DNA from: Silvibacterium acidisoli
Lineage (GTDB): Bacteria > Acidobacteriota > Terriglobia > Terriglobales > Acidobacteriaceae
Assembly: GCA_022870745.1 (NCBI GenBank)
Contig: CP085323.1
Span: 1,798,001-1,862,000 of the forward strand
Length of the DNA: 64,000 nucleotides
Direction: 5' to 3'
The notes under the pieces were generated by a model. It saw only the letters and a program-made list of their open reading frames with translations, ran no database searches and was not told where the DNA came from. Every line of letters starts with the position of its first letter. Positions within the stretch are counted from its first letter, which is position 1. The position numbers and the translations under genes were made by a program. This document shows positions 1 through 64,000 of this stretch, piece by piece.

Positions 1-1792
1 CCCGCGAAGCACGCTCGGCCAGCGTACCGCTGCTCTCGGTCTGCGGACCCGTGGGATTATTGCCCTGCAGCGAGCGTGGATCGCTGGGCGCATAGCTGCC
101 CGAACCGCTTAGATCGCCGTAAAGTCCCTGATCCTGTCCGTTGGACTGGCCATTCGACTGGCCAGCCGGATTATCCGACGGGCTGTAGATCGAAGGCTGG
201 CTGCCCTGATTCAAATTGTCACTGCTGCCCGTCACCGATACCCAGGGGCTGGGCTCGTAGCCGGGAGGGCACTGCATGCCCATCTGGGCCTGGGTATTGG
301 ATCGGCTCGACAGACTGCTGGTATTATCGGCGGTCTTCAGAACGCACGTATACCTGCTGCGGTAATAGTTGCTGAGGCGCTGCTGGGCGCGCAGATCGAC
401 GGGCCAACCAGGCTGCCGCATGGCCGAGAGTGTCGGCACCGGCTCGAAGTCGGGCGTCGGCAGGCCGAGCTGCGTCCGCTTCCACCAGTAGTCGCGGGTA
501 ATCAGCGAATCGCGATCGGGAATCAGGTCAGAGAGCTTCATGCCCTCGTGCCAGGAAAAACGGCCGGGATTGGCGGTATTGCCGCGAAGCGTTACGGTCT
601 GCTTGTACGAAGGCACGATGGAGAGAATCCGCAGAATGTCGCCATTGTGAACAGGTGTCGACAATCCCGAGGAGTCCAGGCTTACTTCCATGGCCGTGCG
701 GTGATCGTGATCGACGATTCTCTCAATGGATACGCGCGCGCCTTCTGCGATAGCAGAGGCTCCGCCTGCATCCTTCAGAACCTGGTCTACCGTCGACTCG
801 CCGCGTAGTTCATAGATGCCTGGCCGGCTGACACTGCCGACGAAGGCCACCTGCGGCCCGACAGCAGGAATAAAGATGACGTCGCCCGACTGCAGGGTGG
901 TGTCGTGAGATTTGTCGCCATTCACCAGCAGATCGTAGAGATCGAAGTCCGTAACGACCTGGCCGCCACGCTTCAACAGGATGTGCCGCATCGAACCGAG
1001 GACAGAAGGACCGCCGCTGGCAAAGAGAGCATCCACCAGCGTACTGAGCGAGCTGACAGTGTATGTGCCCGGCTTATGCGCCTGACCGACGACATACACC
1101 TGCACGCCACGGGTCTGGCCCACATCTGCCGTCAGGTCGAAGTTTCGGAAGATGCGTCCAATGGCCGAGCGGAGATGTTCGTTCAATACCTGCGCCGGGA
1201 TGCCTGCCACATGAATCTGCCCGACCTGTGGAATATAGATCTCTCCGGAGCGGTCGACGCGGAGATTGGCATTGAAGTTCACCTGGCCCCAGACCCGGAT
1301 ACGCAACTCGTCCCCCGGCCCGATCACGTAATCGGCGGGAACGGGAATCTGGTCGAGCGGGGTGAAGTTCGCCGGAGCATATTGAAAGAGCGATGCGCCG
1401 AAGATAGGCAATATCTGCCCGGTACTGCTGGCTACGAACTTCTGGAACTCTGTCAGCGGCTCGGGAGGAAGCGGTATCCGGTTACTGTAGCGGTTTCCCT
1501 GCAACCCGAGACCGTTTACGTCGTTATAGTTCTGAGGCATGCTGCTGCCCGTGCTGGTCTGCGTCTGGGGGGTTGTTATCCCCAACTGCCCCATGCTGCC
1601 GCTGCGATCCATGTTCCCCAGGCCGCTAGCTCCCGACCCATTGGAGTTCTGAGAGTTGCAGGCCGCTGAAGCAGCCATCGTGGGGTCGGAACAATCCACG
1701 GTGTTCGTCCCGCCCTGCATGTTTTGAGCAGGCGCGGTGAAAGGAAGCAGGGGAAGAAGAAGGGCAAAGCCCAGAACCAATTGCTTGCGCAT
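1..1792 (-). CDS. SLBB-domain polysaccharide export protein (3' end beyond window)
   Basis: The frame is open from an ATG at 1792 to the left edge, about 597 codons, and the C-terminus is missing. Residues 1-22 are a signal peptide. A long Gly/Ser/Asn/Gln-rich stretch follows to about residue 105. A Poly_export (Wza-type) domain begins near residue 153 with the hallmark IGPGDELRIRVWG, and SLBB-like beta-grasp modules follow at about 231-305, 315-390 and from 400. The visible end is again rich in Ser, Asn and Gln. Members of this family form the outer-membrane/periplasmic channel for capsule or exopolysaccharide. The low-complexity flanks are longer than in Wza. No other export genes are in view; partners may lie to the left. 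Confidence 0.9.
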   Translation of the reverse strand, partial: MRKQLVLGFALLLPLLPFTAPAQNMQGGTNTVDCSDPTMAASAACNSQNSNGSGASGLGNMDRSGSMGQLGITTPQTQTSTGSSMPQNYNDVNGLGLQGNRYSNRIPLPPEPLTEFQKFVASSTGQILPIFGASLFQYAPANFTPLDQIPVPADYVIGPGDELRIRVWGQVNFNANLRVDRSGEIYIPQVGQIHVAGIPAQVLNEHLRSAIGRIFRNFDLTADVGQTRGVQVYVVGQAHKPGTYTVSSLSTLVDALFASGGPSVLGSMRHILLKRGGQVVTDFDLYDLLVNGDKSHDTTLQSGDVIFIPAVGPQVAFVGSVSRPGIYELRGESTVDQVLKDAGGASAIAEGARVSIERIVDHDHRTAMEVSLDSSGLSTPVHNGDILRILSIVPSYKQTVTLRGNTANPGRFSWHEGMKLSDLIPDRDSLITRDYWWKRTQLGLPTPDFEPVPTLSAMRQPGWPVDLRAQQRLSNYYRSRYTCVLKTADNTSSLSSRSNTQAQMGMQCPPGYEPSPWVSVTGSSDNLNQGSQPSIYSPSDNPAGQSNGQSNGQDQGLYGDLSGSGSYAPSDPRSLQGNNPTGPQTESSGTLAERASR

Positions 1793-1952
1793 AACCTCGA
1801 AAGCCGTGCGGTGCTTGCTTAGCCGCAGTTCAGCCGAATGAGAACTCCTTCACAAAAATTACCGCTTGCGGCTCCCGCGTCCGCAGCATGAGTGCGGAAT
1901 GACGGGGTGCTACATACATCGTTCCGGGAGAGAACAGGCCCGGAGATCGTTC

Positions 1953-2269
1953 TTACTGCAAAACGTGCACGGCCAGTGTCATCAAACGGTGCCCGATACC
2001 AGGGAAACGGAAACAGGTTCCGCGAAAAAATCACCGGTTTCGAGAGGGATCACTGTTGATTTGACGGACTTTCCAGGCGCCAGGCCACGCGGCACATCGC
2101 CCGCAACGAGCGTGAGAAGCTCCATCTGACATTTATCGAGCGTAATTTCAGGGGGAATATGAGCGTAACGCTTTGCATGGATAGTAATCACCTTGCGATC
2201 CTTCGCGAAGGCTGTTGGAGTCAGCATCCCGGCGGCGTACAACAGAACTCCGATTTTGAGTCGACTCAT
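1953..2269 (-). pseudogene. frameshifted, ligand-poor cupredoxin relic
   Basis: From the ATG at 2269 (preceded by GGGAG) the product has a signal peptide and then a cupredoxin-like start (residues resembling the first strands of CuA or nitrosocyanin-type domains, with PPEITL and GDVPRGL). Around 2014 the frame breaks: the in-frame continuation ends at 1982, while the neighbouring frame reads CFRFPGIGHRLMTLAVHVLQ and then stops at 1953. That second piece matches the usual C-terminal copper loop C-x3-C-G-x2-H-x2-M followed by a beta strand. The second Cys is Pro, and the upstream His of the usual D-V-T-H-G is Arg. Frameshift plus ligand loss point to a dying gene rather than only a base-calling error. 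Confidence 0.6.
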
Positions 2270-2358
2270 CTGCTCCCGGTCCGCGCCCGCAACGCGGACA
2301 CTTACAGAAGATATCCTACTCGAAAGCACTCAGGGGATGCGACTTCCGTCGCATGGCC

Positions 2359-5300
2359 CTATTCGACATTCAATGTGAGCTGCACGGAGTGACTTAGGCC
2401 GGGCGCGGCTCCGGTGACCGGCAAGGTATAGGTGCCAGAGGGAGTGCTGTTGGCCGGCGGAGGCGTACTTCCCGTCGTGTTTTTTCCCGGCGTCACCCCA
2501 AGATTGCAGCCGCTGGGAACCAGGCAAAGCAGAATTGCCAGGCAAACACACCGCAATACCGCTCCACGCCGCCGGACCGCAAGAATCCCCAATGGCAGCA
2601 ACAGGGCAAGAGATACACCCCATCCCCTGCTCTCGCTCCTCCGCTCCTGCGCGGTCGAGGGCGCCTTCCCGGTGATCACGGTAACCGTCGCGCTCGCCGT
2701 GCTCTCTCCGCTGAGAGTGACAGACGCCGGGTTCACGGAGCAACTGCTGTTGGCGGGCGCTCCCGCACAGGCGAGGGCCACCGTACCGGTCGACCCGTTG
2801 ATGGGGAGGATTTGCAGGCTGTAGGTCGCCGTCTGTCCGCTTGTGATGGTCGCTGACGACGAACCGGCGACCTGAAGGGAAAAATCCTCTCCATTACCCG
2901 CCAGCGTCACATTCAACGGATGCCCGAGATTGGTGAAATCGACCGTCACGTTCCCGGTGCGGGCACCGGCCACGGAGGGCTTGAAGACTACCCCGAGTCC
3001 ACAGCTCACACCAACGGCGAGGGTTTGCCCGCAGGGGTTCGGACCCTGGACAAGCGTGAAGTCGCCGGCAATAGATGGCTGCAGACCGGTAAGCGCGACA
3101 CCGCCATTGTTCGTCACCGTGACCGTCTGCTCCGGGCTCGTCTGGCCGACCCCGAAGTTTCCGAAGTTCACCGCGGCGGGCGTTGCCGAAACACCGGCTG
3201 GGGCTACGCCTACGCCGGTGAGCGCAACCGGCTGGCTGCGCAGGGCGTCTCCGACGATCAGGGTCCCCGCTTCCGTACCGATTGTCGTCGGAGTAAAGAC
3301 AACAGTAATCGCGCAGGCCGTGTGTCCCGCGAGTGAGGTTCCGCAGCTGTTGATCGCGCTGAAGTCCCCGCTTACCTGGGTGGCGATCAGCTGCAGGGCC
3401 TGGTCGCCGTTGTTTGTCAGCGTTACCGTCTGCGTCGCACTGTTGGTGCCGATCACCTGTGCCGGGAAAGCCAGGCTCAACGGCGTAAGCACATCGGTCG
3501 CTGGAGCGGCGCCGATGCCGAGCAGCGGGACCGTCTGCGTGCCAGAGCTGTCAACTACAGTCAGCGCTCCGCTGCGATTCCCTGGAGCCGTGGGGGTAAA
3601 GCTTATCCCGACCGTACAGCCTGTCTGCGCGGGCAGCGACGCGACACAGGTATTTGCGCTGATCGAGAAATCTCCGGTAACGGTTTCACTGGTGAGTGAC
3701 GCGGGCACGCCGCCTTCATTCGAGATAGTTACGTTCTGCGCCTGCGCCGTCTGGCCGACCAGCGTCTGCGCAAAAGAGAGGCTCGCGGGATTGAGAACCA
3801 CCGAAGATGCAGCCAGTCCCTCGCCTGAGAGAGCGACGGTCGCCTGCCCTGTCGGGATGTTCGCATACACGGTCATGGTTCCCGAGCGAGTGCCGGTCTG
3901 CGTTGGATCGAAGGATACGGAAATGCTGCAGGCATCGCCCGGCGCAACCGGGCCGGCGCAAGTATCCGTTTCGGTGAAATCGCCGGTCACCGCAATTTGC
4001 GAGACGTTCAGCGTGAAGTTGCTGGTGTTGGTAACTTGAACGCTCTGTGCCGCGCTTGCCGTCTGAACTGCCTGGCCGGGAAAGCTCAAGGACATGGGCG
4101 AAACAGTCAGGCTGGCGAAGGTCGTGCCCGCCGTGACCAGGTTCGTCTGCCACACGCCCCGCCCGTACGTTGCCGCACGCAGCACCGAGGTCGACCCTTC
4201 ATTAAAGGTCGCCAGCTGCACGACAGGCGCGGCCGGCAGCGACGTGCCAAAAGCAGTCCAGCAGGCACTGGTGGGGGGAGCACAGGAGCTAATGCTGGTC
4301 GTAACGTAAACGCCGGTATCGAGGGCCACATACGCAGTGTTCGCATCGTTCGGATCGATCACGAAGCTGTTTGCCGGGGCGTCCGGCAGGTTACTGGTGA
4401 TGTTGTTCCAGTCGGCTCCGCCGTCCGTTGAAGCGTAAACCTTGGCGACTACCAGTCCATTTCCGGAAAAGCCCTCGACAGTCGCGTAAACCGTCTGTCC
4501 AGTGGGGTCGTGGGGATCGACGTAGAGGCTGGAGATGTCGAAACCGCCTGGATTGAACTGGTCATTTTGCGCGCCGCCATTCGCTACCGAGGAGTGGAAG
4601 AGATCGATCCATTCGGTCGAGGATCCGGAGTTGGCATCGATCGACGCCGTAAAGACATGCCCCGGTACCGTGCCGCCACCGCTGAAATCGCACGCGCCCA
4701 GCGAGGCGATGTCGCACTCACCGGCCATACCCGCATACACACGCTCGGGCGTTCCCTCTGCGTCGCTGGTGCTGCCCGAGGCGGCGAGCGAACGGACTAG
4801 CGCGTTCCCGCTGCAGGGCGAGTTGCCGCCGATGCCATCGAGCGAGTTGCTGATCTGGTTCGCGGAGCTCCAGCCGGCACCCCCCGTCGCCGGGCCACGC
4901 CACATGCGGCAGGTCCCCAGCAGGATATTCGCCGGGTTCTGGGGATCGAGGATCCACGGCGCCGCAAGGACCGGCTCAGACTCATCGCCATCCACCTGCG
5001 TGTTACCGATTACCGGGCTTCCGAAATCCGCAATGGTGCAGGCCGCGCCCTTTGCACAGCGATTGATACCCACTCCGAAGTACGAGGTCGCGTACCAGTT
5101 CGTCAGCGTGACAGGATCGATGGCCGCGTAGTTCCCTTTACCGTTCAGCACCTGCTGCCACCCGTCCGCCCCCTGTGGCGCCGCGGTCCCCAGACCGCCC
5201 AGCGAAACCATCATGTTCTGCGGATTCGTGGGATCCTGGGCCAGATTCTCGACCTCCGCGAGCGACCCGATTGCGGGATTCAGGTTTTGGAAATGCGTGG

Positions 5301-6987
5301 CATCGTCGCTTGAGCAGGCCGCCTGCTGCTGGTTGACGTCGTCGGTGGTTCTCCACAGGCCTCCATCGTTGCCGAAATAGAGCAACTGCGTGGACCACGC
5401 AGTTGCATCGATGGCATGCTGTGCCGGAGCCACCTTCGCTCCGGCGCAGGTAGTGGAATTGGTCGCGTTCCGCCAGGCACAGCCTTCCGCCAGGCTGCAG
5501 CGAAAAAGATCGGCAGTGCCGACGAACAGGAGCGTGTCCTGCCCGGAAGGGACCGCGGCAAGCGAGAGATCGTAATCCGCCTGCAAGATCGTCGTTGCCG
5601 GTACGGCTGAATCAAGATTTCCAGCCTCGATGGCCGAATCGGCAATCCGGGTTACAAAGGCCGGCGATGCCGAGGAACACGCACCACTGCTGAGCGCGCA
5701 AACGTCACGCCACAATCCCTGGTCTAGATTGTTTTCGTCGACGGTGATCGCAAACATATCTCCCGTCACCGGCTGCACCGCAAGAGTTCCACGCAGCATG
5801 GGGCAGCCACGCGAACCTGGAGCACCCGGGTTCGTCGGGCAGTACCCTGACGTCAGGTTCGTGCCGGGTTGAGCTGCAAGCCGCGTCCATGTCACCCCAT
5901 CCGCGGACTCATAGTAGCCATGGAATTGCACCGCCGCATAAAACCTATTCCGTACCGGATTCCAGACGACCGAAGTCACCGCATTCCCGCACAGCGTGGA
6001 TGCACCGGCCACCGACGCGCCACAGCCGCCGAAATTACTCGTGGACGACTGGACGATTCCGCTGGCTACGGAGCTGTCCTCGATCGTCGCCATCCGCCAG
6101 CTCTGGCCAGAGTCCGTGGAGTAGTACAGCCCCATCATGCTGTAAGCGGAGGTGGTCGCGTTGGTCGTGATCCCCTCCGACGCCTGCGAGACCGCGGCCA
6201 CCACGACGGGGCTGCCGTTTACTGTTCCCCAGGCAAATCCGGAAAAGCCACTTCCGTAAAAGACGAAGTTGCGGCTTCCACTGTAGTTCGCATCATCGGA
6301 CTGCGTGATCAGGCTCCATGTGAGACCGCCATTGGTCGAACGGAGAATCCCCGCCCCATAATAGGAATCGGTCGCGTTGTTGGGATCACCCGTGCCCGCG
6401 AGAATCACCGGCTCCGTACCTGCAGATACCGGCTGCACGCTCAAGGCCCCGATGCTGAGCGAAATTTCATTATCCGCATTAAAAGCGCTGGTCACATCGG
6501 TCATCGGAGTGAAGGTGACCGATCCTGAAGAGGAAGCCGCTGCATCGGTCGATTTCCAGACCCCGCCGCCGGTCGTACCGACATACACGGTGTTCCCGGA
6601 GGGGTCCGAACTATCGACGGCGATGCTGGTCACCCGGCCGGTGACGGCACCGTAGAGCGAGGTGTTCACGTAGGCCGGTCCCACCGGTTGCCACGCCTGC
6701 GGATACGAAGGCGTAGTGGCAGCCACACCCAGCCGTGCATACATCCTGCCATGCTGCGCTCGTGCACTCAGCAGTAGCTCCGCTGGATTACCGGGCGCAT
6801 GTGCAGAACTACGTACACCGATCCCACGATGGGCCAGGAATCGCGCGTCTCGCTGCCGCGCCGCGGCGGCGTTACCAATGGTGGCGATCTTCTGCTGCGC
6901 CCATAGGGGCGCCGTCAGCACAAACGCGAAGACAACACTTCGAACACAAAACCTTAACAAGGTGCGTCGGCCTCTTCTCCTCTCCAT
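2359..6987 (-). CDS. giant secreted Asp-box / choice-of-anchor D protein
   Basis: The 1542-residue product has a signal peptide (residues 1-31, after MERRRGRR). The first two thirds form a sialidase/photosystem-stability-type beta-propeller region with repeated Asp-boxes (for example STNGGLTW, STDSGQSW, STDGGADW). About four ASH/HYDIN-like choice-of-anchor D repeats of about 100 residues follow, each with a L-S-F start, a V-x-N-x-G core and a GDF element. Then comes an Ig-like domain and two hydrophobic helices separated by Arg residues, and a short Pro/Thr-rich tail. This arrangement is typical of large acidobacterial exported proteins thought to sit on the cell surface. The substrate is unknown, and I see no catalytic residues proving sialidase activity. 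Nothing in the flanking genes suggests a pathway. Confidence 0.85.
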   Translation of the reverse strand: MERRRGRRTLLRFCVRSVVFAFVLTAPLWAQQKIATIGNAAAARQRDARFLAHRGIGVRSSAHAPGNPAELLLSARAQHGRMYARLGVAATTPSYPQAWQPVGPAYVNTSLYGAVTGRVTSIAVDSSDPSGNTVYVGTTGGGVWKSTDAAASSSGSVTFTPMTDVTSAFNADNEISLSIGALSVQPVSAGTEPVILAGTGDPNNATDSYYGAGILRSTNGGLTWSLITQSDDANYSGSRNFVFYGSGFSGFAWGTVNGSPVVVAAVSQASEGITTNATTSAYSMMGLYYSTDSGQSWRMATIEDSSVASGIVQSSTSNFGGCGASVAGASTLCGNAVTSVVWNPVRNRFYAAVQFHGYYESADGVTWTRLAAQPGTNLTSGYCPTNPGAPGSRGCPMLRGTLAVQPVTGDMFAITVDENNLDQGLWRDVCALSSGACSSASPAFVTRIADSAIEAGNLDSAVPATTILQADYDLSLAAVPSGQDTLLFVGTADLFRCSLAEGCAWRNATNSTTCAGAKVAPAQHAIDATAWSTQLLYFGNDGGLWRTTDDVNQQQAACSSDDATHFQNLNPAIGSLAEVENLAQDPTNPQNMMVSLGGLGTAAPQGADGWQQVLNGKGNYAAIDPVTLTNWYATSYFGVGINRCAKGAACTIADFGSPVIGNTQVDGDESEPVLAAPWILDPQNPANILLGTCRMWRGPATGGAGWSSANQISNSLDGIGGNSPCSGNALVRSLAASGSTSDAEGTPERVYAGMAGECDIASLGACDFSGGGTVPGHVFTASIDANSGSSTEWIDLFHSSVANGGAQNDQFNPGGFDISSLYVDPHDPTGQTVYATVEGFSGNGLVVAKVYASTDGGADWNNITSNLPDAPANSFVIDPNDANTAYVALDTGVYVTTSISSCAPPTSACWTAFGTSLPAAPVVQLATFNEGSTSVLRAATYGRGVWQTNLVTAGTTFASLTVSPMSLSFPGQAVQTASAAQSVQVTNTSNFTLNVSQIAVTGDFTETDTCAGPVAPGDACSISVSFDPTQTGTRSGTMTVYANIPTGQATVALSGEGLAASSVVLNPASLSFAQTLVGQTAQAQNVTISNEGGVPASLTSETVTGDFSISANTCVASLPAQTGCTVGISFTPTAPGNRSGALTVVDSSGTQTVPLLGIGAAPATDVLTPLSLAFPAQVIGTNSATQTVTLTNNGDQALQLIATQVSGDFSAINSCGTSLAGHTACAITVVFTPTTIGTEAGTLIVGDALRSQPVALTGVGVAPAGVSATPAAVNFGNFGVGQTSPEQTVTVTNNGGVALTGLQPSIAGDFTLVQGPNPCGQTLAVGVSCGLGVVFKPSVAGARTGNVTVDFTNLGHPLNVTLAGNGEDFSLQVAGSSSATITSGQTATYSLQILPINGSTGTVALACAGAPANSSCSVNPASVTLSGESTASATVTVITGKAPSTAQERRSESRGWGVSLALLLPLGILAVRRRGAVLRCVCLAILLCLVPSGCNLGVTPGKNTTGSTPPPANSTPSGTYTLPVTGAAPGLSHSVQLTLNVE

Positions 6988-7120
6988 TCGACACGGCGGC
7001 CGCGGGACACACGAGGGCGAACGAAGAGGAATTTATCGCTGCGTTTCAGTTAGGGATAGTTGCCCCATTATGAAACGGCGAGCGAAGCCGGCAAATATTA
7101 CTTTTGTTTTTCGGTCCGAT

Positions 7121-8560
7121 TCAGAAGAGAGAACCGCTCTCCGTCGCTTCGATCTGACGGATGTATTTCTTCGAGTCGAACTTTTTGCCCGTCGAAGCAC
7201 CGGACATGTAACGGATGGTTCCGAAAATGGGACGCTCGAACCAGGGCCGGTCATGGACGCCGCCAATCGCCCATGCGACCCCGGCATAGCCGTTGGGGTC
7301 GCGACCGTCGAGTTCGTACTTGTCGTTCAGGATCACGCACCACTCCCACGCCTTCGCCGGGTTCGGCGCCCACTCCAGAACCTTTTTTGCCCAGTACATG
7401 CGCATGTAGTTGTGCATCCAGCCGAGACGCACCATCTGCAGCTGTGCAGCGTTCCATAGATCGTCGTAGGTTTCGCCTCGCTCGAGCTCTTCAAGGCTGT
7501 ACTGCGGATCGCGCTTGTCATGCAAATGCTCACGCAGCGTCTTCTGCGCCCACTCCGGCGCGCACCCGATTGAATCATATTCAGGCACGAACTTCACGAA
7601 ATTCACCGAGAGTTCACGCCATCCGATCAACTCGTTGAAGTAGGCATCGCGCGCCGTGTGCGGAGCCTTGCCTGCCTCGACGGCTTCATTCACCGCGAGC
7701 GCGATAGTCGCGGGGCTGATATGGCCGAAGTGCAGATAGGGTGACATCTGGCTGGTGCCTTCGGTCTCCGGATGGTTGCGCTCCTTCTCGTATCCGGCAA
7801 GCTGGTGGGTCACGAAGCGCTTCAGCCGCTTGAGTGCGGCATGGGTTCCGCCTGTAAAGGTATCGACCGGCGTGACGGAGCGATCGAAGTTTTTCCAGCC
7901 TGCGGTCACGTCGTCTTTCACATGAAAGCTCTCGAAGCCGCGTGGCCGGCTCCAATGATGTTGCGCCTTGTGATTCGGGTGCGGAACGAGATACTTCGGG
8001 ATCTCCGCGTTCAGCTTCGACCGCATGTTGTGCAGCATGTAGAAATGCTTCGGCCAGATGGATGAGGGTACAACGACATCCGCGTCGACCGTCCAGTAAG
8101 GAAGTTTCACTCGTTTGGCGAAGACTGAGCGCCAGCGCTCGGGCTCACGCATGGGGTTTTCATCGCCGATGATCATGGCCGCGCCGGCTTCTTCAAGCAG
8201 CGCATCGAGCTTGTTGCCAGGCGGACGCCGCACGACAAACGTGACGTTGCGCTCGGCGAGGTCTTCCTCGATGTCGATCAGGCCCTGGTTCAGGAAAGCG
8301 TAGTGGCGCAGGTTTGCGTTCGGAAAGTTTGAGATCGCCGAGAAGTAAGCGATGACGGGAAGACCCAGTTCATTGCCGATCTCAATAGCAAGGTCGAGCG
8401 CCGGATTGTCGACACCTCGCTGAGCACGCTGCATCCAGTAGACGATGCATTTGCCATCCTTGCGCGGTTCCCCTGCACGGCGCACCTGCACACGTGGACT
8501 GTCGGCCAGCTTCTTAAGAAATGCTGCGATCCTGCTCTCTTCGGTGTTCTTTTCCTGCAT
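7121..8560 (-). CDS. phrB: class II CPD photolyase
   Basis: This 479-residue flavoprotein should use light to split cyclobutane pyrimidine dimers. The N-terminal photolyase domain starts with the class II signature around VYWMQRAQRGVDNPAL. The C-terminal FAD-binding half carries IGWRELSVNF and the class II block around KYELDGRDPNGYAGVAW followed by HDRPWFERPIFG. Length and motifs match full-length class II enzymes, which differ from the more common bacterial class I. The gene stands alone, with 133 bp on one side and a repeat-bearing gap on the other. I chose the first ATG (8560); the protein begins with a charged segment and then the domain. The symbol is used loosely for a photolyase gene. 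Confidence 0.93.
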   Translation of the reverse strand: MQEKNTEESRIAAFLKKLADSPRVQVRRAGEPRKDGKCIVYWMQRAQRGVDNPALDLAIEIGNELGLPVIAYFSAISNFPNANLRHYAFLNQGLIDIEEDLAERNVTFVVRRPPGNKLDALLEEAGAAMIIGDENPMREPERWRSVFAKRVKLPYWTVDADVVVPSSIWPKHFYMLHNMRSKLNAEIPKYLVPHPNHKAQHHWSRPRGFESFHVKDDVTAGWKNFDRSVTPVDTFTGGTHAALKRLKRFVTHQLAGYEKERNHPETEGTSQMSPYLHFGHISPATIALAVNEAVEAGKAPHTARDAYFNELIGWRELSVNFVKFVPEYDSIGCAPEWAQKTLREHLHDKRDPQYSLEELERGETYDDLWNAAQLQMVRLGWMHNYMRMYWAKKVLEWAPNPAKAWEWCVILNDKYELDGRDPNGYAGVAWAIGGVHDRPWFERPIFGTIRYMSGASTGKKFDSKKYIRQIEATESGSLF

Positions 8561-8647
8561 CCGCTCTCCTGCTCCTGTTTATGCTAGATGCCGGAAGAAC
8601 CGCCGGAAGAACCATTGATGCAATGTCTCTGCCTGCTCGGAACATTT

Positions 8648-8675
8648 GTCATTCCGAACGCAGCGAGGAACCTCC
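8648..8675. repeat. single arm of the dispersed GTCATCCCGAACG-type palindromic repeat
   Basis: The sequence GTCATTCCGAACGCAGCGAG matches one arm of repeats seen at 28158, 50380, 58071, 59047 and 61205. It lies in the gap between the photolyase start and the end of the cox operon. No second arm is evident here, so it may be a decayed copy. Confidence 0.6.
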
Positions 8676-8762
8676 CTTTTTTCCTATTACATCAACACGG
8701 AAGACAGCAGGCCCTTTCACCTCATCCGGGGCGGCAATTTTGGAAGCGATGCGCAAAGCAAA

Positions 8763-8782
8763 GAGGCAGCCGAAGCTGCCTC
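8763..8782 (-). terminator. UUCG-loop terminator of the act-cox operon
   Basis: Read on the minus strand this is a perfect 8-bp stem, GAGGCAGC, closed by the extra-stable TTCG tetraloop and followed by TTTGCTTTGC. It begins 25 bases past the stop of the last oxidase gene. Position, stem and T-rich tail fit a rho-independent terminator for the whole 13.5-kb operon. Confidence 0.8.
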
Positions 8783-8807
8783 CTGGAAACGCAATCTACA
8801 AGACCCG

Positions 8808-9116
8808 CTACCAGCGACCCCACGCGCGGCTCATGTAGTCGGTGAGCGTCATCGCCAGCAGCACACAGAAGGTGAAGAAGCCTGCGGCGACGGTCAGCTT
8901 GGTGAGCTTCGAACTGTACTTCACATGCATAAAGAACAGCACCACGATGGTCGCTTTGAAGATGGCGATACCCAGCGCGACTACTGCGTTGAAAGTCCCC
9001 AGCTCGAGATAAGACGCGCCCACGGTAAGAGCGGTGCAGATCATCAACAGCAGAAAGATGACGCCGTAAAGCTTGGGGCTGACGATATGTTGTTCGTGAT
9101 GTGTCGGTTCTGACAT
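8808..9116 (-). CDS. coxD: cytochrome c oxidase subunit IV family protein
   Basis: This 102-residue membrane protein has three predicted helices and matches the small prokaryotic subunit IV (COX4_pro type) that accompanies caa3 oxidases. The second helix region contains KATIVVLFFMHVKYSSKLT, a hallmark of this family. It is the last gene of the operon, 16 bp after subunit III and just before the hairpin terminator. The subunit is not catalytic; it is thought to help assembly or stability of the oxidase. Assignment rests on size, topology, that motif and position. Confidence 0.88.
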   Translation of the reverse strand: MSEPTHHEQHIVSPKLYGVIFLLLMICTALTVGASYLELGTFNAVVALGIAIFKATIVVLFFMHVKYSSKLTKLTVAAGFFTFCVLLAMTLTDYMSRAWGRW

Positions 9117-9132
9117 GTCTCTATTCCTACTT

Positions 9133-9865
9133 TCACTGGTGTCGACTGATCAGATAGAGCAATGGAAAAAGGAATATCCACACAATATCGACGAAGTGCC
9201 AATATAAACCGAAGTTTTCTATCGTCGTCATGTGGCCCTGTGTGTAGGCACCTGCCTGCGCCTTGATGACCAACCCAATCAGGATAGAAATACCGATGAT
9301 CATGTGCAGCGCGTGCATGCCGGTCATGGCGAAGTAGAGCGAGAAGTAAACCTGCGTCTTCTCGGCCATGTCGAGCGGCAGCGCCTTGTCTTCGGGATAC
9401 GCCGGATTCACACGAACGAAATCCTGCACGCTGAAGTTCAGGCCGGGAACGTGATGCTTCTCCCACTTCTCGTGGTACTCGTCTGCCTTGATGCCAAGGA
9501 AGACCACGCCCAGCACAATGGTTGCGAGGAGCCACATGACCAGTGCGCTCTTGCGGCGCATCTCGGCCGAGTAGACGCCCATTGCCATCGTGAAGCTCGA
9601 GCAGATCAGCACGGCAGTGTTGATGGTGCCGAGAACGATCGAGAGCTGGTGGCTGCCGGCAACGAAGGCCGGGTAGTACCAGTTCCGGTAAATCATGTAG
9701 GCGGCGAACATGCCGCCGAAGAACATGATTTCCGTCAGCAGGAAGAGCCACATGCCAAAGCTCGAGGTCTCCCGCTGCTGCTCGACCGTGGCGAAGTGGT
9801 GGCGCAGATACGGCGGATGCTCGTGACCGGCGTGCGTGTGGTCAGGATGGGTTGCGATCGCTTGG

Positions 9866-9873
<8 letters not shown>
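9133..9873 (-). CDS. coxC: cytochrome c oxidase subunit III
   Basis: The 246-residue product has a hydrophilic His-rich N-terminus (about 40 residues) and then five or more membrane helices. Typical subunit III features are visible: [16 protein letters not shown] in the first helix, the H-x-x-E/W segments, and the end [15 protein letters not shown]. It overlaps the end of the subunit I gene by 8 bp, so the two are probably translationally coupled. Subunit III supports stable proton pumping by the core. Length agrees with caa3-type subunit III proteins. Confidence 0.95.
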
Positions 9874-11523
<1,650 letters not shown>

Positions 11524-11527
<4 letters not shown>

Positions 11528-12582
11528 GGCTTCACCATCCCCGACGCTGCTGGCGCCGTTTGCTGCACCCCGCTTGGTACCTGGGTCGTGTTTGCTGTCT
11601 GCTGCACACGATAGTTCGTATTCAACTGCTTGATATATTCCACCAGGTCGATCAGGCCTTCTTCGCTGATCTGGCCCTGGTAGGTCGGCATGATCGGCGC
11701 GTATCCCGCCATCGTATGCATGGTCGGGTTCAGAATCGCATCGCGCAGGAACGCATCGTCCACCGTCGCCGACGATCCGTTCGAGAGCTGCACCCGGCCC
11801 GCATAGGAGGCCGCCAGGTTCGGACCGCGCGCGTCTGCCGCTCCGTTATGGCAGGAGGCACAGCCGAGGCTGGCAAAGAGCCTCTCTCCATTCTGCGCGA
11901 GGGACATGCCGCTGGTCGAGCCCGCCGTCCACTTCTGGTAGTCGTCGGGAGTCAGTACGGTGACTTCGCCGATCATCTGCGAGTGCAGCGTGCCGCAATA
12001 CTGCGTGCAGAAAAGGTGATAGGTTCCCGGCTTGGTCGGCGTGAACCAGACTGTCGTGTACCGGCCCGGGATCACCTCACGCTTTACGCGGAAGGCGGGA
12101 ATCGAATAGCTGTGAAAGACGTCCTGCGAGATCATCGTCAGGCGCACGGGCTGACCAGTCGGCACATGCAGGGCGTTGATCTCGTGCTGGCCGCCCGGGT
12201 GCTCGGCCTTCCACATCCACTGCTTGCCCACCACGTAGATGTTCATCGCGTTCGCAGGCGGATCGTAGATACGGAAGTAGAGCAGAGCGCCCCAGACAAA
12301 CGTGACCATGAAAAGCGCCAGCGGGATAATGGTCCAGGTCGCTTCGAGCAGCGTGGAGCCTTCGATCTGCGTGGCGACCGGATTCTTCTCCTGGCGATAC
12401 AGAATCGAGAGCCCGCCAACGAGCGCAACCACCAGGACCATGCCCACAAGCGAGATCAGGATGAGGAAGAAGTACAGTGCATCCGCATAGGGAGCGATTC
12501 CCGACGCTTCGGGCGGAAAGAGCGCGAAGTGTTCGAGCCAGTTAACGAGAAATTGCCAGAGTACCGGGCTAATAAGATGCAT
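11524..12582 (-). CDS. coxB: cytochrome c oxidase subunit II with fused cytochrome c (caa3)
   Basis: The 352-residue subunit has two N-terminal membrane helices (about 34-60 and 84-106), a periplasmic CuA cupredoxin domain with the binuclear site [13 protein letters not shown], and a C-terminal cytochrome c domain. The last carries the haem motif CASCH and a later Met ligand in the segment APIMP. The fusion defines a caa3-type oxidase, which takes electrons through its own cytochrome domain rather than a free cytochrome c. That fits an upstream ACIII whose ActE is also a cytochrome c. It follows the SCO gene by 8 bp, and that product is expected to load copper into this subunit's CuA site. 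Confidence 0.96.
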
Positions 12583-12590
12583 CGTTCCCT

Positions 12591-13499
12591 TTATCCATTC
12601 GCCAGTTTCGTGGTCACACTACGCGCGGACTTGATATCGCGCCGGAACATTACCACCATGTAAGAACCAAGTATGAGAAGCGTAAGCAGGCAGCCCGCCT
12701 GCACAATACGGCCGATCAAAAGGCTGTGCCGGTTCAGTGTCGGGTCGTAGCGATAGCAGTAGGTCAGGATATTGTCGACCGGCGTGCCGATCTTGCCGGC
12801 CGAAGCTTCCACCAATCCAAGCTGAATATCGCGCGGCGCAAACTCGACGCCGAGGTAGTACTGCGAGAGAAGACCCTGCGGTGTCGCGATCTCGATGGCG
12901 CTGGCGTGCGCGAACTGATCCATCTTCCCGTCAGGACCGGGAACACGCGTGTAGCCGAATCCGACAGCATCGGTCACGGCCTTGATGGAAGCAGCGTCGC
13001 CCGTAAGGAAATGCCAGCCGTTCGCGGTCTGCGGGCGGTCATACCGCTTCAGATAGAACGCTTTTTCCTTCGCAGCGATCGCCGGAGTCTCCGACGGATC
13101 GATGCTGACGAGGACAACATCGAACTGCTTGCCGGGATCGAACTTTACCATCTGCAACGCGCCGACCAGGCCGTTAATCTCCTCGGGGCAAAGCATCTTG
13201 CACTCGTAGTAGACCGTCGAGAAGATGACCGGACGCTTATTGAAGTAATCGCCAAGCCGAACCGTGTTCCCTGCCTCGTCGTGGAAGACAGCATCTAGCG
13301 GCAGCGGCTGGTTCAGCTTCTGGACCACGGAAATTTTCTGGAGAGCTGTGGGCGCCGTGTTCTGCACCGCTCCCATTTCCTTCTGCCCGTAGTCGGAGAC
13401 CTGCGCATGCAGAGCAACCGGGACGCAGGCGAGGGCGAGCGTCAGCAGGCTTCCGCCTGCCGCTTTCAGGATTGTCCGGATTGTCTGCGCATTCTGCAT
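12591..13499 (-). CDS. SCO1/SenC-family copper chaperone
   Basis: The 302-residue protein has a signal peptide or N-terminal anchor, a thioredoxin-fold SCO domain and a C-terminal membrane helix (around residues 265-290, before a short basic tail). The copper-binding CxxxC is seen in YYECKMLCPEE, and the distal His in QFAHASA. The family delivers copper to the CuA centre of oxidase subunit II and may reduce its cysteines. Placement between the act genes and coxB supports this. The C-terminal anchor is an addition relative to classical Sco1, which has only an N-terminal one. Confidence 0.93.
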   Translation of the reverse strand: MQNAQTIRTILKAAGGSLLTLALACVPVALHAQVSDYGQKEMGAVQNTAPTALQKISVVQKLNQPLPLDAVFHDEAGNTVRLGDYFNKRPVIFSTVYYECKMLCPEEINGLVGALQMVKFDPGKQFDVVLVSIDPSETPAIAAKEKAFYLKRYDRPQTANGWHFLTGDAASIKAVTDAVGFGYTRVPGPDGKMDQFAHASAIEIATPQGLLSQYYLGVEFAPRDIQLGLVEASAGKIGTPVDNILTYCYRYDPTLNRHSLLIGRIVQAGCLLTLLILGSYMVVMFRRDIKSARSVTTKLANG

Positions 13500-13526
13500 C
13501 TGATTCTCTGGCCCTGTTAATTCCTG

Positions 13527-14162
13527 TTAGTTATTGTTTGCGTGAGCCGATGATTGCTCGCCCGCCAGGTTGGCTGCGCTGGCCTGCTCCTGCTCATAGG
13601 CCGTGCGCGCAAATCCATCCGTCAGCGGAGACTTGACTGTCGGCTTCTCATCGCCTGCCATCATCGGTTCGGTCGATGCCGGCTGGCTTGCAACCGGCAG
13701 GCCACGCTGTGCGATCAGCTCCATCGCACGCTCAATCGGAATGCGGACTTTACCCTGCGACTGATCGACCCAGCTGTAGTGGCCGAGCAACAGGTCTTCG
13801 CGCTGATGAAGCGCCATCACGTCCTGGTTTCCGTCATCCCCCTGTAAACGTGGCGTGGGGAAACTCTGAGCCAGACGGTGGAGTTCCTGCTGCTCGAGGG
13901 CTGGATTTGACTCCATATTCTTGAGTTTTCCCGCAGGCTCGACAGAAGACGCGTGCCATTGATTCACCGGGCCATCGCTCTTCGAGAGAGCATTGTTGAT
14001 GACCTTGCCCATGCCGAAGCAGAAGACAAAGAAGACGCCGACCGAGATGGCCAGGGCAATGACGAAGACGGCGATGCCCTGAACGCTGACGTCCGTAACT
14101 TCGTAGCCTTCCTTGAGCGAGGCCTGCTTGTTCGGCGAATCGTGATCGTTAGGCGTGTGCAT
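13527..14162 (-). CDS. membrane-anchored protein of the ACIII-caa3 operon, function unknown
   Basis: I place the start at the ATG at 14162, which has GGAG seven bases upstream and overlaps the actF stop by 14 bp; a longer frame to 14207 would be wholly inside actF. The 211-residue product has a short cytoplasmic tail, one strong helix at about residues 24-48, and a soluble part. The soluble part includes a conserved-looking block, FPTPRLQ followed by a segment ending in KVRIPIERAMELIAQRGLP. No cofactor motif is visible. Its fixed place between actF and SCO suggests an accessory subunit or assembly factor of the ACIII-oxidase supercomplex. That role is inferred from context only. Confidence 0.8.
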   Translation of the reverse strand: MHTPNDHDSPNKQASLKEGYEVTDVSVQGIAVFVIALAISVGVFFVFCFGMGKVINNALSKSDGPVNQWHASSVEPAGKLKNMESNPALEQQELHRLAQSFPTPRLQGDDGNQDVMALHQREDLLLGHYSWVDQSQGKVRIPIERAMELIAQRGLPVASQPASTEPMMAGDEKPTVKSPLTDGFARTAYEQEQASAANLAGEQSSAHANNN

Positions 14163-15426
14163 GCTCTGGCTCCAGGATCTCTGCCACGTGCGGGTCGTTG
14201 GTTGCAACCAGCGGCCGCGTTGTGAGCTGTGTGAAGTAGTACGCCATCCAGAAGGCGATCATGGCTGCCGGCACGGCGATGTATTCCAGGATGCCGACAC
14301 TGAAGTGCAGGTTACGGCGCGCGTCTGCGAAGTTCGGCTCCACCAGCCAGAACGTATCCCAGAGGCGGGCGAAGAGCATGATGCAGCAGACGACCACCAG
14401 CCGGCCTTTGATCCGCTTGAGATCGCGCGAGAGCAGCAGCGAGAACGGAATGAGCCAGTGAAAGATGACATCCAGCGTCGCGATGACGCCCCAGCCGCCG
14501 CGGATGCGATCCAGGTACCAGGGAATCTCTTCCGGCGAATTGCCCGACCAGATGATCAGGAACGAGGCAAAGGCCAGGTACATGTTCAGCATGGTGAAGG
14601 CAAAGCAGAGCTTGCCGAGATCGTGCTGCTCGGTGACGCGGAAGATGGTCCTGATCGGCTCGGCGTTGCTGAGCCCAATCAAGGTAAGGATGACCAGCGC
14701 GAGAACCGCATAGCCTTGTCCGACGAGGAACTGCAGACCATAAACCGTCGAATACCACGTGGGATCGAGCGACATGACCCAGAGGATCGCGCACGCCGTG
14801 AGCAGGATCGAGTAGGTAACGACGCCGATACCGCTGATGTTTTCGAACTTCTTCTGCCAGTACGGAACATTCGGCTCCGTATCCGCATCGCGCTTCAGCG
14901 ACCAGCTGTTCAACAGGAACCCGAAGCCCGCCCAGATAAGGAAGCAGACGATCGAGGTCGCCCAGAAGGTCGTGGGATTCAGTATCCCTTTCTTGAAGAT
15001 GATGGCATGTGCCTGCTCGGCGTTGATCAGGTGCTGACTGTAAGCAGCCTTGCCATCGGGATACTGCGCCCAGAGATAGAGCTTCTTCATGAAGAAGCCG
15101 ATAGGCAGAAAGTAGACGAACGCAACCGGGAGCGTACGGCTCATGGCTTCGAGCGGGCGCCGCACCAGCAGGCCCCACTTGCCACCGGAGAGATACTGCA
15201 CCATGAGCAGAGCCATGCCGCCGACCGCAAAGCCGAAGCAGAGCATGAGCCCGACAAGCCACGCCCGAAGGAAGTGGTTCCAGCCGTCGCCGCTGAGGAA
15301 ACCCAGGATGATTGCGATGACCGAGAAGGCCGCGCCCACCGCCAGCGCCTTCATCCGCCATCCGGCAACGAAGGCCGGGGCGTTCAGCTCAGCCGGCAAT
15401 GTCTTCGCATGATGTCCGTTTGCCAT
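14149..15426 (-). CDS. actF: ACIII subunit F, NrfD-like quinone-site membrane protein
   Basis: About 425 residues with ten predicted membrane helices, of the same fold as ActC and related to NrfD/PsrC. The two large membrane subunits of alternative complex III flank the quinol-oxidising site. The ATG at 15426 has AGGAAGA five bases upstream and is preferred over an in-frame TTG 15 bases earlier. The start lies 18 bp after the actE stop. The residues around SLDPTWYSTVYGLQF in the middle are characteristic of this subunit. Position and relationship to ActC leave little doubt. Confidence 0.93.
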   Translation of the reverse strand: MANGHHAKTLPAELNAPAFVAGWRMKALAVGAAFSVIAIILGFLSGDGWNHFLRAWLVGLMLCFGFAVGGMALLMVQYLSGGKWGLLVRRPLEAMSRTLPVAFVYFLPIGFFMKKLYLWAQYPDGKAAYSQHLINAEQAHAIIFKKGILNPTTFWATSIVCFLIWAGFGFLLNSWSLKRDADTEPNVPYWQKKFENISGIGVVTYSILLTACAILWVMSLDPTWYSTVYGLQFLVGQGYAVLALVILTLIGLSNAEPIRTIFRVTEQHDLGKLCFAFTMLNMYLAFASFLIIWSGNSPEEIPWYLDRIRGGWGVIATLDVIFHWLIPFSLLLSRDLKRIKGRLVVVCCIMLFARLWDTFWLVEPNFADARRNLHFSVGILEYIAVPAAMIAFWMAYYFTQLTTRPLVATNDPHVAEILEPEHAHA

Positions 15427-15444
15427 TCGTTCTTCCTGCAATCC

Positions 15445-16233
15445 TTATTTGTTTGCGGACGCGGGTTTCATCTGACCCGGCGCCGTCTGTTTGTTGGTCG
15501 AAGAGTTGATCGGGGCCTTATTCTTGGACGCCGGAGGGTTCTGGTTCTCCATTGGAGCCTGGTCTACCGTGCCTGACTGCGGCTTCGCTTCCACCGCGGT
15601 TGCGGGCAGCTGCCATGGCTCGGCATAGCTGGCAGGCAAACCTTCCTTCTGCGCGATATCCGAAAGCTTTTCTACCTGCGTGCCCGCGGGAACATCGGAA
15701 GACTTAGCATTCTGACTCAACTGCAGCGCGCGGATGTAAGCCGCGACTGCCCAGCGATCGGCCGGCGTAAGCTGCGCCGAGTAGTCGGGCATTGCACCGT
15801 AGCCATTGCTCATGACGTAGAAGTAATGGCTGAGCGGCTGCGCCAGGCGGCGTGCATCGTGGTAATTCCCTGCTGGCTTATAGCCGCGCTGCACGATCAT
15901 GCCGAGTCCATTGCCTACGCGCGAGTGGCAGGGCGTGCAGTAGACGTTGAAGCGCTCTTCGCCGCGTGCCAGCACCTGCGCAGTCGCCGGAAAGGGCAGC
16001 GCATCGACCTCTTTGCCATCCTGCAGGCCGGTGTAGAAGAACTGGTCTTCGTGGAGTTGTCCGCGAGCCACGGTATCGGCCACCTGCGGACGCGCCGAGC
16101 GTCCGTCCGCAAAGAATTCCGTATGCCGCTGCGGAATGAACTTGGGCTGGTTGTGCATATCCTGCCGGCATCCGGCAGTGAACACGAGCGCCATCAGCGC
16201 GACGGGCGCCAGCATTGCGTTTCTGAGCTGCAC
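15445..16233 (-). CDS. actE: ACIII subunit E, monohaem cytochrome c lipoprotein
   Basis: The likely start is GTG at 16233: GGAGGTGGAG lies about 10 bases upstream, inside the end of actD. The ATG at 16215 is the alternative. The first residues form a lipoprotein signal ending FTAGC, so the protein would be anchored at the outer face of the membrane. One haem motif, CTPCH, and a downstream Met ligand in YGAMPDY show a single class I cytochrome c. The C-terminus (about 80 residues) is Pro/Ala/Lys-rich. In ACIII this subunit passes electrons from the pentahaem ActA to the oxidase. An upstream open frame to 16518 is a shadow of actD. Confidence 0.92.
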   Translation of the reverse strand: MQLRNAMLAPVALMALVFTAGCRQDMHNQPKFIPQRHTEFFADGRSARPQVADTVARGQLHEDQFFYTGLQDGKEVDALPFPATAQVLARGEERFNVYCTPCHSRVGNGLGMIVQRGYKPAGNYHDARRLAQPLSHYFYVMSNGYGAMPDYSAQLTPADRWAVAAYIRALQLSQNAKSSDVPAGTQVEKLSDIAQKEGLPASYAEPWQLPATAVEAKPQSGTVDQAPMENQNPPASKNKAPINSSTNKQTAPGQMKPASANK

Positions 16234-16237
16234 GGTA

Positions 16238-16780
16238 TTAATACTCCACCTCCACGATCGAGGCCGGCGTGAAACCCTCAAGGAAAGACCGCGTCTCGCC
16301 CAGGTCGAACTTCGGATCGACCGACTCGAGGCACAGGAAGAACTTGTCGCTCGTCGCGCCGCTTCGGAAGTTCGGCGCATTGAAGAGCGGATGGTAAACC
16401 TTGGGCAATCCGCACAACGCGAGCATGCCGAAGGCAGCCGAAAGACCGGCGTAGAGAATCGTCCATTCGTACGCCGGAACGATAAATGCCGGCCACGAGA
16501 AGTACGGACGTCCCGCAATGTTCAGCGGGTAGCTCCAGACCGAGATCCAGGTCTCAAGGCTGAACATCGCCGCCACGCCCATCAGACCGCCCAGCAGGCA
16601 CACGAGCGAGACGTAATCCTTGTGGAAGCCAATCGCCGCTGCCGCCTCTTCGAGCGGATAGGGCGTGTAGCAGTCCATGCGGCGGTAGCCCGCAGAGTAA
16701 GCGTTCTCGGCGGCGTGCACGAGTTGGCTCGGCGTATCGAATTCGGCCAGCAGGCCGTAAGTTCCTTCACGCATCGGCAT
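16238..16780 (-). CDS. actD: ACIII subunit D (DUF3341)
   Basis: The 180-residue protein starts at ATG 16780, which overlaps the actC stop as TGATG. It has a soluble N-terminal part beginning REGTYGLLAEF, two membrane helices (about 63-83 and 105-130), and a C-terminal soluble part with the conserved FFLCLESVDPKFD segment. This is the DUF3341 family, the small membrane subunit always found in act clusters. It carries no cofactor and is structural. The longer open frame to 16966 lies wholly inside actC and is not used. Confidence 0.93.
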   Translation of the reverse strand: MPMREGTYGLLAEFDTPSQLVHAAENAYSAGYRRMDCYTPYPLEEAAAAIGFHKDYVSLVCLLGGLMGVAAMFSLETWISVWSYPLNIAGRPYFSWPAFIVPAYEWTILYAGLSAAFGMLALCGLPKVYHPLFNAPNFRSGATSDKFFLCLESVDPKFDLGETRSFLEGFTPASIVEVEY

Positions 16781-18204
16781 CAGTGACCTGCCTCCACAAC
16801 ATTTCCGGACTCCGGCTGCACCTTGGCCTGCGGAAGCATCATGCGAATTTCCGACATCGGAATCATGGGCAGGAAGCGGACAAAGAGGAAGAAGAGGAAC
16901 GTGAATAATCCCAGCGTTCCAACGAAGGTTGCGTAGTCCCACGTGGTGGCGCGATAGGTGCCCCATGAAGATGGCAGATAGTCGCGGTAGAGGCTGGTGA
17001 CGACGATCACGAAGCGCTCAAACCACATGCCGGTATTTACGATCAGCGACATGAGGAACATCAGCGGGATACTGGTGCGCACATAGCGGAACCACATGAA
17101 CTGCGGCAGCGCGATGTTGCAGGTAATCAGCACCCAGTAGGCCCATCCCATGGGACCGAACATGCGGTTCCACATCATGAAGTATTCCCAGTGGCTGGCC
17201 GAATAGCAGTAAGCCATGAAGACTTCCATCGCATAGCCGTAGGCCACGATCAAGCCGGTCGTCAGCATGACCTTGGCCATGTTGTCGAGGTGGCGCAGCG
17301 TGATCAGGTCTTCCAGGTGATAGAACTTGCGGATCGGCACGGCCAGCGTGATGACCATCGCGAAGCCCGAATACACGGCGCCTGCGACGAAGTACGGCGG
17401 GAAGATCGTAGTATGCCAGCCGGGCAGCAGCGCCACTGCGAAGTCGAAGCTGATGACTGTGTGTACCGAGAGCACCAGAGGCGTGGCCAGTCCGGCCAGC
17501 AGCAGCGAAGCCGTCTCGTAGCGAACCCAGTGGCGCACCGAACCGCGCCAGCCCATGGCGAACATGCCATAGATGAACTGACCGAACTTGCTCTTCGAGC
17601 GGTCACGCAGTGTCCCGAGATCGGGAATCATGCCGATGTACCAGAAGACCACCGAGATCGTAGCGTAGGTCGAGACCGCAAAGACGTCCCACAGCAGCGG
17701 CGAACGGAACTGCGGCCACACGTTCATTGTGTTGGGATATGGGAAGAGCCAGTATCCCAGCCAGGGGCGGCCTACGTGAATCAGCGGGAACATGCCGGCG
17801 CAGACGACGGCAAAGATCGTCATCGCTTCGGCGAAGCGATTGATGGAGTTGCGCCAGCCCTGCTTGAAGAGCAGCAGGATGGCCGAGATCAGCGTTCCGG
17901 CGTGACCGATACCGATCCACCAGACGAAGTTGATGATCGCGAAGCCCCATGCGATGGGGATCGTGATGCCCCAGATACCTACGCCGGTCAGAAAGAGGTA
18001 AAGAACCGCTACCAGCAGAACCGTCGCGACTCCGCCCGCCAGCGCGAACCCGGCGTACCAGCCGAGCGGCGTGTGCGGCGTGAGAACGATGCGCGAGATC
18101 GTTTCCGTAACCGACTTGAAGGTATGTCCGGGCGCAACGACGACGTATTCCCCAGTGATGGGGTCAATCATCGGATCGTTGACCGGTGCTCCTTTGGTTG
18201 CCAT
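16780..18204 (-). CDS. actC: ACIII subunit C, NrfD-like quinol-oxidising membrane protein
   Basis: The 474-residue protein has about ten helices and the NrfD/PsrC fold. The N-terminal segment with [11 protein letters not shown] and the segment [20 protein letters not shown] in the second helical pair are typical of ActC, including the His implicated in quinol chemistry. It sits at the membrane beneath the iron-sulphur subunit ActB and is expected to oxidise quinol and possibly move protons. It follows actB after 56 bp, the largest gap within the act part of the operon, and couples to actD by a one-base overlap. Confidence 0.95.
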
Positions 18205-18260
18205 CCCTAAAACCTCTCCGTCTCGACTGAACAGTTCTGCCTTGAAATCTGAACGAAAAC

Positions 18261-21200
18261 CTAACTGTTTTCTGGCGCAAACTCACCGCGCGCCGCTGCC
18301 AGTTCCTGGTTGATGTTGAGCACTTCGGCCACATACGTGGTGCGCGGACGAGTGTCGATATCGGCCAGAACTCCGTAGCTGCGCTCCTGGCGTTTGAGCT
18401 TCGAAACCCTGCTCGTGCCATCGTTGATGTTGCCGAAGATGATGGCTTCGGTCGGGCATGCCTGCTGGCAAGCCGTCACAATTTCGTCATCGCGAATCTC
18501 GCGGTTTTCCTTGTCTGCCTCGATCTTGGCTGCATTGATGCGCTGCACGCAGTAGCTGCACTTTTCCATCACGCCGCGGCTGCGGACCGTAACGTCAGGG
18601 TTGCGCATCAGCTTGAGGCTCTCCGTCTCGTAATCGGAGTACAGCAGGAAGTTGAAGCGGCGCACCTTGTACGGGCAGTTGTTCGAGCAGTAGCGCGTGC
18701 CCACGCAGCGGTTGTAAACCATCGTGTTGAGGCCTTCCGGCGTATGCACCGTCGCACCGACCGGGCAAACCTGCTCGCAGGGCGCATTCTCGCAGTGCTG
18801 GCAGGCCATCGGCTGGAAGTGCGCGCGCGGCGCGGCCAGATCGCCTTCGTAGTAGGTATCGATGCGGAGCCATTGCATTACGCGGCCCATCGTTACCTGG
18901 TGCTTGCCCACGACCGCGATATTGTTCTCGGCATAGCAGCTCGCCACGCAGGCGTTGCAGCCCACGCAGGCGTTCATGTCGATCGACATGCCCCATGCGT
19001 TGTGGTCATAGCGATAGGCCGGGAACATGGTGGTCGTCGGCTCCGGCGTCTGGTGCCCTTCGCCTTCATGCGCAAATTCGGGACTCTTCTTGAACTCCTC
19101 GAGCGTCGCGTAGCGCACAATGCCGCGGTCGATCGCCTCGTTGCCTTCGATGGAGTGCGTCCCGCTGCCATCGCCTCCAACAGCCACCGAACGATGATCG
19201 GTGTAGTGACTCTTGGTGACGGCGAATCCCCACGTATCACCCGTCTTGCGAACGGTCGCGCCGGTCGCTACCAGCGGAGTTGCTGACGGACGAATCTGGT
19301 AAGCATTGAAACCGATACCCGAGCCCACGCGGCCCGCAAGCTGGCGGCCCTGCCCAAGATGCAGCGTAATGCTGCCATCCGCATGCCCCGGAACAGCGAG
19401 CACCGGAGCCAGAACCTTCTTCCCGTTCAGCGAGATCTCAATAACATCGTGTTCGGCGACCTTCAGCTTTTCGAGGGTCGCATAGCTCATCAAAGCCGCG
19501 TTGTCCCAGGAAAGATTCGTCACCGGACGCGGAATCTCCTGCAGCCAGCCGATGTTGGCAAAGCGGCCGTCATAGGTGTGAGCCTCAGGGCGGAAGACGA
19601 TCTCAAGTGTATCGGCGGAAACCTGTGCTGCCGGTGTGGGAACCGTCGCCTTTGCGCCGCCCGTCTTCGGCGCGAACGCGGTATCGGCGATCCAGCCGTC
19701 GTGCAGAATCTTGCGCCATCCGAAGTCGGCGTCCGTCCCCTTCGCCGCGGATTTGTCTTTCCACGTGGCGCGGACTGCGGCATAGGCCGAAGTTTCGGGG
19801 TCATCAAGCATCGCTTGAATGATCTGGTGCGATGAGTGGCCGCCATACAACGGATCGATCATGGGCTGAACCACGCTTGCAGTGCCGTCATAAGAACGGG
19901 CATCAGACCAGGATTCCAGGTAGTGCGCATTGTTGATGTGCCACTGAACGACATGGCCGGTCTCGTCGAAATGCGAGCCGAGATGAACCGAGGTCTTCAC
20001 CTTCGACAGCGCGTCTTCAAATTGCAGGTCGGCCGGCGCCGCATAAACCGGGTTGGCATTCAGTATGACGAGCCAGTCGACCTTGCCCGCATTCATGTCC
20101 GCCACCAGCGATTTCAGATCGTCGCCCTGGATCGATGGCATCGGATTTACGGTTTCGGTGTAGACGACCGTCTTGCCGTTGTTTCCGAGAGCTTCATTGA
20201 TCGCGATCGCCGCAAGATGCACGCTGGCGGGCTGCTGCTCGCCGGGGATCACGACGCACTTGCCGCCGCTGGCTTTCAGATCCTTGGCTACGGAGGCGAG
20301 AAACTTCTGCGCGTCATCGGACCACGTGTAGCCGGAAGCCGCGGAGCCCGCTCCTACAGCAGCCGCAAGCGCTGCCGCGAAGGCAGGAATATCGCTTGAG
20401 CGAAGTGCCAGCCGATGCTCTGCCTTGAGGCCGGTCGTCGTAGTCATGCACTCGACGGCATAGAGGCGATTCATGGAGAAGTCGCCGGACTTCGCGTTCT
20501 CAAGCCTGCGCCGCTTTGCGTAATCCTTCGCGAGGCGATGGAAGCCCGGATGCGCCGCACCCGAGAGAAAATCGGCATCGAGCGAGACGATCACATCGGC
20601 CGCGTCCAGCTTGTACTGGGCGTCGGTGTAGTCGCCGAAGGCGGCCTTCGAGGCTGCATAAGCCGAATCGCGGTTTACCGGGTCGTACTGGTAGAACTTC
20701 GCCTGCGGATAGATCGCCTGCGCCTTCTTCCACTGCGCGGCCAGGGTCGGCGAAGTTACTGTATCGCTAAGGAAATAAACGCCTTCGCCACCGGAAGCTT
20801 TCTTGCCTGCGAGCACTGAACGGAAGCTTGCCTGGAAGTCCGCCCAGCTCTTGGCTTCTCCGCGGTAGAAAATATGCTGCGAACGGTCCGGATCGTAAAG
20901 GCCGAGCAGGGTTCCCTGCGTAAGAGGATCGGAACCGCCCCGGTTGTAAGGGTGTTCGGGATTACCGTCGACCTTCACCGGACGATAGGCATCGCTCTTG
21001 ACCAGCAGCGGCACTGCTCCCGTGGGAAAAGGAAAGGCCGTCGCGAAATAAACCGGCTTGCCGAGGACAAGATCCTCCGGCGCTTTGACGTAGGGATAGA
21101 TCGGTTCATCGGGCTGCTTGGTGCAGCCGGCGAGACCGGCCAGCGCCATCGACGCGCCCATCATCTTCATGAAGCCGCGGCGCGATACCGGATCGATCCA

Positions 21201-21395
21201 CTCCGAGCTTTGCTCAGGGAACTCGCGGCTCAGCGCAGCTTCGAACTCTGGCGTGCCCGCCAGCTCGTCGATCGAACGCCAGTATTTCCGGCCGGACTGC
21301 CCGGCGAGCTTCGCCCGCACCTCGGAGAGCGTCAGCCCGTTTTTCGCGTTGTCCTTCGCCATGTCCTTGCTTTCATTGCCGCTACGCGTGTTCAT
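18261..21395 (-). CDS. actB: ACIII subunit B, molybdopterin-like / iron-sulphur protein
   Basis: I choose ATG 21395, which overlaps the actA stop as ATGA and has GAGGT upstream; an ATG nine bases earlier is possible. The protein is about 1044 residues. Residues 71-77 SRRGFMK plus a hydrophobic stretch ending AGLAGC give a Tat signal with a lipobox Cys (91), as in other ActB proteins. A long molybdopterin-oxidoreductase-like domain follows, which in ACIII lacks the molybdenum cofactor. The C-terminal ferredoxin domain has four cysteine clusters: [35 protein letters not shown] with CSYC, and CQQAC. It stores or relays electrons from the quinol site to the haems of ActA. Confidence 0.95.
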
Positions 21396-22258
21396 CGGTG
21401 GCATACCTCGCAGCTCGAGAGTTCACGCGGGGTGCGGATGTGGTAGTGCTCGACCAGGAACCCGCCCAGGGCCGACTGGCTCGTAAACTTCGTATAGGAA
21501 ACAGGTTGCGGACCAAGCATCGCGGTCGAAGCATCTGTCGCCTGGCCATTCACTCCGGGGTTTATGTGCAGCGAGGCCAGTTGCGGATTCGCGCCGGAAG
21601 CCGGATCGTTCGTCGTGCAGTTCACCGACTGCGCGGTCGGCGTGCCCGATTTCACATCGGTCGCCGCGCACCAGACCGGGGCCAGCTCCGTGGGCGACTT
21701 CCATGCCATGTTGTAGATTTCACTGGTTGGGCGAATGTTCTGCGCCGGATTGCGATGGCAGTTGAGGCACCACTCCATCTGCAGCGTGTTCTGCTGATAC
21801 ATGATCGGCATCTCGTCGACGCGGCCGTGGCAGCTGGAACAGCCCATCCCCTTGTTCACGTGGATCTCGTGGCTGAAATAAACGTAATCCGGCAGGTCAT
21901 GCACTTTTGTCCATGCAATCGACTCGCCCGTGGCCCAGCTATGACGGACCGGCTCCAGCAGGTCGGCATTGGTCCAGATCTGGGCGTGGCAGTTCATACA
22001 GGTGCGGGTCGGAGGAATACCGGCGTAACTCGACTTCTCTACGGAAACGTGACAGTACTGGCACTGGAGTCCCAGGCCCTGAACGTGATGCTTGTGGCTG
22101 AACGGTACCGGCTGGTCGGCCCGCTGGCCCTGCCTCGTTACCCAGGGGGAACGTTGCAGCTGGTCCAGCGTAACCCCAAGGGCAATGACAATAAACCCCG
22201 TCAAGACCAGGCTCATGCGTGCGAGCGCGTTTGAGCTGCGGTCAAAAATCTGCGCCAT
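21392..22258 (-). CDS. actA: ACIII subunit A, pentahaem cytochrome c
   Basis: The 288-residue protein has one N-terminal helix (about 13-33) that anchors it with the haem domain outside. Five CxxCH motifs are visible: CQYCH, CMNCH, CSSCH, CLNCH and, at the extreme C-terminus, CEVCH. This is the number known for ActA of Rhodothermus. It receives electrons from ActB and hands them to ActE. It is the first gene of the operon, with a candidate sigma-70 promoter about 130 bases upstream. Confidence 0.95.
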   Translation of the reverse strand: MAQIFDRSSNALARMSLVLTGFIVIALGVTLDQLQRSPWVTRQGQRADQPVPFSHKHHVQGLGLQCQYCHVSVEKSSYAGIPPTRTCMNCHAQIWTNADLLEPVRHSWATGESIAWTKVHDLPDYVYFSHEIHVNKGMGCSSCHGRVDEMPIMYQQNTLQMEWCLNCHRNPAQNIRPTSEIYNMAWKSPTELAPVWCAATDVKSGTPTAQSVNCTTNDPASGANPQLASLHINPGVNGQATDASTAMLGPQPVSYTKFTSQSALGGFLVEHYHIRTPRELSSCEVCHR

Positions 22259-22648
22259 GAATGCGTCCTTGCTTCCTCAAGAATCCAGTTGAATCCGAAC
22301 AGGTTGGAGCGCTACCGCGCTGCGAAGCAGATTTTTACTCGGAGCTTTCACTCGCTCCGAATCAACGATTGAAATGAGGACAACACTATAGTGTCGAAAA
22401 CGGAATACGGGCAAGACTTTGGAGCGTCTTCGTTAAAAAAATTGTGCCCGGTTTTTAAACAGAGGAAGTGGACCAAATTAGTCCTATTCTGTGAGATAGC
22501 GCTCAGCAGCTGTGGCAAATAACAGGCGGCGATTGGTCTGAATGGCAGGCCAGTGACCTCGTAACAGCGAGTGCGAACTAGCCGTAGGATGCAGCTCCCC
22601 CTTCCAGATGTTTCGCAACGTTTCACAGAAAGTAATAGGCTGGTGCCG
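22259..22648. other. intergenic region between actA and alkA
   Basis: This 390-base gap separates two divergently transcribed genes. Apart from the act promoter candidate and the leader hairpin CGGAGC / GCTCCG (22340-22345 / 22354-22359), I see an AT-rich block around 22430-22490. I find no convincing gene. A 92-codon minus frame at 22348-22626 has no family resemblance or start signal. Confidence 0.5.
22385..22414 (-). promoter_or_regulatory. candidate promoter of the act-cox operon
   Basis: On the minus strand TTGCCC (22414-22409) is followed after 18 bases by TATAGT (22390-22385), a fair match to the sigma-70 consensus. The -10 box lies inside a perfect 12-bp palindrome ACACTATAGTGT (22383-22394), which could also be an operator. 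The resulting leader would be about 120 bases and contains a small hairpin at 22340-22359. Confidence 0.45.
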
Positions 22649-23338
22649 ATGAACGACGGAAAAAGAGTTCCGCGCTACGATGTGCAGCAGGCCTGCCGGG
22701 AATTGTCCGCGGCTGACCCTGTTCTGGGAAGACTAATCGAGCAGGCCGGCCCCTTCACGATGCGGCTTAAGAGTCAGCATTCTCCCTTTGAGACACTGCT
22801 CGAATCAATCATTTATCAGCAGTTGCATGGCAAGGCAGCGGCCGCGATTCTGCATCGGCTGCTTACATTCTTCGGAGAGATTCACCCCTCGCCTGAGACC
22901 CTGCTCGCCGCGCCGGAGGACCGGTTGCGCGGTTGCGGCCTCTCTCAAAGCAAGATGCTGGCGCTGCAGGATCTCGCCGCGAAAACGCTCGATGGGACGG
23001 TTCCTTCGCTGGCTAGCATCCGCCGCATGCCTGACGCCGAGATAGTCGACCGGCTGACCCAGGTGCGCGGTATCGGTCCCTGGACCGTCGAGATGCTGCT
23101 GATCTTTCGCCTGGGCAGGCCGGACGTCTTCCCCGTTACGGACTTCGGCGTGCGCAAGGGCTTTGCGCTCACCTTCAAGAAGCTGCCGAAGACGAAGCCA
23201 TTTACCGCAAGTATGCTACCGACTCCGGCACAAATGCTGCGTCGTGGCGAACGCTGGAGACCGTGGCGCTCGATTGCGAGCTGGTACATGTGGAGAGCCT
23301 GCGATCTTGCGGCGAAGCCCTCGCCACCGCCGGACTAG
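22649..23338 (+). CDS. alkA: DNA-3-methyladenine glycosylase II family protein
   Basis: The 229-residue protein is a compact AlkA/Mag1-type HhH-GPD glycosylase that removes alkylated bases. The segment SIIYQQLHGKAAAAI marks the family, the helix-hairpin-helix is VRGIGPWTVEM, and the catalytic Asp follows in DVFPVTDFGVRKG. The N-terminal beta domain of E. coli AlkA is absent, as in short bacterial homologues. I start at ATG 22649; upstream in-frame codons to 22571 encode a Ser/Arg-rich stretch unlike the family. The 3' end overlaps the convergent phosphoesterase gene by 4 bp. Confidence 0.9.
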   Translation: MNDGKRVPRYDVQQACRELSAADPVLGRLIEQAGPFTMRLKSQHSPFETLLESIIYQQLHGKAAAAILHRLLTFFGEIHPSPETLLAAPEDRLRGCGLSQSKMLALQDLAAKTLDGTVPSLASIRRMPDAEIVDRLTQVRGIGPWTVEMLLIFRLGRPDVFPVTDFGVRKGFALTFKKLPKTKPFTASMLPTPAQMLRRGERWRPWRSIASWYMWRACDLAAKPSPPPD

Positions 23339-24087
23339 CGGCCTTCGCGCAACCGGAAAGCGAGCCGTTCGGGCAGACCTGCATTCAGGATCTTTTCCTG
23401 CGCCGTCTCCAGGTCGTAGGGCACTCGCCAGTAAGTGATGACGTTAGCCGTGTCGTCGTAAACCGCGAAGGCTGCGCGCCAGTCGCCATCACGAGGCTGA
23501 CCGACGGAACCGGGATTGATGAGATATCGTCCATCGTCGCGCAGCGCCAGCCTGAACTGCGCCGAGCCGTTGCGCGAGTTGTATTGCGGCGCAAGCCTGA
23601 ACCACTCGTTACCGTTCGTAGCGAAGCCGCCCTGCAGATGCGTATGCCCGAAGAAGTTCACCCGCGCCTCCGTCCGCTGCAGCGGCCCCCAGGCATCGCG
23701 AACAGTCATGACGTATTCGTCTTCATCAAGCAGTGACCCGTGGGAGCAGGTTACATGCGGGTCGCTAGACATGATCGGACCGGAGGGAATCTCGCGCAGC
23801 CACTCGGTATGGCCTGCCGAGAGTACAGCCTGCGTCCAGCGCGCGGCACGGCCGGCGATGGGATTGAAATCTTCAAGCCCACTCAGGCCGCAACAGGCGC
23901 GATCGTGATTGCCACGCACAAAGAGACTGCCCAGTCCGCGAACGCCTTCGATCACTTCGTTCGGACTGGCCCCATAACCGACAATGTCGCCGAGATTCCA
24001 GACGGTGTCATGCTCGGGCGCCGCGTCGAGCACGGCGTGCAGGGCCTCGTAGTTGGCATGAATGTCAGACAGGATCAGGACACGCAT
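23335..24087 (-). CDS. calcineurin-like metallophosphoesterase
   Basis: The 250-residue protein begins directly with the metal-binding blocks of the family: SDIHAN, NLGDIVGYG, and VRGNHDRA, with later His residues in SHG and FGHTH. It resembles the YfcE/MJ0936 group of small phosphodiesterases that use two metal ions. The natural substrate cannot be told. The C-terminal part with NPGSVGQPRDGD is also typical. It converges on alkA, sharing 4 bp; no operon partner is evident. Confidence 0.92.
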   Translation of the reverse strand: MRVLILSDIHANYEALHAVLDAAPEHDTVWNLGDIVGYGASPNEVIEGVRGLGSLFVRGNHDRACCGLSGLEDFNPIAGRAARWTQAVLSAGHTEWLREIPSGPIMSSDPHVTCSHGSLLDEDEYVMTVRDAWGPLQRTEARVNFFGHTHLQGGFATNGNEWFRLAPQYNSRNGSAQFRLALRDDGRYLINPGSVGQPRDGDWRAAFAVYDDTANVITYWRVPYDLETAQEKILNAGLPERLAFRLREGR

Positions 24088-24145
24088 CAGGACAACCGGT
24101 TCTCCATCTTCACACTAACGCGCTGTGCCCGGAATGAAAAGAGCG

Positions 24146-25030
24146 CTAGACGGTTTCGGCAACTCGCGCCCAGTGTCCATCGGCCATCTCGCGCAATGGA
24201 ATGCGTGCGTCGTCGCCGCGAAAATCAAGAGTCGCAAGCGGGCTGTCGAGCGGAGTCTCCATCGTAGGAGCCGCCCCCAGCAAGGCCCGAGTGTAAGCGT
24301 GCATCGGCGTGCGAAAGATAGCGGCGCGCGAAGCCTCTTCCAGCAAAAGGCCTCGGCGCATCACGGCCACGCGGTCAGACACCTGCGAGACCACGGCTAG
24401 ATCGTGAGAGATAAAAAGCATGGTGAGGCCAAAGCGCTCTTTCAGATCGGCCAGCAGCTCGAGTATCTGCCGTTGCACGGTGACGTCGAGTGCGGTAGTC
24501 GGTTCATCGGCAATGAGCAGGCGCGGGCGATTGACGATGGCCATGGCGATGAGTATTCTCTGCCGCTGCCCACCGGAAAACTGGTGTGGATAATCGTTGT
24601 AACGCCGCGCCGGCTCGGGCAACGCGACCGCGTGCATGGCTTCAATTACCGCGTCGCGAACGGCTTTGCGCGACTGCTCCGGATGGTGCACGCGCACCGC
24701 TTCCGCAATCTGCTCGCCGATGGGCATGACGGGGTTGAGCGCGGTCATCGGCTCCTGGAAGACCATGGCGATCTCTTTACCGCGCAGCCTGCGCATGGCT
24801 TCCGAATCGAGCGACAGCAGATCCTGCCCGGCATAGCGGATGGCGCCGGTCATCTGGGCGCGGTGATCGAGCAGCCGCGTAATAGCCAACGCTGTTACAG
24901 ATTTTCCTGAACCCGATTCGCCGACCAGACCGAGGGTTGTGCGCTCTTCGATCGCAAGTGACAGATCATGCACGACTTCCGTCGCGCTGAAGCGCATGGT
25001 CAGACGATTGATCTCAAGCAAGGCAGCCAC
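24146..25030 (-). CDS. oligopeptide/dipeptide-type ABC transporter ATP-binding protein
   Basis: About 294 residues from a GTG at 25030; frames extending to 25186 run antisense into the next gene and do not look like protein of this family. Walker A is GESGSGKS, the signature is FSGGQRQR, Walker B is LLIADEPT, followed by the H-loop (FISHDLAVV). The C-terminal segment around PMHAYTRALLGA is the oligopeptide-transporter extension seen in DppD/OppD. These ATPases normally work with a second ATPase, two permeases and a binding protein, none of which is in the window. It is an orphan here. Confidence 0.88.
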   Translation of the reverse strand: MAALLEINRLTMRFSATEVVHDLSLAIEERTTLGLVGESGSGKSVTALAITRLLDHRAQMTGAIRYAGQDLLSLDSEAMRRLRGKEIAMVFQEPMTALNPVMPIGEQIAEAVRVHHPEQSRKAVRDAVIEAMHAVALPEPARRYNDYPHQFSGGQRQRILIAMAIVNRPRLLIADEPTTALDVTVQRQILELLADLKERFGLTMLFISHDLAVVSQVSDRVAVMRRGLLLEEASRAAIFRTPMHAYTRALLGAAPTMETPLDSPLATLDFRGDDARIPLREMADGHWARVAETV

Positions 25031-25152
25031 AGGCCCATCGTATCGTGAAATGCCCCTTGGCGAACGTGAGTGGAAAGTGGGATGATACTGCGCACACCGG
25101 TTTGTACGGACCTCGCTGTCCGGTTTCGCATGGCTTTCGCAAGGAGGCGGAT

Positions 25153-25986
25153 ATGCGAACAAATACTTTTTCTCCGGCGGCAACACTCTTCTCCCGATTC
25201 CTGGCCCTGATCACAGTGTGTGCCTGCACTCTCCCACTCTGGGCAGCAACACCCGACCTCGAAACCTCTCCCGGCAATCCCCTTCGCGGCCTCGTGAATG
25301 TACCGCAGGTAGCGCCTTCGCAGGAAGGCGCTCTCGAGTCTCTTCCTCCGGAAACGAGAGGAGACCTGCTGATGACGCGCCAGCAGTATGCAGCGGCGAT
25401 TCGCGCCTATCAGCAATGTCCACGCGAGTCCGCGGTCAGGTGGAACAAGATCGGGATCGCGTACCAGCACATGTACGCTCTCGACTTTGCCAAGCTGCAG
25501 TATGAGAAGGCACTCTCGATCAATCCCAACTACTCCGAAGCGCTGAACAACCTGGGCACCGTCTACTACGGCATGAAGAATTTTCGTAAAGCAGAAAACT
25601 TCTACCGGAAGGCTTTGCACCTCATGCCGGATAGCGCCTCCTACTACAGCAACCTTGGCACCGCGTACTTTGCGGATCACAAGATGAAGCAGGGCATCGA
25701 TGCGTATCGCCACGCCTTCGAGATCGACCCCGGCATCTTCATACGGGAATCGATCGCGCGGATCCAGAGTGCCGCCGCATCGGCTGAAGAACAGATGGCC
25801 CTGAATTACGCGCTGGCCAAGCTGTATGCACAGGCCGGCAATTTCGACGCGGCTCTACGTTATCTGCGGATGGCGTTGATGGAAGGCTTCGACGACCGAA
25901 AGAAGCTCATGGACGACAAGGAGTTCGCGTCGCTGCGGGGCACTTCCGAGTTTCGCCTGCTGATGGCAGAGGAGCATCTGAATTAG
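25153..25986 (+). CDS. secreted TPR-repeat protein
   Basis: The ATG at 25153 follows a strong AAGGAGG five bases upstream, which decides the start. The 277-residue protein has a signal peptide ending near LWAATP and about four tetratricopeptide repeats (best at residues 95-200, for example YSEALNNLGTVYYGMKNF). The C-terminal region ends with a conserved-looking MEGFDDRKKLMDDKEFASLR segment. TPRs mediate protein-protein contacts; no catalytic domain is seen. It is divergent from the ABC gene, with 122 bp between starts. Confidence 0.85.
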   Translation: MRTNTFSPAATLFSRFLALITVCACTLPLWAATPDLETSPGNPLRGLVNVPQVAPSQEGALESLPPETRGDLLMTRQQYAAAIRAYQQCPRESAVRWNKIGIAYQHMYALDFAKLQYEKALSINPNYSEALNNLGTVYYGMKNFRKAENFYRKALHLMPDSASYYSNLGTAYFADHKMKQGIDAYRHAFEIDPGIFIRESIARIQSAAASAEEQMALNYALAKLYAQAGNFDAALRYLRMALMEGFDDRKKLMDDKEFASLRGTSEFRLLMAEEHLN

Positions 25987-26013
25987 CTCGCGACCGCGGC
26001 TGCGTGACCCGCT

Positions 26014-27963
26014 TCAGTTTGAGGACGTGAGCTTTCGGCCCTGTATCTCGATGTAGACGTTCACCAGCGAGAGCGCCGCGGGGGTAACGCCGGGGATGCG
26101 GCTGGCCTGTCCTATGGTCGATGGCCGCACGCGCTTGAGCTTCTCCTGCATCTCGCGCGAGAGACCGCTCACTGCCGTGTAATCGAACCAATCGGGAATC
26201 GACCGCGACTCCGCTTTCTTCAGCTTCTCAATCGACTTCTTCTGCTGGTCGAGATAGCCGGAGTACTTGATCTCGGTCTCAACAGACTTCAACTCGTTAC
26301 GCACTGACGAGGCAAGACCTCCCTGTTGATCCACGAGCCAGCTGGCAAAGAGCGAGGAATCTGCCTGCGCCGCGAGATCTTCGCGAAGGAGCGGCCAGAG
26401 CGTTTCAATCGTCAGCTCCGGGCGCTTCAGCAGTTGGGCATAGGTCTGGCTCGACGCGACCGTAAGCTCCGGCAGTATCGATGCGATGCGCTCGACGCTG
26501 ACACGCAGCGTAGACAACAGCTTTTCCAGCGCAACCGCGCGCGTCTGCTTGGCCTCATAGTCGCTCCATGCCTTGTCATCGATCAACCCGAGGCGGCGCC
26601 CATGCGGCGTGAGCCTGCGGTCGGCATTGTCGATGCGCAGGTGCAGACGGAATTCAGCGCGCGAGGTAAACATGCGATAGGGCTCGTTGGTGCCCTTGCT
26701 GATAAGGTCGTCGATCAGGATACCGGTGTAAGCCTCGGTGCGGTCGAGAGTGAACGGCTCATTGCCCTTCACTGCCAGCGCAGCATTGATACCGGCCATC
26801 AGGCCCTGGCAGGCTGCTTCTTCGTAACCTGACGTTCCGTTGATCTGGCCGGCAAGGTACAGTCCCTTGAATTTCTTTACGCGCAGCGAACGATCCAGTT
26901 CAGTCGGGTCGATGGCGTCGTACTCGATGGCGTAACCCGGGCGGAGCATCTCGGCATTTTCGAGACCGGGGATGGAGCGAACAATCTCCGCTTGCACTTC
27001 CATCGGCAGCGCCGTGGACATGCCATTGACATAGACCTCGTGCGTGTTCAGCCCTTCCGGCTCCAGGAAGAACTGGTGCTGCGTCTTGTCCGGGAACTTG
27101 ACGACCTTGTCTTCGATCGACGGGCAGTAGCGCGGCCCGATGCCTTCGATCTGACCCGAGTACATGGGCGAGCGGCCGACATTTTCGCGGATGACGCGTA
27201 GCGTCTCCGGCGTGGTGTAGGCGATGTGGCAACTGATCTGCCGCTGCGGAATCGTCTGGGTGCGAAAGCTGAAGGGCGTAGGATCTGCGTCGCCAGGCTG
27301 CTCCTCAAAGCGTGCCCAGTCGATGGTGCGGCCATCAAGACGCGGCGGTGTGCCGGTCTTCAGGCGGCATCCGCGCAAACCGAGCTGTTTGAGAGCCTCG
27401 CCCAGCAGGATCGCGGGCGGCTCGCCGCTGCGTCCAGCCGGATAACGCTCTTCCCCGCAATGAATGAGGCCGTTGAGGAACGTTCCGGTGGTGATGACGG
27501 TTGCACCCGCAAGAATGGTGCGGCCATCGCGTAGCTTGATGCCGCTGATACGGGCCTCGTCATCGTCGCCGTTCAAAATGACGTTAATGACCTCAGCCTG
27601 CTTGATGAACAGGTTCTGCTGCGACTCCAGCACCTCACGCATCTTCACGCGATACTGTGCTTTGTCGCACTGCGCGCGCGGCGACCAGACGGCCGGGCCG
27701 CGCGAGGTATTGAGCAGACGGAACTGGATGCCGACGGCATCCGCGACTTCGCCCATGATGCCGCCCAGCGCATCGACTTCGCGAACGAGATGCCCCTTGG
27801 CAATGCCGCCGATGGCGGGGTTGCAGGACATCTGCGCAATCAGATCGAGGTTGAGCGTGAAGAGGGCAGTGCGCAGGCCCATGCGTGCCGAAGCCATGGC
27901 GGCTTCGCATCCGGCATGCCCGGCACCCACCACAACCACATCGTATTGTTCCGTGAAAGCCAC
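26014..27963 (-). CDS. mnmG: tRNA uridine-5-carboxymethylaminomethyl(34) synthesis enzyme MnmG
   Basis: The 649-residue FAD protein (GidA) modifies the wobble uridine of certain tRNAs together with MnmE, using methylene-tetrahydrofolate. It begins with the Rossmann motif [10 protein letters not shown]. The family markers [20 protein letters not shown] and, further on, [17 protein letters not shown] are present, as is the C-terminal helical domain that contacts tRNA and MnmE. The start must be GTG at 27963, because the nucleotide-binding motif already lies at residues 12-19. MnmE is not in the window. Confidence 0.97.
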
Positions 27964-28003
27964 GTTTTTATTCTACCGAGGAAGGAAGCAGCAGAACAGG
28001 TAG

Positions 28004-28127
28004 CACGGGGCTTCAGCCCCGTGGATCAGGCAGCCACGAAAGAAGGCGGCTTCAGCCGCTGAGGCTGTTTACCGTGGGGCTGAAGCCCCATATCTGGTGG
28101 TTTCTGGATGAGATGGCTAAAGCCATC
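28004..28127. repeat. cluster of four short GGCT-N2-AGCC palindromes
   Basis: Four hairpins with the same core occur at 28004-28023 (9-bp stem), 28046-28059, 28075-28090 and 28110-28129. Their central sequences are GGCTTCAGCC, GGCTTCAGCC, GGCTGAAGCC and GGCTAAAGCC. They lie upstream of mnmG. Similar elements are scattered between genes in acidobacterial genomes; function is unknown. Confidence 0.75.
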
Positions 28128-28157
28128 TCCTACCTGTCAGAAACCATCGGCCCTCTT

Positions 28158-28245
28158 GTCATCCCGAACGAAGTGAGGGACCTGCATTTCCGCCCGTACA
28201 GGCACGGAAATGCAGGTCCCTCGTCGCTTTGCTCCTCGAGATGAC
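28158..28245. repeat. palindromic repeat with an 18-bp perfect stem
   Basis: The left arm begins GTCATCCCGAACGAAGTGAG and the right arm ends in its inverted form at 28245. The core is a perfect 18-bp inverted repeat (28175-28192 with 28205-28222, 12-base loop). It lies 28 bases beyond the stop of the first TonB-dependent receptor and may end its transcription. It is the fullest copy of the dispersed family seen in this window. Confidence 0.75.
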
Positions 28246-28272
28246 AATCCCGAGGAGATTCGGAGAGTGCGC

Positions 28273-31200
28273 TTAGAACTGCAGGCGCACGCCGAGCTGC
28301 AACTGACGCGGGCTGAGCGCGAAGTTGCTGTTGTTGGTAGCCGTCGTCTGCCCGAAGGGCGTGGAGTACGGCGTAAGGGTGGCACCAGCGGTGGTGTTCG
28401 TCACGAAGTAAGCCGAGCTGTTCACAGACGAGACGTTCTGGTGGTTGGCGATATTGAAGGCCTCGCCCAGGAACTCGAACGAGTAGCGTTCGCGCCAAAC
28501 GAAGCGCTTGGAGGCGCGCAGGTCGGCGTTGTAGATCTCCGGCTGCTGAACAGCATTGCGGCCGAACACCGGTACGCGGTTCGGGGTGCCGCCCGATCCG
28601 TTAAACGAGCTGGTTGTGATGATGCTCTGCGCCTTCGCACCCGGTGCCGGCGTCAGCGTCGAGGAAGCACCGCTGATGCCAACTGAGTAGGGCAGGCCCG
28701 TCTGGAAGTAGAAGGACGGAGACAGCTGGAAGTCATTCACGATGTAGCCGAGCCATCCATGCTCATGCCACGGCCCGTTGAGGACTCCCGACACTACGAA
28801 GCGGTTCGGTACGTTCTGGTTCGAGTTGCCGTATTCTGCGTGGAAGTTCGCAGGATCGAGCACGTCGTTGGCGCTTGCACCCGTGAGGTTGTTTTCTCCG
28901 TAGTCGAGCGCGTGCGACCAGGTGTAGTTGGCGGTGATATCGACGTAGTGCGAGAGGCGGTGCTTGAACTGCGCGACGAAGGCCTCGTAGTTCGAGTTCA
29001 CACCGCTGAAGATATCGGTGATCGAGCTGAAGTTGGGGTTGGGACGGCCATTCGCGTTTGCCGTCTTGAAGAAGATATCCGTGTTGAAGGTGTAGCCGTT
29101 AGGCAGCGGTCCGGGCTTTCCGCCAGTCACTACTGTGAACGGTACGGAGGTCGGAGTCGGCAGGTTTGTGTCCACAGTGTCGGGCAGACGGCGTCCCCAT
29201 GATCCCAGCCACGAGATGCTGAAAACATCGTTCTGCGAAATCTGCTGCTCCACCGTCAGGTCGGCCTGGTGAATCTGCGGAATCTTGAAGTTGGGGTCAA
29301 GATAATCGGCGGTAACATTGCCACCGGCAGCGCCAAGGCAGGCTGCCTGGTTCTGCGGAGCGACGACCTGCGGGAATACCGGAGTGCATGCGCCGCCGGG
29401 CAGAAGCGTCGGGTTGCTCTGGCTGCCGGCTGCGCCGGTTCCGACGAGAGCCTGGTAGAGGGTGGAGTTGATGGCACGTGCGTAGAACATTCCATAACCA
29501 CCGCGAACGATGGTGCGGCCATTGCCCGAAGCGTCATAGGCGAAACCGACACGCGGTGCGACATTGGCGGCACTGCTGTTGAGCTTCGAGGTCTGCGGCA
29601 GCAGGGCGTTCGGCAGCTGCGCACTGGGGAAGGACTCATAGTCCCAGCGAATGCCGAGCGTCACGCTGAGGCGGCGGCTGACCTTCCACTGGTCCTGCAC
29701 GAAGGCCGCGTAGTCGTTGGTGGTCATCTGGAGGCCCGGCAGACCGGCACCCTGGGTGTAATTCAGGAAGTGCTGGGCCGTCTTGCCCGCAACCGGGTTC
29801 TGCGAGAGGTAGAGGTCAGAGATGTAGTTGCCGAGCAGCGTGTTTCCCGAGTAGCTGTAACCGCCGTACTGGTTGTACAGGTTCGAGAGCAGGTCGTAGG
29901 TGTGGATGTAGTCCTCACCGAACTTGAAGTCGTGGTTGCCACGAATCCACTCAACGCTGTCAGCAATCTGCCAGCGACGCTCGTCAGGATACGACGCGCG
30001 CTCGAGGAACTGCGGCGTACCGAACTGGAAGAAGCCGCTCAGGTAGACGTTCGTAGGCAGGCCGAGCGGATTGACGTAGCCGCTCGGGGTGTTGACCAGG
30101 TTGGTCTGCTCGTAGGCTGTAGGAGCCTGGTTCGACTCGAACTCGAAGTCCCGGCCGTACATGTAGCGGATCTGGTTGCTCACGCTGGAAGTGATAAAAG
30201 TGTCGAGCTTGCCGACGATCCAGTTGTCGCGCACGTAGTCGTTGCCGAAGCTGGATTTTCCGTAGGCCACCGCCGGGGAAGTCTGAATGCCGGCAGGCGA
30301 GGTCCAGCGCATACGGTTGGCTTCGATCGAAGCATGGTTATGGGAATTGACCTGCCAGTCGATCTTCGGGAACCAGAGCGTCTGGTCGCCTACGCGGGGC
30401 GTGGTGCCGAGCATAGAGCTCAGGCCCTGGATGCCGTTGTTGTAGATACCGTAAGCAGCCGCGTAGCTCATGCCGGTGTTGCTTGCGATCTGGCAGACGT
30501 TCGCGTCCTGGTAGCTGGGAGCTGCGGTTCCGGTGGTAGTGCCGCAGGTCTTGCCGCCAGGCAACGCTGCATCGGCAGCGCCATAGAAGTTGGCGTTGGC
30601 GCTGGCGCCGAGCGGAGTCGCGGTGCCCGGAAAGTCATGATAGAAACGATCTCCGGCGAGGAAGAAGAAGAGACGGTCCTTCAGGAAGGGACCACCAACG
30701 CTGAAGCCATACTGGCGGCGCAGGTCGGTCGGCTGGAAAGGAACCACGGTGAACTTGCCGGGCGCGGTTTCGACGGCATGCGTCACCGAGGAGTTGATCG
30801 CGTTCCAGTCGCCATCGCGGTCGAAGAGGTATCCAGTGCCGTGGAAAGAGTTGGTGCCGCTCTTGGTAACCGAGTTCACGATGCCGCCGGCGGAGCGTCC
30901 ATATTCCACCGAGTAGTTCGAGGTGTTCACCTGGAACTCCTGAACGGCTTCTTTGATGGTCGAGTAGCCCGCGCGGGTACGGCCGCGCTCTTCAGAGAAG
31001 AACGCCTGGTTGTCGTCGGTTCCATCGATGGTGATGTTGTTGAGCAGGGTGCTTTGACCGCGGAAGCTCAGCAGGCCATAGCCGTTTGAATCGTTCACAA
31101 CGCCAGGAGTAAGAAGCGCGAAGGCCGACCAGCGATAGTTGTTCACCGGCAGGTTGTGCAGCGTGTCCTGTTCGATGACGCCGGCAACGGCTGGCGAGTC

Positions 31201-31596
31201 GGTATTCACGAGCGGCGCAGCACCGGTCACTTCGACCGTCTGCGATTCGGAACCCGCATTGAGCTTGACCTCAACAGAGGTGAGCAAGCCAACCTGCACG
31301 GTGAGGTCAGCAGCACGGAAGGTCTCGAAACCCGGCGCTGTAACCGTTACCGTGTAACCTCCCGGCTGGAGGTGGATCGCGCGGAAGTATCCCGATCCAT
31401 CAGTGGAGAGCTTCTGCTCGGCATTGGTCGCGTTCTCGTGAACGACAACCGTTGCGTTGGGAACGACGGCTCCCGAAGCGTCAGTCGCGGTTCCACCGAC
31501 AGCGCCATCCACGGCGGTCTGCGCGAACACGGTCACACATGAAAACAGGCAGAATACGAGTGCCAGCCAGAAGGCAGCACGAGGGCGTTGCGACAT
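28273..31596 (-). CDS. Oar-like TonB-dependent receptor with carboxypeptidase-regulatory domain (1)
   Basis: The 1107-residue outer-membrane protein has a signal peptide, then an Ig-like carboxypeptidase-regulatory domain (about residues 30-115, with GGTATDASGAVVPNATVVV). A plug-like region follows containing FRGQSTLLNNITIDGTDDN and the segment EFQVNTSNYSVEYGRSAGG. A long beta-barrel region ends in an aromatic C-terminal residue (LQF), as in outer-membrane porins. AGGAGA lies upstream of the ATG. This family is greatly expanded in Acidobacteriota and is thought to import sugars or other large substrates with TonB energy. The substrate is unknown. It is the first of two neighbouring paralogues. 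Confidence 0.9.
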   Translation of the reverse strand: MSQRPRAAFWLALVFCLFSCVTVFAQTAVDGAVGGTATDASGAVVPNATVVVHENATNAEQKLSTDGSGYFRAIHLQPGGYTVTVTAPGFETFRAADLTVQVGLLTSVEVKLNAGSESQTVEVTGAAPLVNTDSPAVAGVIEQDTLHNLPVNNYRWSAFALLTPGVVNDSNGYGLLSFRGQSTLLNNITIDGTDDNQAFFSEERGRTRAGYSTIKEAVQEFQVNTSNYSVEYGRSAGGIVNSVTKSGTNSFHGTGYLFDRDGDWNAINSSVTHAVETAPGKFTVVPFQPTDLRRQYGFSVGGPFLKDRLFFFLAGDRFYHDFPGTATPLGASANANFYGAADAALPGGKTCGTTTGTAAPSYQDANVCQIASNTGMSYAAAYGIYNNGIQGLSSMLGTTPRVGDQTLWFPKIDWQVNSHNHASIEANRMRWTSPAGIQTSPAVAYGKSSFGNDYVRDNWIVGKLDTFITSSVSNQIRYMYGRDFEFESNQAPTAYEQTNLVNTPSGYVNPLGLPTNVYLSGFFQFGTPQFLERASYPDERRWQIADSVEWIRGNHDFKFGEDYIHTYDLLSNLYNQYGGYSYSGNTLLGNYISDLYLSQNPVAGKTAQHFLNYTQGAGLPGLQMTTNDYAAFVQDQWKVSRRLSVTLGIRWDYESFPSAQLPNALLPQTSKLNSSAANVAPRVGFAYDASGNGRTIVRGGYGMFYARAINSTLYQALVGTGAAGSQSNPTLLPGGACTPVFPQVVAPQNQAACLGAAGGNVTADYLDPNFKIPQIHQADLTVEQQISQNDVFSISWLGSWGRRLPDTVDTNLPTPTSVPFTVVTGGKPGPLPNGYTFNTDIFFKTANANGRPNPNFSSITDIFSGVNSNYEAFVAQFKHRLSHYVDITANYTWSHALDYGENNLTGASANDVLDPANFHAEYGNSNQNVPNRFVVSGVLNGPWHEHGWLGYIVNDFQLSPSFYFQTGLPYSVGISGASSTLTPAPGAKAQSIITTSSFNGSGGTPNRVPVFGRNAVQQPEIYNADLRASKRFVWRERYSFEFLGEAFNIANHQNVSSVNSSAYFVTNTTAGATLTPYSTPFGQTTATNNSNFALSPRQLQLGVRLQF

Positions 31597-31818
31597 TGGT
31601 TTCTCCTAAAGAGGGCTGCACAGCTTGAGCAAAATCAGCAGTCTTGCATACGCAGCGAGTGAATCATTTCCGGGTATCTTTCACCGGCATATTTATAGTT
31701 TGTTAAATGCCCTGGGGGCAGGAAACACGAGCGGGCGATACAGCCGCCCACGCTGAACATGTTTCCACTATAGTTTTACATTCGCGTGAATTTATTGAAA
31801 TAGGAGATGTAAATAACG
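31597..31818. promoter_or_regulatory. upstream region of receptor 1
   Basis: This 222-base AT-rich gap lies between the two receptor genes, both read on the minus strand. It contains TATAGT on the minus strand (within CACTATAGT at 31768-31776), the same nine bases as in the act promoter, but no good -35 box at the right distance. It probably holds a separate promoter, so the receptors need not be one operon. Confidence 0.35.
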
Positions 31819-34800
31819 CTAAAAAATAAGCTTGCAACCCAACTGGATTTGACGCTGCCGATAGAAAGTGCTGCTATTTGCATTCGTCACTGTACCGAAT
31901 CCAGAAGCACCAGTGCTCCCATCAAGATAGGTCAAGTGCGCCGTGTTTGTATAAGCCGCGTCATTATCAAGGATGTATCCGATTGGATCGATCGAAGTTA
32001 CATTTTGATGATTCATTACATTGAAAGCTTCGCCCAGTATCTCGAAGGTGACGCGATCCGAAAGATGAGTCGTCTTGGACGCGCGCACGTCAAGATTGCT
32101 CACCGCAGGATAGCGATAGGTGTTGCGGCCGATCTGCGGCAGGATGTCGTTGCCGCCCGTACCATTCAGGCTGTCTCCGAGCCCGCTGATACGCGGACCC
32201 GTGCCGGTTCCGCCAATAATCACCCCGCCCTGGTTCGGCGCGTTCACACAATTCGACCCCATCTCAAGCCAGTCCTGGTATGAACATGAAGGCGCGGGGA
32301 CTGAGCCCATCGTACGCATGGAGTAGGGCAGTCCGGTATGCCATTCTCCTGTCGCGCCCAGCATGTATCCGTTGAAGAGGCCTCCTGCGAAGCCGCGAAA
32401 CTTCCAGGGTGTTTCAAGAACGATCCCCCCGGTCGCACGCTGCCTCACATCGAAGTTCGAAGAGCCATGCTCGTAGCGCAGGTCGGTAGGATCGTAAACC
32501 GTGTTGTTCTGGGCAAAAGTCGACTCATCCTGATTGTTGTCAATGGCGTGCGCCCAGGTATAGCTCACGTTGACATTCATCGCGCGTGTCATGCGATGCA
32601 CCAGGCGAGCCATCGCCGCCTGATAAGTGGCATTCGTCTCGCTGACAATGCGCGTGACTGCGCCGTAGTCCGGGTTGATTCGCTGATAGAAAAACCTGCT
32701 CGCGACGCTGGCCTGCTTGATAGGCCCAGCATTGTTCGGATCTTCAATGGTGTAATTCAATGTGCCGGTGGCGCTGGTATCGATGTTGGCATCGAGAAAA
32801 CTCGGCAGCTCGTGCGAAAAAGCGCCAAGGTACGCGATCATCAGTGCCGATCTATGCCCCAGTTCCTGCTGCAGTGAAAGCGATGCCTGCTCGACCTGGG
32901 GATTCTGGAAATGCGCATCGAAATACGTCACCGTCGGAAGCACAGATGGCTTCGATGTCGAAGAAAAGATGAACGGAAACGACGGAGCCCCTGTGTCGAG
33001 CGGGCGAAAGTAATAACTGCGCTGTGCGGTCGCCGTACCCGTCGCCGTCAATGCGCTGTATACCGTCGCATTGGGTACACGGCCGTAGTAAAGACCGTAA
33101 CCACCGCGCAGGATCGTGTGTCCTTTGCCGAGTAGATCCCAGGCAAAACCGGCACGCGGAGCATAGTTGTTGCGGTCATGCGGCATGGTGCCCGTCTGCG
33201 GATAATCCGGATTCACCAGCAGCTTGTTCTGCCTGGGCAGATCCTCGTAGTCGTAGCGCAATCCGAGAGAAAGCGTAAAGCGGCGCGTCAGCTTCCAGTC
33301 GTCGGCAACAAACGCCGCGTAGTCCGCGGTTTCAAAGGTCCACTCTGGAGTGCCGATCGCCTGCTCGAAGTACGAATAGCAGGGGTCCAGTCCCGCTCCT
33401 GTCGTCGACCCGTCACAATGGCTCGGAGCAATCAGGTCCGAGACAAAATTGAGGACGCTCGAGTACGAATACACACCCGCCTGCTGATTCAGTCCATCAA
33501 TTCTGTCCGTGACATAGTTGTAGTCGAAGCCTGCCTTCAGCGCGTGACTGCCACGAATCCACGTCACCGCGTCTACATACTGCTGGCGATGCTCATCAGG
33601 ATACGCAGGCTTATCGAGTGACGCGCGCGTGCCGAACGTGAAGCCCGTGCTGCGATCGACAGACACCTGCGGCGCCAGCCCGAGAGTGTTGTTGGCCAGT
33701 TGCTGCTCAAAGCCCGTCGGCGGATTCACAGTCTGTGCCAGAATCTCGTGACTGTATTGGTAGCGGGCGCTGTTGAGCAGCGTCGGCGTCAGAAAATACT
33801 CCCACCCGGCGATGCCCGTCTCCGATTGCGTGCTGCTGTTGCCGAAGCTGTTTACGCCGTACGTGTCTGACACCTGCGAGACCGCGCCGTTCAGCGATGT
33901 GCGCCGCATCACGTTCACCTGCGCGACAAGATGATTGCGGTTATTCGGTCTCCAGTCGATCTTCGGAAAAGCAATCCATTGGTTTGCGGTGCGCGGCACC
34001 GAACCAAGCAGCCCTCCGAGATCAGCCATCGCCTTGTTGTACGAGACCAATGCCGCAGAAGCATTCTGCGCGGTTCGCGCTGCGAGCGTCGCGATGGCTG
34101 CAGCGGTCGGCGGTGCGAAGAACGTCTCCGGCTCGTTGGCCCGCGCTACTCCGGGATCGTTCCTGTGGTGCTGCTCGTAAGCGAAGAACCAGAAGAGCCG
34201 ATTCTGCTGGATCGGCCCTCCTGCAGATGCCTCCCACTGCATGCGGTGATCGGACGGCGTGTAGGGCGTAGTGATCCACTCACCCTGGGCATTCTGCGTT
34301 TCAAGCGATGTATATCCGTTGCCGGCGTTGAACAACTCGCCACGATCGTAAAAAGCCGCCCGCCCATGCAGCCGGTTGCCGCCGCTGCGCGTCACGGAGT
34401 TGATCACGCCGCCAGTGGCGCGTCCGTTCTCTGCCGAGAAGTTCGACACGTTTACCTGGAACTCACCAATCGCCGCGCGCGCAGTGGAGTTGCCGCTGCC
34501 GCCGCGCTCTCCGCCAAAGAACGCAAGGCTGTGGTCGGTGCCGTCGAGGGTAATGCCGTTCATCGCCGGGCTCTGGCCATGAAAGCTGAGAGACCCGGCA
34601 GCGTCGCCTGCTCTGGTCGAACCTCCTGCCAGCGCTGCAAGGCTCGACCAGCGGGCATCGCTTAATGGAAAGGATTCCAGCCCCTGCTGGCTGGTATTGC
34701 TCGTGATCGCAGGCGTTGGATCGCCTCCAGGACGCTCGTCCTGCGGACGCGCCATGCGGTCCTTGTAGGCGATGCTCAGCTTGGGCGAGAGCAGCGTGAT

Positions 34801-35106
34801 GCGGCCCACTTCCACAATCACGCTGTCCGACCGCCAGGCGGCCAGTCCCGGCGCGCTTACCCGGATCGAGTAAACGCCCGGCGCCACCTCGGCGAAGCGG
34901 AAGTTGCCATGCTTGTCGCACACCACCTGGCTCATGCCGCCGGTGGAGAAGCTGCGCAGCGTCACCAGCGCGGGAAAAAGCCTGCCCGCGGCGTCCGTAA
35001 CCTGCCCGGCGACCGTGCCGCCGGTTCCCGACTGCGCCGGAGCCATCCCCGCCAGCGTTGCCAACAGTACAAAGAGCACGCACAACGCGTCTCGACGGCT
35101 TCTCAT
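31819..35106 (-). CDS. Oar-like TonB-dependent receptor with carboxypeptidase-regulatory domain (2)
   Basis: I start at ATG 35106, which has GAGGA nine bases upstream; a TTG 21 bases earlier is an alternative. The product is about 1095 residues with a signal peptide ending near MAPAQS. It has the same order as its neighbour: carboxypeptidase-regulatory domain, plug with FHGQSPAMNGITLDGTDHS and EFQVNVSNFSAENGRATGG, then the barrel ending KLIF. Shared motifs through the whole length show the two are paralogues, but they are well diverged, so the duplication is old. Probable role is TonB-driven uptake at the outer membrane; substrate unknown. Confidence 0.9.
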   Translation of the reverse strand: MRSRRDALCVLFVLLATLAGMAPAQSGTGGTVAGQVTDAAGRLFPALVTLRSFSTGGMSQVVCDKHGNFRFAEVAPGVYSIRVSAPGLAAWRSDSVIVEVGRITLLSPKLSIAYKDRMARPQDERPGGDPTPAITSNTSQQGLESFPLSDARWSSLAALAGGSTRAGDAAGSLSFHGQSPAMNGITLDGTDHSLAFFGGERGGSGNSTARAAIGEFQVNVSNFSAENGRATGGVINSVTRSGGNRLHGRAAFYDRGELFNAGNGYTSLETQNAQGEWITTPYTPSDHRMQWEASAGGPIQQNRLFWFFAYEQHHRNDPGVARANEPETFFAPPTAAAIATLAARTAQNASAALVSYNKAMADLGGLLGSVPRTANQWIAFPKIDWRPNNRNHLVAQVNVMRRTSLNGAVSQVSDTYGVNSFGNSSTQSETGIAGWEYFLTPTLLNSARYQYSHEILAQTVNPPTGFEQQLANNTLGLAPQVSVDRSTGFTFGTRASLDKPAYPDEHRQQYVDAVTWIRGSHALKAGFDYNYVTDRIDGLNQQAGVYSYSSVLNFVSDLIAPSHCDGSTTGAGLDPCYSYFEQAIGTPEWTFETADYAAFVADDWKLTRRFTLSLGLRYDYEDLPRQNKLLVNPDYPQTGTMPHDRNNYAPRAGFAWDLLGKGHTILRGGYGLYYGRVPNATVYSALTATGTATAQRSYYFRPLDTGAPSFPFIFSSTSKPSVLPTVTYFDAHFQNPQVEQASLSLQQELGHRSALMIAYLGAFSHELPSFLDANIDTSATGTLNYTIEDPNNAGPIKQASVASRFFYQRINPDYGAVTRIVSETNATYQAAMARLVHRMTRAMNVNVSYTWAHAIDNNQDESTFAQNNTVYDPTDLRYEHGSSNFDVRQRATGGIVLETPWKFRGFAGGLFNGYMLGATGEWHTGLPYSMRTMGSVPAPSCSYQDWLEMGSNCVNAPNQGGVIIGGTGTGPRISGLGDSLNGTGGNDILPQIGRNTYRYPAVSNLDVRASKTTHLSDRVTFEILGEAFNVMNHQNVTSIDPIGYILDNDAAYTNTAHLTYLDGSTGASGFGTVTNANSSTFYRQRQIQLGCKLIF

Positions 35107-35304
35107 GCAGATCGTTCCTCGCAGCAAAGCGTCAATACGTCACAAAAACGGACGAAAATTTAGAGCCTCAGGTACTGCCATGCCTCCTGAACGGCCCATG
35201 GGCATGCTTTCGCCGGAGACGCGCGCGCCCCAGTCGTAGCTGCTCCCTGATTATTTGGAATTCGTGAATGCAGACTAACGGATTCGTTAGAATAGAAGAG
35301 AAAA

Positions 35305-36342
35305 ATGTTTATTGACGAAGCCAAAATACGTGTAAAAGCCGGTGACGGAGGTAATGGCTGCATGGCCTTCCGCCGCGAAAAGTTCGTGCCTCGCGGAGGC
35401 CCGTCCGGCGGCGACGGCGGCCACGGCGGCGACATCGTTATGGAGTCGACCGAGCGCCACAACACCCTCATGTACTACCGCTTCAACCCCGAGCACAAGG
35501 GCGAACGCGGCGAACACGGCATGGGCTCCAACTGCTCGGGCAAGGACGGCAAGGACGTCATCCTCAAGGTTCCCGTGGGCACCTCGGTCTACGACATGGA
35601 GACCGGCGAGCTGATCCACGACTTCAGCCAGCCTGACGAGCGCATCATCATCGCCAAGGCAGGGCGCGGCGGACGCGGCAACCAGCACTTCGCCACCTCC
35701 ACGCACCAGGCCCCGCGCGAGCACGAGATGGGCCGCCCGGGCGAAGAGCGCGCGCTGCGGCTGGAACTGAAAGTGCTGGCCGATGTGGGACTCGTCGGCT
35801 ATCCCAACGTGGGCAAATCCACGCTGATCTCGCGCATCTCGGCCGCCAAGCCGAAGATTGCCGATTATCCCTTCACGACGCTCCAGCCCAACCTGGGCGT
35901 GGTCTCGATCGGCGAAGCTCCGTTTGAGCAGAGCTACGTTGTGGCCGATATTCCGGGACTGATCGAAGGCGCGCACCTCGGCGCCGGACTCGGCGTGCAG
36001 TTCCTGCGCCACATCGAACGCACCCGCGTGCTGGTGCACCTGGTCGACGTGTCGGACGCGAGCGCCCGCCCCGATCCGGTCGAAGACTTCAAGGTGATCA
36101 TGGGCGAGCTGGCCAGCTTCGGCCACGGACTCGACGAGAAACCCATGATCGTCGTAGCCTCCAAAGCCGACGTAGCCAACCCCGACAAGCTCAAAAAGCT
36201 GAAGGCCATGGCCAAGCGAAAGAAGCTCGACTTCTACGAGATCTCAGCAGTAACCGGTCTCGGAGTAGACAAGCTGAAGTACGCGATCGGGGAAAAGGTG
36301 TTCGCGCTGCGGGAAGCGGAGAAGGCTGGCGTGGCGTTGTAG
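35305..36342 (+). CDS. obgE: GTPase ObgE/CgtA
   Basis: The 345-residue ribosome-associated GTPase has the glycine-rich Obg fold (about 1-158) and a G domain with G1 GYPNVGKS (165-172), the switch I FTT (190-192), G3 DIPG (215-218) and the later VASKAD segment in place of NKxD. The C-terminal OCT extension found in Firmicutes is absent. Obg proteins act in 50S subunit maturation and stress signalling. A 6-bp hairpin CTAACG/CGTTAG lies at 35275-35290 just upstream of the start. The last 213 bases are repeated, in diverged form, about 1.1 kb downstream. Confidence 0.96.
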
Positions 36343-36601
36343 TTCGCGCGACCTCTAGCTTCCTGGCAGAATAAATTAGAGTCCTATAAGCTCCTCCGAA
36401 TCAACAACCTATCAGGAGATACTTGCTCCGCGACAGGCCAAGCGAGTATTCTAAGTGAGTCAGCTACCAACGGGATGGCCATAGGCAAGCCACGAGTTGA
36501 CGCCCGCCAGCAAGCGCTGGTCTCCACCCAAGCGTGGAAATTGAAAGAGGCCCCGATTAGCAGTCTTCTAAGGGAGGTCCGAGAGGATCTCCCTTCTGCC
36601 T
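36343..36601. other. left edge of the accessory island
   Basis: These 259 bases follow obgE directly and are visibly less GC-rich than obgE. I find no gene. Two small inverted repeats occur: CCAC(CC)AAGCGTGG-like around 36527-36540 and AAGGGAG ... CTCCCTT at 36570-36595, the latter just beyond the 3' end of the next minus-strand gene and possibly its terminator. Confidence 0.4.
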
Positions 36602-37123
36602 TTAGTCCCTGATCTTCTTTCCATGCAGAGTGTTGTAAAGGATGATCTCAAAACGGATCGGCTTGCCTGCCGGAAGCTTGTTCCTTTCCCTGACAAACGC
36701 AGTTTGAATGTAGAGATTCAAACGCCCCTTGGTGGAAGACTTCGAAACGGTAAAGAAGATGTCGTAATCGACCTCCTGCCCGTTTTCGTCCAAGATGGCG
36801 ACGGTGAAGAAGTTCCCGTGCCCGGTGTGCATGCAGTACCGGCGAATCAGTTCACTCACAATTCCCGGCAGATTTTGCGACAGGCTATACCGGCGTGGAT
36901 CAAACAGCCTCGACTCCCTCTTATCGCTGTAAAGCAGGGATCGATCGTAAGCTCCATCTTCGGGCAGGCCCTTCGTAAAGCAATGAAGGCTGTAGCTCAC
37001 ATCGACAATGTATTTTCGCTCGGGCTTATCGCTCACAGGCGGAACGATGAACTCAATGGTGCAGCGATTGAGGTGATGGAGCGAATACTCAACGTCTCCA
37101 TGCTTGAAGGGCCGCCACTTCAC
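36602..37123 (-). CDS. conserved protein of unknown function in the accessory island
   Basis: The 173-residue protein must start at GTG 37123, because a stop codon lies immediately upstream in frame. No clear ribosome site is seen. It looks soluble, with no signal or helix-turn-helix. Aromatic and charged residues are arranged in a beta-rich pattern, with a segment SYSLHCFTKG near residue 45 and a final strand-rich half (GNFFTVAILDENGQEVDYD, NLYIQTAFVRERN). The clear conservation-like pattern suggests a real gene of a small uncharacterised family. It converges with obgE and is divergent from the ParA-HEPN unit, separated from it by the obgE remnant. Function cannot be assigned. Confidence 0.7.
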   Translation of the reverse strand: MKWRPFKHGDVEYSLHHLNRCTIEFIVPPVSDKPERKYIVDVSYSLHCFTKGLPEDGAYDRSLLYSDKRESRLFDPRRYSLSQNLPGIVSELIRRYCMHTGHGNFFTVAILDENGQEVDYDIFFTVSKSSTKGRLNLYIQTAFVRERNKLPAGKPIRFEIILYNTLHGKKIRD

Positions 37124-37183
37124 TCATTCAGTATCAGAGAATCTTCCCTCAGAAACTCCCGCCCACTCGCGACTCGCAACGCC

Positions 37184-37436
37184 AAGGTAATCATGAGTGA
37201 GTTGACCAGCCTGAAGTCGCGGACTCGACGAGAAACCCATGATCGTCGTCGCCTCCAAAGCCGACTTGGCCAACCCTGACAAGCTCAAAAAGCTGAAGGC
37301 CATGGCCAAGCGAAAGAAGCTCGACTTCTACGAGATCTCAGCCGTAATAGACCTCGGAATCGACAAGCTGAAGTATGCGATCAGGGAAAAGGTGTTCGCG
37401 CTGCGGGAGGCTGAAAAGGCTGGCGTGGCGCTGTAA
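37184..37436 (+). pseudogene. diverged duplicate of the obgE 3' end
   Basis: Bases 37224-37436 align end to end with 36130-36342 of obgE; by eye there are about 18 mismatches in 213 positions, many at third codon positions, and the frame and stop are kept. Weaker similarity continues upstream to about 37184 and perhaps 37130, with a one-base indel that breaks the frame. An ATG at 37239 could give a 65-residue fragment with no GTPase motifs except the VASKAD segment. The pattern fits import of the tail of a related obgE, not a recent copy of the local one. Confidence 0.85.
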
Positions 37437-37524
37437 GGGAGCAGTTATCCGCATTCGACGTACTTTTTGTCTTTTGTGAGTTAGATTAGACTTACGCTGG
37501 TACGAGTTGGAGTCTCGCGGATCG
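37437..37524 (+). promoter_or_regulatory. upstream region of the ParA-HEPN unit
   Basis: This short AT-rich spacer separates the obgE remnant from the ATPase gene and must carry its promoter if the pair is transcribed on its own. It is T-rich around 37465-37480 with a TTAGATTAG stretch at 37483-37491, but I cannot name clear -35 and -10 boxes. No repeats resembling parS are seen. Confidence 0.35.
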
Positions 37525-38565
37525 ATGACGAAAATTATTTGTCTTTTTAATCACAAGGGCGGTGTAAGTAAGACTACAACCGCATTTAACCTTGGCTGGA
37601 CAATGGCGTTAAAGGGTAAGAAAGTTATCCTTGCCGATTTCGATCCCCAGTGCAACCTCACTGGGATGGTGATGGGCTTTCAACGAGTAGATGATCTTGA
37701 GAAAATCTATGCGAGTGCGCCACCCAACAACATCAAAGACGGGCTTGCACCCGCGTTCGAGTCCCAACCTAGAGAAGTCTCTGCAGTAGAGTGCGTAGCA
37801 ATTTCAGGCGTAGAGAATTTGTGGCTTCTACCTGGCCACATTAATCTAGCCGAATACGAAACCACCCTTGGTATCGCCCAAGAACTCAGCGGCTCCTTAC
37901 TAGCTCTACGGAATTTGCCAGGCTCCATCAGATTTCTCCTGGAGCGAACTGCGGAAAAATATGACGCTGATTATGTCCTAGTTGACATGAGTCCGAGCTT
38001 GGGGCCACTCAATCAAAATCTTCTGACGACAAGCGATTACTTTGTCGTGCCGCTTCATCCCGACTATTTTTCTTCAATGGCACTCAGCTCTCTGGCGAAT
38101 GTACTACCGCGCTGGAAAACTTGGGCTGTAGCCGCCTACCAGACGGAAGCCCTCAAGACCGCCGATTACCCATTTCCAGAACCCAAAACATCTTTTGCAG
38201 GTGCGGTGATACAAAAATATCGCCCACGTCTCGGAAAAGCGAGCACTGCATTTCAGAGGTGGATCGACCAGTTGACGAGCGGACTCAGGGTGATTCTCGT
38301 CCCTGCGCTGGAACGGGCAGGAATGTTGGACGCATCGAGTTTCAAGACACGTTGCGGGCTTGACCCATGGACTCCCGTCCTCGAAGTCGCCGACTTCAAC
38401 AGCCTTATTGCGTTTTCCCAAGAACATCAGGTACCAATTTTCGCACTCACCCCTGAGCAGACTGGGCAGGTTGGCGCAGTATGGGATCAAACTGTAACAA
38501 GCATGCAGACATTTCAGAAAGCTTTTGAGCAGTTCGCAGACAGGCTCATCAGCTTGACCGATTAA
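37525..38565 (+). CDS. ParA/MinD-type ATPase of a two-gene module with a HEPN protein
   Basis: The 346-residue protein starts at ATG 37525 (a TTG at 37507 is an alternative). It opens with the deviant Walker A KGGVSKTT (residues 11-18), including the signature Lys that ParA/MinD ATPases use across the dimer. The A' motif DFDPQCNLT follows at 38-46, and Walker B with its extension is VLVDMSPSLG (151-160). About 130 residues follow the core, longer than in minimal ParA. ParB, a centromere-like repeat array and replication genes are all missing. The next gene begins 5 bp after the stop. I infer an NTP-dependent sensor or regulator for the HEPN partner rather than a partition protein. Confidence 0.88.
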   Translation: MTKIICLFNHKGGVSKTTTAFNLGWTMALKGKKVILADFDPQCNLTGMVMGFQRVDDLEKIYASAPPNNIKDGLAPAFESQPREVSAVECVAISGVENLWLLPGHINLAEYETTLGIAQELSGSLLALRNLPGSIRFLLERTAEKYDADYVLVDMSPSLGPLNQNLLTTSDYFVVPLHPDYFSSMALSSLANVLPRWKTWAVAAYQTEALKTADYPFPEPKTSFAGAVIQKYRPRLGKASTAFQRWIDQLTSGLRVILVPALERAGMLDASSFKTRCGLDPWTPVLEVADFNSLIAFSQEHQVPIFALTPEQTGQVGAVWDQTVTSMQTFQKAFEQFADRLISLTD

Positions 38566-38570
38566 GTACC

Positions 38571-39206
38571 GTGACCCCCATTGCTCAGTTCGAAGCAGTT
38601 TGGGATAGATGCGCTTTGCTATCCGGACTTTATTCGTACATAGAAAAGCACGTCGCAGCCATATTGCAAGCAGACGAGTTGCTAAGGGCCGAGTGGGTAT
38701 CTAGGGTCTCTGCAATGGATCACTTCGTGCATGAATTGATTGCTGATGGCATGGTCGCGATTTTTGAAGGAAGACGACCTATTACACCGGCCTACTTGAA
38801 ATTCCAAGTCGAGATGGAAACGGTACAGCGAATAAGGTCTGCTGCAAATCCTACCGAAGCTACGTCGACGTTCGATCTTCATGTCCGAGAACAGTTAGGC
38901 CGAATAACATACCAGGCGGCAGACGACATTGCGAATGGCGTGCGCCTAATATCCTCGGTGGAGTTATGGAACGAAATAGCGCTAAAGCTAGGTGCGACCC
39001 CGGCAAAGAAAACTGAGTTTGCAAAGAGTTTGAAAAGAAAACACTCCTTGATTATTCGACGCCGCAACATGATCGCGCACGAGGGAGACATTAAGAGGAC
39101 TGCAATCCGCGAGCCTTGGCCGATAACAGTAGCAGACCTGAATGCAGTTTCGGAGCATATCGAAAAGGTCGTTAGAGCGATCGATCAGCTAGTCGCTATG
39201 CGATAA
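38571..39206 (+). CDS. HEPN-domain protein, putative ribonuclease toxin
   Basis: The 211-residue, mostly helical protein starts at GTG 38571, 5 bp after the ATPase stop, with no good ribosome site of its own, so translation is likely coupled. The segment SAMDHFVHEL near residue 50 and the C-terminal RRRNMIAHEGD (163-173) match the RiboL-PSP type of HEPN domain. R165-N166-x3-H170 is the R-x4-H catalytic motif of HEPN RNases and is intact. Such proteins cut RNA in abortive-infection and toxin-antitoxin systems. No MNT antitoxin is next to it; the ParA-like ATPase takes that place. Activity is inferred from the motif. Confidence 0.8.
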   Translation: MTPIAQFEAVWDRCALLSGLYSYIEKHVAAILQADELLRAEWVSRVSAMDHFVHELIADGMVAIFEGRRPITPAYLKFQVEMETVQRIRSAANPTEATSTFDLHVREQLGRITYQAADDIANGVRLISSVELWNEIALKLGATPAKKTEFAKSLKRKHSLIIRRRNMIAHEGDIKRTAIREPWPITVADLNAVSEHIEKVVRAIDQLVAMR

Positions 39207-39281
39207 GCGATTTCATGACAAATCAAATCGCAGACGAGTCTGGCCAAAGCAAACATCAACACTCATGCAATCAAGTATTGC

Positions 39282-39306
39282 CCACTATTGCCGTCGAAAA
39301 TAGTGG
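39282..39306. promoter_or_regulatory. inverted repeat at the right edge of the island
   Basis: CCACTATT (39282-39289) and AATAGTGG (39299-39306) form a perfect 8-bp inverted repeat with a 9-base loop. It lies 76 bases after the HEPN gene and 42 before the next start. It has no T-run, so it is either a weak terminator, an operator for the downstream gene, or a boundary mark. Confidence 0.4.
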
Positions 39307-39347
39307 TTCGATATCGGTCGACAGACCGCCTCCTGCATAATGAACTC

Positions 39348-40283
39348 ATGACCAGCCGACGCCAACTCCTTCTCGCTGGTTCTTCGCTGCTGGCTTCTGG
39401 ATTGTTTCGTGGCTTCACTCCCTCGCTCTTTGCGCAGCAGGCGGCTGCGCTCGACGTGGCCTCGGCTGGCTCCTTTCGGGCGATGTTGGAGGGGCCTTTG
39501 AAGGCTGCGGCGGCGCAGTCTCTCCGGCTGGATCTGCGTGCTCATTCGCAGGGGGCGGACGCGGTGGCGAAGTCTCTGCTCGATGGAACGCTCGCTGCCG
39601 ATGTCTTTATTCCCATCACCGCCAGCCCCATGCTTGCCGTCATGCGCGGCGGCGCGGCCGTGGTAGCCGAGCCCATTGCGCGCACGGAGCTGGTGATCGT
39701 CTACAGCCCGAAGAGCCGCTTTGCCCCGCAACTGGCGGCGGCTGCGGAGAGCTCCGCGAAGGGCGGCGACGGCTGGTTGCAGGTGCTGCAATCTCCGGGC
39801 CTGCGGCTGGCGCGGTCGAATCCGGCGGCGGACCCGGGCGGACGCGCCATCCTCTTCGCGCTCATGCTGGCCGCGAAGAAATACAACCAACCGAAGCTGG
39901 TGGAGACGGTGCTGGGCGACGCGATGAATCCCGCGCAGGTGGGCGCGGTGAAGAATCCCCGGCAGGCGCTCGAGAGCGGTGAGATCGACGTGATGGCTTC
40001 CTACAAGACCAGCGTCGACGACCTGCCCTGTCTCGCGCTGCCAGCCGACGTGAACCTGAGCGGCAACGACCTGAAGGCGAAGCATCCGGACGTAAGCCTG
40101 ACGCTGGGCGGCAAGGTCTTTTATCCGGAGTCGCTGATGTTCTACGCGGCGGTGCTGAAGAAGGCCGCCAACCCTGCGGGCGCGGCGGCCTTTGTCGCGT
40201 GGCTCAAGGGCGAAGAAGCGCAAGGCATTCTGCGGAGCGGTGGGTTCGATGCTCCCGGTGACGCTGCACCCTTGCACCCGTAG
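39348..40283 (+). CDS. molybdate/tungstate-type ABC substrate-binding protein
   Basis: The 311-residue protein starts at ATG 39348 and has a signal sequence with twin Arg (SRRQLLLAGSS), probably exported. The mature part resembles ModA/WtpA-type type II binding proteins: SAGSF near the start, the region AADVFIPITASP, ARTELVIVYSP, and GEIDVMASYKTS. The family binds oxyanions such as molybdate or tungstate for an ABC importer. No permease or ATPase gene lies beside it, so it is an orphan in this window. It ends in a good rho-independent terminator. Confidence 0.82.
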   Translation: MTSRRQLLLAGSSLLASGLFRGFTPSLFAQQAAALDVASAGSFRAMLEGPLKAAAAQSLRLDLRAHSQGADAVAKSLLDGTLAADVFIPITASPMLAVMRGGAAVVAEPIARTELVIVYSPKSRFAPQLAAAAESSAKGGDGWLQVLQSPGLRLARSNPAADPGGRAILFALMLAAKKYNQPKLVETVLGDAMNPAQVGAVKNPRQALESGEIDVMASYKTSVDDLPCLALPADVNLSGNDLKAKHPDVSLTLGGKVFYPESLMFYAAVLKKAANPAGAAAFVAWLKGEEAQGILRSGGFDAPGDAAPLHP

Positions 40284-40294
40284 AGATCGTGCTT

Positions 40295-40328
40295 CCCACC
40301 CAAGCGGAGCTTGGATGGGCACCCTTTT
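40295..40328 (+). terminator. rho-independent terminator after the binding-protein gene
   Basis: CCCACCCAAG (40295-40304) pairs with CTTGGATGGG (40310-40319) at nine of ten positions around a 5-base loop. Five T follow at 40324-40328. It lies 12 bases after the stop codon. Confidence 0.8.
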
Positions 40329-40358
40329 TCGCGGCGGATTGGAAATCGCTTCGCTCGT

Positions 40359-41483
40359 CTAGCGTTGGTGCGCGTCGATCAACTGGATCAGCTTGTTTGA
40401 GATGACCTGCTCGTCGGCGAGCGATGGATGCCCGTTGCAGGCGGTGAAAGCCAATCCGTTTACGGGCAGAAAAGTGATGTCCTTATCTCCGCCGGCCTGT
40501 ACCTGCTGCACAACCTTCTGCGCTTCGGCTTCGATCTCTCCATCGGCCATGTCGGTCGCCCAGACGATGATGTACGCCTTCGGATTGCCTGCCCTTAACT
40601 TCTGCAGAAACCGCTGGTAGGTGGCTTCGAAGTCGGCGTGGAGCTCTTCGCGGGTCTTCCAGGGTTCGCCGGGATTGAGTTTGGTCGAGAAGTCATTCGT
40701 GCCGAGAGCGATGACCAGTACGCTCGGCTTCCACGACGGATCGGAGTAGGCCTGCTTCTTGTCGAAGAGCACGTAGGGATAGGCCTGCGGCAGATGATCG
40801 GCGGCGAAGTTGTTGTAGTTGCGCACGACGCCCCGGCCGGAGATGGCGTTCACCTGGTAATCCGCATCGTAGTGCCGCGCCGTGAGCGGGCCGAAGGCCT
40901 TCGTGTCGTCCGTCCTCGACCACACTTCATCCTTGGTGCAGGTATGCGTCGAGGACAGGTTGCCGTAACCCACAGTATGCGAGTCTCCGATGAACTCCAT
41001 CTGAAGATGGCGGGGCGCAGGCTCAAGGCTCTGCTCGCCGTCGGGAATGGCGAAGCCTCCAAAGGTGTTGGGAGCGTCCACGCTCTCGGTTGCAATGAAG
41101 ATATCTATCTCATGGCGCTGGCCGCTGAGGTTCTGCACCTCGTAGACGCCGGGGTCAGGCTTTACGAGAGATGTCTCGTCTCCGTCGACGGCGACATGCA
41201 GGATCTCTTCATTCTTGCCGACACGGAAGAAGACCCGCGAGCCACGGAAGGCAGCACGGTAGTAGATTCCTGGCCACTGCGACACGTAATCGCTGGGGCT
41301 GAAGCTCGTTGCATCCGCTGCCGGCTCGGTCTGCACCCTGCCTCCGATGGAGATGCTGAGAGCATGGAGACGTGGCACTTCGGAAGCTTTCTGGACGGTC
41401 AAGGAAGCCGGATGTGGCGCGGCATACGCGGTTGCGGCGCAGGCAATTCCGAGGAAAAGTCCGGGAATGAATTTTCTCTGCAT
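40359..41483 (-). CDS. CE2-like SGNH/GDSL esterase
   Basis: About 374 residues from ATG 41483, with a signal peptide ending near TAYAAP. A jelly-roll N-terminal domain (about 40-160) precedes an SGNH hydrolase domain with block I FIGDSHTVGYG, block II Gly in ISGRG, block III GTND, and the block V His in NGHPSLADEQ. The two-domain form matches carbohydrate esterase family 2, which removes acetyl groups from plant polysaccharides or related sugars. The protein should act outside the cytoplasm. There is no carbohydrate operon around it. An ATG 24 bases upstream would add 8 non-signal-like residues and is less likely. Confidence 0.88.
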   Translation of the reverse strand: MQRKFIPGLFLGIACAATAYAAPHPASLTVQKASEVPRLHALSISIGGRVQTEPAADATSFSPSDYVSQWPGIYYRAAFRGSRVFFRVGKNEEILHVAVDGDETSLVKPDPGVYEVQNLSGQRHEIDIFIATESVDAPNTFGGFAIPDGEQSLEPAPRHLQMEFIGDSHTVGYGNLSSTHTCTKDEVWSRTDDTKAFGPLTARHYDADYQVNAISGRGVVRNYNNFAADHLPQAYPYVLFDKKQAYSDPSWKPSVLVIALGTNDFSTKLNPGEPWKTREELHADFEATYQRFLQKLRAGNPKAYIIVWATDMADGEIEAEAQKVVQQVQAGGDKDITFLPVNGLAFTACNGHPSLADEQVISNKLIQLIDAHQR

Positions 41484-41504
41484 GCTGCCCAAGATAGCTG
41501 AACG

Positions 41505-41542
41505 CAAAGAAAAAGGCGCGGTCCATAAGGACCACGCCTTTG
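41505..41542 (-). terminator. rho-independent terminator of the helicase gene
   Basis: On the minus strand a 13-step stem (AAAGGCG-T-GGTCC with GGACC-G-CGCC and flanking T) closes on a TTAT loop and runs into TTTTTCTTT. It starts 15 bases beyond the helicase stop codon, between that gene and the start of the esterase gene on the same strand. Confidence 0.85.
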
Positions 41543-41557
41543 CTGAAAAGAGCTGCG

Positions 41558-42733
41558 TTATGCCTGGGCGGCTACCGCTCCAACCGGCTCGTTCGCCCGC
41601 ACGCGGAAGCGCTTGGTGTTGATCGAGAGGGTCTTCTCCATGCGGCGCAGGATCTTGGCTTCATCCGGTGCAGCAAAGGTGGAGGCGATGCCCCGCTTCT
41701 GCGCGCGGCCGGTACGGCCAATGCGGTGAACGAAATCTTCCGCCTCGCGGGGCATGTCGTAGTTCACAACATGCGCCACGTCGGCCACGTCGATGCCGCG
41801 AGCGGCAACGTCGGTAGCTACGAGCACGCGATGGTGACCCTGGGCAAAGCTGCGCAGGGCAGCGTTACGCTGCGACTGCGAGCGGTCGCCGTGGATCTGC
41901 GTGGCGGTGTGACCGTTGCGCGAAAGGCGGCGGGCAACGCGATCCGCGCCATGCTTGGTGCGAACGAAGACCAGGAAGCTGCCGTCGTGCGAGGTCAGCA
42001 GGTGCTCGAGCAGCTCCTGCTTTTTGTCGACGGTGACTTCGAATGTCTGCAGCTCAACGTTTTCAGAGGGCTTGAGCACCGAGCCGATTTCGACACGGGC
42101 GGGGTTCTTGACGTACTCGTTTACGACCTTCTGGATGGCCGGGCTGAGCGTGGCCGAGTAGCAGAGCGTCTGGCGCTCGGCTGGCAGGGCTGCAGCAATG
42201 CGGCGAATAGCCGGCTGGAAGCCCATGTCGAGCATGCGGTCCACTTCGTCGAGCACCAGCATACGGATGCCGTCGAGCTTGACCAGCTTGCGCTGGAGGT
42301 AGTCTTCGAGGCGGCCGGGAGTGGCAACAATGAGGCGCGCGCCGCGGCGCAGGGCCTGCAGCTGCGGCTCTTCAGACATGCCGCCGACAACCAGGGCTAC
42401 TCCGCCGTGATTCTGCGTGAGCTTCTTGTAGCCTTCCTGCACCTGGATCGCGAGTTCGCGCGTAGGCAGCAGGACGAGCCCGCAGGCTCCCTTGCCCTGT
42501 ACGCCGCGCATGCGCTCGATGAGCGGCACGAGGAAGCTGAGGGTCTTGCCGGTTCCGGTCTGCGCGGTGGCAAGAACGTCCTTGCCTTCGAGGGCGGGCG
42601 GAATGGCTCCGGCCTGAACCGGGGTGGGGGTAATGAACTTGGCCGCCGCGAGCTGCTTCTGGAGTTCGGGCGAAATATTGAAATCGGTAAAGTGTGTCAA
42701 TCTGTCCTTGCACACGGCGGGCCTGCGCTCCAT
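41558..42733 (-). CDS. rhlE: DEAD-box-family RNA helicase, RhlE-like
   Basis: The 391-residue protein is a two-domain SF2 helicase. Visible motifs: Q motif region FTDFNISPELQKQL, motif I AQTGTGKT, Ib TPGR, motif II as DEVD (the usual A is V) in LVLDEVDRMLDMGF, III SAT, and VI HRIGRTGRA. The C-terminal tail after domain 2 is short. It should unwind short RNA duplexes in ribosome assembly or RNA decay. The ATG at 42733 gives an odd 11-residue leader; a TTG at 42700, directly before THFTDF, is a credible alternative. The 288 bases upstream are gene-free and may be a long leader. Confidence 0.92.
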   Translation of the reverse strand: MERRPAVCKDRLTHFTDFNISPELQKQLAAAKFITPTPVQAGAIPPALEGKDVLATAQTGTGKTLSFLVPLIERMRGVQGKGACGLVLLPTRELAIQVQEGYKKLTQNHGGVALVVGGMSEEPQLQALRRGARLIVATPGRLEDYLQRKLVKLDGIRMLVLDEVDRMLDMGFQPAIRRIAAALPAERQTLCYSATLSPAIQKVVNEYVKNPARVEIGSVLKPSENVELQTFEVTVDKKQELLEHLLTSHDGSFLVFVRTKHGADRVARRLSRNGHTATQIHGDRSQSQRNAALRSFAQGHHRVLVATDVAARGIDVADVAHVVNYDMPREAEDFVHRIGRTGRAQKRGIASTFAAPDEAKILRRMEKTLSINTKRFRVRANEPVGAVAAQA

Positions 42734-43021
42734 CCTGGTCGCGCGGCGGTTGCCGGTATCGCTGGGTTCTTTCGCAGGCAGGCATTACCGCGCAGCGGAA
42801 GAAAGATGTCATGTCTGTTGCGTAGGGAAGGTGCCGGGATCAACAAGGCTCTGCCGCACGCTGCGTCTTCGGCCGGGAAACGCACGAAGCGCCGGCCTGG
42901 CTCCGAAACAACACAGGAGCCATCACGCTGAGGGGCTTGGGGTAGATCAGGCGATCTTGCTGGATGAGGGCGAAGAGCGGCTCACAACCAAACAACTGAG
43001 CGTAAACCAAGTATAGCAGAG
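42734..43021. other. gap between helicase and monooxygenase genes
   Basis: These 288 bases hold no convincing gene. They would include the leader of the helicase mRNA (minus strand) and the 3' flank of the monooxygenase gene. Long leaders are known for cold-induced helicases, but I see no cold-box I can name. Confidence 0.3.
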
Positions 43022-44548
43022 TTAAGCGATAACGATACCCACCCTGCGCGCGTAGCCGGCCCAGGCTTCCGGCTGGTCAAGCGGCCCGCGAAAGCCGATG
43101 TAACCGTCCGGGCGGATCAGCAACACTTTCGGGTCCTGCCCTATCGCCTTAACGCCGGCGGCATCGAGCTGCGCGGCATCGATCGCAAAGATGTCCGCCG
43201 CAGGAAGCTGCTGCCGGAACTCCTCCACATCTTTCTTTGAGGCGCCGCAAAGCACAGCCAGGTGGTGCGGGCTCGTCCAGGCCTCGAGCAGCGAGCGCGC
43301 TCTGCCGAGCGGCAGGTCGGGCATGCGATCGCCTGCGCGGAGATCGCCATCCCCACCTCGATCGGTAACCGCAGGGGAATGGCGATACTCAATCGCGGTT
43401 TCGGAGATGAAGCCCGTCGCGGCTTTCTGCACAGGACTCAACTGCGTCACCAATGGCAGAATGGCGTTGCGCAGACCCTCAAGCAGCGAGTTTTCAGTGG
43501 TGGCCATCTTCAGGGCCCGGCTGGTGAAGCTGAGCAGCCGCTTCCCTACCGCGCCGCGCTCCTGCTGGTAGCTGTCGAGCAGGCTGTCTGGAGCGCCCCT
43601 GGCAACGGCAGCGATCTTCCAACCGAGATTTGCGGCGTCCTGCATGCCGGTGTTCATGCCCTGTCCGCCGACAGGCGAATGGATATGCGACGCATCCCCG
43701 GCGAGAAAGATGTTTCCGCTGCGATAATGAGCGGCCTGGCGATCGTTCACGCGGAATGGTGTGATCCAGTCCGCGGACAATACACGGACCTTTACTCCGG
43801 ACTGGTCAATGGCTTTCTGGAAGTCCTCCAGTGTAATGGGCGCATTCTCATCCCGTTTCTGATCTTCGTGCAGGGCGACGATCAAGCGGGTGTATTTGTC
43901 AGTGAGCCTTCCCATGAAAACGACGTTGCCATGATGGAGGTGGACCGCAAGCTCTTCAGACGGAGCATCGTGGCCTTCGATCTCGAGATCGCCGAGAAAG
44001 AAGAAAAGGTCCACTCCTTCGCCCTCGAAAGCGATGTCGCACATGCTGCGCACAGCGCTGTGCGCGCCATCGCAACCAATCAACCAGCGTGTTCTGAGCT
44101 CTTCGGTAGAACCATCGGAATGCCGCAGCGTCGCGAAAACTTCGCCCGCACCCTGCGACAGGACCGTGAGCTCCGTCTGCCGCTCGGTGACAACGTCGAG
44201 TGACTCCATATGTTCGTTCAGCAGGCGCTCGGTCTCGGTCTGCGGCAGGAAGAGCACAAATGGATAGCGTCCGGGAATATTGCTGACCTGTACATGCGCG
44301 ATCTGGCGCCCGTTGCTGTAGAGCCGTCCGCCTTGCAGGCGCCGGCCGGCGGCTACTGCTTTTTCCGCCAGCCCGTAACGCTGCAGTAGCTCGAGGGTGC
44401 GTGCCTGCACCACCAGCGCCTGCGAGTGCTGCGCCATATGATCAGCCCGATCGATGATGCGAACGCTTAACCCGGCGCGGCGCAACTCGATGGCTGCGGT
44501 CATGCCGGTGGGTCCGGCGCCTACAATCAGGACATCGGGGTTTGTCAT
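43022..44548 (-). CDS. FAD-dependent aromatic-ring monooxygenase
   Basis: The 508-residue flavoprotein belongs to the PheA/TfdB/MhpA group. The FAD Rossmann motif is VGAGPTGMTAAIELRRAG near the start, the DG motif is in LIGCDGAHSAVR, and the second FAD motif is IFLAGDASHIHSPVGGQGMN. A C-terminal thioredoxin-like domain completes the family architecture. These enzymes hydroxylate phenols or related aromatics using NAD(P)H and O2; some inactivate antibiotics. The MDR reductase gene lies 26 bp upstream on the same strand and the HxlR regulator is divergent, suggesting an aromatic or quinone stress response. Confidence 0.9.
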   Translation of the reverse strand: MTNPDVLIVGAGPTGMTAAIELRRAGLSVRIIDRADHMAQHSQALVVQARTLELLQRYGLAEKAVAAGRRLQGGRLYSNGRQIAHVQVSNIPGRYPFVLFLPQTETERLLNEHMESLDVVTERQTELTVLSQGAGEVFATLRHSDGSTEELRTRWLIGCDGAHSAVRSMCDIAFEGEGVDLFFFLGDLEIEGHDAPSEELAVHLHHGNVVFMGRLTDKYTRLIVALHEDQKRDENAPITLEDFQKAIDQSGVKVRVLSADWITPFRVNDRQAAHYRSGNIFLAGDASHIHSPVGGQGMNTGMQDAANLGWKIAAVARGAPDSLLDSYQQERGAVGKRLLSFTSRALKMATTENSLLEGLRNAILPLVTQLSPVQKAATGFISETAIEYRHSPAVTDRGGDGDLRAGDRMPDLPLGRARSLLEAWTSPHHLAVLCGASKKDVEEFRQQLPAADIFAIDAAQLDAAGVKAIGQDPKVLLIRPDGYIGFRGPLDQPEAWAGYARRVGIVIA

Positions 44549-44574
44549 ACGGAGTTCACGCTCCGCACAGCAGT

Positions 44575-45591
44575 TTATCCCCTCGAAGCGAGGCGCGGCA
44601 CAAGAACTGCTTTGGCGCCCGGAGTTTCCTCGTAGGCCATCGCTTCATCAATTTGTTCGAGCGAGAACTCCCTTCCCGAACGGGTGTGGAAAAGCGGATC
44701 GGCGATCACGCCTTCGAGATAGCCGAGCGCAGCTTCGAGCCGCTGCGGGTCGGCGACCGTAGGGCTGTTGAAGTTGCTGAAGCGCCGAAGCACCAGATCT
44801 CTCGACACGATTACGAACGTCGAAAGAGTGACAGGAGCGGCCGCACCCAGGAAGCCATAGAAGGAAATCACGGAGCCCATCGGCAGATGCGGAGCAATAC
44901 GGCTGGTAAGCTCTCCGCCGACGCCATCGAAAACCGCCGTCGTGCCGAGGCTCGCGGCCAGTTGGCTGAATCGATCATCAAATCCTGCGTCTCCCGTAAC
45001 CAGCACATGCTCGATACCCTGCGCGCGTAGCTTTGCAGCGGCATCTGTGGAGCGCACGAGAAAGACTGCCGGCATGCCGCGCCTTTTTGCGAGAGCAGCG
45101 AGGGCGAGACCGGTGGCTGAATTGCCGGCGGTGACGACTATGCCTTTATGGCCTTCGCCACTGACCTGTTCCAGAAAAGCATGTGCTGTGATCACGTTGA
45201 CGAGCGAGCCTGCATAATCTTTTGCCGAAACGGATGCCGGGAGCACCACGCAGCTCATGCGCGGCACCTGGGCGAATTCGCTCCACAGGCCGATGGTGGA
45301 CTCACTGCGATTGAGCGAGCGGTAAATCGCCACGTCGCGGCCCACGAGTTCTGCCGGAACGCCTTCCCCGACGGCGCGAACGGTGCCGGCGGCAGATGCT
45401 CCCCAGACATTGTGGCCGAGGTTTTTCATCAGCCCACCGGCTACTCCGGGATTAGCGAGAAACGCTTTATCTCCGTGGTTGATTGCAGCAGCTTTGATCT
45501 CGACAACCAGGTGACCGGGCGGCGGATCGCTGGGAGTGGGAATATCGCGAACTTCGAGCTTCCGGTCGGCGTTGACACATACAGCTTTCAC
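44575..45591 (-). CDS. MDR-family NAD(P)H quinone oxidoreductase-like protein
   Basis: The 338-residue protein starts at GTG 45591, chosen because AAGGAGG sits five bases upstream. It has the GroES-like N-terminal domain of medium-chain dehydrogenases and a Rossmann domain. The usual GxGxxG region reads VVTAGNSATGLALAALAKRRG, as in the zinc-free quinone reductase and enoyl reductase branch. Zinc ligands of classical alcohol dehydrogenases are not seen. It probably reduces quinones or enones with NADPH. It is first in an operon with the monooxygenase and lies divergent from hxlR. Confidence 0.87.
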   Translation of the reverse strand: MKAVCVNADRKLEVRDIPTPSDPPPGHLVVEIKAAAINHGDKAFLANPGVAGGLMKNLGHNVWGASAAGTVRAVGEGVPAELVGRDVAIYRSLNRSESTIGLWSEFAQVPRMSCVVLPASVSAKDYAGSLVNVITAHAFLEQVSGEGHKGIVVTAGNSATGLALAALAKRRGMPAVFLVRSTDAAAKLRAQGIEHVLVTGDAGFDDRFSQLAASLGTTAVFDGVGGELTSRIAPHLPMGSVISFYGFLGAAAPVTLSTFVIVSRDLVLRRFSNFNSPTVADPQRLEAALGYLEGVIADPLFHTRSGREFSLEQIDEAMAYEETPGAKAVLVPRLASRG

Positions 45592-45599
45592 AACTTCCT

Positions 45600-45639
45600 C
45601 CTTGGCGCTTTCGCGGCATGTGCTGTCTCAGCGCCAAGG
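45600..45639. promoter_or_regulatory. 10-bp perfect inverted repeat between hxlR and the reductase gene
   Basis: CCTTGGCGCT (45600-45609) and AGCGCCAAGG (45630-45639) are exact inverted repeats with a 20-base spacer. They lie in the 108-base divergent promoter region. On the reductase mRNA one arm runs directly into the ribosome site (AGCGCCAAGGAGG), so a hairpin would hide it. It could also be the operator bound by the HxlR protein. Confidence 0.55.
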
Positions 45640-45699
45640 TCAGGAAACACCCTGGTCCGACGTTCTACAAGTACGGAAATTTTTGTTAGTGTCAGCGTT

Positions 45700-46029
45700 A
45701 TGAAGTTCAGCACGGGATGCCCTGTCGCCTTCACCTCGCGCGTTCTCGGCGGAAAATGGAAAGCGCGCATCGTATGGGCGCTCATCCGGAATGAGCCTTT
45801 ACGCTTTGCGGAGGTTCGCAGGGCATGCCCGCCGATCAGCGACCGCATCCTGACCAAGGAGCTGCGCGAGCTTGAGGACTGTGGGCTGATCTGGAGACAG
45901 GAATATCCCGTGGTGCCCCCAAAGACCGAGTATCGGCTCACCGAACTCGGCCAGACACTTCGCCCCGTGATGGCGTCGATGGCCGACTGGGGACTCGAGC
46001 ATCGAGACAAGATCGTTCCGGCTCCCTAG
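45700..46029 (+). CDS. HxlR-family transcriptional regulator
   Basis: The 109-residue winged-helix protein starts at ATG 45700; the longer upstream frame runs antisense through the reductase gene and is not used. The hallmark CPVAFTSRVLGGKWKARIVWAL-type N-terminus has a Cys at residue 7, equivalent to the redox-sensing Cys of YodB-like regulators. The HTH is in LRFAEVRRACPPISDRIL, and the wing carries EYRLTELG. HxlR proteins often sense quinones, aldehydes or hypochlorite and control neighbouring oxidoreductases. Divergence from the reductase-monooxygenase operon supports that. Confidence 0.92.
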   Translation: MKFSTGCPVAFTSRVLGGKWKARIVWALIRNEPLRFAEVRRACPPISDRILTKELRELEDCGLIWRQEYPVVPPKTEYRLTELGQTLRPVMASMADWGLEHRDKIVPAP

Positions 46030-46045
46030 CAGCTGCGCGGTGCGG

Positions 46046-46588
46046 CTAGGCTCCAGCCTGCAGCTTATCCCTTACCAGCGCGTTCCATTGTTCGAAGGCA
46101 ATGGAGACAGGCGGCGACACTGCTCCCGGTTGAATCATGTCCACAATTTGCTGGGGCGGAATGTTGCCCTCCTTGCCGCGAAAAAGCACTTTTACCCAGG
46201 CGATAGCGGACAGTCCCTCGGAAGAGCGAAAGATGTGCTCCTGGTAGAACCACTTGTCGTCCCAGCAGACGGTGCGGGTGGCCAGATCGAAGGGTTTAAG
46301 AAATCCCAGCGAGCGCCGGTAGGTAATTGAAATGGACCCGGCAAGCGGCTTCCAGCCGCGTCTTACCGTGATGTCCAGTATGCCGGTCGCGGCCCAGGAA
46401 TGTACCCGGCCGTAATCCATGAAACTGAGATAGCGCGAGTTATTCAGGTGAACATTGAAGTCGATATCCTGCAGCCAGACGCGCAACCGCACCGTATCCT
46501 CTTCGAAAAGGCCGATACGCGACAGAGGACGGATTCGCTGGCGCAACACCAGGGCAGGAATGCGAAGAAAACTATTGAGCTGGGACAT
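46046..46588 (-). CDS. thioesterase (4HBT, hotdog fold) family protein
   Basis: The 180-residue protein has the hotdog-fold helix with D-x-N-x-H-x-N-N-x-x-Y seen in DIDFNVHLNNSRYLSFMDY, with a Gly-Arg following, as in acyl-CoA thioesterases of the 4-hydroxybenzoyl-CoA type. The N-terminal 35 residues are an amphipathic or hydrophobic leader. It likely hydrolyses an acyl-CoA or acyl-ACP; the substrate is not known. It converges with hxlR, 16 bp apart, and is divergent from the GH57 gene. Confidence 0.85.
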   Translation of the reverse strand: MSQLNSFLRIPALVLRQRIRPLSRIGLFEEDTVRLRVWLQDIDFNVHLNNSRYLSFMDYGRVHSWAATGILDITVRRGWKPLAGSISITYRRSLGFLKPFDLATRTVCWDDKWFYQEHIFRSSEGLSAIAWVKVLFRGKEGNIPPQQIVDMIQPGAVSPPVSIAFEQWNALVRDKLQAGA

Positions 46589-46706
46589 GATCTTCCTGGC
46601 TTGAGTTTAACCGTCACCCGCGCGCAACCCCGGTCATGCATCGTGGATAGCGGTTGCGTCATCCAAGCAAGCTCACGCCGTAAAATCGACAGGAGAGTCC
46701 TCCATC

Positions 46707-49325
46707 ATGGCTTCGCCAGAACGCTACATCTGTATTCATGGCCACTTCTACCAGCCGCCACGCGAAAACCCGTGGCTGGAGACGGTCGAGACACAGGACT
46801 CCGCTGCCCCGTATCACGATTGGAATGACCGGATCACCGCCGAGTGCTATGCGCCGAATGGCGCTGCCCGCGTTGTCAATGGCGATAACCGGATCATCCG
46901 CATCCTGAACAACTACGGCCGCATGAGCTTTAACTTCGGCCCTACCCTGCTCTCGTGGCTTCAGGAGAACGCCCACCGCGTCTACCAGATGATTCTGGAC
47001 GCGGACGAGCACAGCTGCCTGCGCTTTGGCGGCCACGGCTCGGCGATGGCCCAGGTCTACAACCACATCATCATGCCGCTGGCTTCGACCCGGGATCGCA
47101 TCACGCAGATTCGATGGGGAAAGCACGATTTTGAGCATCGCTTCGGCCGCAAGCCAGAGGGCATGTGGCTGGCGGAAACTGCCTGCGACACCGAAACACT
47201 GCAGCTGCTGGCAGAAGACGGCATCAAGTTTGTGGTGCTGGCGCCACACCAGTGCGCCCGGATCCGGCCGATTCCTCCCGCTCCAAAAGGGAAGAAAAAA
47301 GATGAGCCCGTTCCGGAAGGCCCGTGGATTGAAACCGCCAATGGGAGTGTGGATACGACGCGGCCTTACCGCGTAAATCTCGGCAATGGCCGGTCGATCG
47401 CGATTTTCTTTTATGACGGAGCGCGTTCGCGCGCCGTCGCCTTCGAGGGAATTCTCAACGATGGCGAAACCTTCGCCCGCCGCCTGATGGGTGGATTCTC
47501 CGACAACAGCGATCACCCTCAGATTGTGCACATCGCCACCGACGGCGAAAGCTACGGCCACCACCACCGCTATGGTGAGATGGCGCTGGCCTGGGCGATG
47601 AAATGGATCGAGACGGATGGCCGCGCCAAGCTGACGAATTACGGCGAATTTCTGGCCAAGTTTCCCCCTGCCTGGGAAGCCCAGATTGTCGAAAATACCT
47701 CGTGGAGCTGCGTGCACGGAGTCGAGCGCTGGCGCTCGAACTGCGGCTGCAACAGCGGCCGCCCCGGCTGGAACCAGGAATGGCGCCGGCCGTTGCGCGA
47801 AGGGCTCGACCAGCTGCGTGACAGCGCAGAACCGCTGGCGGCAAAGCTGGGAGCAACACTCTTCAAAGATGTAGACGCTGCTCGCAACGCATACATCTCG
47901 GTCATCCTGAATCGCAATAAGGAAAACATCGACTCCTTCTTCGCGCTGCACGCCACGCACGAGCTTTCAGAGGAAGAACGCCGGACAGCCCTGAAGCTGA
48001 TGGAGCTCGAACGTCATGAGTTGCTCATGTACACCAGCTGCGGCTGGTTCTTCGACGAGATCACCGGTATCGAGACAGTGCAGATCATCGCCTATGCCAG
48101 CCGCATGCTGCAGCTGGCCGCGGAACTCTTCGGAGACGAAGGCGCTGCGCTCGAGAAACCGTTCCTCGACAAGCTGGCCACCGCCAAGAGCAACCTGCCC
48201 GATCAGAAAGACGGCGCGACAGCCTACGAACGCTACGTCCGCAACATGGAGCTCGACCTGGAGCATGTGGGCGCTCACTACGCCATCAGCTCGGTCTTCA
48301 AAAACTACCCTGAACAGACAGACCTCTTCTGCTACAGCATCCGCCAGCAGGCGCTCGAGATCGAAACATCGGGCCGGGGACGCCTTGAGATCGGCAGGGC
48401 GAGCATCTGTTCGAAGATCACCGAGGAGCAGGAGACGATCGTCTTCGCCGTCCTGCACTTCGGCGATCAGAACATTACCGCCGCAGTGAAGCCGTACCGC
48501 GAAGAAGAAGCCGAGGAGTTTGCCCGCTTTACACGCGAGGCGCGCGCGGCTGTCGTTCGCGCCGAGCTTCCCGAAGTCATTCGCGGTTTCGATCGCGTCT
48601 TCCCGATGAAGACCTACTCGATACGCTCGCTCTTTAAGGACGAGCAGCAACGCATCGTGGAAATGATCCTGAAGCCGCGCCTGGAGCGTGTAGAGGCAAG
48701 CCTGGCTTCGATCTACGACAATCAGGCCTCGCTGCTGCATTTCCTCAGCCAGAGTGGCCTGCAGCGTCCGCCCGCGCTCACGCTGGCGGCAACCTTCGCC
48801 ATCAACGCCGGGCTGAAGCGCTCCATCGAAAGCTCGCCGATCGACAGCATCCAGATGCGGACCTATCTTGGCCTGGCTGCCTCCGACAATGTCGTACTCG
48901 ACCGGCAGGACATTGGCTATATGGCCGATCAGCGCATGAAGCAGGCCATGATCGCGATGCAGGAAGAAATCGATGCTGACAGCGGCAACACTTCAGCCCT
49001 CGACGACGCCCTGCTGGTAGCCAGAACCGTGACCGAACTGCCCTTCGAGCTGAACCTGTGGCAGGCGCAGAACATCTGGTACGACATTTACCGCCGCCTC
49101 TTCCGCACCTGGAACCAGACTGCGCTGGACAGCGTGACCGGCCCAGGATTGCCACCCGCTCCCGCCGGCCCCGACGTCACCGGTATCGAAGAGGCCAGCA
49201 CCTATGCTTCACAACACGACCGCTTTGTGGAACTGGGCAAATTAATGGGGATCTCGGTGGATGACCTCGTCATCGAAGAAGAGACGCCGCTTCCCGAGGA
49301 TGCCGAAACCGCGATTGCGGAGTAA
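46707..49325 (+). CDS. GH57-type glycoside hydrolase with DUF3536
   Basis: The 872-residue protein opens with the GH57-like block ICIHGHFYQPPRENPWLE and continues with WLAETACDTETLQLLAEDG, which carries the family's Glu of the (beta/alpha)7 barrel. A large C-terminal DUF3536 region (about residues 300-850) is predominantly helical. GH57 enzymes act on alpha-glucans such as glycogen, as amylases, transferases or branching enzymes. The member type with DUF3536 is not biochemically defined as far as I know. No signal peptide, so it works in the cytoplasm. The MBL hydrolase begins 11 bp downstream and may share its transcript. Confidence 0.88.
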   Translation: MASPERYICIHGHFYQPPRENPWLETVETQDSAAPYHDWNDRITAECYAPNGAARVVNGDNRIIRILNNYGRMSFNFGPTLLSWLQENAHRVYQMILDADEHSCLRFGGHGSAMAQVYNHIIMPLASTRDRITQIRWGKHDFEHRFGRKPEGMWLAETACDTETLQLLAEDGIKFVVLAPHQCARIRPIPPAPKGKKKDEPVPEGPWIETANGSVDTTRPYRVNLGNGRSIAIFFYDGARSRAVAFEGILNDGETFARRLMGGFSDNSDHPQIVHIATDGESYGHHHRYGEMALAWAMKWIETDGRAKLTNYGEFLAKFPPAWEAQIVENTSWSCVHGVERWRSNCGCNSGRPGWNQEWRRPLREGLDQLRDSAEPLAAKLGATLFKDVDAARNAYISVILNRNKENIDSFFALHATHELSEEERRTALKLMELERHELLMYTSCGWFFDEITGIETVQIIAYASRMLQLAAELFGDEGAALEKPFLDKLATAKSNLPDQKDGATAYERYVRNMELDLEHVGAHYAISSVFKNYPEQTDLFCYSIRQQALEIETSGRGRLEIGRASICSKITEEQETIVFAVLHFGDQNITAAVKPYREEEAEEFARFTREARAAVVRAELPEVIRGFDRVFPMKTYSIRSLFKDEQQRIVEMILKPRLERVEASLASIYDNQASLLHFLSQSGLQRPPALTLAATFAINAGLKRSIESSPIDSIQMRTYLGLAASDNVVLDRQDIGYMADQRMKQAMIAMQEEIDADSGNTSALDDALLVARTVTELPFELNLWQAQNIWYDIYRRLFRTWNQTALDSVTGPGLPPAPAGPDVTGIEEASTYASQHDRFVELGKLMGISVDDLVIEEETPLPEDAETAIAE

Positions 49326-49336
49326 TACTTGCAAGC

Positions 49337-50044
49337 ATGAAACAGACACGCATTTCGCCCCAGATCGTGCAGGTTACGCATTTTGGCCTAGTGAATTGTT
49401 TCCTTGTCGACGAGCCGGATGGGCTCACGCTCGTCGATACCGGAATCAAAGGATGCGGACGGGCGATTCACCGGGCGGCCGCCGCCACGAACCGGCCCCT
49501 GAGACGGGTGCTGCTGACCCACTCCCACGCGGACCACGTCGGCGCGCTCGACCAGGTGACGAATGTTGTTTCCGGAATGGAAGTCGCCATCGGACGCCGG
49601 GAAGTGCGCCTGCTCGAAGGCGATATGGGGCTGGAGCCGGGAGAACCCACCGACAAGATCCGGGGGAGCTTCGTCAAACTGCAGACAGTCCCCTCGATTC
49701 TGCTGGACGAGGGCGACAGATACGGGTCGCTCGAGGTGATTTTTACGCCCGGCCACACGCCTGGGCACCTTGCGCTGCTCGACCCGCGCTCCGGAACGAT
49801 CCTGGCCGGTGACGCGGTTGCCTCGATCGGCGGCCTGCGGGTGGTCGGCGACTGCTCAAAGCTGTTTCCGCTGCCGAACTTCGGCACCTGGCACAAGGCG
49901 ACCGCGCTGAACAGTGCCCGCAAAATCGCGGACCTGCGGCCGGTTAACCTCGCCATGGGGCATGGCAAACCGCTGCTGGGAAACGCGACCGAGGGCCTGC
50001 GGGAGGCGATCCGCCACGCCGAGCAATCGTATGCGGGTAAGTAG
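49337..50044 (+). CDS. MBL-fold metallo-hydrolase
   Basis: The 235-residue protein has the metallo-beta-lactamase motif THSHADH at residues 61-67, an early D34-T-G, the later GHTPGHLALLD and the Asp ligand in LAGDAVAS. The fold can serve as glyoxalase II, lactonase or other hydrolase; the sequence does not decide which. It follows the GH57 gene by 11 bp, probably in the same operon. Confidence 0.9.
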   Translation: MKQTRISPQIVQVTHFGLVNCFLVDEPDGLTLVDTGIKGCGRAIHRAAAATNRPLRRVLLTHSHADHVGALDQVTNVVSGMEVAIGRREVRLLEGDMGLEPGEPTDKIRGSFVKLQTVPSILLDEGDRYGSLEVIFTPGHTPGHLALLDPRSGTILAGDAVASIGGLRVVGDCSKLFPLPNFGTWHKATALNSARKIADLRPVNLAMGHGKPLLGNATEGLREAIRHAEQSYAGK

Positions 50045-50085
50045 CCGGTAAACGCTCACAGCCCCGCCCGGCATCCCAACCGCGT

Positions 50086-50235
50086 ATGATCCGCAAACTC
50101 AAATCCGGCGAATATCGCATCTACTCGCGCAAAGTGGACGACTCCACCGGGAAACGCCGCAACCTGGGCACGTTTCCCAGCCTCGAGAAAGCCAAACAGC
50201 ACGAGCGCGAAATCCAGTATTTCAAGAAGCACTAG
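50086..50235 (+). CDS. 49-residue basic protein resembling an integrase arm-type fold
   Basis: An open frame from ATG 50086 to TAG 50235 encodes a strongly basic 49-residue protein. It begins IRKLKSGEYRIYSRKVDD and continues TGKRRNLGTFPSLEKAKQHE, a pattern of three strands and a helix like the arm-type DNA-binding domain of tyrosine recombinases. Small stand-alone proteins of this type occur in several bacterial phyla; their role is not known to me. It follows the MBL gene by 41 bp. Coding character is judged from the sequence pattern; expression is unproven. Confidence 0.65.
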   Translation: MIRKLKSGEYRIYSRKVDDSTGKRRNLGTFPSLEKAKQHEREIQYFKKH

Positions 50236-50601
50236 CGTGCGAGGTTTCCTTTTAGAGTTTGTCATCGCGGTTAAAAGAGGGATCTGCACTTTTTCCTCGA
50301 CAAGCGATACTGCGGGTGCCCCATCCATGACGGCATCATCGTCATGGGTGGGCTTAGTCCGCCCACCGGCATCCTCAGTGCAGATCCCTCACTCCGTTCG
50401 GGATGACAAAGCTATAGAGCGACGCTTCCTCTGAGGGTTCGCGCGATATATCATTAGATACCGGGTGGTAAGGATCTTTTCCACGCGGTTTCCCACCCTG
50501 TAAGCCCCCAGCCGCTTCGATTCCTGGACCCTGCACAATCCGCGGGCAAGGTGTGAAGCCGGCGATATCCTAGAGATTCGATTAAAGCAGGCAAAAGAGA
50601 A
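50236..50601. other. gap with repeat elements upstream of purA
   Basis: These 366 bases contain an imperfect pair of arms of the dispersed palindromic repeat (50261-50292 and 50380-50410) enclosing a GGTGGGC/GCCCACC hairpin (50347-50367). The purA promoter probably lies between 50420 and 50590. I see no gene. Confidence 0.55.
50261..50410. repeat. dispersed palindromic repeat, widely spaced arms
   Basis: The right arm GCAGATCCCTCACTCCGTTC GGGATGAC (50379-50406) matches copies at 58071 and 59047. The left arm (GTCATCGCGG ... GAGGGATCTGCAC, 50261-50288) is a weaker inverted partner. The interior holds a separate 7-bp hairpin. Confidence 0.6.
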
Positions 50602-51918
50602 ATGCAGGCAAAGACAGCGGTAGTAGTGGGCGCCCAGTGGGGCGACGAAGGCAAGGGCAAGATTGTCGATGTGCTCTCCGAAAATTTTTCGGTCGTGGCA
50701 CGCTACGCCGGCGGACACAACGCCGGGCACACGGTCATCATCGGCGGGCAGAAGTTCATTCTGCAGCTGATTCCCTGCGGCATTCTCCGTCCCGACTGCC
50801 AGGCGGTCATCGGTAACGGCATCGTGCTCGACCCGATCGCTTTCCTGCGCGAAGTCGGTAAGCTGCGCGATCTCGGCGTGAACGTAGACAAGCAGGTCTT
50901 TGTCTCGAACCGCGCCCAGGTCATCCTGCCCTACCACCGCATGATCGAGCTGGCCGCGGAGAGCGCGCCGGGACGCCAGAAGATCGGCACCACCAGCCGC
51001 GGCATCGGTCCGGCATACGAAGACAAGATGGCCCGCAACGGCCTGCGCGTCGTCGACATGCTGAACTCGAACCTGCTCAAGACGCACATCCAGAACGCCT
51101 GCCACGAGAAGAATGCCATCGCGCATGCTCTCTTCGGCACCGAACCGCTGAACCCTGCGCAGATCTACGAGGAATACGTTAAGGCTGCCGAGCAGCTTGC
51201 TCCATTCGTGACCGATACCGCCTACCTGCTGAACCAGGCGATCCGCGACGGCAAGAGCGTGATGTTCGAGGGCGCGCAGGGCACCATGCTCGACATCGAC
51301 CATGGCACCTACCCGTTCGTGACTTCGTCTTCGGCGACAGCCGGCGGCGCCATCACCGGAACCGGCGTCGGCCCGACGGCCATCGGCACTGTGATCGGCG
51401 TTACCAAGGCTTATGTCACCCGTGTGGGTGAAGGCCCGTTCCCGACCGAGCTGCACGGCCCTGAAGGGGAAGATCTGCGTGCCCGCGGACACGAATTCGG
51501 AGCGGTCACAGGCCGCCCGCGCCGCTGCGGATGGCTCGACCTGCCGCTGCTGCGTTACTCGAACATGGTTAACGGCACGGAGTGGCTGGTTGTGACCAAG
51601 ATGGACGTGCTCGATTCGCTGGCGGAGATTCCGGTCTGCGTCGGTTACGAAATCGACGGTAAGCGTGTCGACACCATGCCTGCCGACGTACGCGGCCTCG
51701 AATCGATCAAGCCGATCCTGACCACGCTCAAGGGCTGGCAGGAGCCGACTGAACAGATCAGGGAATACGACAAGCTGCCTAAGGCGGCGCAGGAATATCT
51801 CCGCTTCCTCGAAAAGGAATCGGGAGCCCGCATCGGCATGGTTTCGACCGGCCCGGACCGCGACCAGACGATGGCGCTGCCCGACTTTGCCCAGGCATTG
51901 AAGTCGCTTGAGGCCTAA
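50602..51918 (+). CDS. purA: adenylosuccinate synthase
   Basis: The 438-residue enzyme joins IMP and aspartate with GTP to make adenylosuccinate, the first committed step of AMP synthesis. The start carries the GTP-binding VVVGAQWGDEGKGKIVD (residues 7-23). The family blocks GTTSRGIGPAYEDK, FEGAQGTMLDIDHGTYPFVT and TGRPRRCGWLDLP follow in order. Length fits the family. The gene stands alone after a repeat-filled gap; ATG 50602 is preceded by AAGAGAA. Confidence 0.98.
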   Translation: MQAKTAVVVGAQWGDEGKGKIVDVLSENFSVVARYAGGHNAGHTVIIGGQKFILQLIPCGILRPDCQAVIGNGIVLDPIAFLREVGKLRDLGVNVDKQVFVSNRAQVILPYHRMIELAAESAPGRQKIGTTSRGIGPAYEDKMARNGLRVVDMLNSNLLKTHIQNACHEKNAIAHALFGTEPLNPAQIYEEYVKAAEQLAPFVTDTAYLLNQAIRDGKSVMFEGAQGTMLDIDHGTYPFVTSSSATAGGAITGTGVGPTAIGTVIGVTKAYVTRVGEGPFPTELHGPEGEDLRARGHEFGAVTGRPRRCGWLDLPLLRYSNMVNGTEWLVVTKMDVLDSLAEIPVCVGYEIDGKRVDTMPADVRGLESIKPILTTLKGWQEPTEQIREYDKLPKAAQEYLRFLEKESGARIGMVSTGPDRDQTMALPDFAQALKSLEA

Positions 51919-51926
51919 TCGCTGAT

Positions 51927-51943
51927 CCGGCCCTGAGAGCCGG
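51927..51943 (+). terminator. weak hairpin after purA
   Basis: CCGGC and GCCGG pair around a 7-base loop, 9 bases past the purA stop. There is no T-run, so termination would be weak or factor-dependent. Confidence 0.3.
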
Positions 51944-51984
51944 AAGTACTCTATTCGCTCCACAAACGATTCAGGTTGCCATCA

Positions 51985-52272
51985 ATGATTAGCTTTACCG
52001 TTCGCATGAATTTCAAGGCAGAGGATCGCGATAAGGTTCGCGATTCCCTGCTTGCACTTGCCGAAGAGTCGCGCAAGGAACCTGGCTGCGTCAGCTATGT
52101 TCCCCATACCATCGACGGCAACCCGGATACCGTTCTGATCTACGAGCAGTACAGGGATCAGGCGGCAGTCGATGCCCATCGCGCCTCGGAGCATTTCAAG
52201 AAATACGCCGTGGGTGGGTTTTACCAGCGTATGCTCGACCGTGAGGTAGAGAACCTCAACGCTATCTGCTGA
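51985..52272 (+). CDS. antibiotic-biosynthesis-monooxygenase (ABM) domain protein
   Basis: The 95-residue protein is a single ferredoxin-like ABM domain (YgiN/LsrG group): an early F-x-V-x-x-x-F strand, EESRKEPGCVSYVPH, and EQYRDQAAVDAHRASEHFKKY. Such small proteins act as monooxygenases, quinol oxidases or isomerases without cofactors. I start at ATG 51985; a TTG nine bases earlier is possible. The gene lies 66 bp after purA. Confidence 0.85.
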   Translation: MISFTVRMNFKAEDRDKVRDSLLALAEESRKEPGCVSYVPHTIDGNPDTVLIYEQYRDQAAVDAHRASEHFKKYAVGGFYQRMLDREVENLNAIC

Positions 52273-52479
52273 AGTTTTTGAAGAGATGAAGAATTTCCGC
52301 TTCGCCACTCCATGAAGGAGTGCCGCAGCCCCCACATCTTTTACCATGGGAATGTGCATCTCTCCGGTATGCGCATTTGCAGTCGAGGTGGGAATCTGCG
52401 GCATTCACCGTGGATAATCGCAGCTTCGGGCTTTCTTTTTGACTCGACGCGCGCGCTCGGACTACGATGCGATACGCAC

Positions 52480-52992
52480 ATGCGCAGAAAAGCTCATCTT
52501 CCGAGCTCGTTCGTTACACCGGCTGCGACTATCCTGTTGTCGCTTCTCTTGACATGCATCACGTCGACTCCTGCCCACGCGCTGCCGCACCGGGAAAACC
52601 ACGCTATTCACAAGGAAATTGAGACGCTCGAGGAAGAATGGCGGCAGGCCGTCATCTCGAACGACGTCACGCGCATGGATCACCTGCTGGCTGACGACTA
52701 CATCGGCATCAGCGCCAACGGCACGGTAGAAACCAAGACCCAGGCGCTGGCCCAACGCAAAGCCGGTACCGTCGTCATCACTAAGCTGGATATTGACGAT
52801 GTCAAAGTGCGCCTCTACGGCGACACGGCCGTCGTCACCTCGCAGGCCGAATTGCAGGGCAGCAATGGCCACGCCGACATCGGCGGCCGTTACCGCTATA
52901 CCCGCGTCTACAACCGGCGCTTCGGCCAGTGGAAGATCGTGAGCTTCGAAGCCAGCCGCATGCACGACGCCGACGCCCGCGCCAAGAACTAA
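52480..52992 (+). CDS. secreted DUF4440/SnoaL-like protein
   Basis: The start at ATG 52480 gives a 170-residue protein with a signal peptide ending near PAHALP. Upstream in-frame codons to 52312 do not look like protein. The mature part is an NTF2-like DUF4440 domain: an amphipathic helix EEEWRQAVISNDVTRMDHLL, then DDYIGISANGTVETK and a series of strands ending FGQWKIVSFEASRM. These small cone-shaped domains bind ligands or act as isomerases; the role here is unknown. It ends 6 bp before the convergent tldE-like gene. Confidence 0.82.
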   Translation: MRRKAHLPSSFVTPAATILLSLLLTCITSTPAHALPHRENHAIHKEIETLEEEWRQAVISNDVTRMDHLLADDYIGISANGTVETKTQALAQRKAGTVVITKLDIDDVKVRLYGDTAVVTSQAELQGSNGHADIGGRYRYTRVYNRRFGQWKIVSFEASRMHDADARAKN

Positions 52993-52998
52993 CCCCTC

Positions 52999-54657
52999 TT
53001 ATTGCGGCGGCGCGTAATAAGGCAGCTTGTCGTTCCGCTGCTCGGCGCGCTTCACCGTGATGTCATCCATCAGTAGAGACGGGGCAAGCACTGTCGCGGG
53101 TGGATCGGCCGGAATATTGTCCACGTAGGTGTCGCTGCCTGCCGCACGGATTCCTGAACGTAACGTACGCTGATCCAAATCATCGAGCGAGCCGCCCCGG
53201 ACAAGCTCACGCTTTCCAGAGGCAACATCGATGCGATAGAGCAGCCGAGGCGTCAGCTCCGGCCCGAAGGTATCGACGGCGTAGACCTTGTCCAGCCCTT
53301 CGTCTTTGCCGAGAGCAGCCAGCTTCTGCTTCATCTCGTCGGCTGAAGAAGGCCTGGTCGACTCCACATGCAGCACGCCGATCATGGGGTGCGCCGCACC
53401 ACCGATCGATGCCCTGCCATGGCCATTCGAATTCGGAAAATCCTTTACCGGCTCGCGCCCAATAACGTAGTTCGCCAGCTTGCCCTGGTCGACAACATCG
53501 ACCGTTTTCGCCGGAACACCCTGATCATCGATGTTGTACGAGCCGAAGAGGCCTTTACCCTCGAAGGTGGCCATCGCCGGATCGTCTGTGACCTTGAAAA
53601 ATTCAGGAAGCACACGGGTCTGGTAGCTCGACTGGTATGGGCCGCGTGTGCGTGCTGTCGTTCCCGTTTCGGGACGCACCGCAGCGATAGGATCGGCAAA
53701 GAGTTCCGCAAAGAGGTCCGCAGAGGCGTCGCCCGAGAAGAGCACAGGGCCGTGGTACTCATCGGCGATCACCGGAGCATCGTGCAACTGGTGCAGCGAA
53801 CTCAGAATGCCGAGCACACCAGCGTGCAGCTTCTCCGCGGAATCAAGCTGCGCCGCCGTGAGTCCTGTTGTCGCATAGCTGCGCTCGAGGCGCATGCCGT
53901 CCGGAGCCTGCCCGCCGACGGTGACCATCACCATGTACTGCGAGGACGCCTTCCGCAGGATTGTGCCTTCACTGTTGACGATGTAGCGATTCTGCGCGCG
54001 GGCGCTCATGCGCCCACTCGAATACTGCACTTCCTGCGCGAAGGCCTGTGCCGATTTGTCGCTGCGATAGAGACCTGTCGCTTCGACCAGCCGCTTCGAC
54101 CACGCATCTTCATCGACTGCGAGCTTCGTTACCGGCTCGAGCGAAACCACCGGCTTTTCTTCGGAGAAATCGTTCGCCGACGGAGGCGTCTGCACCGACT
54201 TGAGCGCCGCCTGCTTCTGCGTGTATTCCCGCAACGCCGACTTGTAAGCCGTATCGGTTGCCGACCAGAGCGCATAGCGCAGGGCTATGGGATCGTTTTC
54301 CGTCGAGGCCAGCTGCACCGATCCGTCGCCGCGGCCATTCGCTCCAGCTGAGCTGTCCATCTTGTAGTCGCCCACGCGAACCACGACCCTTGCGATGCGG
54401 TGATGTTGCTCGTTCTGGCCGGTCAGCGCTCCGTAGGAAGCCTGCGCGTCGAACTCGGTCACGTCGTCGATGCGGTACTCGATGAAGAACGGCTTTTCGA
54501 AGCCCTGCAACTGGAGACTCTGCCGGCTGCGATCCAGCTCGGCGAGCATGGCCTTCAGCACCGGATCCTTCTGCGCATCGGCAGCCGTACCCTGGGCAAA
54601 CCCGGTTGCCGTGCAGGCAAGCAAACCTAAGGAGAGTAGATGGCGGATCGATTTCAT
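52999..54657 (-). CDS. exported TldE/PmbA-like protein lacking the metal motif
   Basis: The 552-residue protein has a signal peptide (residues 1-21, ending near TGFAQG) and TldD/PmbA fold features, such as DPAMATFEGKGLFGSYNIDDQG followed by GHGRAS. The segment that should hold HExxxH reads LFSGDASADLFAELFADPI, so no zinc site is present, as in TldE (PmbA). Its start overlaps the end of the metal-bearing partner by 4 bp (ATGA), giving coupled translation. In E. coli the TldD-TldE heterodimer is a cytoplasmic protease that matures peptides; here both members appear to be exported. Confidence 0.85.
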   Translation of the reverse strand: MKSIRHLLSLGLLACTATGFAQGTAADAQKDPVLKAMLAELDRSRQSLQLQGFEKPFFIEYRIDDVTEFDAQASYGALTGQNEQHHRIARVVVRVGDYKMDSSAGANGRGDGSVQLASTENDPIALRYALWSATDTAYKSALREYTQKQAALKSVQTPPSANDFSEEKPVVSLEPVTKLAVDEDAWSKRLVEATGLYRSDKSAQAFAQEVQYSSGRMSARAQNRYIVNSEGTILRKASSQYMVMVTVGGQAPDGMRLERSYATTGLTAAQLDSAEKLHAGVLGILSSLHQLHDAPVIADEYHGPVLFSGDASADLFAELFADPIAAVRPETGTTARTRGPYQSSYQTRVLPEFFKVTDDPAMATFEGKGLFGSYNIDDQGVPAKTVDVVDQGKLANYVIGREPVKDFPNSNGHGRASIGGAAHPMIGVLHVESTRPSSADEMKQKLAALGKDEGLDKVYAVDTFGPELTPRLLYRIDVASGKRELVRGGSLDDLDQRTLRSGIRAAGSDTYVDNIPADPPATVLAPSLLMDDITVKRAEQRNDKLPYYAPPQ

Positions 54658-56372
54658 TTCTGACCTCCTTCGGCGGTCGGCGGAGGCAGAATCGGTGGCC
54701 GCGCCGTGCCCTGCTGCTGGCGTTGCGTCTCAATCTCACTGACCAGCATGGCTGGTGCGATGGCCGACACAGGGATGCTGCCGGACTCCGCGCCGCACTC
54801 GCCGTTGAAGACCTCGCGGGTGTCGCTGGTCGCGACAATACGATTCAGAGCTGCCTGTGGCGTTCCGACGATACTCACGCCGCGCACCAGCTCATCGGGA
54901 CGGCCATCGGTATACACCCGATAAACGACCAGAGGAATCACCTGGAAGGCTTGCGGAGCACTGCGCGTGGTAACAGCGAATCCGGAAGAAATGTCTTCGA
55001 AATACAGCCCGTAAGGCTTGTTCTGCTTCTTCGCCTCTTCGATCAGCATCTTGCGCAGTTCGGCATTCGAGACCGTCTTGGTCGAGGTCACGATCAGGTT
55101 GCCCTGCCGCCCGGTGGGAATGCGGCCGATCTGCGAGCGCCCGTGGCCGTTGGAGCTGGAGACGCTGGCAATCGGCAGGCGCGACATCAGGAAGGTCTTG
55201 AGCACGCCCTTTTCGATCAGGTCGACCTTCTGCGCACGCTGCCCTTCGTCGTCGTAGTTGTAGTAGCCGCTCAGGTAGGTTCCGTCGAAGGTGGCCATGG
55301 TCGGGTCATCGGAGACGGAGAGAAAATCAGGCAGGATGGGCTTGCCGAGATCCTTGGTAAAGGTCTGGCCTTCCTGGTCGCCGCGCTGCCGTTGGCCCTC
55401 CAACCGGTGCCCGAGCACCTCGTGAAAGAAGACAGCAGCGGCGCGTCCTGAGAGCAGTGCAGGTCCATCGAAGGGCTGCGTCACCGGGGCATTCCGCAGG
55501 TCTTCGAGGCTCGCGGCCAGCTTGCGCATGGCGGCTTCGAGCTCCTTCTGCGAAGGCAGGCCATCGGCGGTCTTCGCCTCGAAGGTCTGGGCGCGGTAAA
55601 GATCCATGCCGTCGGCGGCGCGAGTGCTGGCAAATACGATCAGCCGTGTCAGCTCATGCGGCGTGACGATGCGCGAGCCTTCTGAAGAGACGAAGTACTC
55701 CGTCTGCGCCTGCACGTTGAGCATGATGTAGTTCGAGTAGACATGCGGGTAGTCGCGGAAAACCGCCGACACCGCCTTGACCCGGTCGTTCCAGGCCTTC
55801 ATGTCGAGATGCGGCTCGGCCACAGGCTTCGCATCGGTGCTGACGACCGCCCTCTCCTGCGAGAAATCCGGCGAACCGTCTTCTTCCTTGGCGCGAACCT
55901 GCGTTTCGGTCTTTACCTGCAGGTAGGTCTGAAGCGCCTGCCCATATCCGGCATTGGTTCCCCACCAGAGCGCGCGTGCCGTTGCCTTGGAATCGTCGTT
56001 CAGCGGCAGCGAAACCGTGTTGATCGCCGAGGCGCGGTGCTGGCCGTGGGTGTTGTCGAGCTTCGGGTCGCCGACGCGGATGACTATGTCGGCGGCACGT
56101 CCATGGTTGGCGTCCGACGAGAGCAGGGCGCCCTGCTGCGCGGTGATCGAAACTGAGTAGCCGTCGTACGCTGTGTAGCTCAGGTAGTACGGAGGCTGCT
56201 GCTGTGCGCCGTCCTGCGGATTGTGTCCCAGGTTGCCGGTTGCGCGCTTCAACTCCGTCGACATGGTATCGAGCAGCGCGGGAGAATCCTGGGCAAGGAG
56301 TGATGGCAAAGGGAAAGACGAGGCAGCGCAGAACACTACCGGCAGCAAGAACAACGAACGTCGCAAAGTCAT
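54654..56372 (-). CDS. exported TldD-like metallopeptidase
   Basis: The 572-residue protein has a signal peptide ending near SLLAQD. The zinc motif H317-E318-V-L-G-H322 lies in AVFFHEVLGHRLEGQRQR, and a Cys in NGECGAESG near the C-terminus matches the third ligand of TldD. The region DPTMATFDGTYLSGYYNYDDEG mirrors the partner protein. It is the catalytic member of a TldD/TldE-like pair and lies first in the two-gene operon. The substrates are probably unfolded peptides in the periplasm. Divergent from the M48 gene with 69 bp between the starts. Confidence 0.87.
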   Translation of the reverse strand: MTLRRSLFLLPVVFCAASSFPLPSLLAQDSPALLDTMSTELKRATGNLGHNPQDGAQQQPPYYLSYTAYDGYSVSITAQQGALLSSDANHGRAADIVIRVGDPKLDNTHGQHRASAINTVSLPLNDDSKATARALWWGTNAGYGQALQTYLQVKTETQVRAKEEDGSPDFSQERAVVSTDAKPVAEPHLDMKAWNDRVKAVSAVFRDYPHVYSNYIMLNVQAQTEYFVSSEGSRIVTPHELTRLIVFASTRAADGMDLYRAQTFEAKTADGLPSQKELEAAMRKLAASLEDLRNAPVTQPFDGPALLSGRAAAVFFHEVLGHRLEGQRQRGDQEGQTFTKDLGKPILPDFLSVSDDPTMATFDGTYLSGYYNYDDEGQRAQKVDLIEKGVLKTFLMSRLPIASVSSSNGHGRSQIGRIPTGRQGNLIVTSTKTVSNAELRKMLIEEAKKQNKPYGLYFEDISSGFAVTTRSAPQAFQVIPLVVYRVYTDGRPDELVRGVSIVGTPQAALNRIVATSDTREVFNGECGAESGSIPVSAIAPAMLVSEIETQRQQQGTARPPILPPPTAEGGQK

Positions 56373-56441
56373 CAGAGGGCTTCAGTCTAATCGGCCCGTG
56401 ACCGCCGAATCAACGACAGAAATTCTGCGTATCATTCGATC

Positions 56442-57647
56442 ATGTTCCTCCCCGGCGCAGAACACGCCGTTTACACGCTGCCCCCGGACAAGCTGGTGAA
56501 GGCCCTGCACTTGAGCCACGCCCGTACGCTCGCCTACTTCGGCGACGCTGCCTGGTCGATCGCTTTTCTCGCGCTCATGGTACGCTTTCGCGCCGGGTCG
56601 CGCATTTCGCGGCTGGCCAGCCGCGTGACCCATCGTCCCTGGCTGCAGGGCACGATCGTGGTGCCGATCTGGCTGCTGATCCTCACCGTCGCCAGCCTGC
56701 CGGTGTCTTTCCTCATGGAGCGCATGGATAAGGCTTACGGTCTCTCGGTCGAGCCATGGAGCCTCTGGCTCGCCGACATCGGCAAATCGCTGCTGATCAA
56801 CGTCCCCATGGAAACGCTCGCCGTCGGCGTACTTTATGCCCTGATGCGGCACTCGGCGCGGAGATGGTGGCTGTGGTTCTGGCTGATTTCACTGCCTGTG
56901 CTGGTGCTCGGTGTTTACGCCGCACCGATTCTGATCGATCCAGTCTTCAACCACTTCACGCCGCTGGCAGGCAAAGACCCGGCGCTGGTGACTCGCCTGC
57001 AGGAAGTCGCAGCGAAGGGGCATCTGGAGATTCCGTCCTCCCGAATCTTTGTGATGGACGCCAGCCGCAAGGTTACCGGCCCGAATGCCTATGTGACCGG
57101 CTTCGGCGGGTCGAAACGGATTGTCGTGTGGGACAACACCCTTAATGAAATGCCCTCCGACGAGATCCTCGCCGTCTACGGACACGAACAGGGCCATTAC
57201 GTGCTGAACCACATCCACAAGGGCCTGCTCTTTTCAGCGGTAACGATGTTCGTCTTCTTCTGGATCGCCTATCGCCTCATGACATGGCTGGCGCCTCGTT
57301 TCGGCACGCCGGTGGGCGAATGGTCGTCTTTTGGGTTGCTCATGCTGCTGGTAACCATCCTCGGCTTCTTCGCCGAACCGGTCGGCAACGCCTTCAGCCG
57401 CCACATCGAACACCAGGCAGACGTCTACGGGCAGGAGGTCATTCACGGCCTCGTCCCGGACTCCCGCGCGGCGATGGTGAACTCCTTCCAGACGCTGGGC
57501 GAACTTTGGCTGGAGGCCCCGACTGAAAACCCCTTCGTCGTTTTCTGGACGTTCAGCCATCCACCCGTCGCCGATCGCTATCGCTTTGCGGAGCAATACG
57601 ATCCCTGGCGGCCGGGTCACAGTCCAAAATATGTTCAGGCGCAGTAA
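56442..57647 (+). CDS. M48-family metallopeptidase (Ste24-like)
   Basis: The 401-residue membrane protein has several helices (about 65-90, 105-150, 260-285, 300-325) and the zinc motif HEQGHYVLNH with a later Glu in HIEHQADVYGQEV. The N-terminal region and the long spacing match CAAX prenyl protease 1/Ste24-like enzymes. In bacteria they are thought to cut membrane or periplasmic proteins. FSHPPVADRYRFA near the end is the usual C-terminal block. The HIT gene follows after 9 bp, perhaps on the same transcript. Confidence 0.92.
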   Translation: MFLPGAEHAVYTLPPDKLVKALHLSHARTLAYFGDAAWSIAFLALMVRFRAGSRISRLASRVTHRPWLQGTIVVPIWLLILTVASLPVSFLMERMDKAYGLSVEPWSLWLADIGKSLLINVPMETLAVGVLYALMRHSARRWWLWFWLISLPVLVLGVYAAPILIDPVFNHFTPLAGKDPALVTRLQEVAAKGHLEIPSSRIFVMDASRKVTGPNAYVTGFGGSKRIVVWDNTLNEMPSDEILAVYGHEQGHYVLNHIHKGLLFSAVTMFVFFWIAYRLMTWLAPRFGTPVGEWSSFGLLMLLVTILGFFAEPVGNAFSRHIEHQADVYGQEVIHGLVPDSRAAMVNSFQTLGELWLEAPTENPFVVFWTFSHPPVADRYRFAEQYDPWRPGHSPKYVQAQ

Positions 57648-57656
57648 GCTGTTGGC

Positions 57657-58001
57657 ATGGACTGCATCTTCTGCAAGATCATCGCCGGCGAGATTCCTTC
57701 GAAGAAGCTCTTTGCCGACGACTCCGTCTACGCCTTCGCCGATATCGATCCGAAGGCTCCGTTCCATGCGCTGATCGTTCCCAGGCGCCATGTGGACTCG
57801 ATGGCCGAGCTCAACGCAGGTGAGGCCGATGCCGCTCTGCTTGGCCACCTGTTGGCGACCGCAGGAAACATCGCCCGTGAGCAGAAGCTCGACAAGGGCT
57901 ACCGCGTCGTCATCAATACGCGCGAAGACGGCGGCCAGACCGTCGACCACCTGCATCTGCATTTGATGGGCGGACGGGCGATGCACTGGCCTCCGGGATA
58001 G
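57657..58001 (+). CDS. HIT-family nucleotide-binding protein (HinT-like)
   Basis: The 114-residue protein begins CIFCKIIAGEIPS, a standard HIT opening, and carries the histidine triad HLHLHLMGG near its C-terminus. The HinT branch hydrolyses purine nucleoside phosphoramidates. It begins 9 bp after the M48 gene. Full length for the family. Confidence 0.94.
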   Translation: MDCIFCKIIAGEIPSKKLFADDSVYAFADIDPKAPFHALIVPRRHVDSMAELNAGEADAALLGHLLATAGNIAREQKLDKGYRVVINTREDGGQTVDHLHLHLMGGRAMHWPPG

Positions 58002-58013
58002 AGACCTGGGTTT

Positions 58014-58101
58014 GTCCTTCCGAGCGGGAGAGGAGCCTGCTGTTCCTTCCGTGCGCCAACGTGCCTGAAGGCAGATCCCTCACTTCGCTCGGGATGAAAA
58101 C
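58014..58101. repeat. dispersed palindromic repeat after the HIT gene
   Basis: The left arm (GTCCTTCCGAGCGGGAGAGG..., from 58014) and the right arm (GCAGATCCCTCACTTCGCTC GGGATGA, 58071-58097) form an imperfect inverted pair starting 12 bases after the stop codon. Confidence 0.6.
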
Positions 58102-58121
58102 AGATGCGGAGTGAGCTGGCT

Positions 58122-58334
58122 TCAGCTTTCTTTGCGATAAAGCATGTCGCGGATGGCGGTACGGCGAGCCTCGTTCAAGTCGCTGTCGGATTTGTCGATT
58201 CCGCCCATCGAGGCGCGTTCCGCCTCGGCTTCTTCAGCACTGCATTCGGGACAGCGATTGGCAAAGCCCGGCTTGTCCGGCTTCAGCTCAAACTCTTCTT
58301 TACAAACTACGCAAACTTTAATCGGGAACGGCAT
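58122..58334 (-). CDS. small zinc-ribbon protein
   Basis: The 70-residue protein has two CxxC knuckles (C8, C11 and C28, C31) that would bind one zinc ion, followed by an acidic helical tail. GGAGGAG precedes the ATG at 58334. The family is unassigned; a role as a nucleic-acid or protein-binding adaptor is possible. It lies between the repeat element and the mpg gene on the same strand. Confidence 0.75.
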   Translation of the reverse strand: MPFPIKVCVVCKEEFELKPDKPGFANRCPECSAEEAEAERASMGGIDKSDSDLNEARRTAIRDMLYRKES

Positions 58335-58383
58335 AACTCCTCCATTTTAAGAGACGAAAATGGGGAATCTTTCGTTGTTTTTC

Positions 58384-58974
58384 TTATCCACGGCTGACGA
58401 AAGAATTACCTTCGACCAGGTACCGGAGAGGCCGCTCGACGGCTTTGGAAATACCGATACGTGGCGTCTCCAGAATCCCCTCCGGCTGGTAGCCATCATC
58501 GTGAATCTGCAGTGGCGATTCGCTGCTGGTCACATCGAGTCCGTTATGTGAGGCTCGGGTGATCCCCAGCGCCTGGCACAGGCGGCCCGGACCGGAGGTC
58601 AGCAGCTTCGGCTTCGCCGCATCGGGGAGCCTGCGAAGCTTCGCCATCCTCTCCAACCCCGAAACCGGCTCCAAGGCGCGGATCAGTACACATCCCGCCT
58701 GACCCTCCGGCTCACAGGAGATGTTCAGGCAGTGATACATGCCGTAGATGAAATAGACATAGGCAAAGCCCGGCGGCCCGAAGATCACCGCATTGCGCTC
58801 GGTCTTTCCCGCGAAAGAATGCGCGGCCGGGTCGTCGAAGCCTATGTAGGCCTCGAGCTCGACAATGCGCCCGACCAGCAACTCGCCTTCGAAGTTGCGG
58901 ACGATCAGCTTGCCGAGCAGGGCATGGCCGACGCTTTCCGGAGTTCCGAGATAGAAGCTTTGTGGCAGAAGCAT
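58384..58974 (-). CDS. mpg: DNA-3-methyladenine glycosylase, AAG/Mpg family
   Basis: The protein is about 196 residues from ATG 58974, the first codon that gives the family N-terminus; upstream codons fall in a repeat. The signature VELEAYIGFDDPAAHSFAG contains the catalytic Glu, and the DNA-minor-groove segment FIYGMYHCLN is present. It removes alkylated and deaminated purines. It belongs to a different fold from the AlkA homologue at 22.6 kb, so the genome has two unrelated alkyl-base glycosylases within the window. Confidence 0.93.
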   Translation of the reverse strand: MLLPQSFYLGTPESVGHALLGKLIVRNFEGELLVGRIVELEAYIGFDDPAAHSFAGKTERNAVIFGPPGFAYVYFIYGMYHCLNISCEPEGQAGCVLIRALEPVSGLERMAKLRRLPDAAKPKLLTSGPGRLCQALGITRASHNGLDVTSSESPLQIHDDGYQPEGILETPRIGISKAVERPLRYLVEGNSFVSRG

Positions 58975-58992
58975 GGATGGTCTGTTCGTTGC

Positions 58993-59075
58993 CACTCCCA
59001 GTGAAGCGAGGAATCTGCATCTGCGATACGAGCGGTGACGCAAACGTGCAGATCCCTCACTTTGTTCGGGATGAC
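58993..59075. repeat. dispersed palindromic repeat between mpg and bcp
   Basis: Left arm 58993-59018 (CACTCCCAGTGAAGCGAGGA ATCTGC) and right arm 59047-59075 (TGCAGATCCCTCACTTTGTT CGGGATGAC) form an imperfect inverted pair. It starts right upstream of the mpg start and ends 11 bases from the bcp stop. Confidence 0.65.
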
Positions 59076-59085
59076 GAGTTCAACT

Positions 59086-59550
59086 CTATTTTTTCAGTCC
59101 CTTGATCGCCGCCAGCACTTCCTCGGCATGGCCTTCCGGCTTCACCTTGGGAAAGATCTTCAGCAGTGTCTGGTCGGGGCCGATCAGGAAGGTCGTCCGC
59201 TCGATGCCGCGGACTTTCTTGCCGTACATGTTCTTGTCGCGCATGACGCCGAACTGGTTGCAGACGGTCTCGTCGGGGTCGGCGAGCAGGGTGTACTGCA
59301 GGTCGTACTTGTCTTTGAATTTCTTCTGGGCACGGACCGTGTCGCGGGAGATGCCCAGTACCACCGCTCCGGCCTTCTGCAGCTTCTCAAAGGTATCGCG
59401 GAAGCCGCAGGCTTCGATCGTGCAGCCTGGAGTATCGGCGCGGGGATAGAAGAAGAGCACCACCGGTTTTCCGGCATAATCGCTGAGGGAGACAGTATTG
59501 TCCGCGTCGTCCTGCAACGTGAAGTCGGCAACTTTTTCGTTGAGTTCCAT
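59086..59550 (-). CDS. bcp: thioredoxin-dependent thiol peroxidase (Bcp)
   Basis: The 154-residue peroxiredoxin starts at ATG 59550 (AAGGAAGG four bases upstream; a TTG one codon earlier also exists). The peroxidatic Cys lies in the motif DTPGCT and the resolving Cys five residues on (EACGFRD), as in the BCP/PrxQ group. It reduces peroxides with thioredoxin in the cytoplasm. Next upstream gene is divergent. Length and motifs are standard. Confidence 0.95.
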   Translation of the reverse strand: MELNEKVADFTLQDDADNTVSLSDYAGKPVVLFFYPRADTPGCTIEACGFRDTFEKLQKAGAVVLGISRDTVRAQKKFKDKYDLQYTLLADPDETVCNQFGVMRDKNMYGKKVRGIERTTFLIGPDQTLLKIFPKVKPEGHAEEVLAAIKGLKK

Positions 59551-59629
59551 CAACCTTCCTTTTGCGCCCGGCTGCGTCGCGAATCGCCTCCGGATGCGTC
59601 TTATAGATTGTCACTGAAGCAGGGATCGA

Positions 59630-61171
59630 ATGTCACGAAACCCACTGGCTCACTCATTTCTAAGGATTTCCGCCCTGGCCTGCGCTGCGCTGGCGCTGCC
59701 GGCGCTCGGCCAGTACCCGGGTCGCATCGATCCCAATCAGTCGAAGCCGGAACCGGTTTTGCGCGCCACGGCTGTCCTCGAATACACCGGCGACCTGACC
59801 AAGCCGACCGCCAGCCGTCTCGTTCCGCTGGCTGTGTGGGACGGCGAACGCTATCAGCCCGGCGGCCTTTACATGGCGCAGCCCATGCCGATGGCTGTCG
59901 AGACAGGCACGCAGTACGAGCTCTACACGGCTGGCGTTTCGAAGGGATTGTTCGATGTAAAGGCTGCTGCAAACATTGGCGGATCATGGATCGCCGTGGG
60001 AAATTTTCAGAAGCCCGTTCCTCCACAGGTGGCCAGGCTTAAGAAGTCGAAGAATCCTCCGCAGATCATCGACGGCGTGAACTACGACGACGGCAAGCCG
60101 CATTTTGCACACCGTCCTCCGCAGACGCAGTCCTCAGACGGCAAGAGTTCGTCGACCGACACGAAGTCTTCGGGCACAAGCAATGCTCCGACTGTCGATC
60201 CCGATCGCCCAACATTGCACCGGCGTGACTCCAGCGGCGGCGATTCCTCCAGCAGCTCCAGCTCGACCGGTTCTTCCGGAAGCTCGACACCCACAAGCTC
60301 CGCGCCACCGGTCGATCCGGACCGGCCCACCCTGCACCGGCCAAATGATTCCGGCAACTCCGGCTCCTCAACGACCGCGAGCAATGCGCCCGCGACCGAC
60401 CCGGACCGCCCGAAGCTGCACCGTGGCAATTCGAATTCCTCCGACAATGGAGCGCCTGTCTCCGCCACCACCGATGTCGATCCGGATCGCCCTCGCTTGC
60501 GGCGCGGACGCCCCACGGAATATGAACAACTCGACGTGCCGGCAAATGTGGAGATTGCCAAGGTTGAGAAGGCGTCGCAGAATGTCGAGCTGATTGCCGC
60601 GGTCTCTGACGCGCGTATCCGCGAGCCGCATCCCTACGTCTATTCGTGGAACAGTCCGGATGATGCGCAGAAAGCGAAATCCGCGCTCGAAGACCAGGCA
60701 CGCACGCTGCTGGGCGGCTCTCCCAAGGCAACTGCAAAACCGGCTCCCGCAAGAACCACGCCCCCTAAGACAGCAGCCGCTCGTGCCGCCGCCGCGCGCG
60801 CCCGGGCAAAAGCAGCGGCGACGGCGCCAATGGAGCTGCACGACGAGCTGTTCAAGGCCTATGAGCTTTCATTTGGCGGAGGTGCAACCCTGGTCTTCTC
60901 GGCAAGCACCGGAGAAGGCGATGCCACGAAGTACGTCACGCTGATCGCGCAGCCGGATTTCAACGGAGTGCCGCAAGTCATCTACAAGCAGGTGACAACC
61001 CGGGCGCAGCTCGACGTTCTGCCGCGCATGGAAATCGTGGATGCCGTCGATACCGACGCCGACAACCGGGCCGAGCTGGTCTTCGCCCTCGCCACCTCGA
61101 CGGACCGCCAGTACGCGATCTACCGGGTCGCCGACCACTCGGTGCAGCAGGTCTTCAGCACCGGCTCGTAG
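59630..61171 (+). CDS. secreted repeat-rich protein of unknown function
   Basis: The 513-residue protein has an AGGG ribosome site and a signal peptide ending near LPALGQ. A domain at about 40-145 includes repeated proline and tyrosine residues; a Ser-rich linker (about 165-295) then holds four copies of a short unit related to VDPDRPTLHR, the last ones being TDPDRPKLHR and VDPDRPRLRR. An Ala-rich stretch follows (about 360-400). A C-terminal domain near residue 400-510 looks like a beta-propeller fragment. I recognise no enzymatic motif. Similar multi-linker proteins are common in Acidobacteriota. It is divergent from bcp. Confidence 0.8.
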   Translation: MSRNPLAHSFLRISALACAALALPALGQYPGRIDPNQSKPEPVLRATAVLEYTGDLTKPTASRLVPLAVWDGERYQPGGLYMAQPMPMAVETGTQYELYTAGVSKGLFDVKAAANIGGSWIAVGNFQKPVPPQVARLKKSKNPPQIIDGVNYDDGKPHFAHRPPQTQSSDGKSSSTDTKSSGTSNAPTVDPDRPTLHRRDSSGGDSSSSSSSTGSSGSSTPTSSAPPVDPDRPTLHRPNDSGNSGSSTTASNAPATDPDRPKLHRGNSNSSDNGAPVSATTDVDPDRPRLRRGRPTEYEQLDVPANVEIAKVEKASQNVELIAAVSDARIREPHPYVYSWNSPDDAQKAKSALEDQARTLLGGSPKATAKPAPARTTPPKTAAARAAAARARAKAAATAPMELHDELFKAYELSFGGGATLVFSASTGEGDATKYVTLIAQPDFNGVPQVIYKQVTTRAQLDVLPRMEIVDAVDTDADNRAELVFALATSTDRQYAIYRVADHSVQQVFSTGS

Positions 61172-61204
61172 GATTCCGGCCGCTCTTGGTGTTGCCCGGT
61201 TGGT

Positions 61205-61233
61205 GTCATCCCAAACGCATTGAGGGATACCTG
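61205..61233. repeat. single arm of the dispersed palindromic repeat
   Basis: GTCATCCCAAACGCATTGAG GGATACCTG matches the left arm of the copy at 28158 with three changes. It lies between two converging genes. Confidence 0.55.
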
Positions 61234-61244
61234 ATGTGGGTGGA

Positions 61245-62234
61245 CTACAGTTCCGCCTGGACCAGCGCTTCGGCCTGCGCAATGATCTCCGGATCGTCGC
61301 CGAAGCCGTTAAGCCAGCGCACATCCGGCTCCTTGCGAAACCATGTGTACTGCCGCTTGGCGTAGTTGCGATGACCCTGTTGGGCCGCCGCAATTGCTTC
61401 AGCCTGAGTCATCTCACCGCGAAGAACCGCTCGTGCCTGCCTGTATCCGAGTGCGTCGAAGACACGGGGCGCCTCGCCGTACTTTTCGATCAGCCGGCGT
61501 GTTTCTTCTACCAGCCCCACCTCGAACATTCTCGCGGCGCGTGTATTGATGCGGTCGTAGAGCGCCTGCCGTGCCGGATCGGGATTGCGGCGAAGAGAAA
61601 CAGCCGATGCAGCCGGGGTCACCGCATTCAAACCAATTCGCAGAATCCGGAAACCGTGCAGCGGATCGCGCCCTGACTTCCAGCCTTCCGAAAGAGGTTT
61701 TTCGGAGGAAACAGCCACCTCTATTGCACGTATGAGCTTGGGCGCGTCATTCGCATGGATCAACGCCGCAGAGGCTGGATCGAGTCTTTGAAGCACGCGA
61801 TGCAGCCACGGTGATCCACGCTTTTCAAGCGATTGCTGCAGGCGATGGCGGAGATCCTCCGACCGCACAGGTCCGGCGAAGAGCCCGTCCGTCAGCGCGC
61901 GCAGATAAAGCCCTGTGCCACCGGTCACAATGGGGAGATGCCCTCGACCAGTGATCTGCCCGAGAGCTTCGCGAGCCAGCCGGGCGTAATCACCGGCGGT
62001 GCATTCCTCGTGGGGGGCAAAAACATCGACAAGGTGATGCGGAACGAGCTGCCGCTCTTCGGGCGAGGGCTTGGCCGTGCCAATCTCCATCTCACGGTAA
62101 ACACACATGGAGTCGCAGCTGACGATCTCGCCGTGAAAACGCTCTGCAAGCTTAAGGGACAGCGCGGTCTTCCCGCTGGCCGTGGGGCCGAGAAGCACAA
62201 CCAGCAGCGGATCGGCTACCAGAAGCGCCACCAT
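61245..62234 (-). CDS. miaA: tRNA dimethylallyltransferase
   Basis: The 329-residue enzyme adds a dimethylallyl group to A37 of tRNAs reading codons that start with U. It begins VALLVADPLLVVLLGPTASGKT, with the P-loop at residues 16-23, then DSMCVYREMEIGTAKP and the conserved RALTDGLF and ALGYRQARAVL blocks. I choose the ATG at 62234; the next upstream ATG would add 23 atypical residues. Its start overlaps a small ORF by 19 bp. Confidence 0.95.
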   Translation of the reverse strand: MVALLVADPLLVVLLGPTASGKTALSLKLAERFHGEIVSCDSMCVYREMEIGTAKPSPEERQLVPHHLVDVFAPHEECTAGDYARLAREALGQITGRGHLPIVTGGTGLYLRALTDGLFAGPVRSEDLRHRLQQSLEKRGSPWLHRVLQRLDPASAALIHANDAPKLIRAIEVAVSSEKPLSEGWKSGRDPLHGFRILRIGLNAVTPAASAVSLRRNPDPARQALYDRINTRAARMFEVGLVEETRRLIEKYGEAPRVFDALGYRQARAVLRGEMTQAEAIAAAQQGHRNYAKRQYTWFRKEPDVRWLNGFGDDPEIIAQAEALVQAEL

Positions 62235-62359
62235 CCCGGCGGAAAAATGGCGTGCAGGTCGGCGCGGCACAGCGTCACGATCAAAATGACGGCCGCGATC
62301 CACAGCAGGCCGGAAAGCTGCCGGCGGCGCAGTTCAGCCTGGCGATCGATCTGGCTCAT
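62216..62359 (-). CDS. small single-pass membrane protein candidate
   Basis: A 47-residue frame runs from ATG 62359 (3 bases after the tonB-like stop) to a TAG at 62216. It has a basic start SQIDRQAELRRRQLSG, a hydrophobic helix (about 17-30, LLWIAAVILIVTLC) and a Trp-rich end. It links the tonB-like and miaA genes with overlap, suggesting coupled translation. The pattern looks real but has no relatives I can name. Confidence 0.5.
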   Translation of the reverse strand: MSQIDRQAELRRRQLSGLLWIAAVILIVTLCRADLHAIFPPGWWRFW

Positions 62360-62362
62360 GGC

Positions 62363-63484
62363 CTACTTCTGATCGACCGGCTGGATGTTGTAGAGGAAGA
62401 AGAAACGCAGCTCCAGGAACGGTCCCTTGAAATTCTTCGGCAGGTTTGGATAGGGCGACGCCCCGGTAATGCCGCCCCAGGCGGCACGATCGAGAGAAAC
62501 ATCGCCGGAAGGCAGCTCGAGCGTCATGCTCTTCACGCTGCCGTCCGGCATGATCTTGAAGCGGATGGCGACGCGGCCCTGCTTGTTAAGCGGCGGACGC
62601 GCTGCTTCGGGAATGATCGGGTACCAGGCACGCTTGGTGTCGAAGATCACGCGCTGAATGTAAGGCCCGAAGTCGACGCCCATGGTGTCGCTGAGCACGT
62701 CCACGGCGCCGTTCATGCCGGCGTGGCGCGGATCCAGGTTCGCCCCCATATCTCCGCCGGAATCGCCCGCGGACGACGGTGTCCTTGCGCCGCGTGCAAG
62801 CTGCTGCAGGTCCTGCCCCAGGGTCGTATGACCGGTCTGGAAATCCGGCTTGGTCGGAGCGGGCTTGGGTGCCTCCGCCATACTCTGCTGGTTATTCGGC
62901 AGAGGCTGCGCGGGCGGCGTCGGTTGCTGGGGCTGCGGGTGAGCCTGGGCCTGCTGTTGCTGCTGCTGCTGCTGCGGAGCCGGTTGAGGCTGCGGAGGCG
63001 CCGGAGTCGGCTGCTGCTCCTTCGGGGGAGCTGGCGACTCCTTCGGCGGCCCGGCGCGGCGCATTGCCTGCAACTGCTCAAGGGTCTTCTTGTCGAGCGT
63101 GGGGTGAGGCGACTGCTGAACGCGATCCTTGTCCGAGATAGCCGGCGCGTTCTTCGGTTTTGGCTGTTTCAGCAGGTCTTTCGGCAGATCGAGATATGTC
63201 ATCTGCTTTTCGCGCTGCTTCAGCACCGTCGAGGGATCGACCACCTTGACGTTGAAGAAATATTTCGGCCCGTAGAACAGCCACCAGAAGATGACCATGT
63301 GGACGATGAGCGCAATCCACACTTTTTCACGCAGAGCCGCCCAGTTACGGCTGCCCTCGAGCTCGTCGATGACGTGCAGGAGGTCGCTGTGATCGTAATC
63401 CTCGTAGCGGTTGGGCTTGTCGAAGTTCGGCGACTTCTCGGTCGGCGTGCTCGGAGGACTGGATGGGACTTCAGTGATCGGCAT
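62363..63484 (-). CDS. TonB-family energy transducer-like protein
   Basis: The 373-residue protein has an N-terminal cytoplasmic part, one membrane helix (about 55-71, VWIALIVHMVIFWWLF), a long Pro/Gln-rich periplasmic linker that includes a run of eight Gln, and a C-terminal TonB-like domain with RVAIRFKIMPDGSVKSMTL. TonB proteins couple proton motive force to outer-membrane receptors such as the two at 28-35 kb. ExbB and ExbD are not in the window. The C-terminal fold is judged from its pattern; the usual YP motif is weak, so a TonB-like stator or cell-division role is possible. Confidence 0.75.
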   Translation of the reverse strand: MPITEVPSSPPSTPTEKSPNFDKPNRYEDYDHSDLLHVIDELEGSRNWAALREKVWIALIVHMVIFWWLFYGPKYFFNVKVVDPSTVLKQREKQMTYLDLPKDLLKQPKPKNAPAISDKDRVQQSPHPTLDKKTLEQLQAMRRAGPPKESPAPPKEQQPTPAPPQPQPAPQQQQQQQQAQAHPQPQQPTPPAQPLPNNQQSMAEAPKPAPTKPDFQTGHTTLGQDLQQLARGARTPSSAGDSGGDMGANLDPRHAGMNGAVDVLSDTMGVDFGPYIQRVIFDTKRAWYPIIPEAARPPLNKQGRVAIRFKIMPDGSVKSMTLELPSGDVSLDRAAWGGITGASPYPNLPKNFKGPFLELRFFFLYNIQPVDQK

Positions 63485-63666
63485 TCTAGGGTTATTGGGG
63501 CAACAGGCATCCGGCCCATCTACGCGGCGAACCGCGCATTTCTAAACTTGGATGCCGTTGGGACTTCCTTTATTTTCTCATTCTTTCCCGGGTTCCCGCA
63601 GCTATCTTTCGCACACCCGGCGGTGACGCCGGCTCCCCTGGAAATTGCTCGTACAATCAGACTTGC

Positions 63667-64000
63667 ATGGTACAGACGACGGTTATCACTGTGAGCGACT
63701 CGCGCAGCCGGGGAGAACGTGAAGACTTTTCCGGACCGGCAATCGCACAAGAGCTGAATGCTCAGGGATTCGACGTAAGAACCACTCTTTCAGTAGCAGA
63801 CGACCGAAAAGCGATTGAAGACGCACTGCGCGCCGCAGCACTCGAATCACGGCTGGTTGTAACCACCGGCGGCACCGGGATCGCTCCCCGGGATGTGACC
63901 CCGGAGGCGACACGCGCCGTCTGCAGCCGCTTTCTCGACGGAATTCCGGAGCTGATGCGCGCCGAGGGCCGCAAAGAGACCCAGTTTGCCGCACTCAGCC
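63667..64000 (+). CDS. MogA/MoaB-family molybdopterin protein (3' end beyond window)
   Basis: The frame is open from ATG 63667 to the right edge, 111 residues visible. It begins TTVITVSDSRSRGEREDFSG and contains VVTTGGTGIAPRDVTPEAT, the substrate-binding loop of the MogA/MoaB family that adenylates molybdopterin. It should act in molybdenum-cofactor synthesis. TACAAT at 63652-63657 is a possible -10 box. The C-terminal third is missing here. Confidence 0.9.
   Translation, partial: MVQTTVITVSDSRSRGEREDFSGPAIAQELNAQGFDVRTTLSVADDRKAIEDALRAAALESRLVVTTGGTGIAPRDVTPEATRAVCSRFLDGIPELMRAEGRKETQFAALS

Follow-up and report, generated by a model that had tools for sequence, protein, structure and literature searches.

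A TldD/TldE-like pair with predicted export signals and a catalytically dead partner of probably separate origin

Background

TldD and TldE (PmbA) of Escherichia coli (MEROPS family M103, PDB entries 5NJ5 and 5NJF) are the closest described counterparts of the gene pair reported here. One subunit carries an HExxxH motif and a remote cysteine, and the site has been lost from the other. Both proteins are widespread and their general function is called elusive in PMC5810440, where TldE is assumed to be a copy of TldD that lost its catalytic centre. No description of an exported TldD/TldE-like pair was found in literature titles or the beginnings of abstracts, a dedicated TldD/TldE review aside.

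The pair, which we call D' (the predicted catalytic subunit) and E' (its catalytically dead partner), lies in a window of 64,000 nucleotides from the genome of Silvibacterium acidisoli (contig CP085323.1, positions 1,798,001 to 1,862,000), to which all coordinates below refer. D' and E' resemble the E. coli proteins in their fold over the whole length (predicted for D' and E') and in the division into an active and an inactive subunit, but differ in having signal-like N-termini on both subunits, in having the third domain alone above the Pfam cut-off, and in forming a clade of their own outside TldD and TldE. To our knowledge, little is known about envelope proteolysis in the phyla that carry them.

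Results and Discussion

Layout and predicted fold of the pair

Both reading frames are present on the minus strand where an earlier note on this sequence had placed them, D' at 54654..56372 (572 aa) and E' at 52999..54657 (552 aa). The ATGA overlap between them is confirmed at 54654..54657 (minus strand), where the D' stop codon TGA and the E' start codon ATG can be read in the sequence, and a Shine-Dalgarno-like AAGGAGG for E' (54664..54670, minus strand) lies 6 nt upstream of its start, inside the end of D'. Among 20 measured pairs, with start codons chosen among candidates, nine overlap by 1 or 4 bases; one more, in which a gene is broken, overlaps by 46. Each protein begins with a Sec-like signal peptide according to a simple rule, as the earlier note had proposed: residues 1-27 of D' (56292..56372, minus strand; MTLRRSLFLLPVVFCAASSFPLPSLLA followed by QDS) and residues 1-21 of E' (54595..54657, minus strand; MKSIRHLLSLGLLACTATGFA followed by QGT), with the probable cleavage points placed by reading.

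AlphaFold models of D' and E' (mean pLDDT 81.8 and 87.2) align with TldD chain 5njf_C at VIA Z scores of 30.1 over 450 residues and 28.4 over 432 residues respectively, and the E' model matches the TldE-type chains 6j6a_A and 1vl4_A at Z 27.2. On these models, the PmbA/TldD superfamily (M103-type) fold is shared by D' and E' over most of the chain. The C-terminal domain PF19289 (PmbA_TldD_3rd) is found in both at scores above its cut-off of 22 (102.7 bits for D', 59 bits for E'); a Pfam scan of D' matched neither the N-terminal domain PF01523 nor the central domain PF19290, and the latter scored under its cut-off in E'. D' also falls far below the cut-offs of the NCBIfam TldD equivalogs (86.2 of 635 bits for NF040952, 40.5 of 513 for NF008006). 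Motif signatures separate it from TldD as well, HExxxHRxE being present in 99/99 D' but 0/28 TldD, and CGKxG or CGRxG in 16/28 TldD but 0/99 D'.

An active-site motif in one of the two proteins

The first gene had been said to keep HEVLGH and the third-ligand cysteine, and the second to have lost the site; both statements hold. The HExxxH zinc motif HEVLGH occupies residues 317-322 of D' (H317/E318/H322; 55407..55424, minus strand), and Cys526 (in CGAESG; 54795..54797, minus strand), the putative third zinc ligand, is the sole cysteine that D' has downstream of its signal peptide. In a sequence alignment, H317, H322 and Cys526 fall on H262, H267 and C454 of E. coli TldD, the site residues whose roles are described in PMC5810440. 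E' has no HExxxH, no ligand cysteine and indeed no cysteine at all outside its signal peptide. In a homologue set cleared of repeats, of matches scoring below 100 bits and of three D' and two E' proteins that lack their N-termini, HExxxH was found in 99/99 D' and 0/98 E', so that the split into active and dead partners goes beyond chance, and a CGAES-type motif was found in 95/99 D' and 0/98 E'. Lys456 and Asp272, which tether the clamp of E. coli TldD, are not conserved in D' (A528 and Q327), so any clamp would be of a different build.

We consider it likely that D' and E' are the active and the dead subunit of a heterodimeric zinc peptidase, exported by the Sec route and probably periplasmic, that would clear unfolded peptides; sequence and models support an exported TldD/TldE-like pair as the best reading, in agreement with the earlier interpretation. 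The metal would be bound by H317, H322 and C526, with E318 as general base, and E', as a dead paralogue, would complete a closed shell round the active site. By analogy with the E. coli TldD/E mechanism described in PMC5810440, the site would be accessible to an unfolded peptide by its free end alone, and trimming would proceed in short steps and with little regard to sequence. The most likely job of such an enzyme would be to rid the envelope of peptides that are unfolded or have been released; if exported, it would also bring to the envelope a peptide-trimming activity that needs no ATPase. Sec translocates proteins in an unfolded state, which would account for a separate signal on each subunit and would mean that the dimer has to be put together after export, presumably in the periplasm.

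Gene neighbourhood

A divergent gene for an M48 (CAAX-type) membrane peptidase (56442..57647, plus strand) adjoins the pair and is a possible functional neighbour; such a gene lies next to the pair in 35/104 loci (37 loci matched, two of them without an assigned D'). One stretch was sampled twice (L045 and L091), so that all counts over 103 or 104 loci include one repeat. Other neighbours are an RlpA-like lytic transglycosylase cluster (18/104 loci), two clusters without Pfam match (17 and 11 of 104) and a radical SAM cluster (7/104), the annotation covering a few clusters of ORFs of 100 aa and up.

These neighbours bear on a different role, in which the pair, instead of performing general clean-up, would process a particular exported peptide or RiPP-like precursor. 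Such a role seems fairly unlikely, even though a radical SAM gene is found repeatedly close to the pair and microcin B17 is matured by E. coli TldD/E, which also acts on other RiPPs according to PMC5810440 and PMC10885120. The pair itself and the M48-containing cluster are the only two ORF clusters found in more than 20 of the 104 loci, and the clusters that follow them in frequency are the transglycosylase and the two without Pfam match. RiPP maturases are frequently encoded outside the gene cluster, however, and this, together with the scope of 100 aa and up, makes the neighbour argument a weak one.

Conservation of the pairing

D' is followed by an adjacent E' on the same strand in 98/103 related loci. 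The earlier note had suggested looking for exported pairs in related genomes, and this is what these loci contain, with Sec-like signals called on most copies of both partners. One locus (L139, a single MAG contig with the N-terminus cut off) carries a natural D'-E' fusion with no signal between its halves. It is the only fusion found among the candidates checked: long shared frames in G376, G292, G245, G284 and G176 all contain stop codons between the halves, as does G351.

The adjacency and the 1:1 fusion argue against D' and E' acting as separate homodimers, or E' as a regulator or inhibitor of D' rather than a structural half, as does the need of the E. coli enzyme for both halves stated in PMC5810440. 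At three singleton loci (L058, L186 and L187), an active D'-type gene is present in a genome that otherwise gave no strong match to E', which suggests that a D'-type enzyme can exist alone, and PMC5810440 cites a report of an active TldD homodimer from Sulfolobus. On balance we regard separate action of the two proteins as unlikely. The singletons are the closest relatives outside the pair; they share the HExxxH and ligand cysteine motifs with D' but, unlike the pair, show no signal.

Predicted export signals and cysteine content

Absence of signal peptides from homologues had been named in advance as evidence against export, and they are present in most: by this simple rule, applied from start codons picked out of the candidates, a Sec signal was called on 83/99 D' and 92/98 E', against 0/16 TldE and 4/28 TldD, all four of the latter being Tat-like. 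A signal was not called on 16/99 D' and 6/98 E', many of which are hydrophobic at the start by eye; among the D' proteins, L044 and L139 are cut off by a contig end and L058 is genuinely without a signal. Lipoproteins were considered and rejected, as the lipobox pattern occurs in just 0/23 D' and 2/22 E'.

Outside the signal peptide, D' cores have one cysteine in 78/101 cases and more than one in 23/101, the ligand cysteine motif being present in 100/101, and the medians for ordinary proteins are 4 in TldD (n=25) and 3 in TldE (n=11). The three signal-less singletons have 5, 6 and 8 cysteines. Among E' cores, 50/95 have none and 45/95 at least one; the depletion is weaker in E' than in D'.

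Taken with the conserved Sec-like signals on both partners and the lack of an internal signal in the L139 fusion, the low cysteine numbers of signal-bearing members relative to the three signal-less ones make it very unlikely that the proteins remain cytoplasmic with N-termini that are not cleaved or do not function, a view to which the 16 D' proteins without a signal call would lend some weight. Amide hydrolysis on a small molecule instead of peptide cleavage is highly improbable: N-deacetylases are counted among TldD/E relatives by the title of a review, but a zinc site with a dead partner is also compatible with a peptidase form, and, as weak evidence, no sign of a small-molecule pathway could be recognised in the small number of neighbour clusters annotated.

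Origin of the dead partner

D' and E' together form one clade apart from TldD and TldE with full support (100/100) in full trees, so D' does not fall inside the TldD clade, and the same split is recovered in quick trees of the N-terminal and the C-terminal halves separately (SH-aLRT 100 in each). In the tree of the N-terminal half, E' alone does not form one side of a branch. One full tree comprised 13/23 D' and 12/22 E', with nine ordinary rows (partial or repeated) excluded; from the other, thirteen more long-branched or deviant rows were dropped. The trees were built without the catalytic columns. Forcing all inactive proteins into one clade costs 167 log units and is rejected (p-AU 6e-89), which likewise rejects a position of E' inside the TldE clade. 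The inactive halves therefore do not go back to one origin on this test, and a dead partner probably arose twice.

The claim that the second gene lost its site just like TldE is therefore right as to the manner of loss; descent from TldE, however, apparently does not apply, since D' is the closest relative of E' and vice versa. Could E' nevertheless descend from an ordinary TldE, its likeness to D' being due to long-branch or gene-conversion effects? The tree does have long internal branches, and the profile scores of E' are higher against TldE than TldD (156.7 vs 121.0), those of D' being higher against TldD than TldE (156.4 vs 78.3). The score of E' against D' is 859.6, however, and with the support for the exported clade and the cost of a single inactive clade this leaves such a descent very improbable.

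We lean towards regarding D'/E' as a family in its own right, made up of heterodimeric 'pencil-sharpener' peptidases that act outside the cytoplasm, with its own duplication in which one copy died independently of the TldE event, so that the active-plus-dead architecture would have evolved twice, export going together with the disappearance of most non-ligand cysteines. A second independent loss in a sister family would be a natural replicate of the idea that TldE is a dead TldD, and whatever drives an active peptidase to take a dead partner should show in both families. The idea that D'/E' merely duplicates the cytoplasmic pair can be set aside, as the S. acidisoli genome also retains an ordinary TldD/TldE, and among the 23 genomes in which a D'-type gene occurs, four (G143, G024, G050 and G088) gave no match to PF19289 beyond D' and E'. 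The singletons group with D' in one tree (75/78) and outside D' and E' in another (94/67), and the order of events is not settled by these two trees.

Among the best 80 of at least 533 confirmed relatives, a sample biased to close relatives, D'/E' loci were assigned to at least four phyla, mostly from MAGs; the two loci assigned to Pseudomonadota may stem from mis-binning of MAG contigs. A likely exported combination of an active and a dead subunit was also seen outside the D'/E' family. Of 14 regions chosen for unusual-looking proteins, six (L171-L176) have a TldD with a twin-arginine motif beside a signal-less TldE. Unlike D'/E', these proteins match the ordinary TldD and TldE profiles and carry the motif on the catalytic subunit only, so that their TldE would have to hitch-hike.

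Identity and active site of the gene pair

On the minus strand of the window, the gene for a TldD-like protein with an active site (D', 54654-56372, 572 aa) is directly followed by that of its partner without one (E', 52999-54657, 552 aa). The two overlap by ATGA, as the earlier note had claimed, and AAGGAGG lies 6 nt upstream of the E' start; this spacing and the overlap suggest that translation of the two is coupled. The C-terminal Pfam domain PmbA_TldD_3rd (PF19289) is recognised in both proteins (102.7 bits in D', 59 bits in E'), the first two TldD domains have no Pfam match above cut-off in either, and NCBIfam scores fall far under the TldD and PmbA equivalog cut-offs. In phmmer comparisons with solved structures, D' matches TldD 5nj5 (5.4e-11) and E' matches none at E up to 1.

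AlphaFold models built from 15-row alignments (mean pLDDT 81.8 for D' and 87.2 for E') have TldD, TldE and PmbA structures as their top Foldseek matches (16 rows each, E up to 0.001). With VIA-align, 450 residues of D' align to TldD 5njf_C (Z 30.1, rmsd 3.7) and 432 of E' (Z 28.4, rmsd 3.3), E' giving Z 27.2 with the TldE-type chains 6j6a_A and 1vl4_A; the best unrelated rows reach Z 5.1 for D' and 5.0 for E'.

In D', H317, E318, H322 and C526 align with the E. coli TldD residues H262, E263, H267 and C454, whose roles are described in PMC5810440. A first set of 23 D'-type proteins (including one from a locus lacking E', L058) and 22 E' has HExxxH in 23/23 D'-type and the Cys in 22/23, the exception (L057) having a broken reading frame; neither feature occurs in any of the 22 E'. 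In a larger set, HExxxH is found in 99/99 D' versus 0/98 E', and a CGAES-type motif in 95/99 versus 0/98, so that the proposed retention of HExxxH and ligand Cys by the first gene, and their loss from the second, holds across relatives. The extended motif HExxxHRxE separates D' (99/99) from ordinary TldD (0/28). Because the clamp residues given for E. coli TldD, Lys456 and Asp272 (PMC5810440), are replaced by A528 and Q327 on our reading of the alignment, the clamp of D' is predicted to be held differently.

Origin of the inactive partner

In a tree of 61 proteins, calculated with the catalytic columns removed, the D'/E' family is split from TldD plus TldE with full support (100/100), which persists when thirteen long-branched or deviant rows are dropped (100/100) and in quick trees of each alignment half (100). 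D'/E' lies inside the TldD/TldE superfamily, yet judged by this tree and by sequence cut-offs it is neither TldD nor TldE. The site had been supposed lost from E' just as in TldE: the predicted fold is indeed kept and the site gone, but E' groups with D', and forcing all dead proteins into one clade is 167 log units worse (p-AU 6e-89, a test exposed to whatever long-branch bias the model has). Profile scores likewise put E'-D' at 859.6, against 156.7 for E'-TldE and 121.0 for E'-TldD; that E' is slightly nearer TldE than TldD runs counter to a separate origin, but the difference is small beside the E'-D' score. Since regain of an active site is unlikely, two separate losses, in TldE and in E', are the simplest history. 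TldE is assumed to derive from a copy of TldD whose catalytic centre was lost (Ghilarov and others, PMC5810440), and the same event seems to have happened again in D'/E'.

Predicted export signals and cysteine content

Both proteins had been said to carry signal peptides, and relatives bear this out: one rule, applied equally to all four groups, called Sec-like signals on 83/99 D' and 92/98 E', versus 4/28 TldD (all four calls Tat-like) and 0/16 TldE. The D' core has a single Cys in 78/101 proteins, with the ligand motif in 100/101, and the E' core none in 50/95 and one in 27/95; three relatives without a signal have 5, 6 and 8. In a smaller set from the phylum, 18/21 mature D' have a single Cys and 18/22 mature E' have none, the medians for ordinary proteins being 4 (25 TldD) and 3 (11 TldE). 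These counts agree with export of D'/E'; no p-value is attached to them or to the signal counts because the sequences are related and not independent.

The site of E. coli TldD/E is described as enclosed by a two-subunit shell which admits unfolded peptides alone (PMC5810440, PMC10885120). By analogy, D'/E' would form such a shell around its site outside the cytoplasm, again admitting only unfolded peptides. Sec exports chains unfolded, and such a model therefore needs two Sec signals.

Six of 14 further regions (L171-L176; genomes G006, G022, G035, G005, G034 and G038) have an ordinary-type TldD with a twin-arginine motif (e.g. TRRDFI, SRRSFL) adjoining a TldE without visible signal. This is the pattern expected for a folded pair exported jointly, in contrast with the two Sec signals of D'/E', and a Tat hitch-hiker pair is possible there. 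The titles and opening abstract lines of the literature searched contain no description of an exported TldD/TldE pair. A Leptospira exoproteome study includes a tldD product in its list of secreted proteases (PMC5881292).

Distribution and pairing

A scan of named genomes confirmed at least 533 of at least 589 candidate stretches as relatives, the best among the matches listed being Silvibacterium bohemicum (74 percent). Acidobacteriota account for 66 of the best 80, Planctomycetota for 6, Verrucomicrobiota for 2 and Cloacimonadota for 1; two more are Pseudomonadota MAG contigs, and three have no assigned phylum, two of these being titled Aminicenantes. As the closest matches among these 80 belong to Acidobacteriota, the comparison genomes were taken as members of that phylum. 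Full-length D'-type genes occur in 23/149 of its genomes, and a fused D'-E' query is matched at 1e-40 in 65/396, three of the 65 having a lone D'-type gene. The genome carrying the window also encodes ordinary TldD and TldE, about 0.9 Mb from the pair and with no signal seen on either. Strong ordinary-type matches (>200 bits) are present in 15/23 genomes with a D'-type gene; in four of the 23 (G143, G024, G050, G088) PF19289 matches nothing beyond D' and E'.

D' precedes E' on the same strand in 98/103 loci (one stretch sampled twice). Among the five others, L046 and L059 are halves of one genome on separate contigs, L058 has a lone D'-type gene, and at L087 and L132 the stretch covered showed no E'. 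One MAG contig, beginning inside D' so that any outer signal falls outside it, carries a fusion (L139:1-3399): a single frame of 1132 residues, with an active-site D' half, a short linker and a dead E' half with no signal ahead of it. Three genomes (G033, G151, G154) have one active-site D'-type gene each (L058:6768-8417, L186, L187). A search of these genomes with the E' profile returns that gene itself; two of them give further matches, all weak at about 24 bits. Absence of E' is less certain in G154, which is 81 percent complete. These signal-less proteins with an active site are candidates for a homodimeric form.

Neighbouring genes

The most frequent neighbour is an M48 CAAX-type membrane peptidase, divergent from the pair and about 70 bases away in the window (56442-57647); relatives of it occupy that position in 35/104 loci, window included. 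Downstream, the opposite strand encodes an RlpA-like lytic transglycosylase (DPBB and SPOR) in 18/104 (e.g. L038:6355-7143). Both neighbours would fit a role in envelope turnover. A radical SAM cluster is nearby in 7/104 loci. Two further neighbour clusters (17 and 11 of 104) have no Pfam match, and a precursor peptide might also be encoded near the pair.

In the window, a DUF4440/SnoaL-like gene (52312-52992) is convergent with the pair, and no relatives of it were found beside the pair in other loci. Farther off, a 513 aa protein (59630-61171), with no Pfam match and no tandem array in its DNA, carries several copies of a VDPDRPTLHR-like motif.
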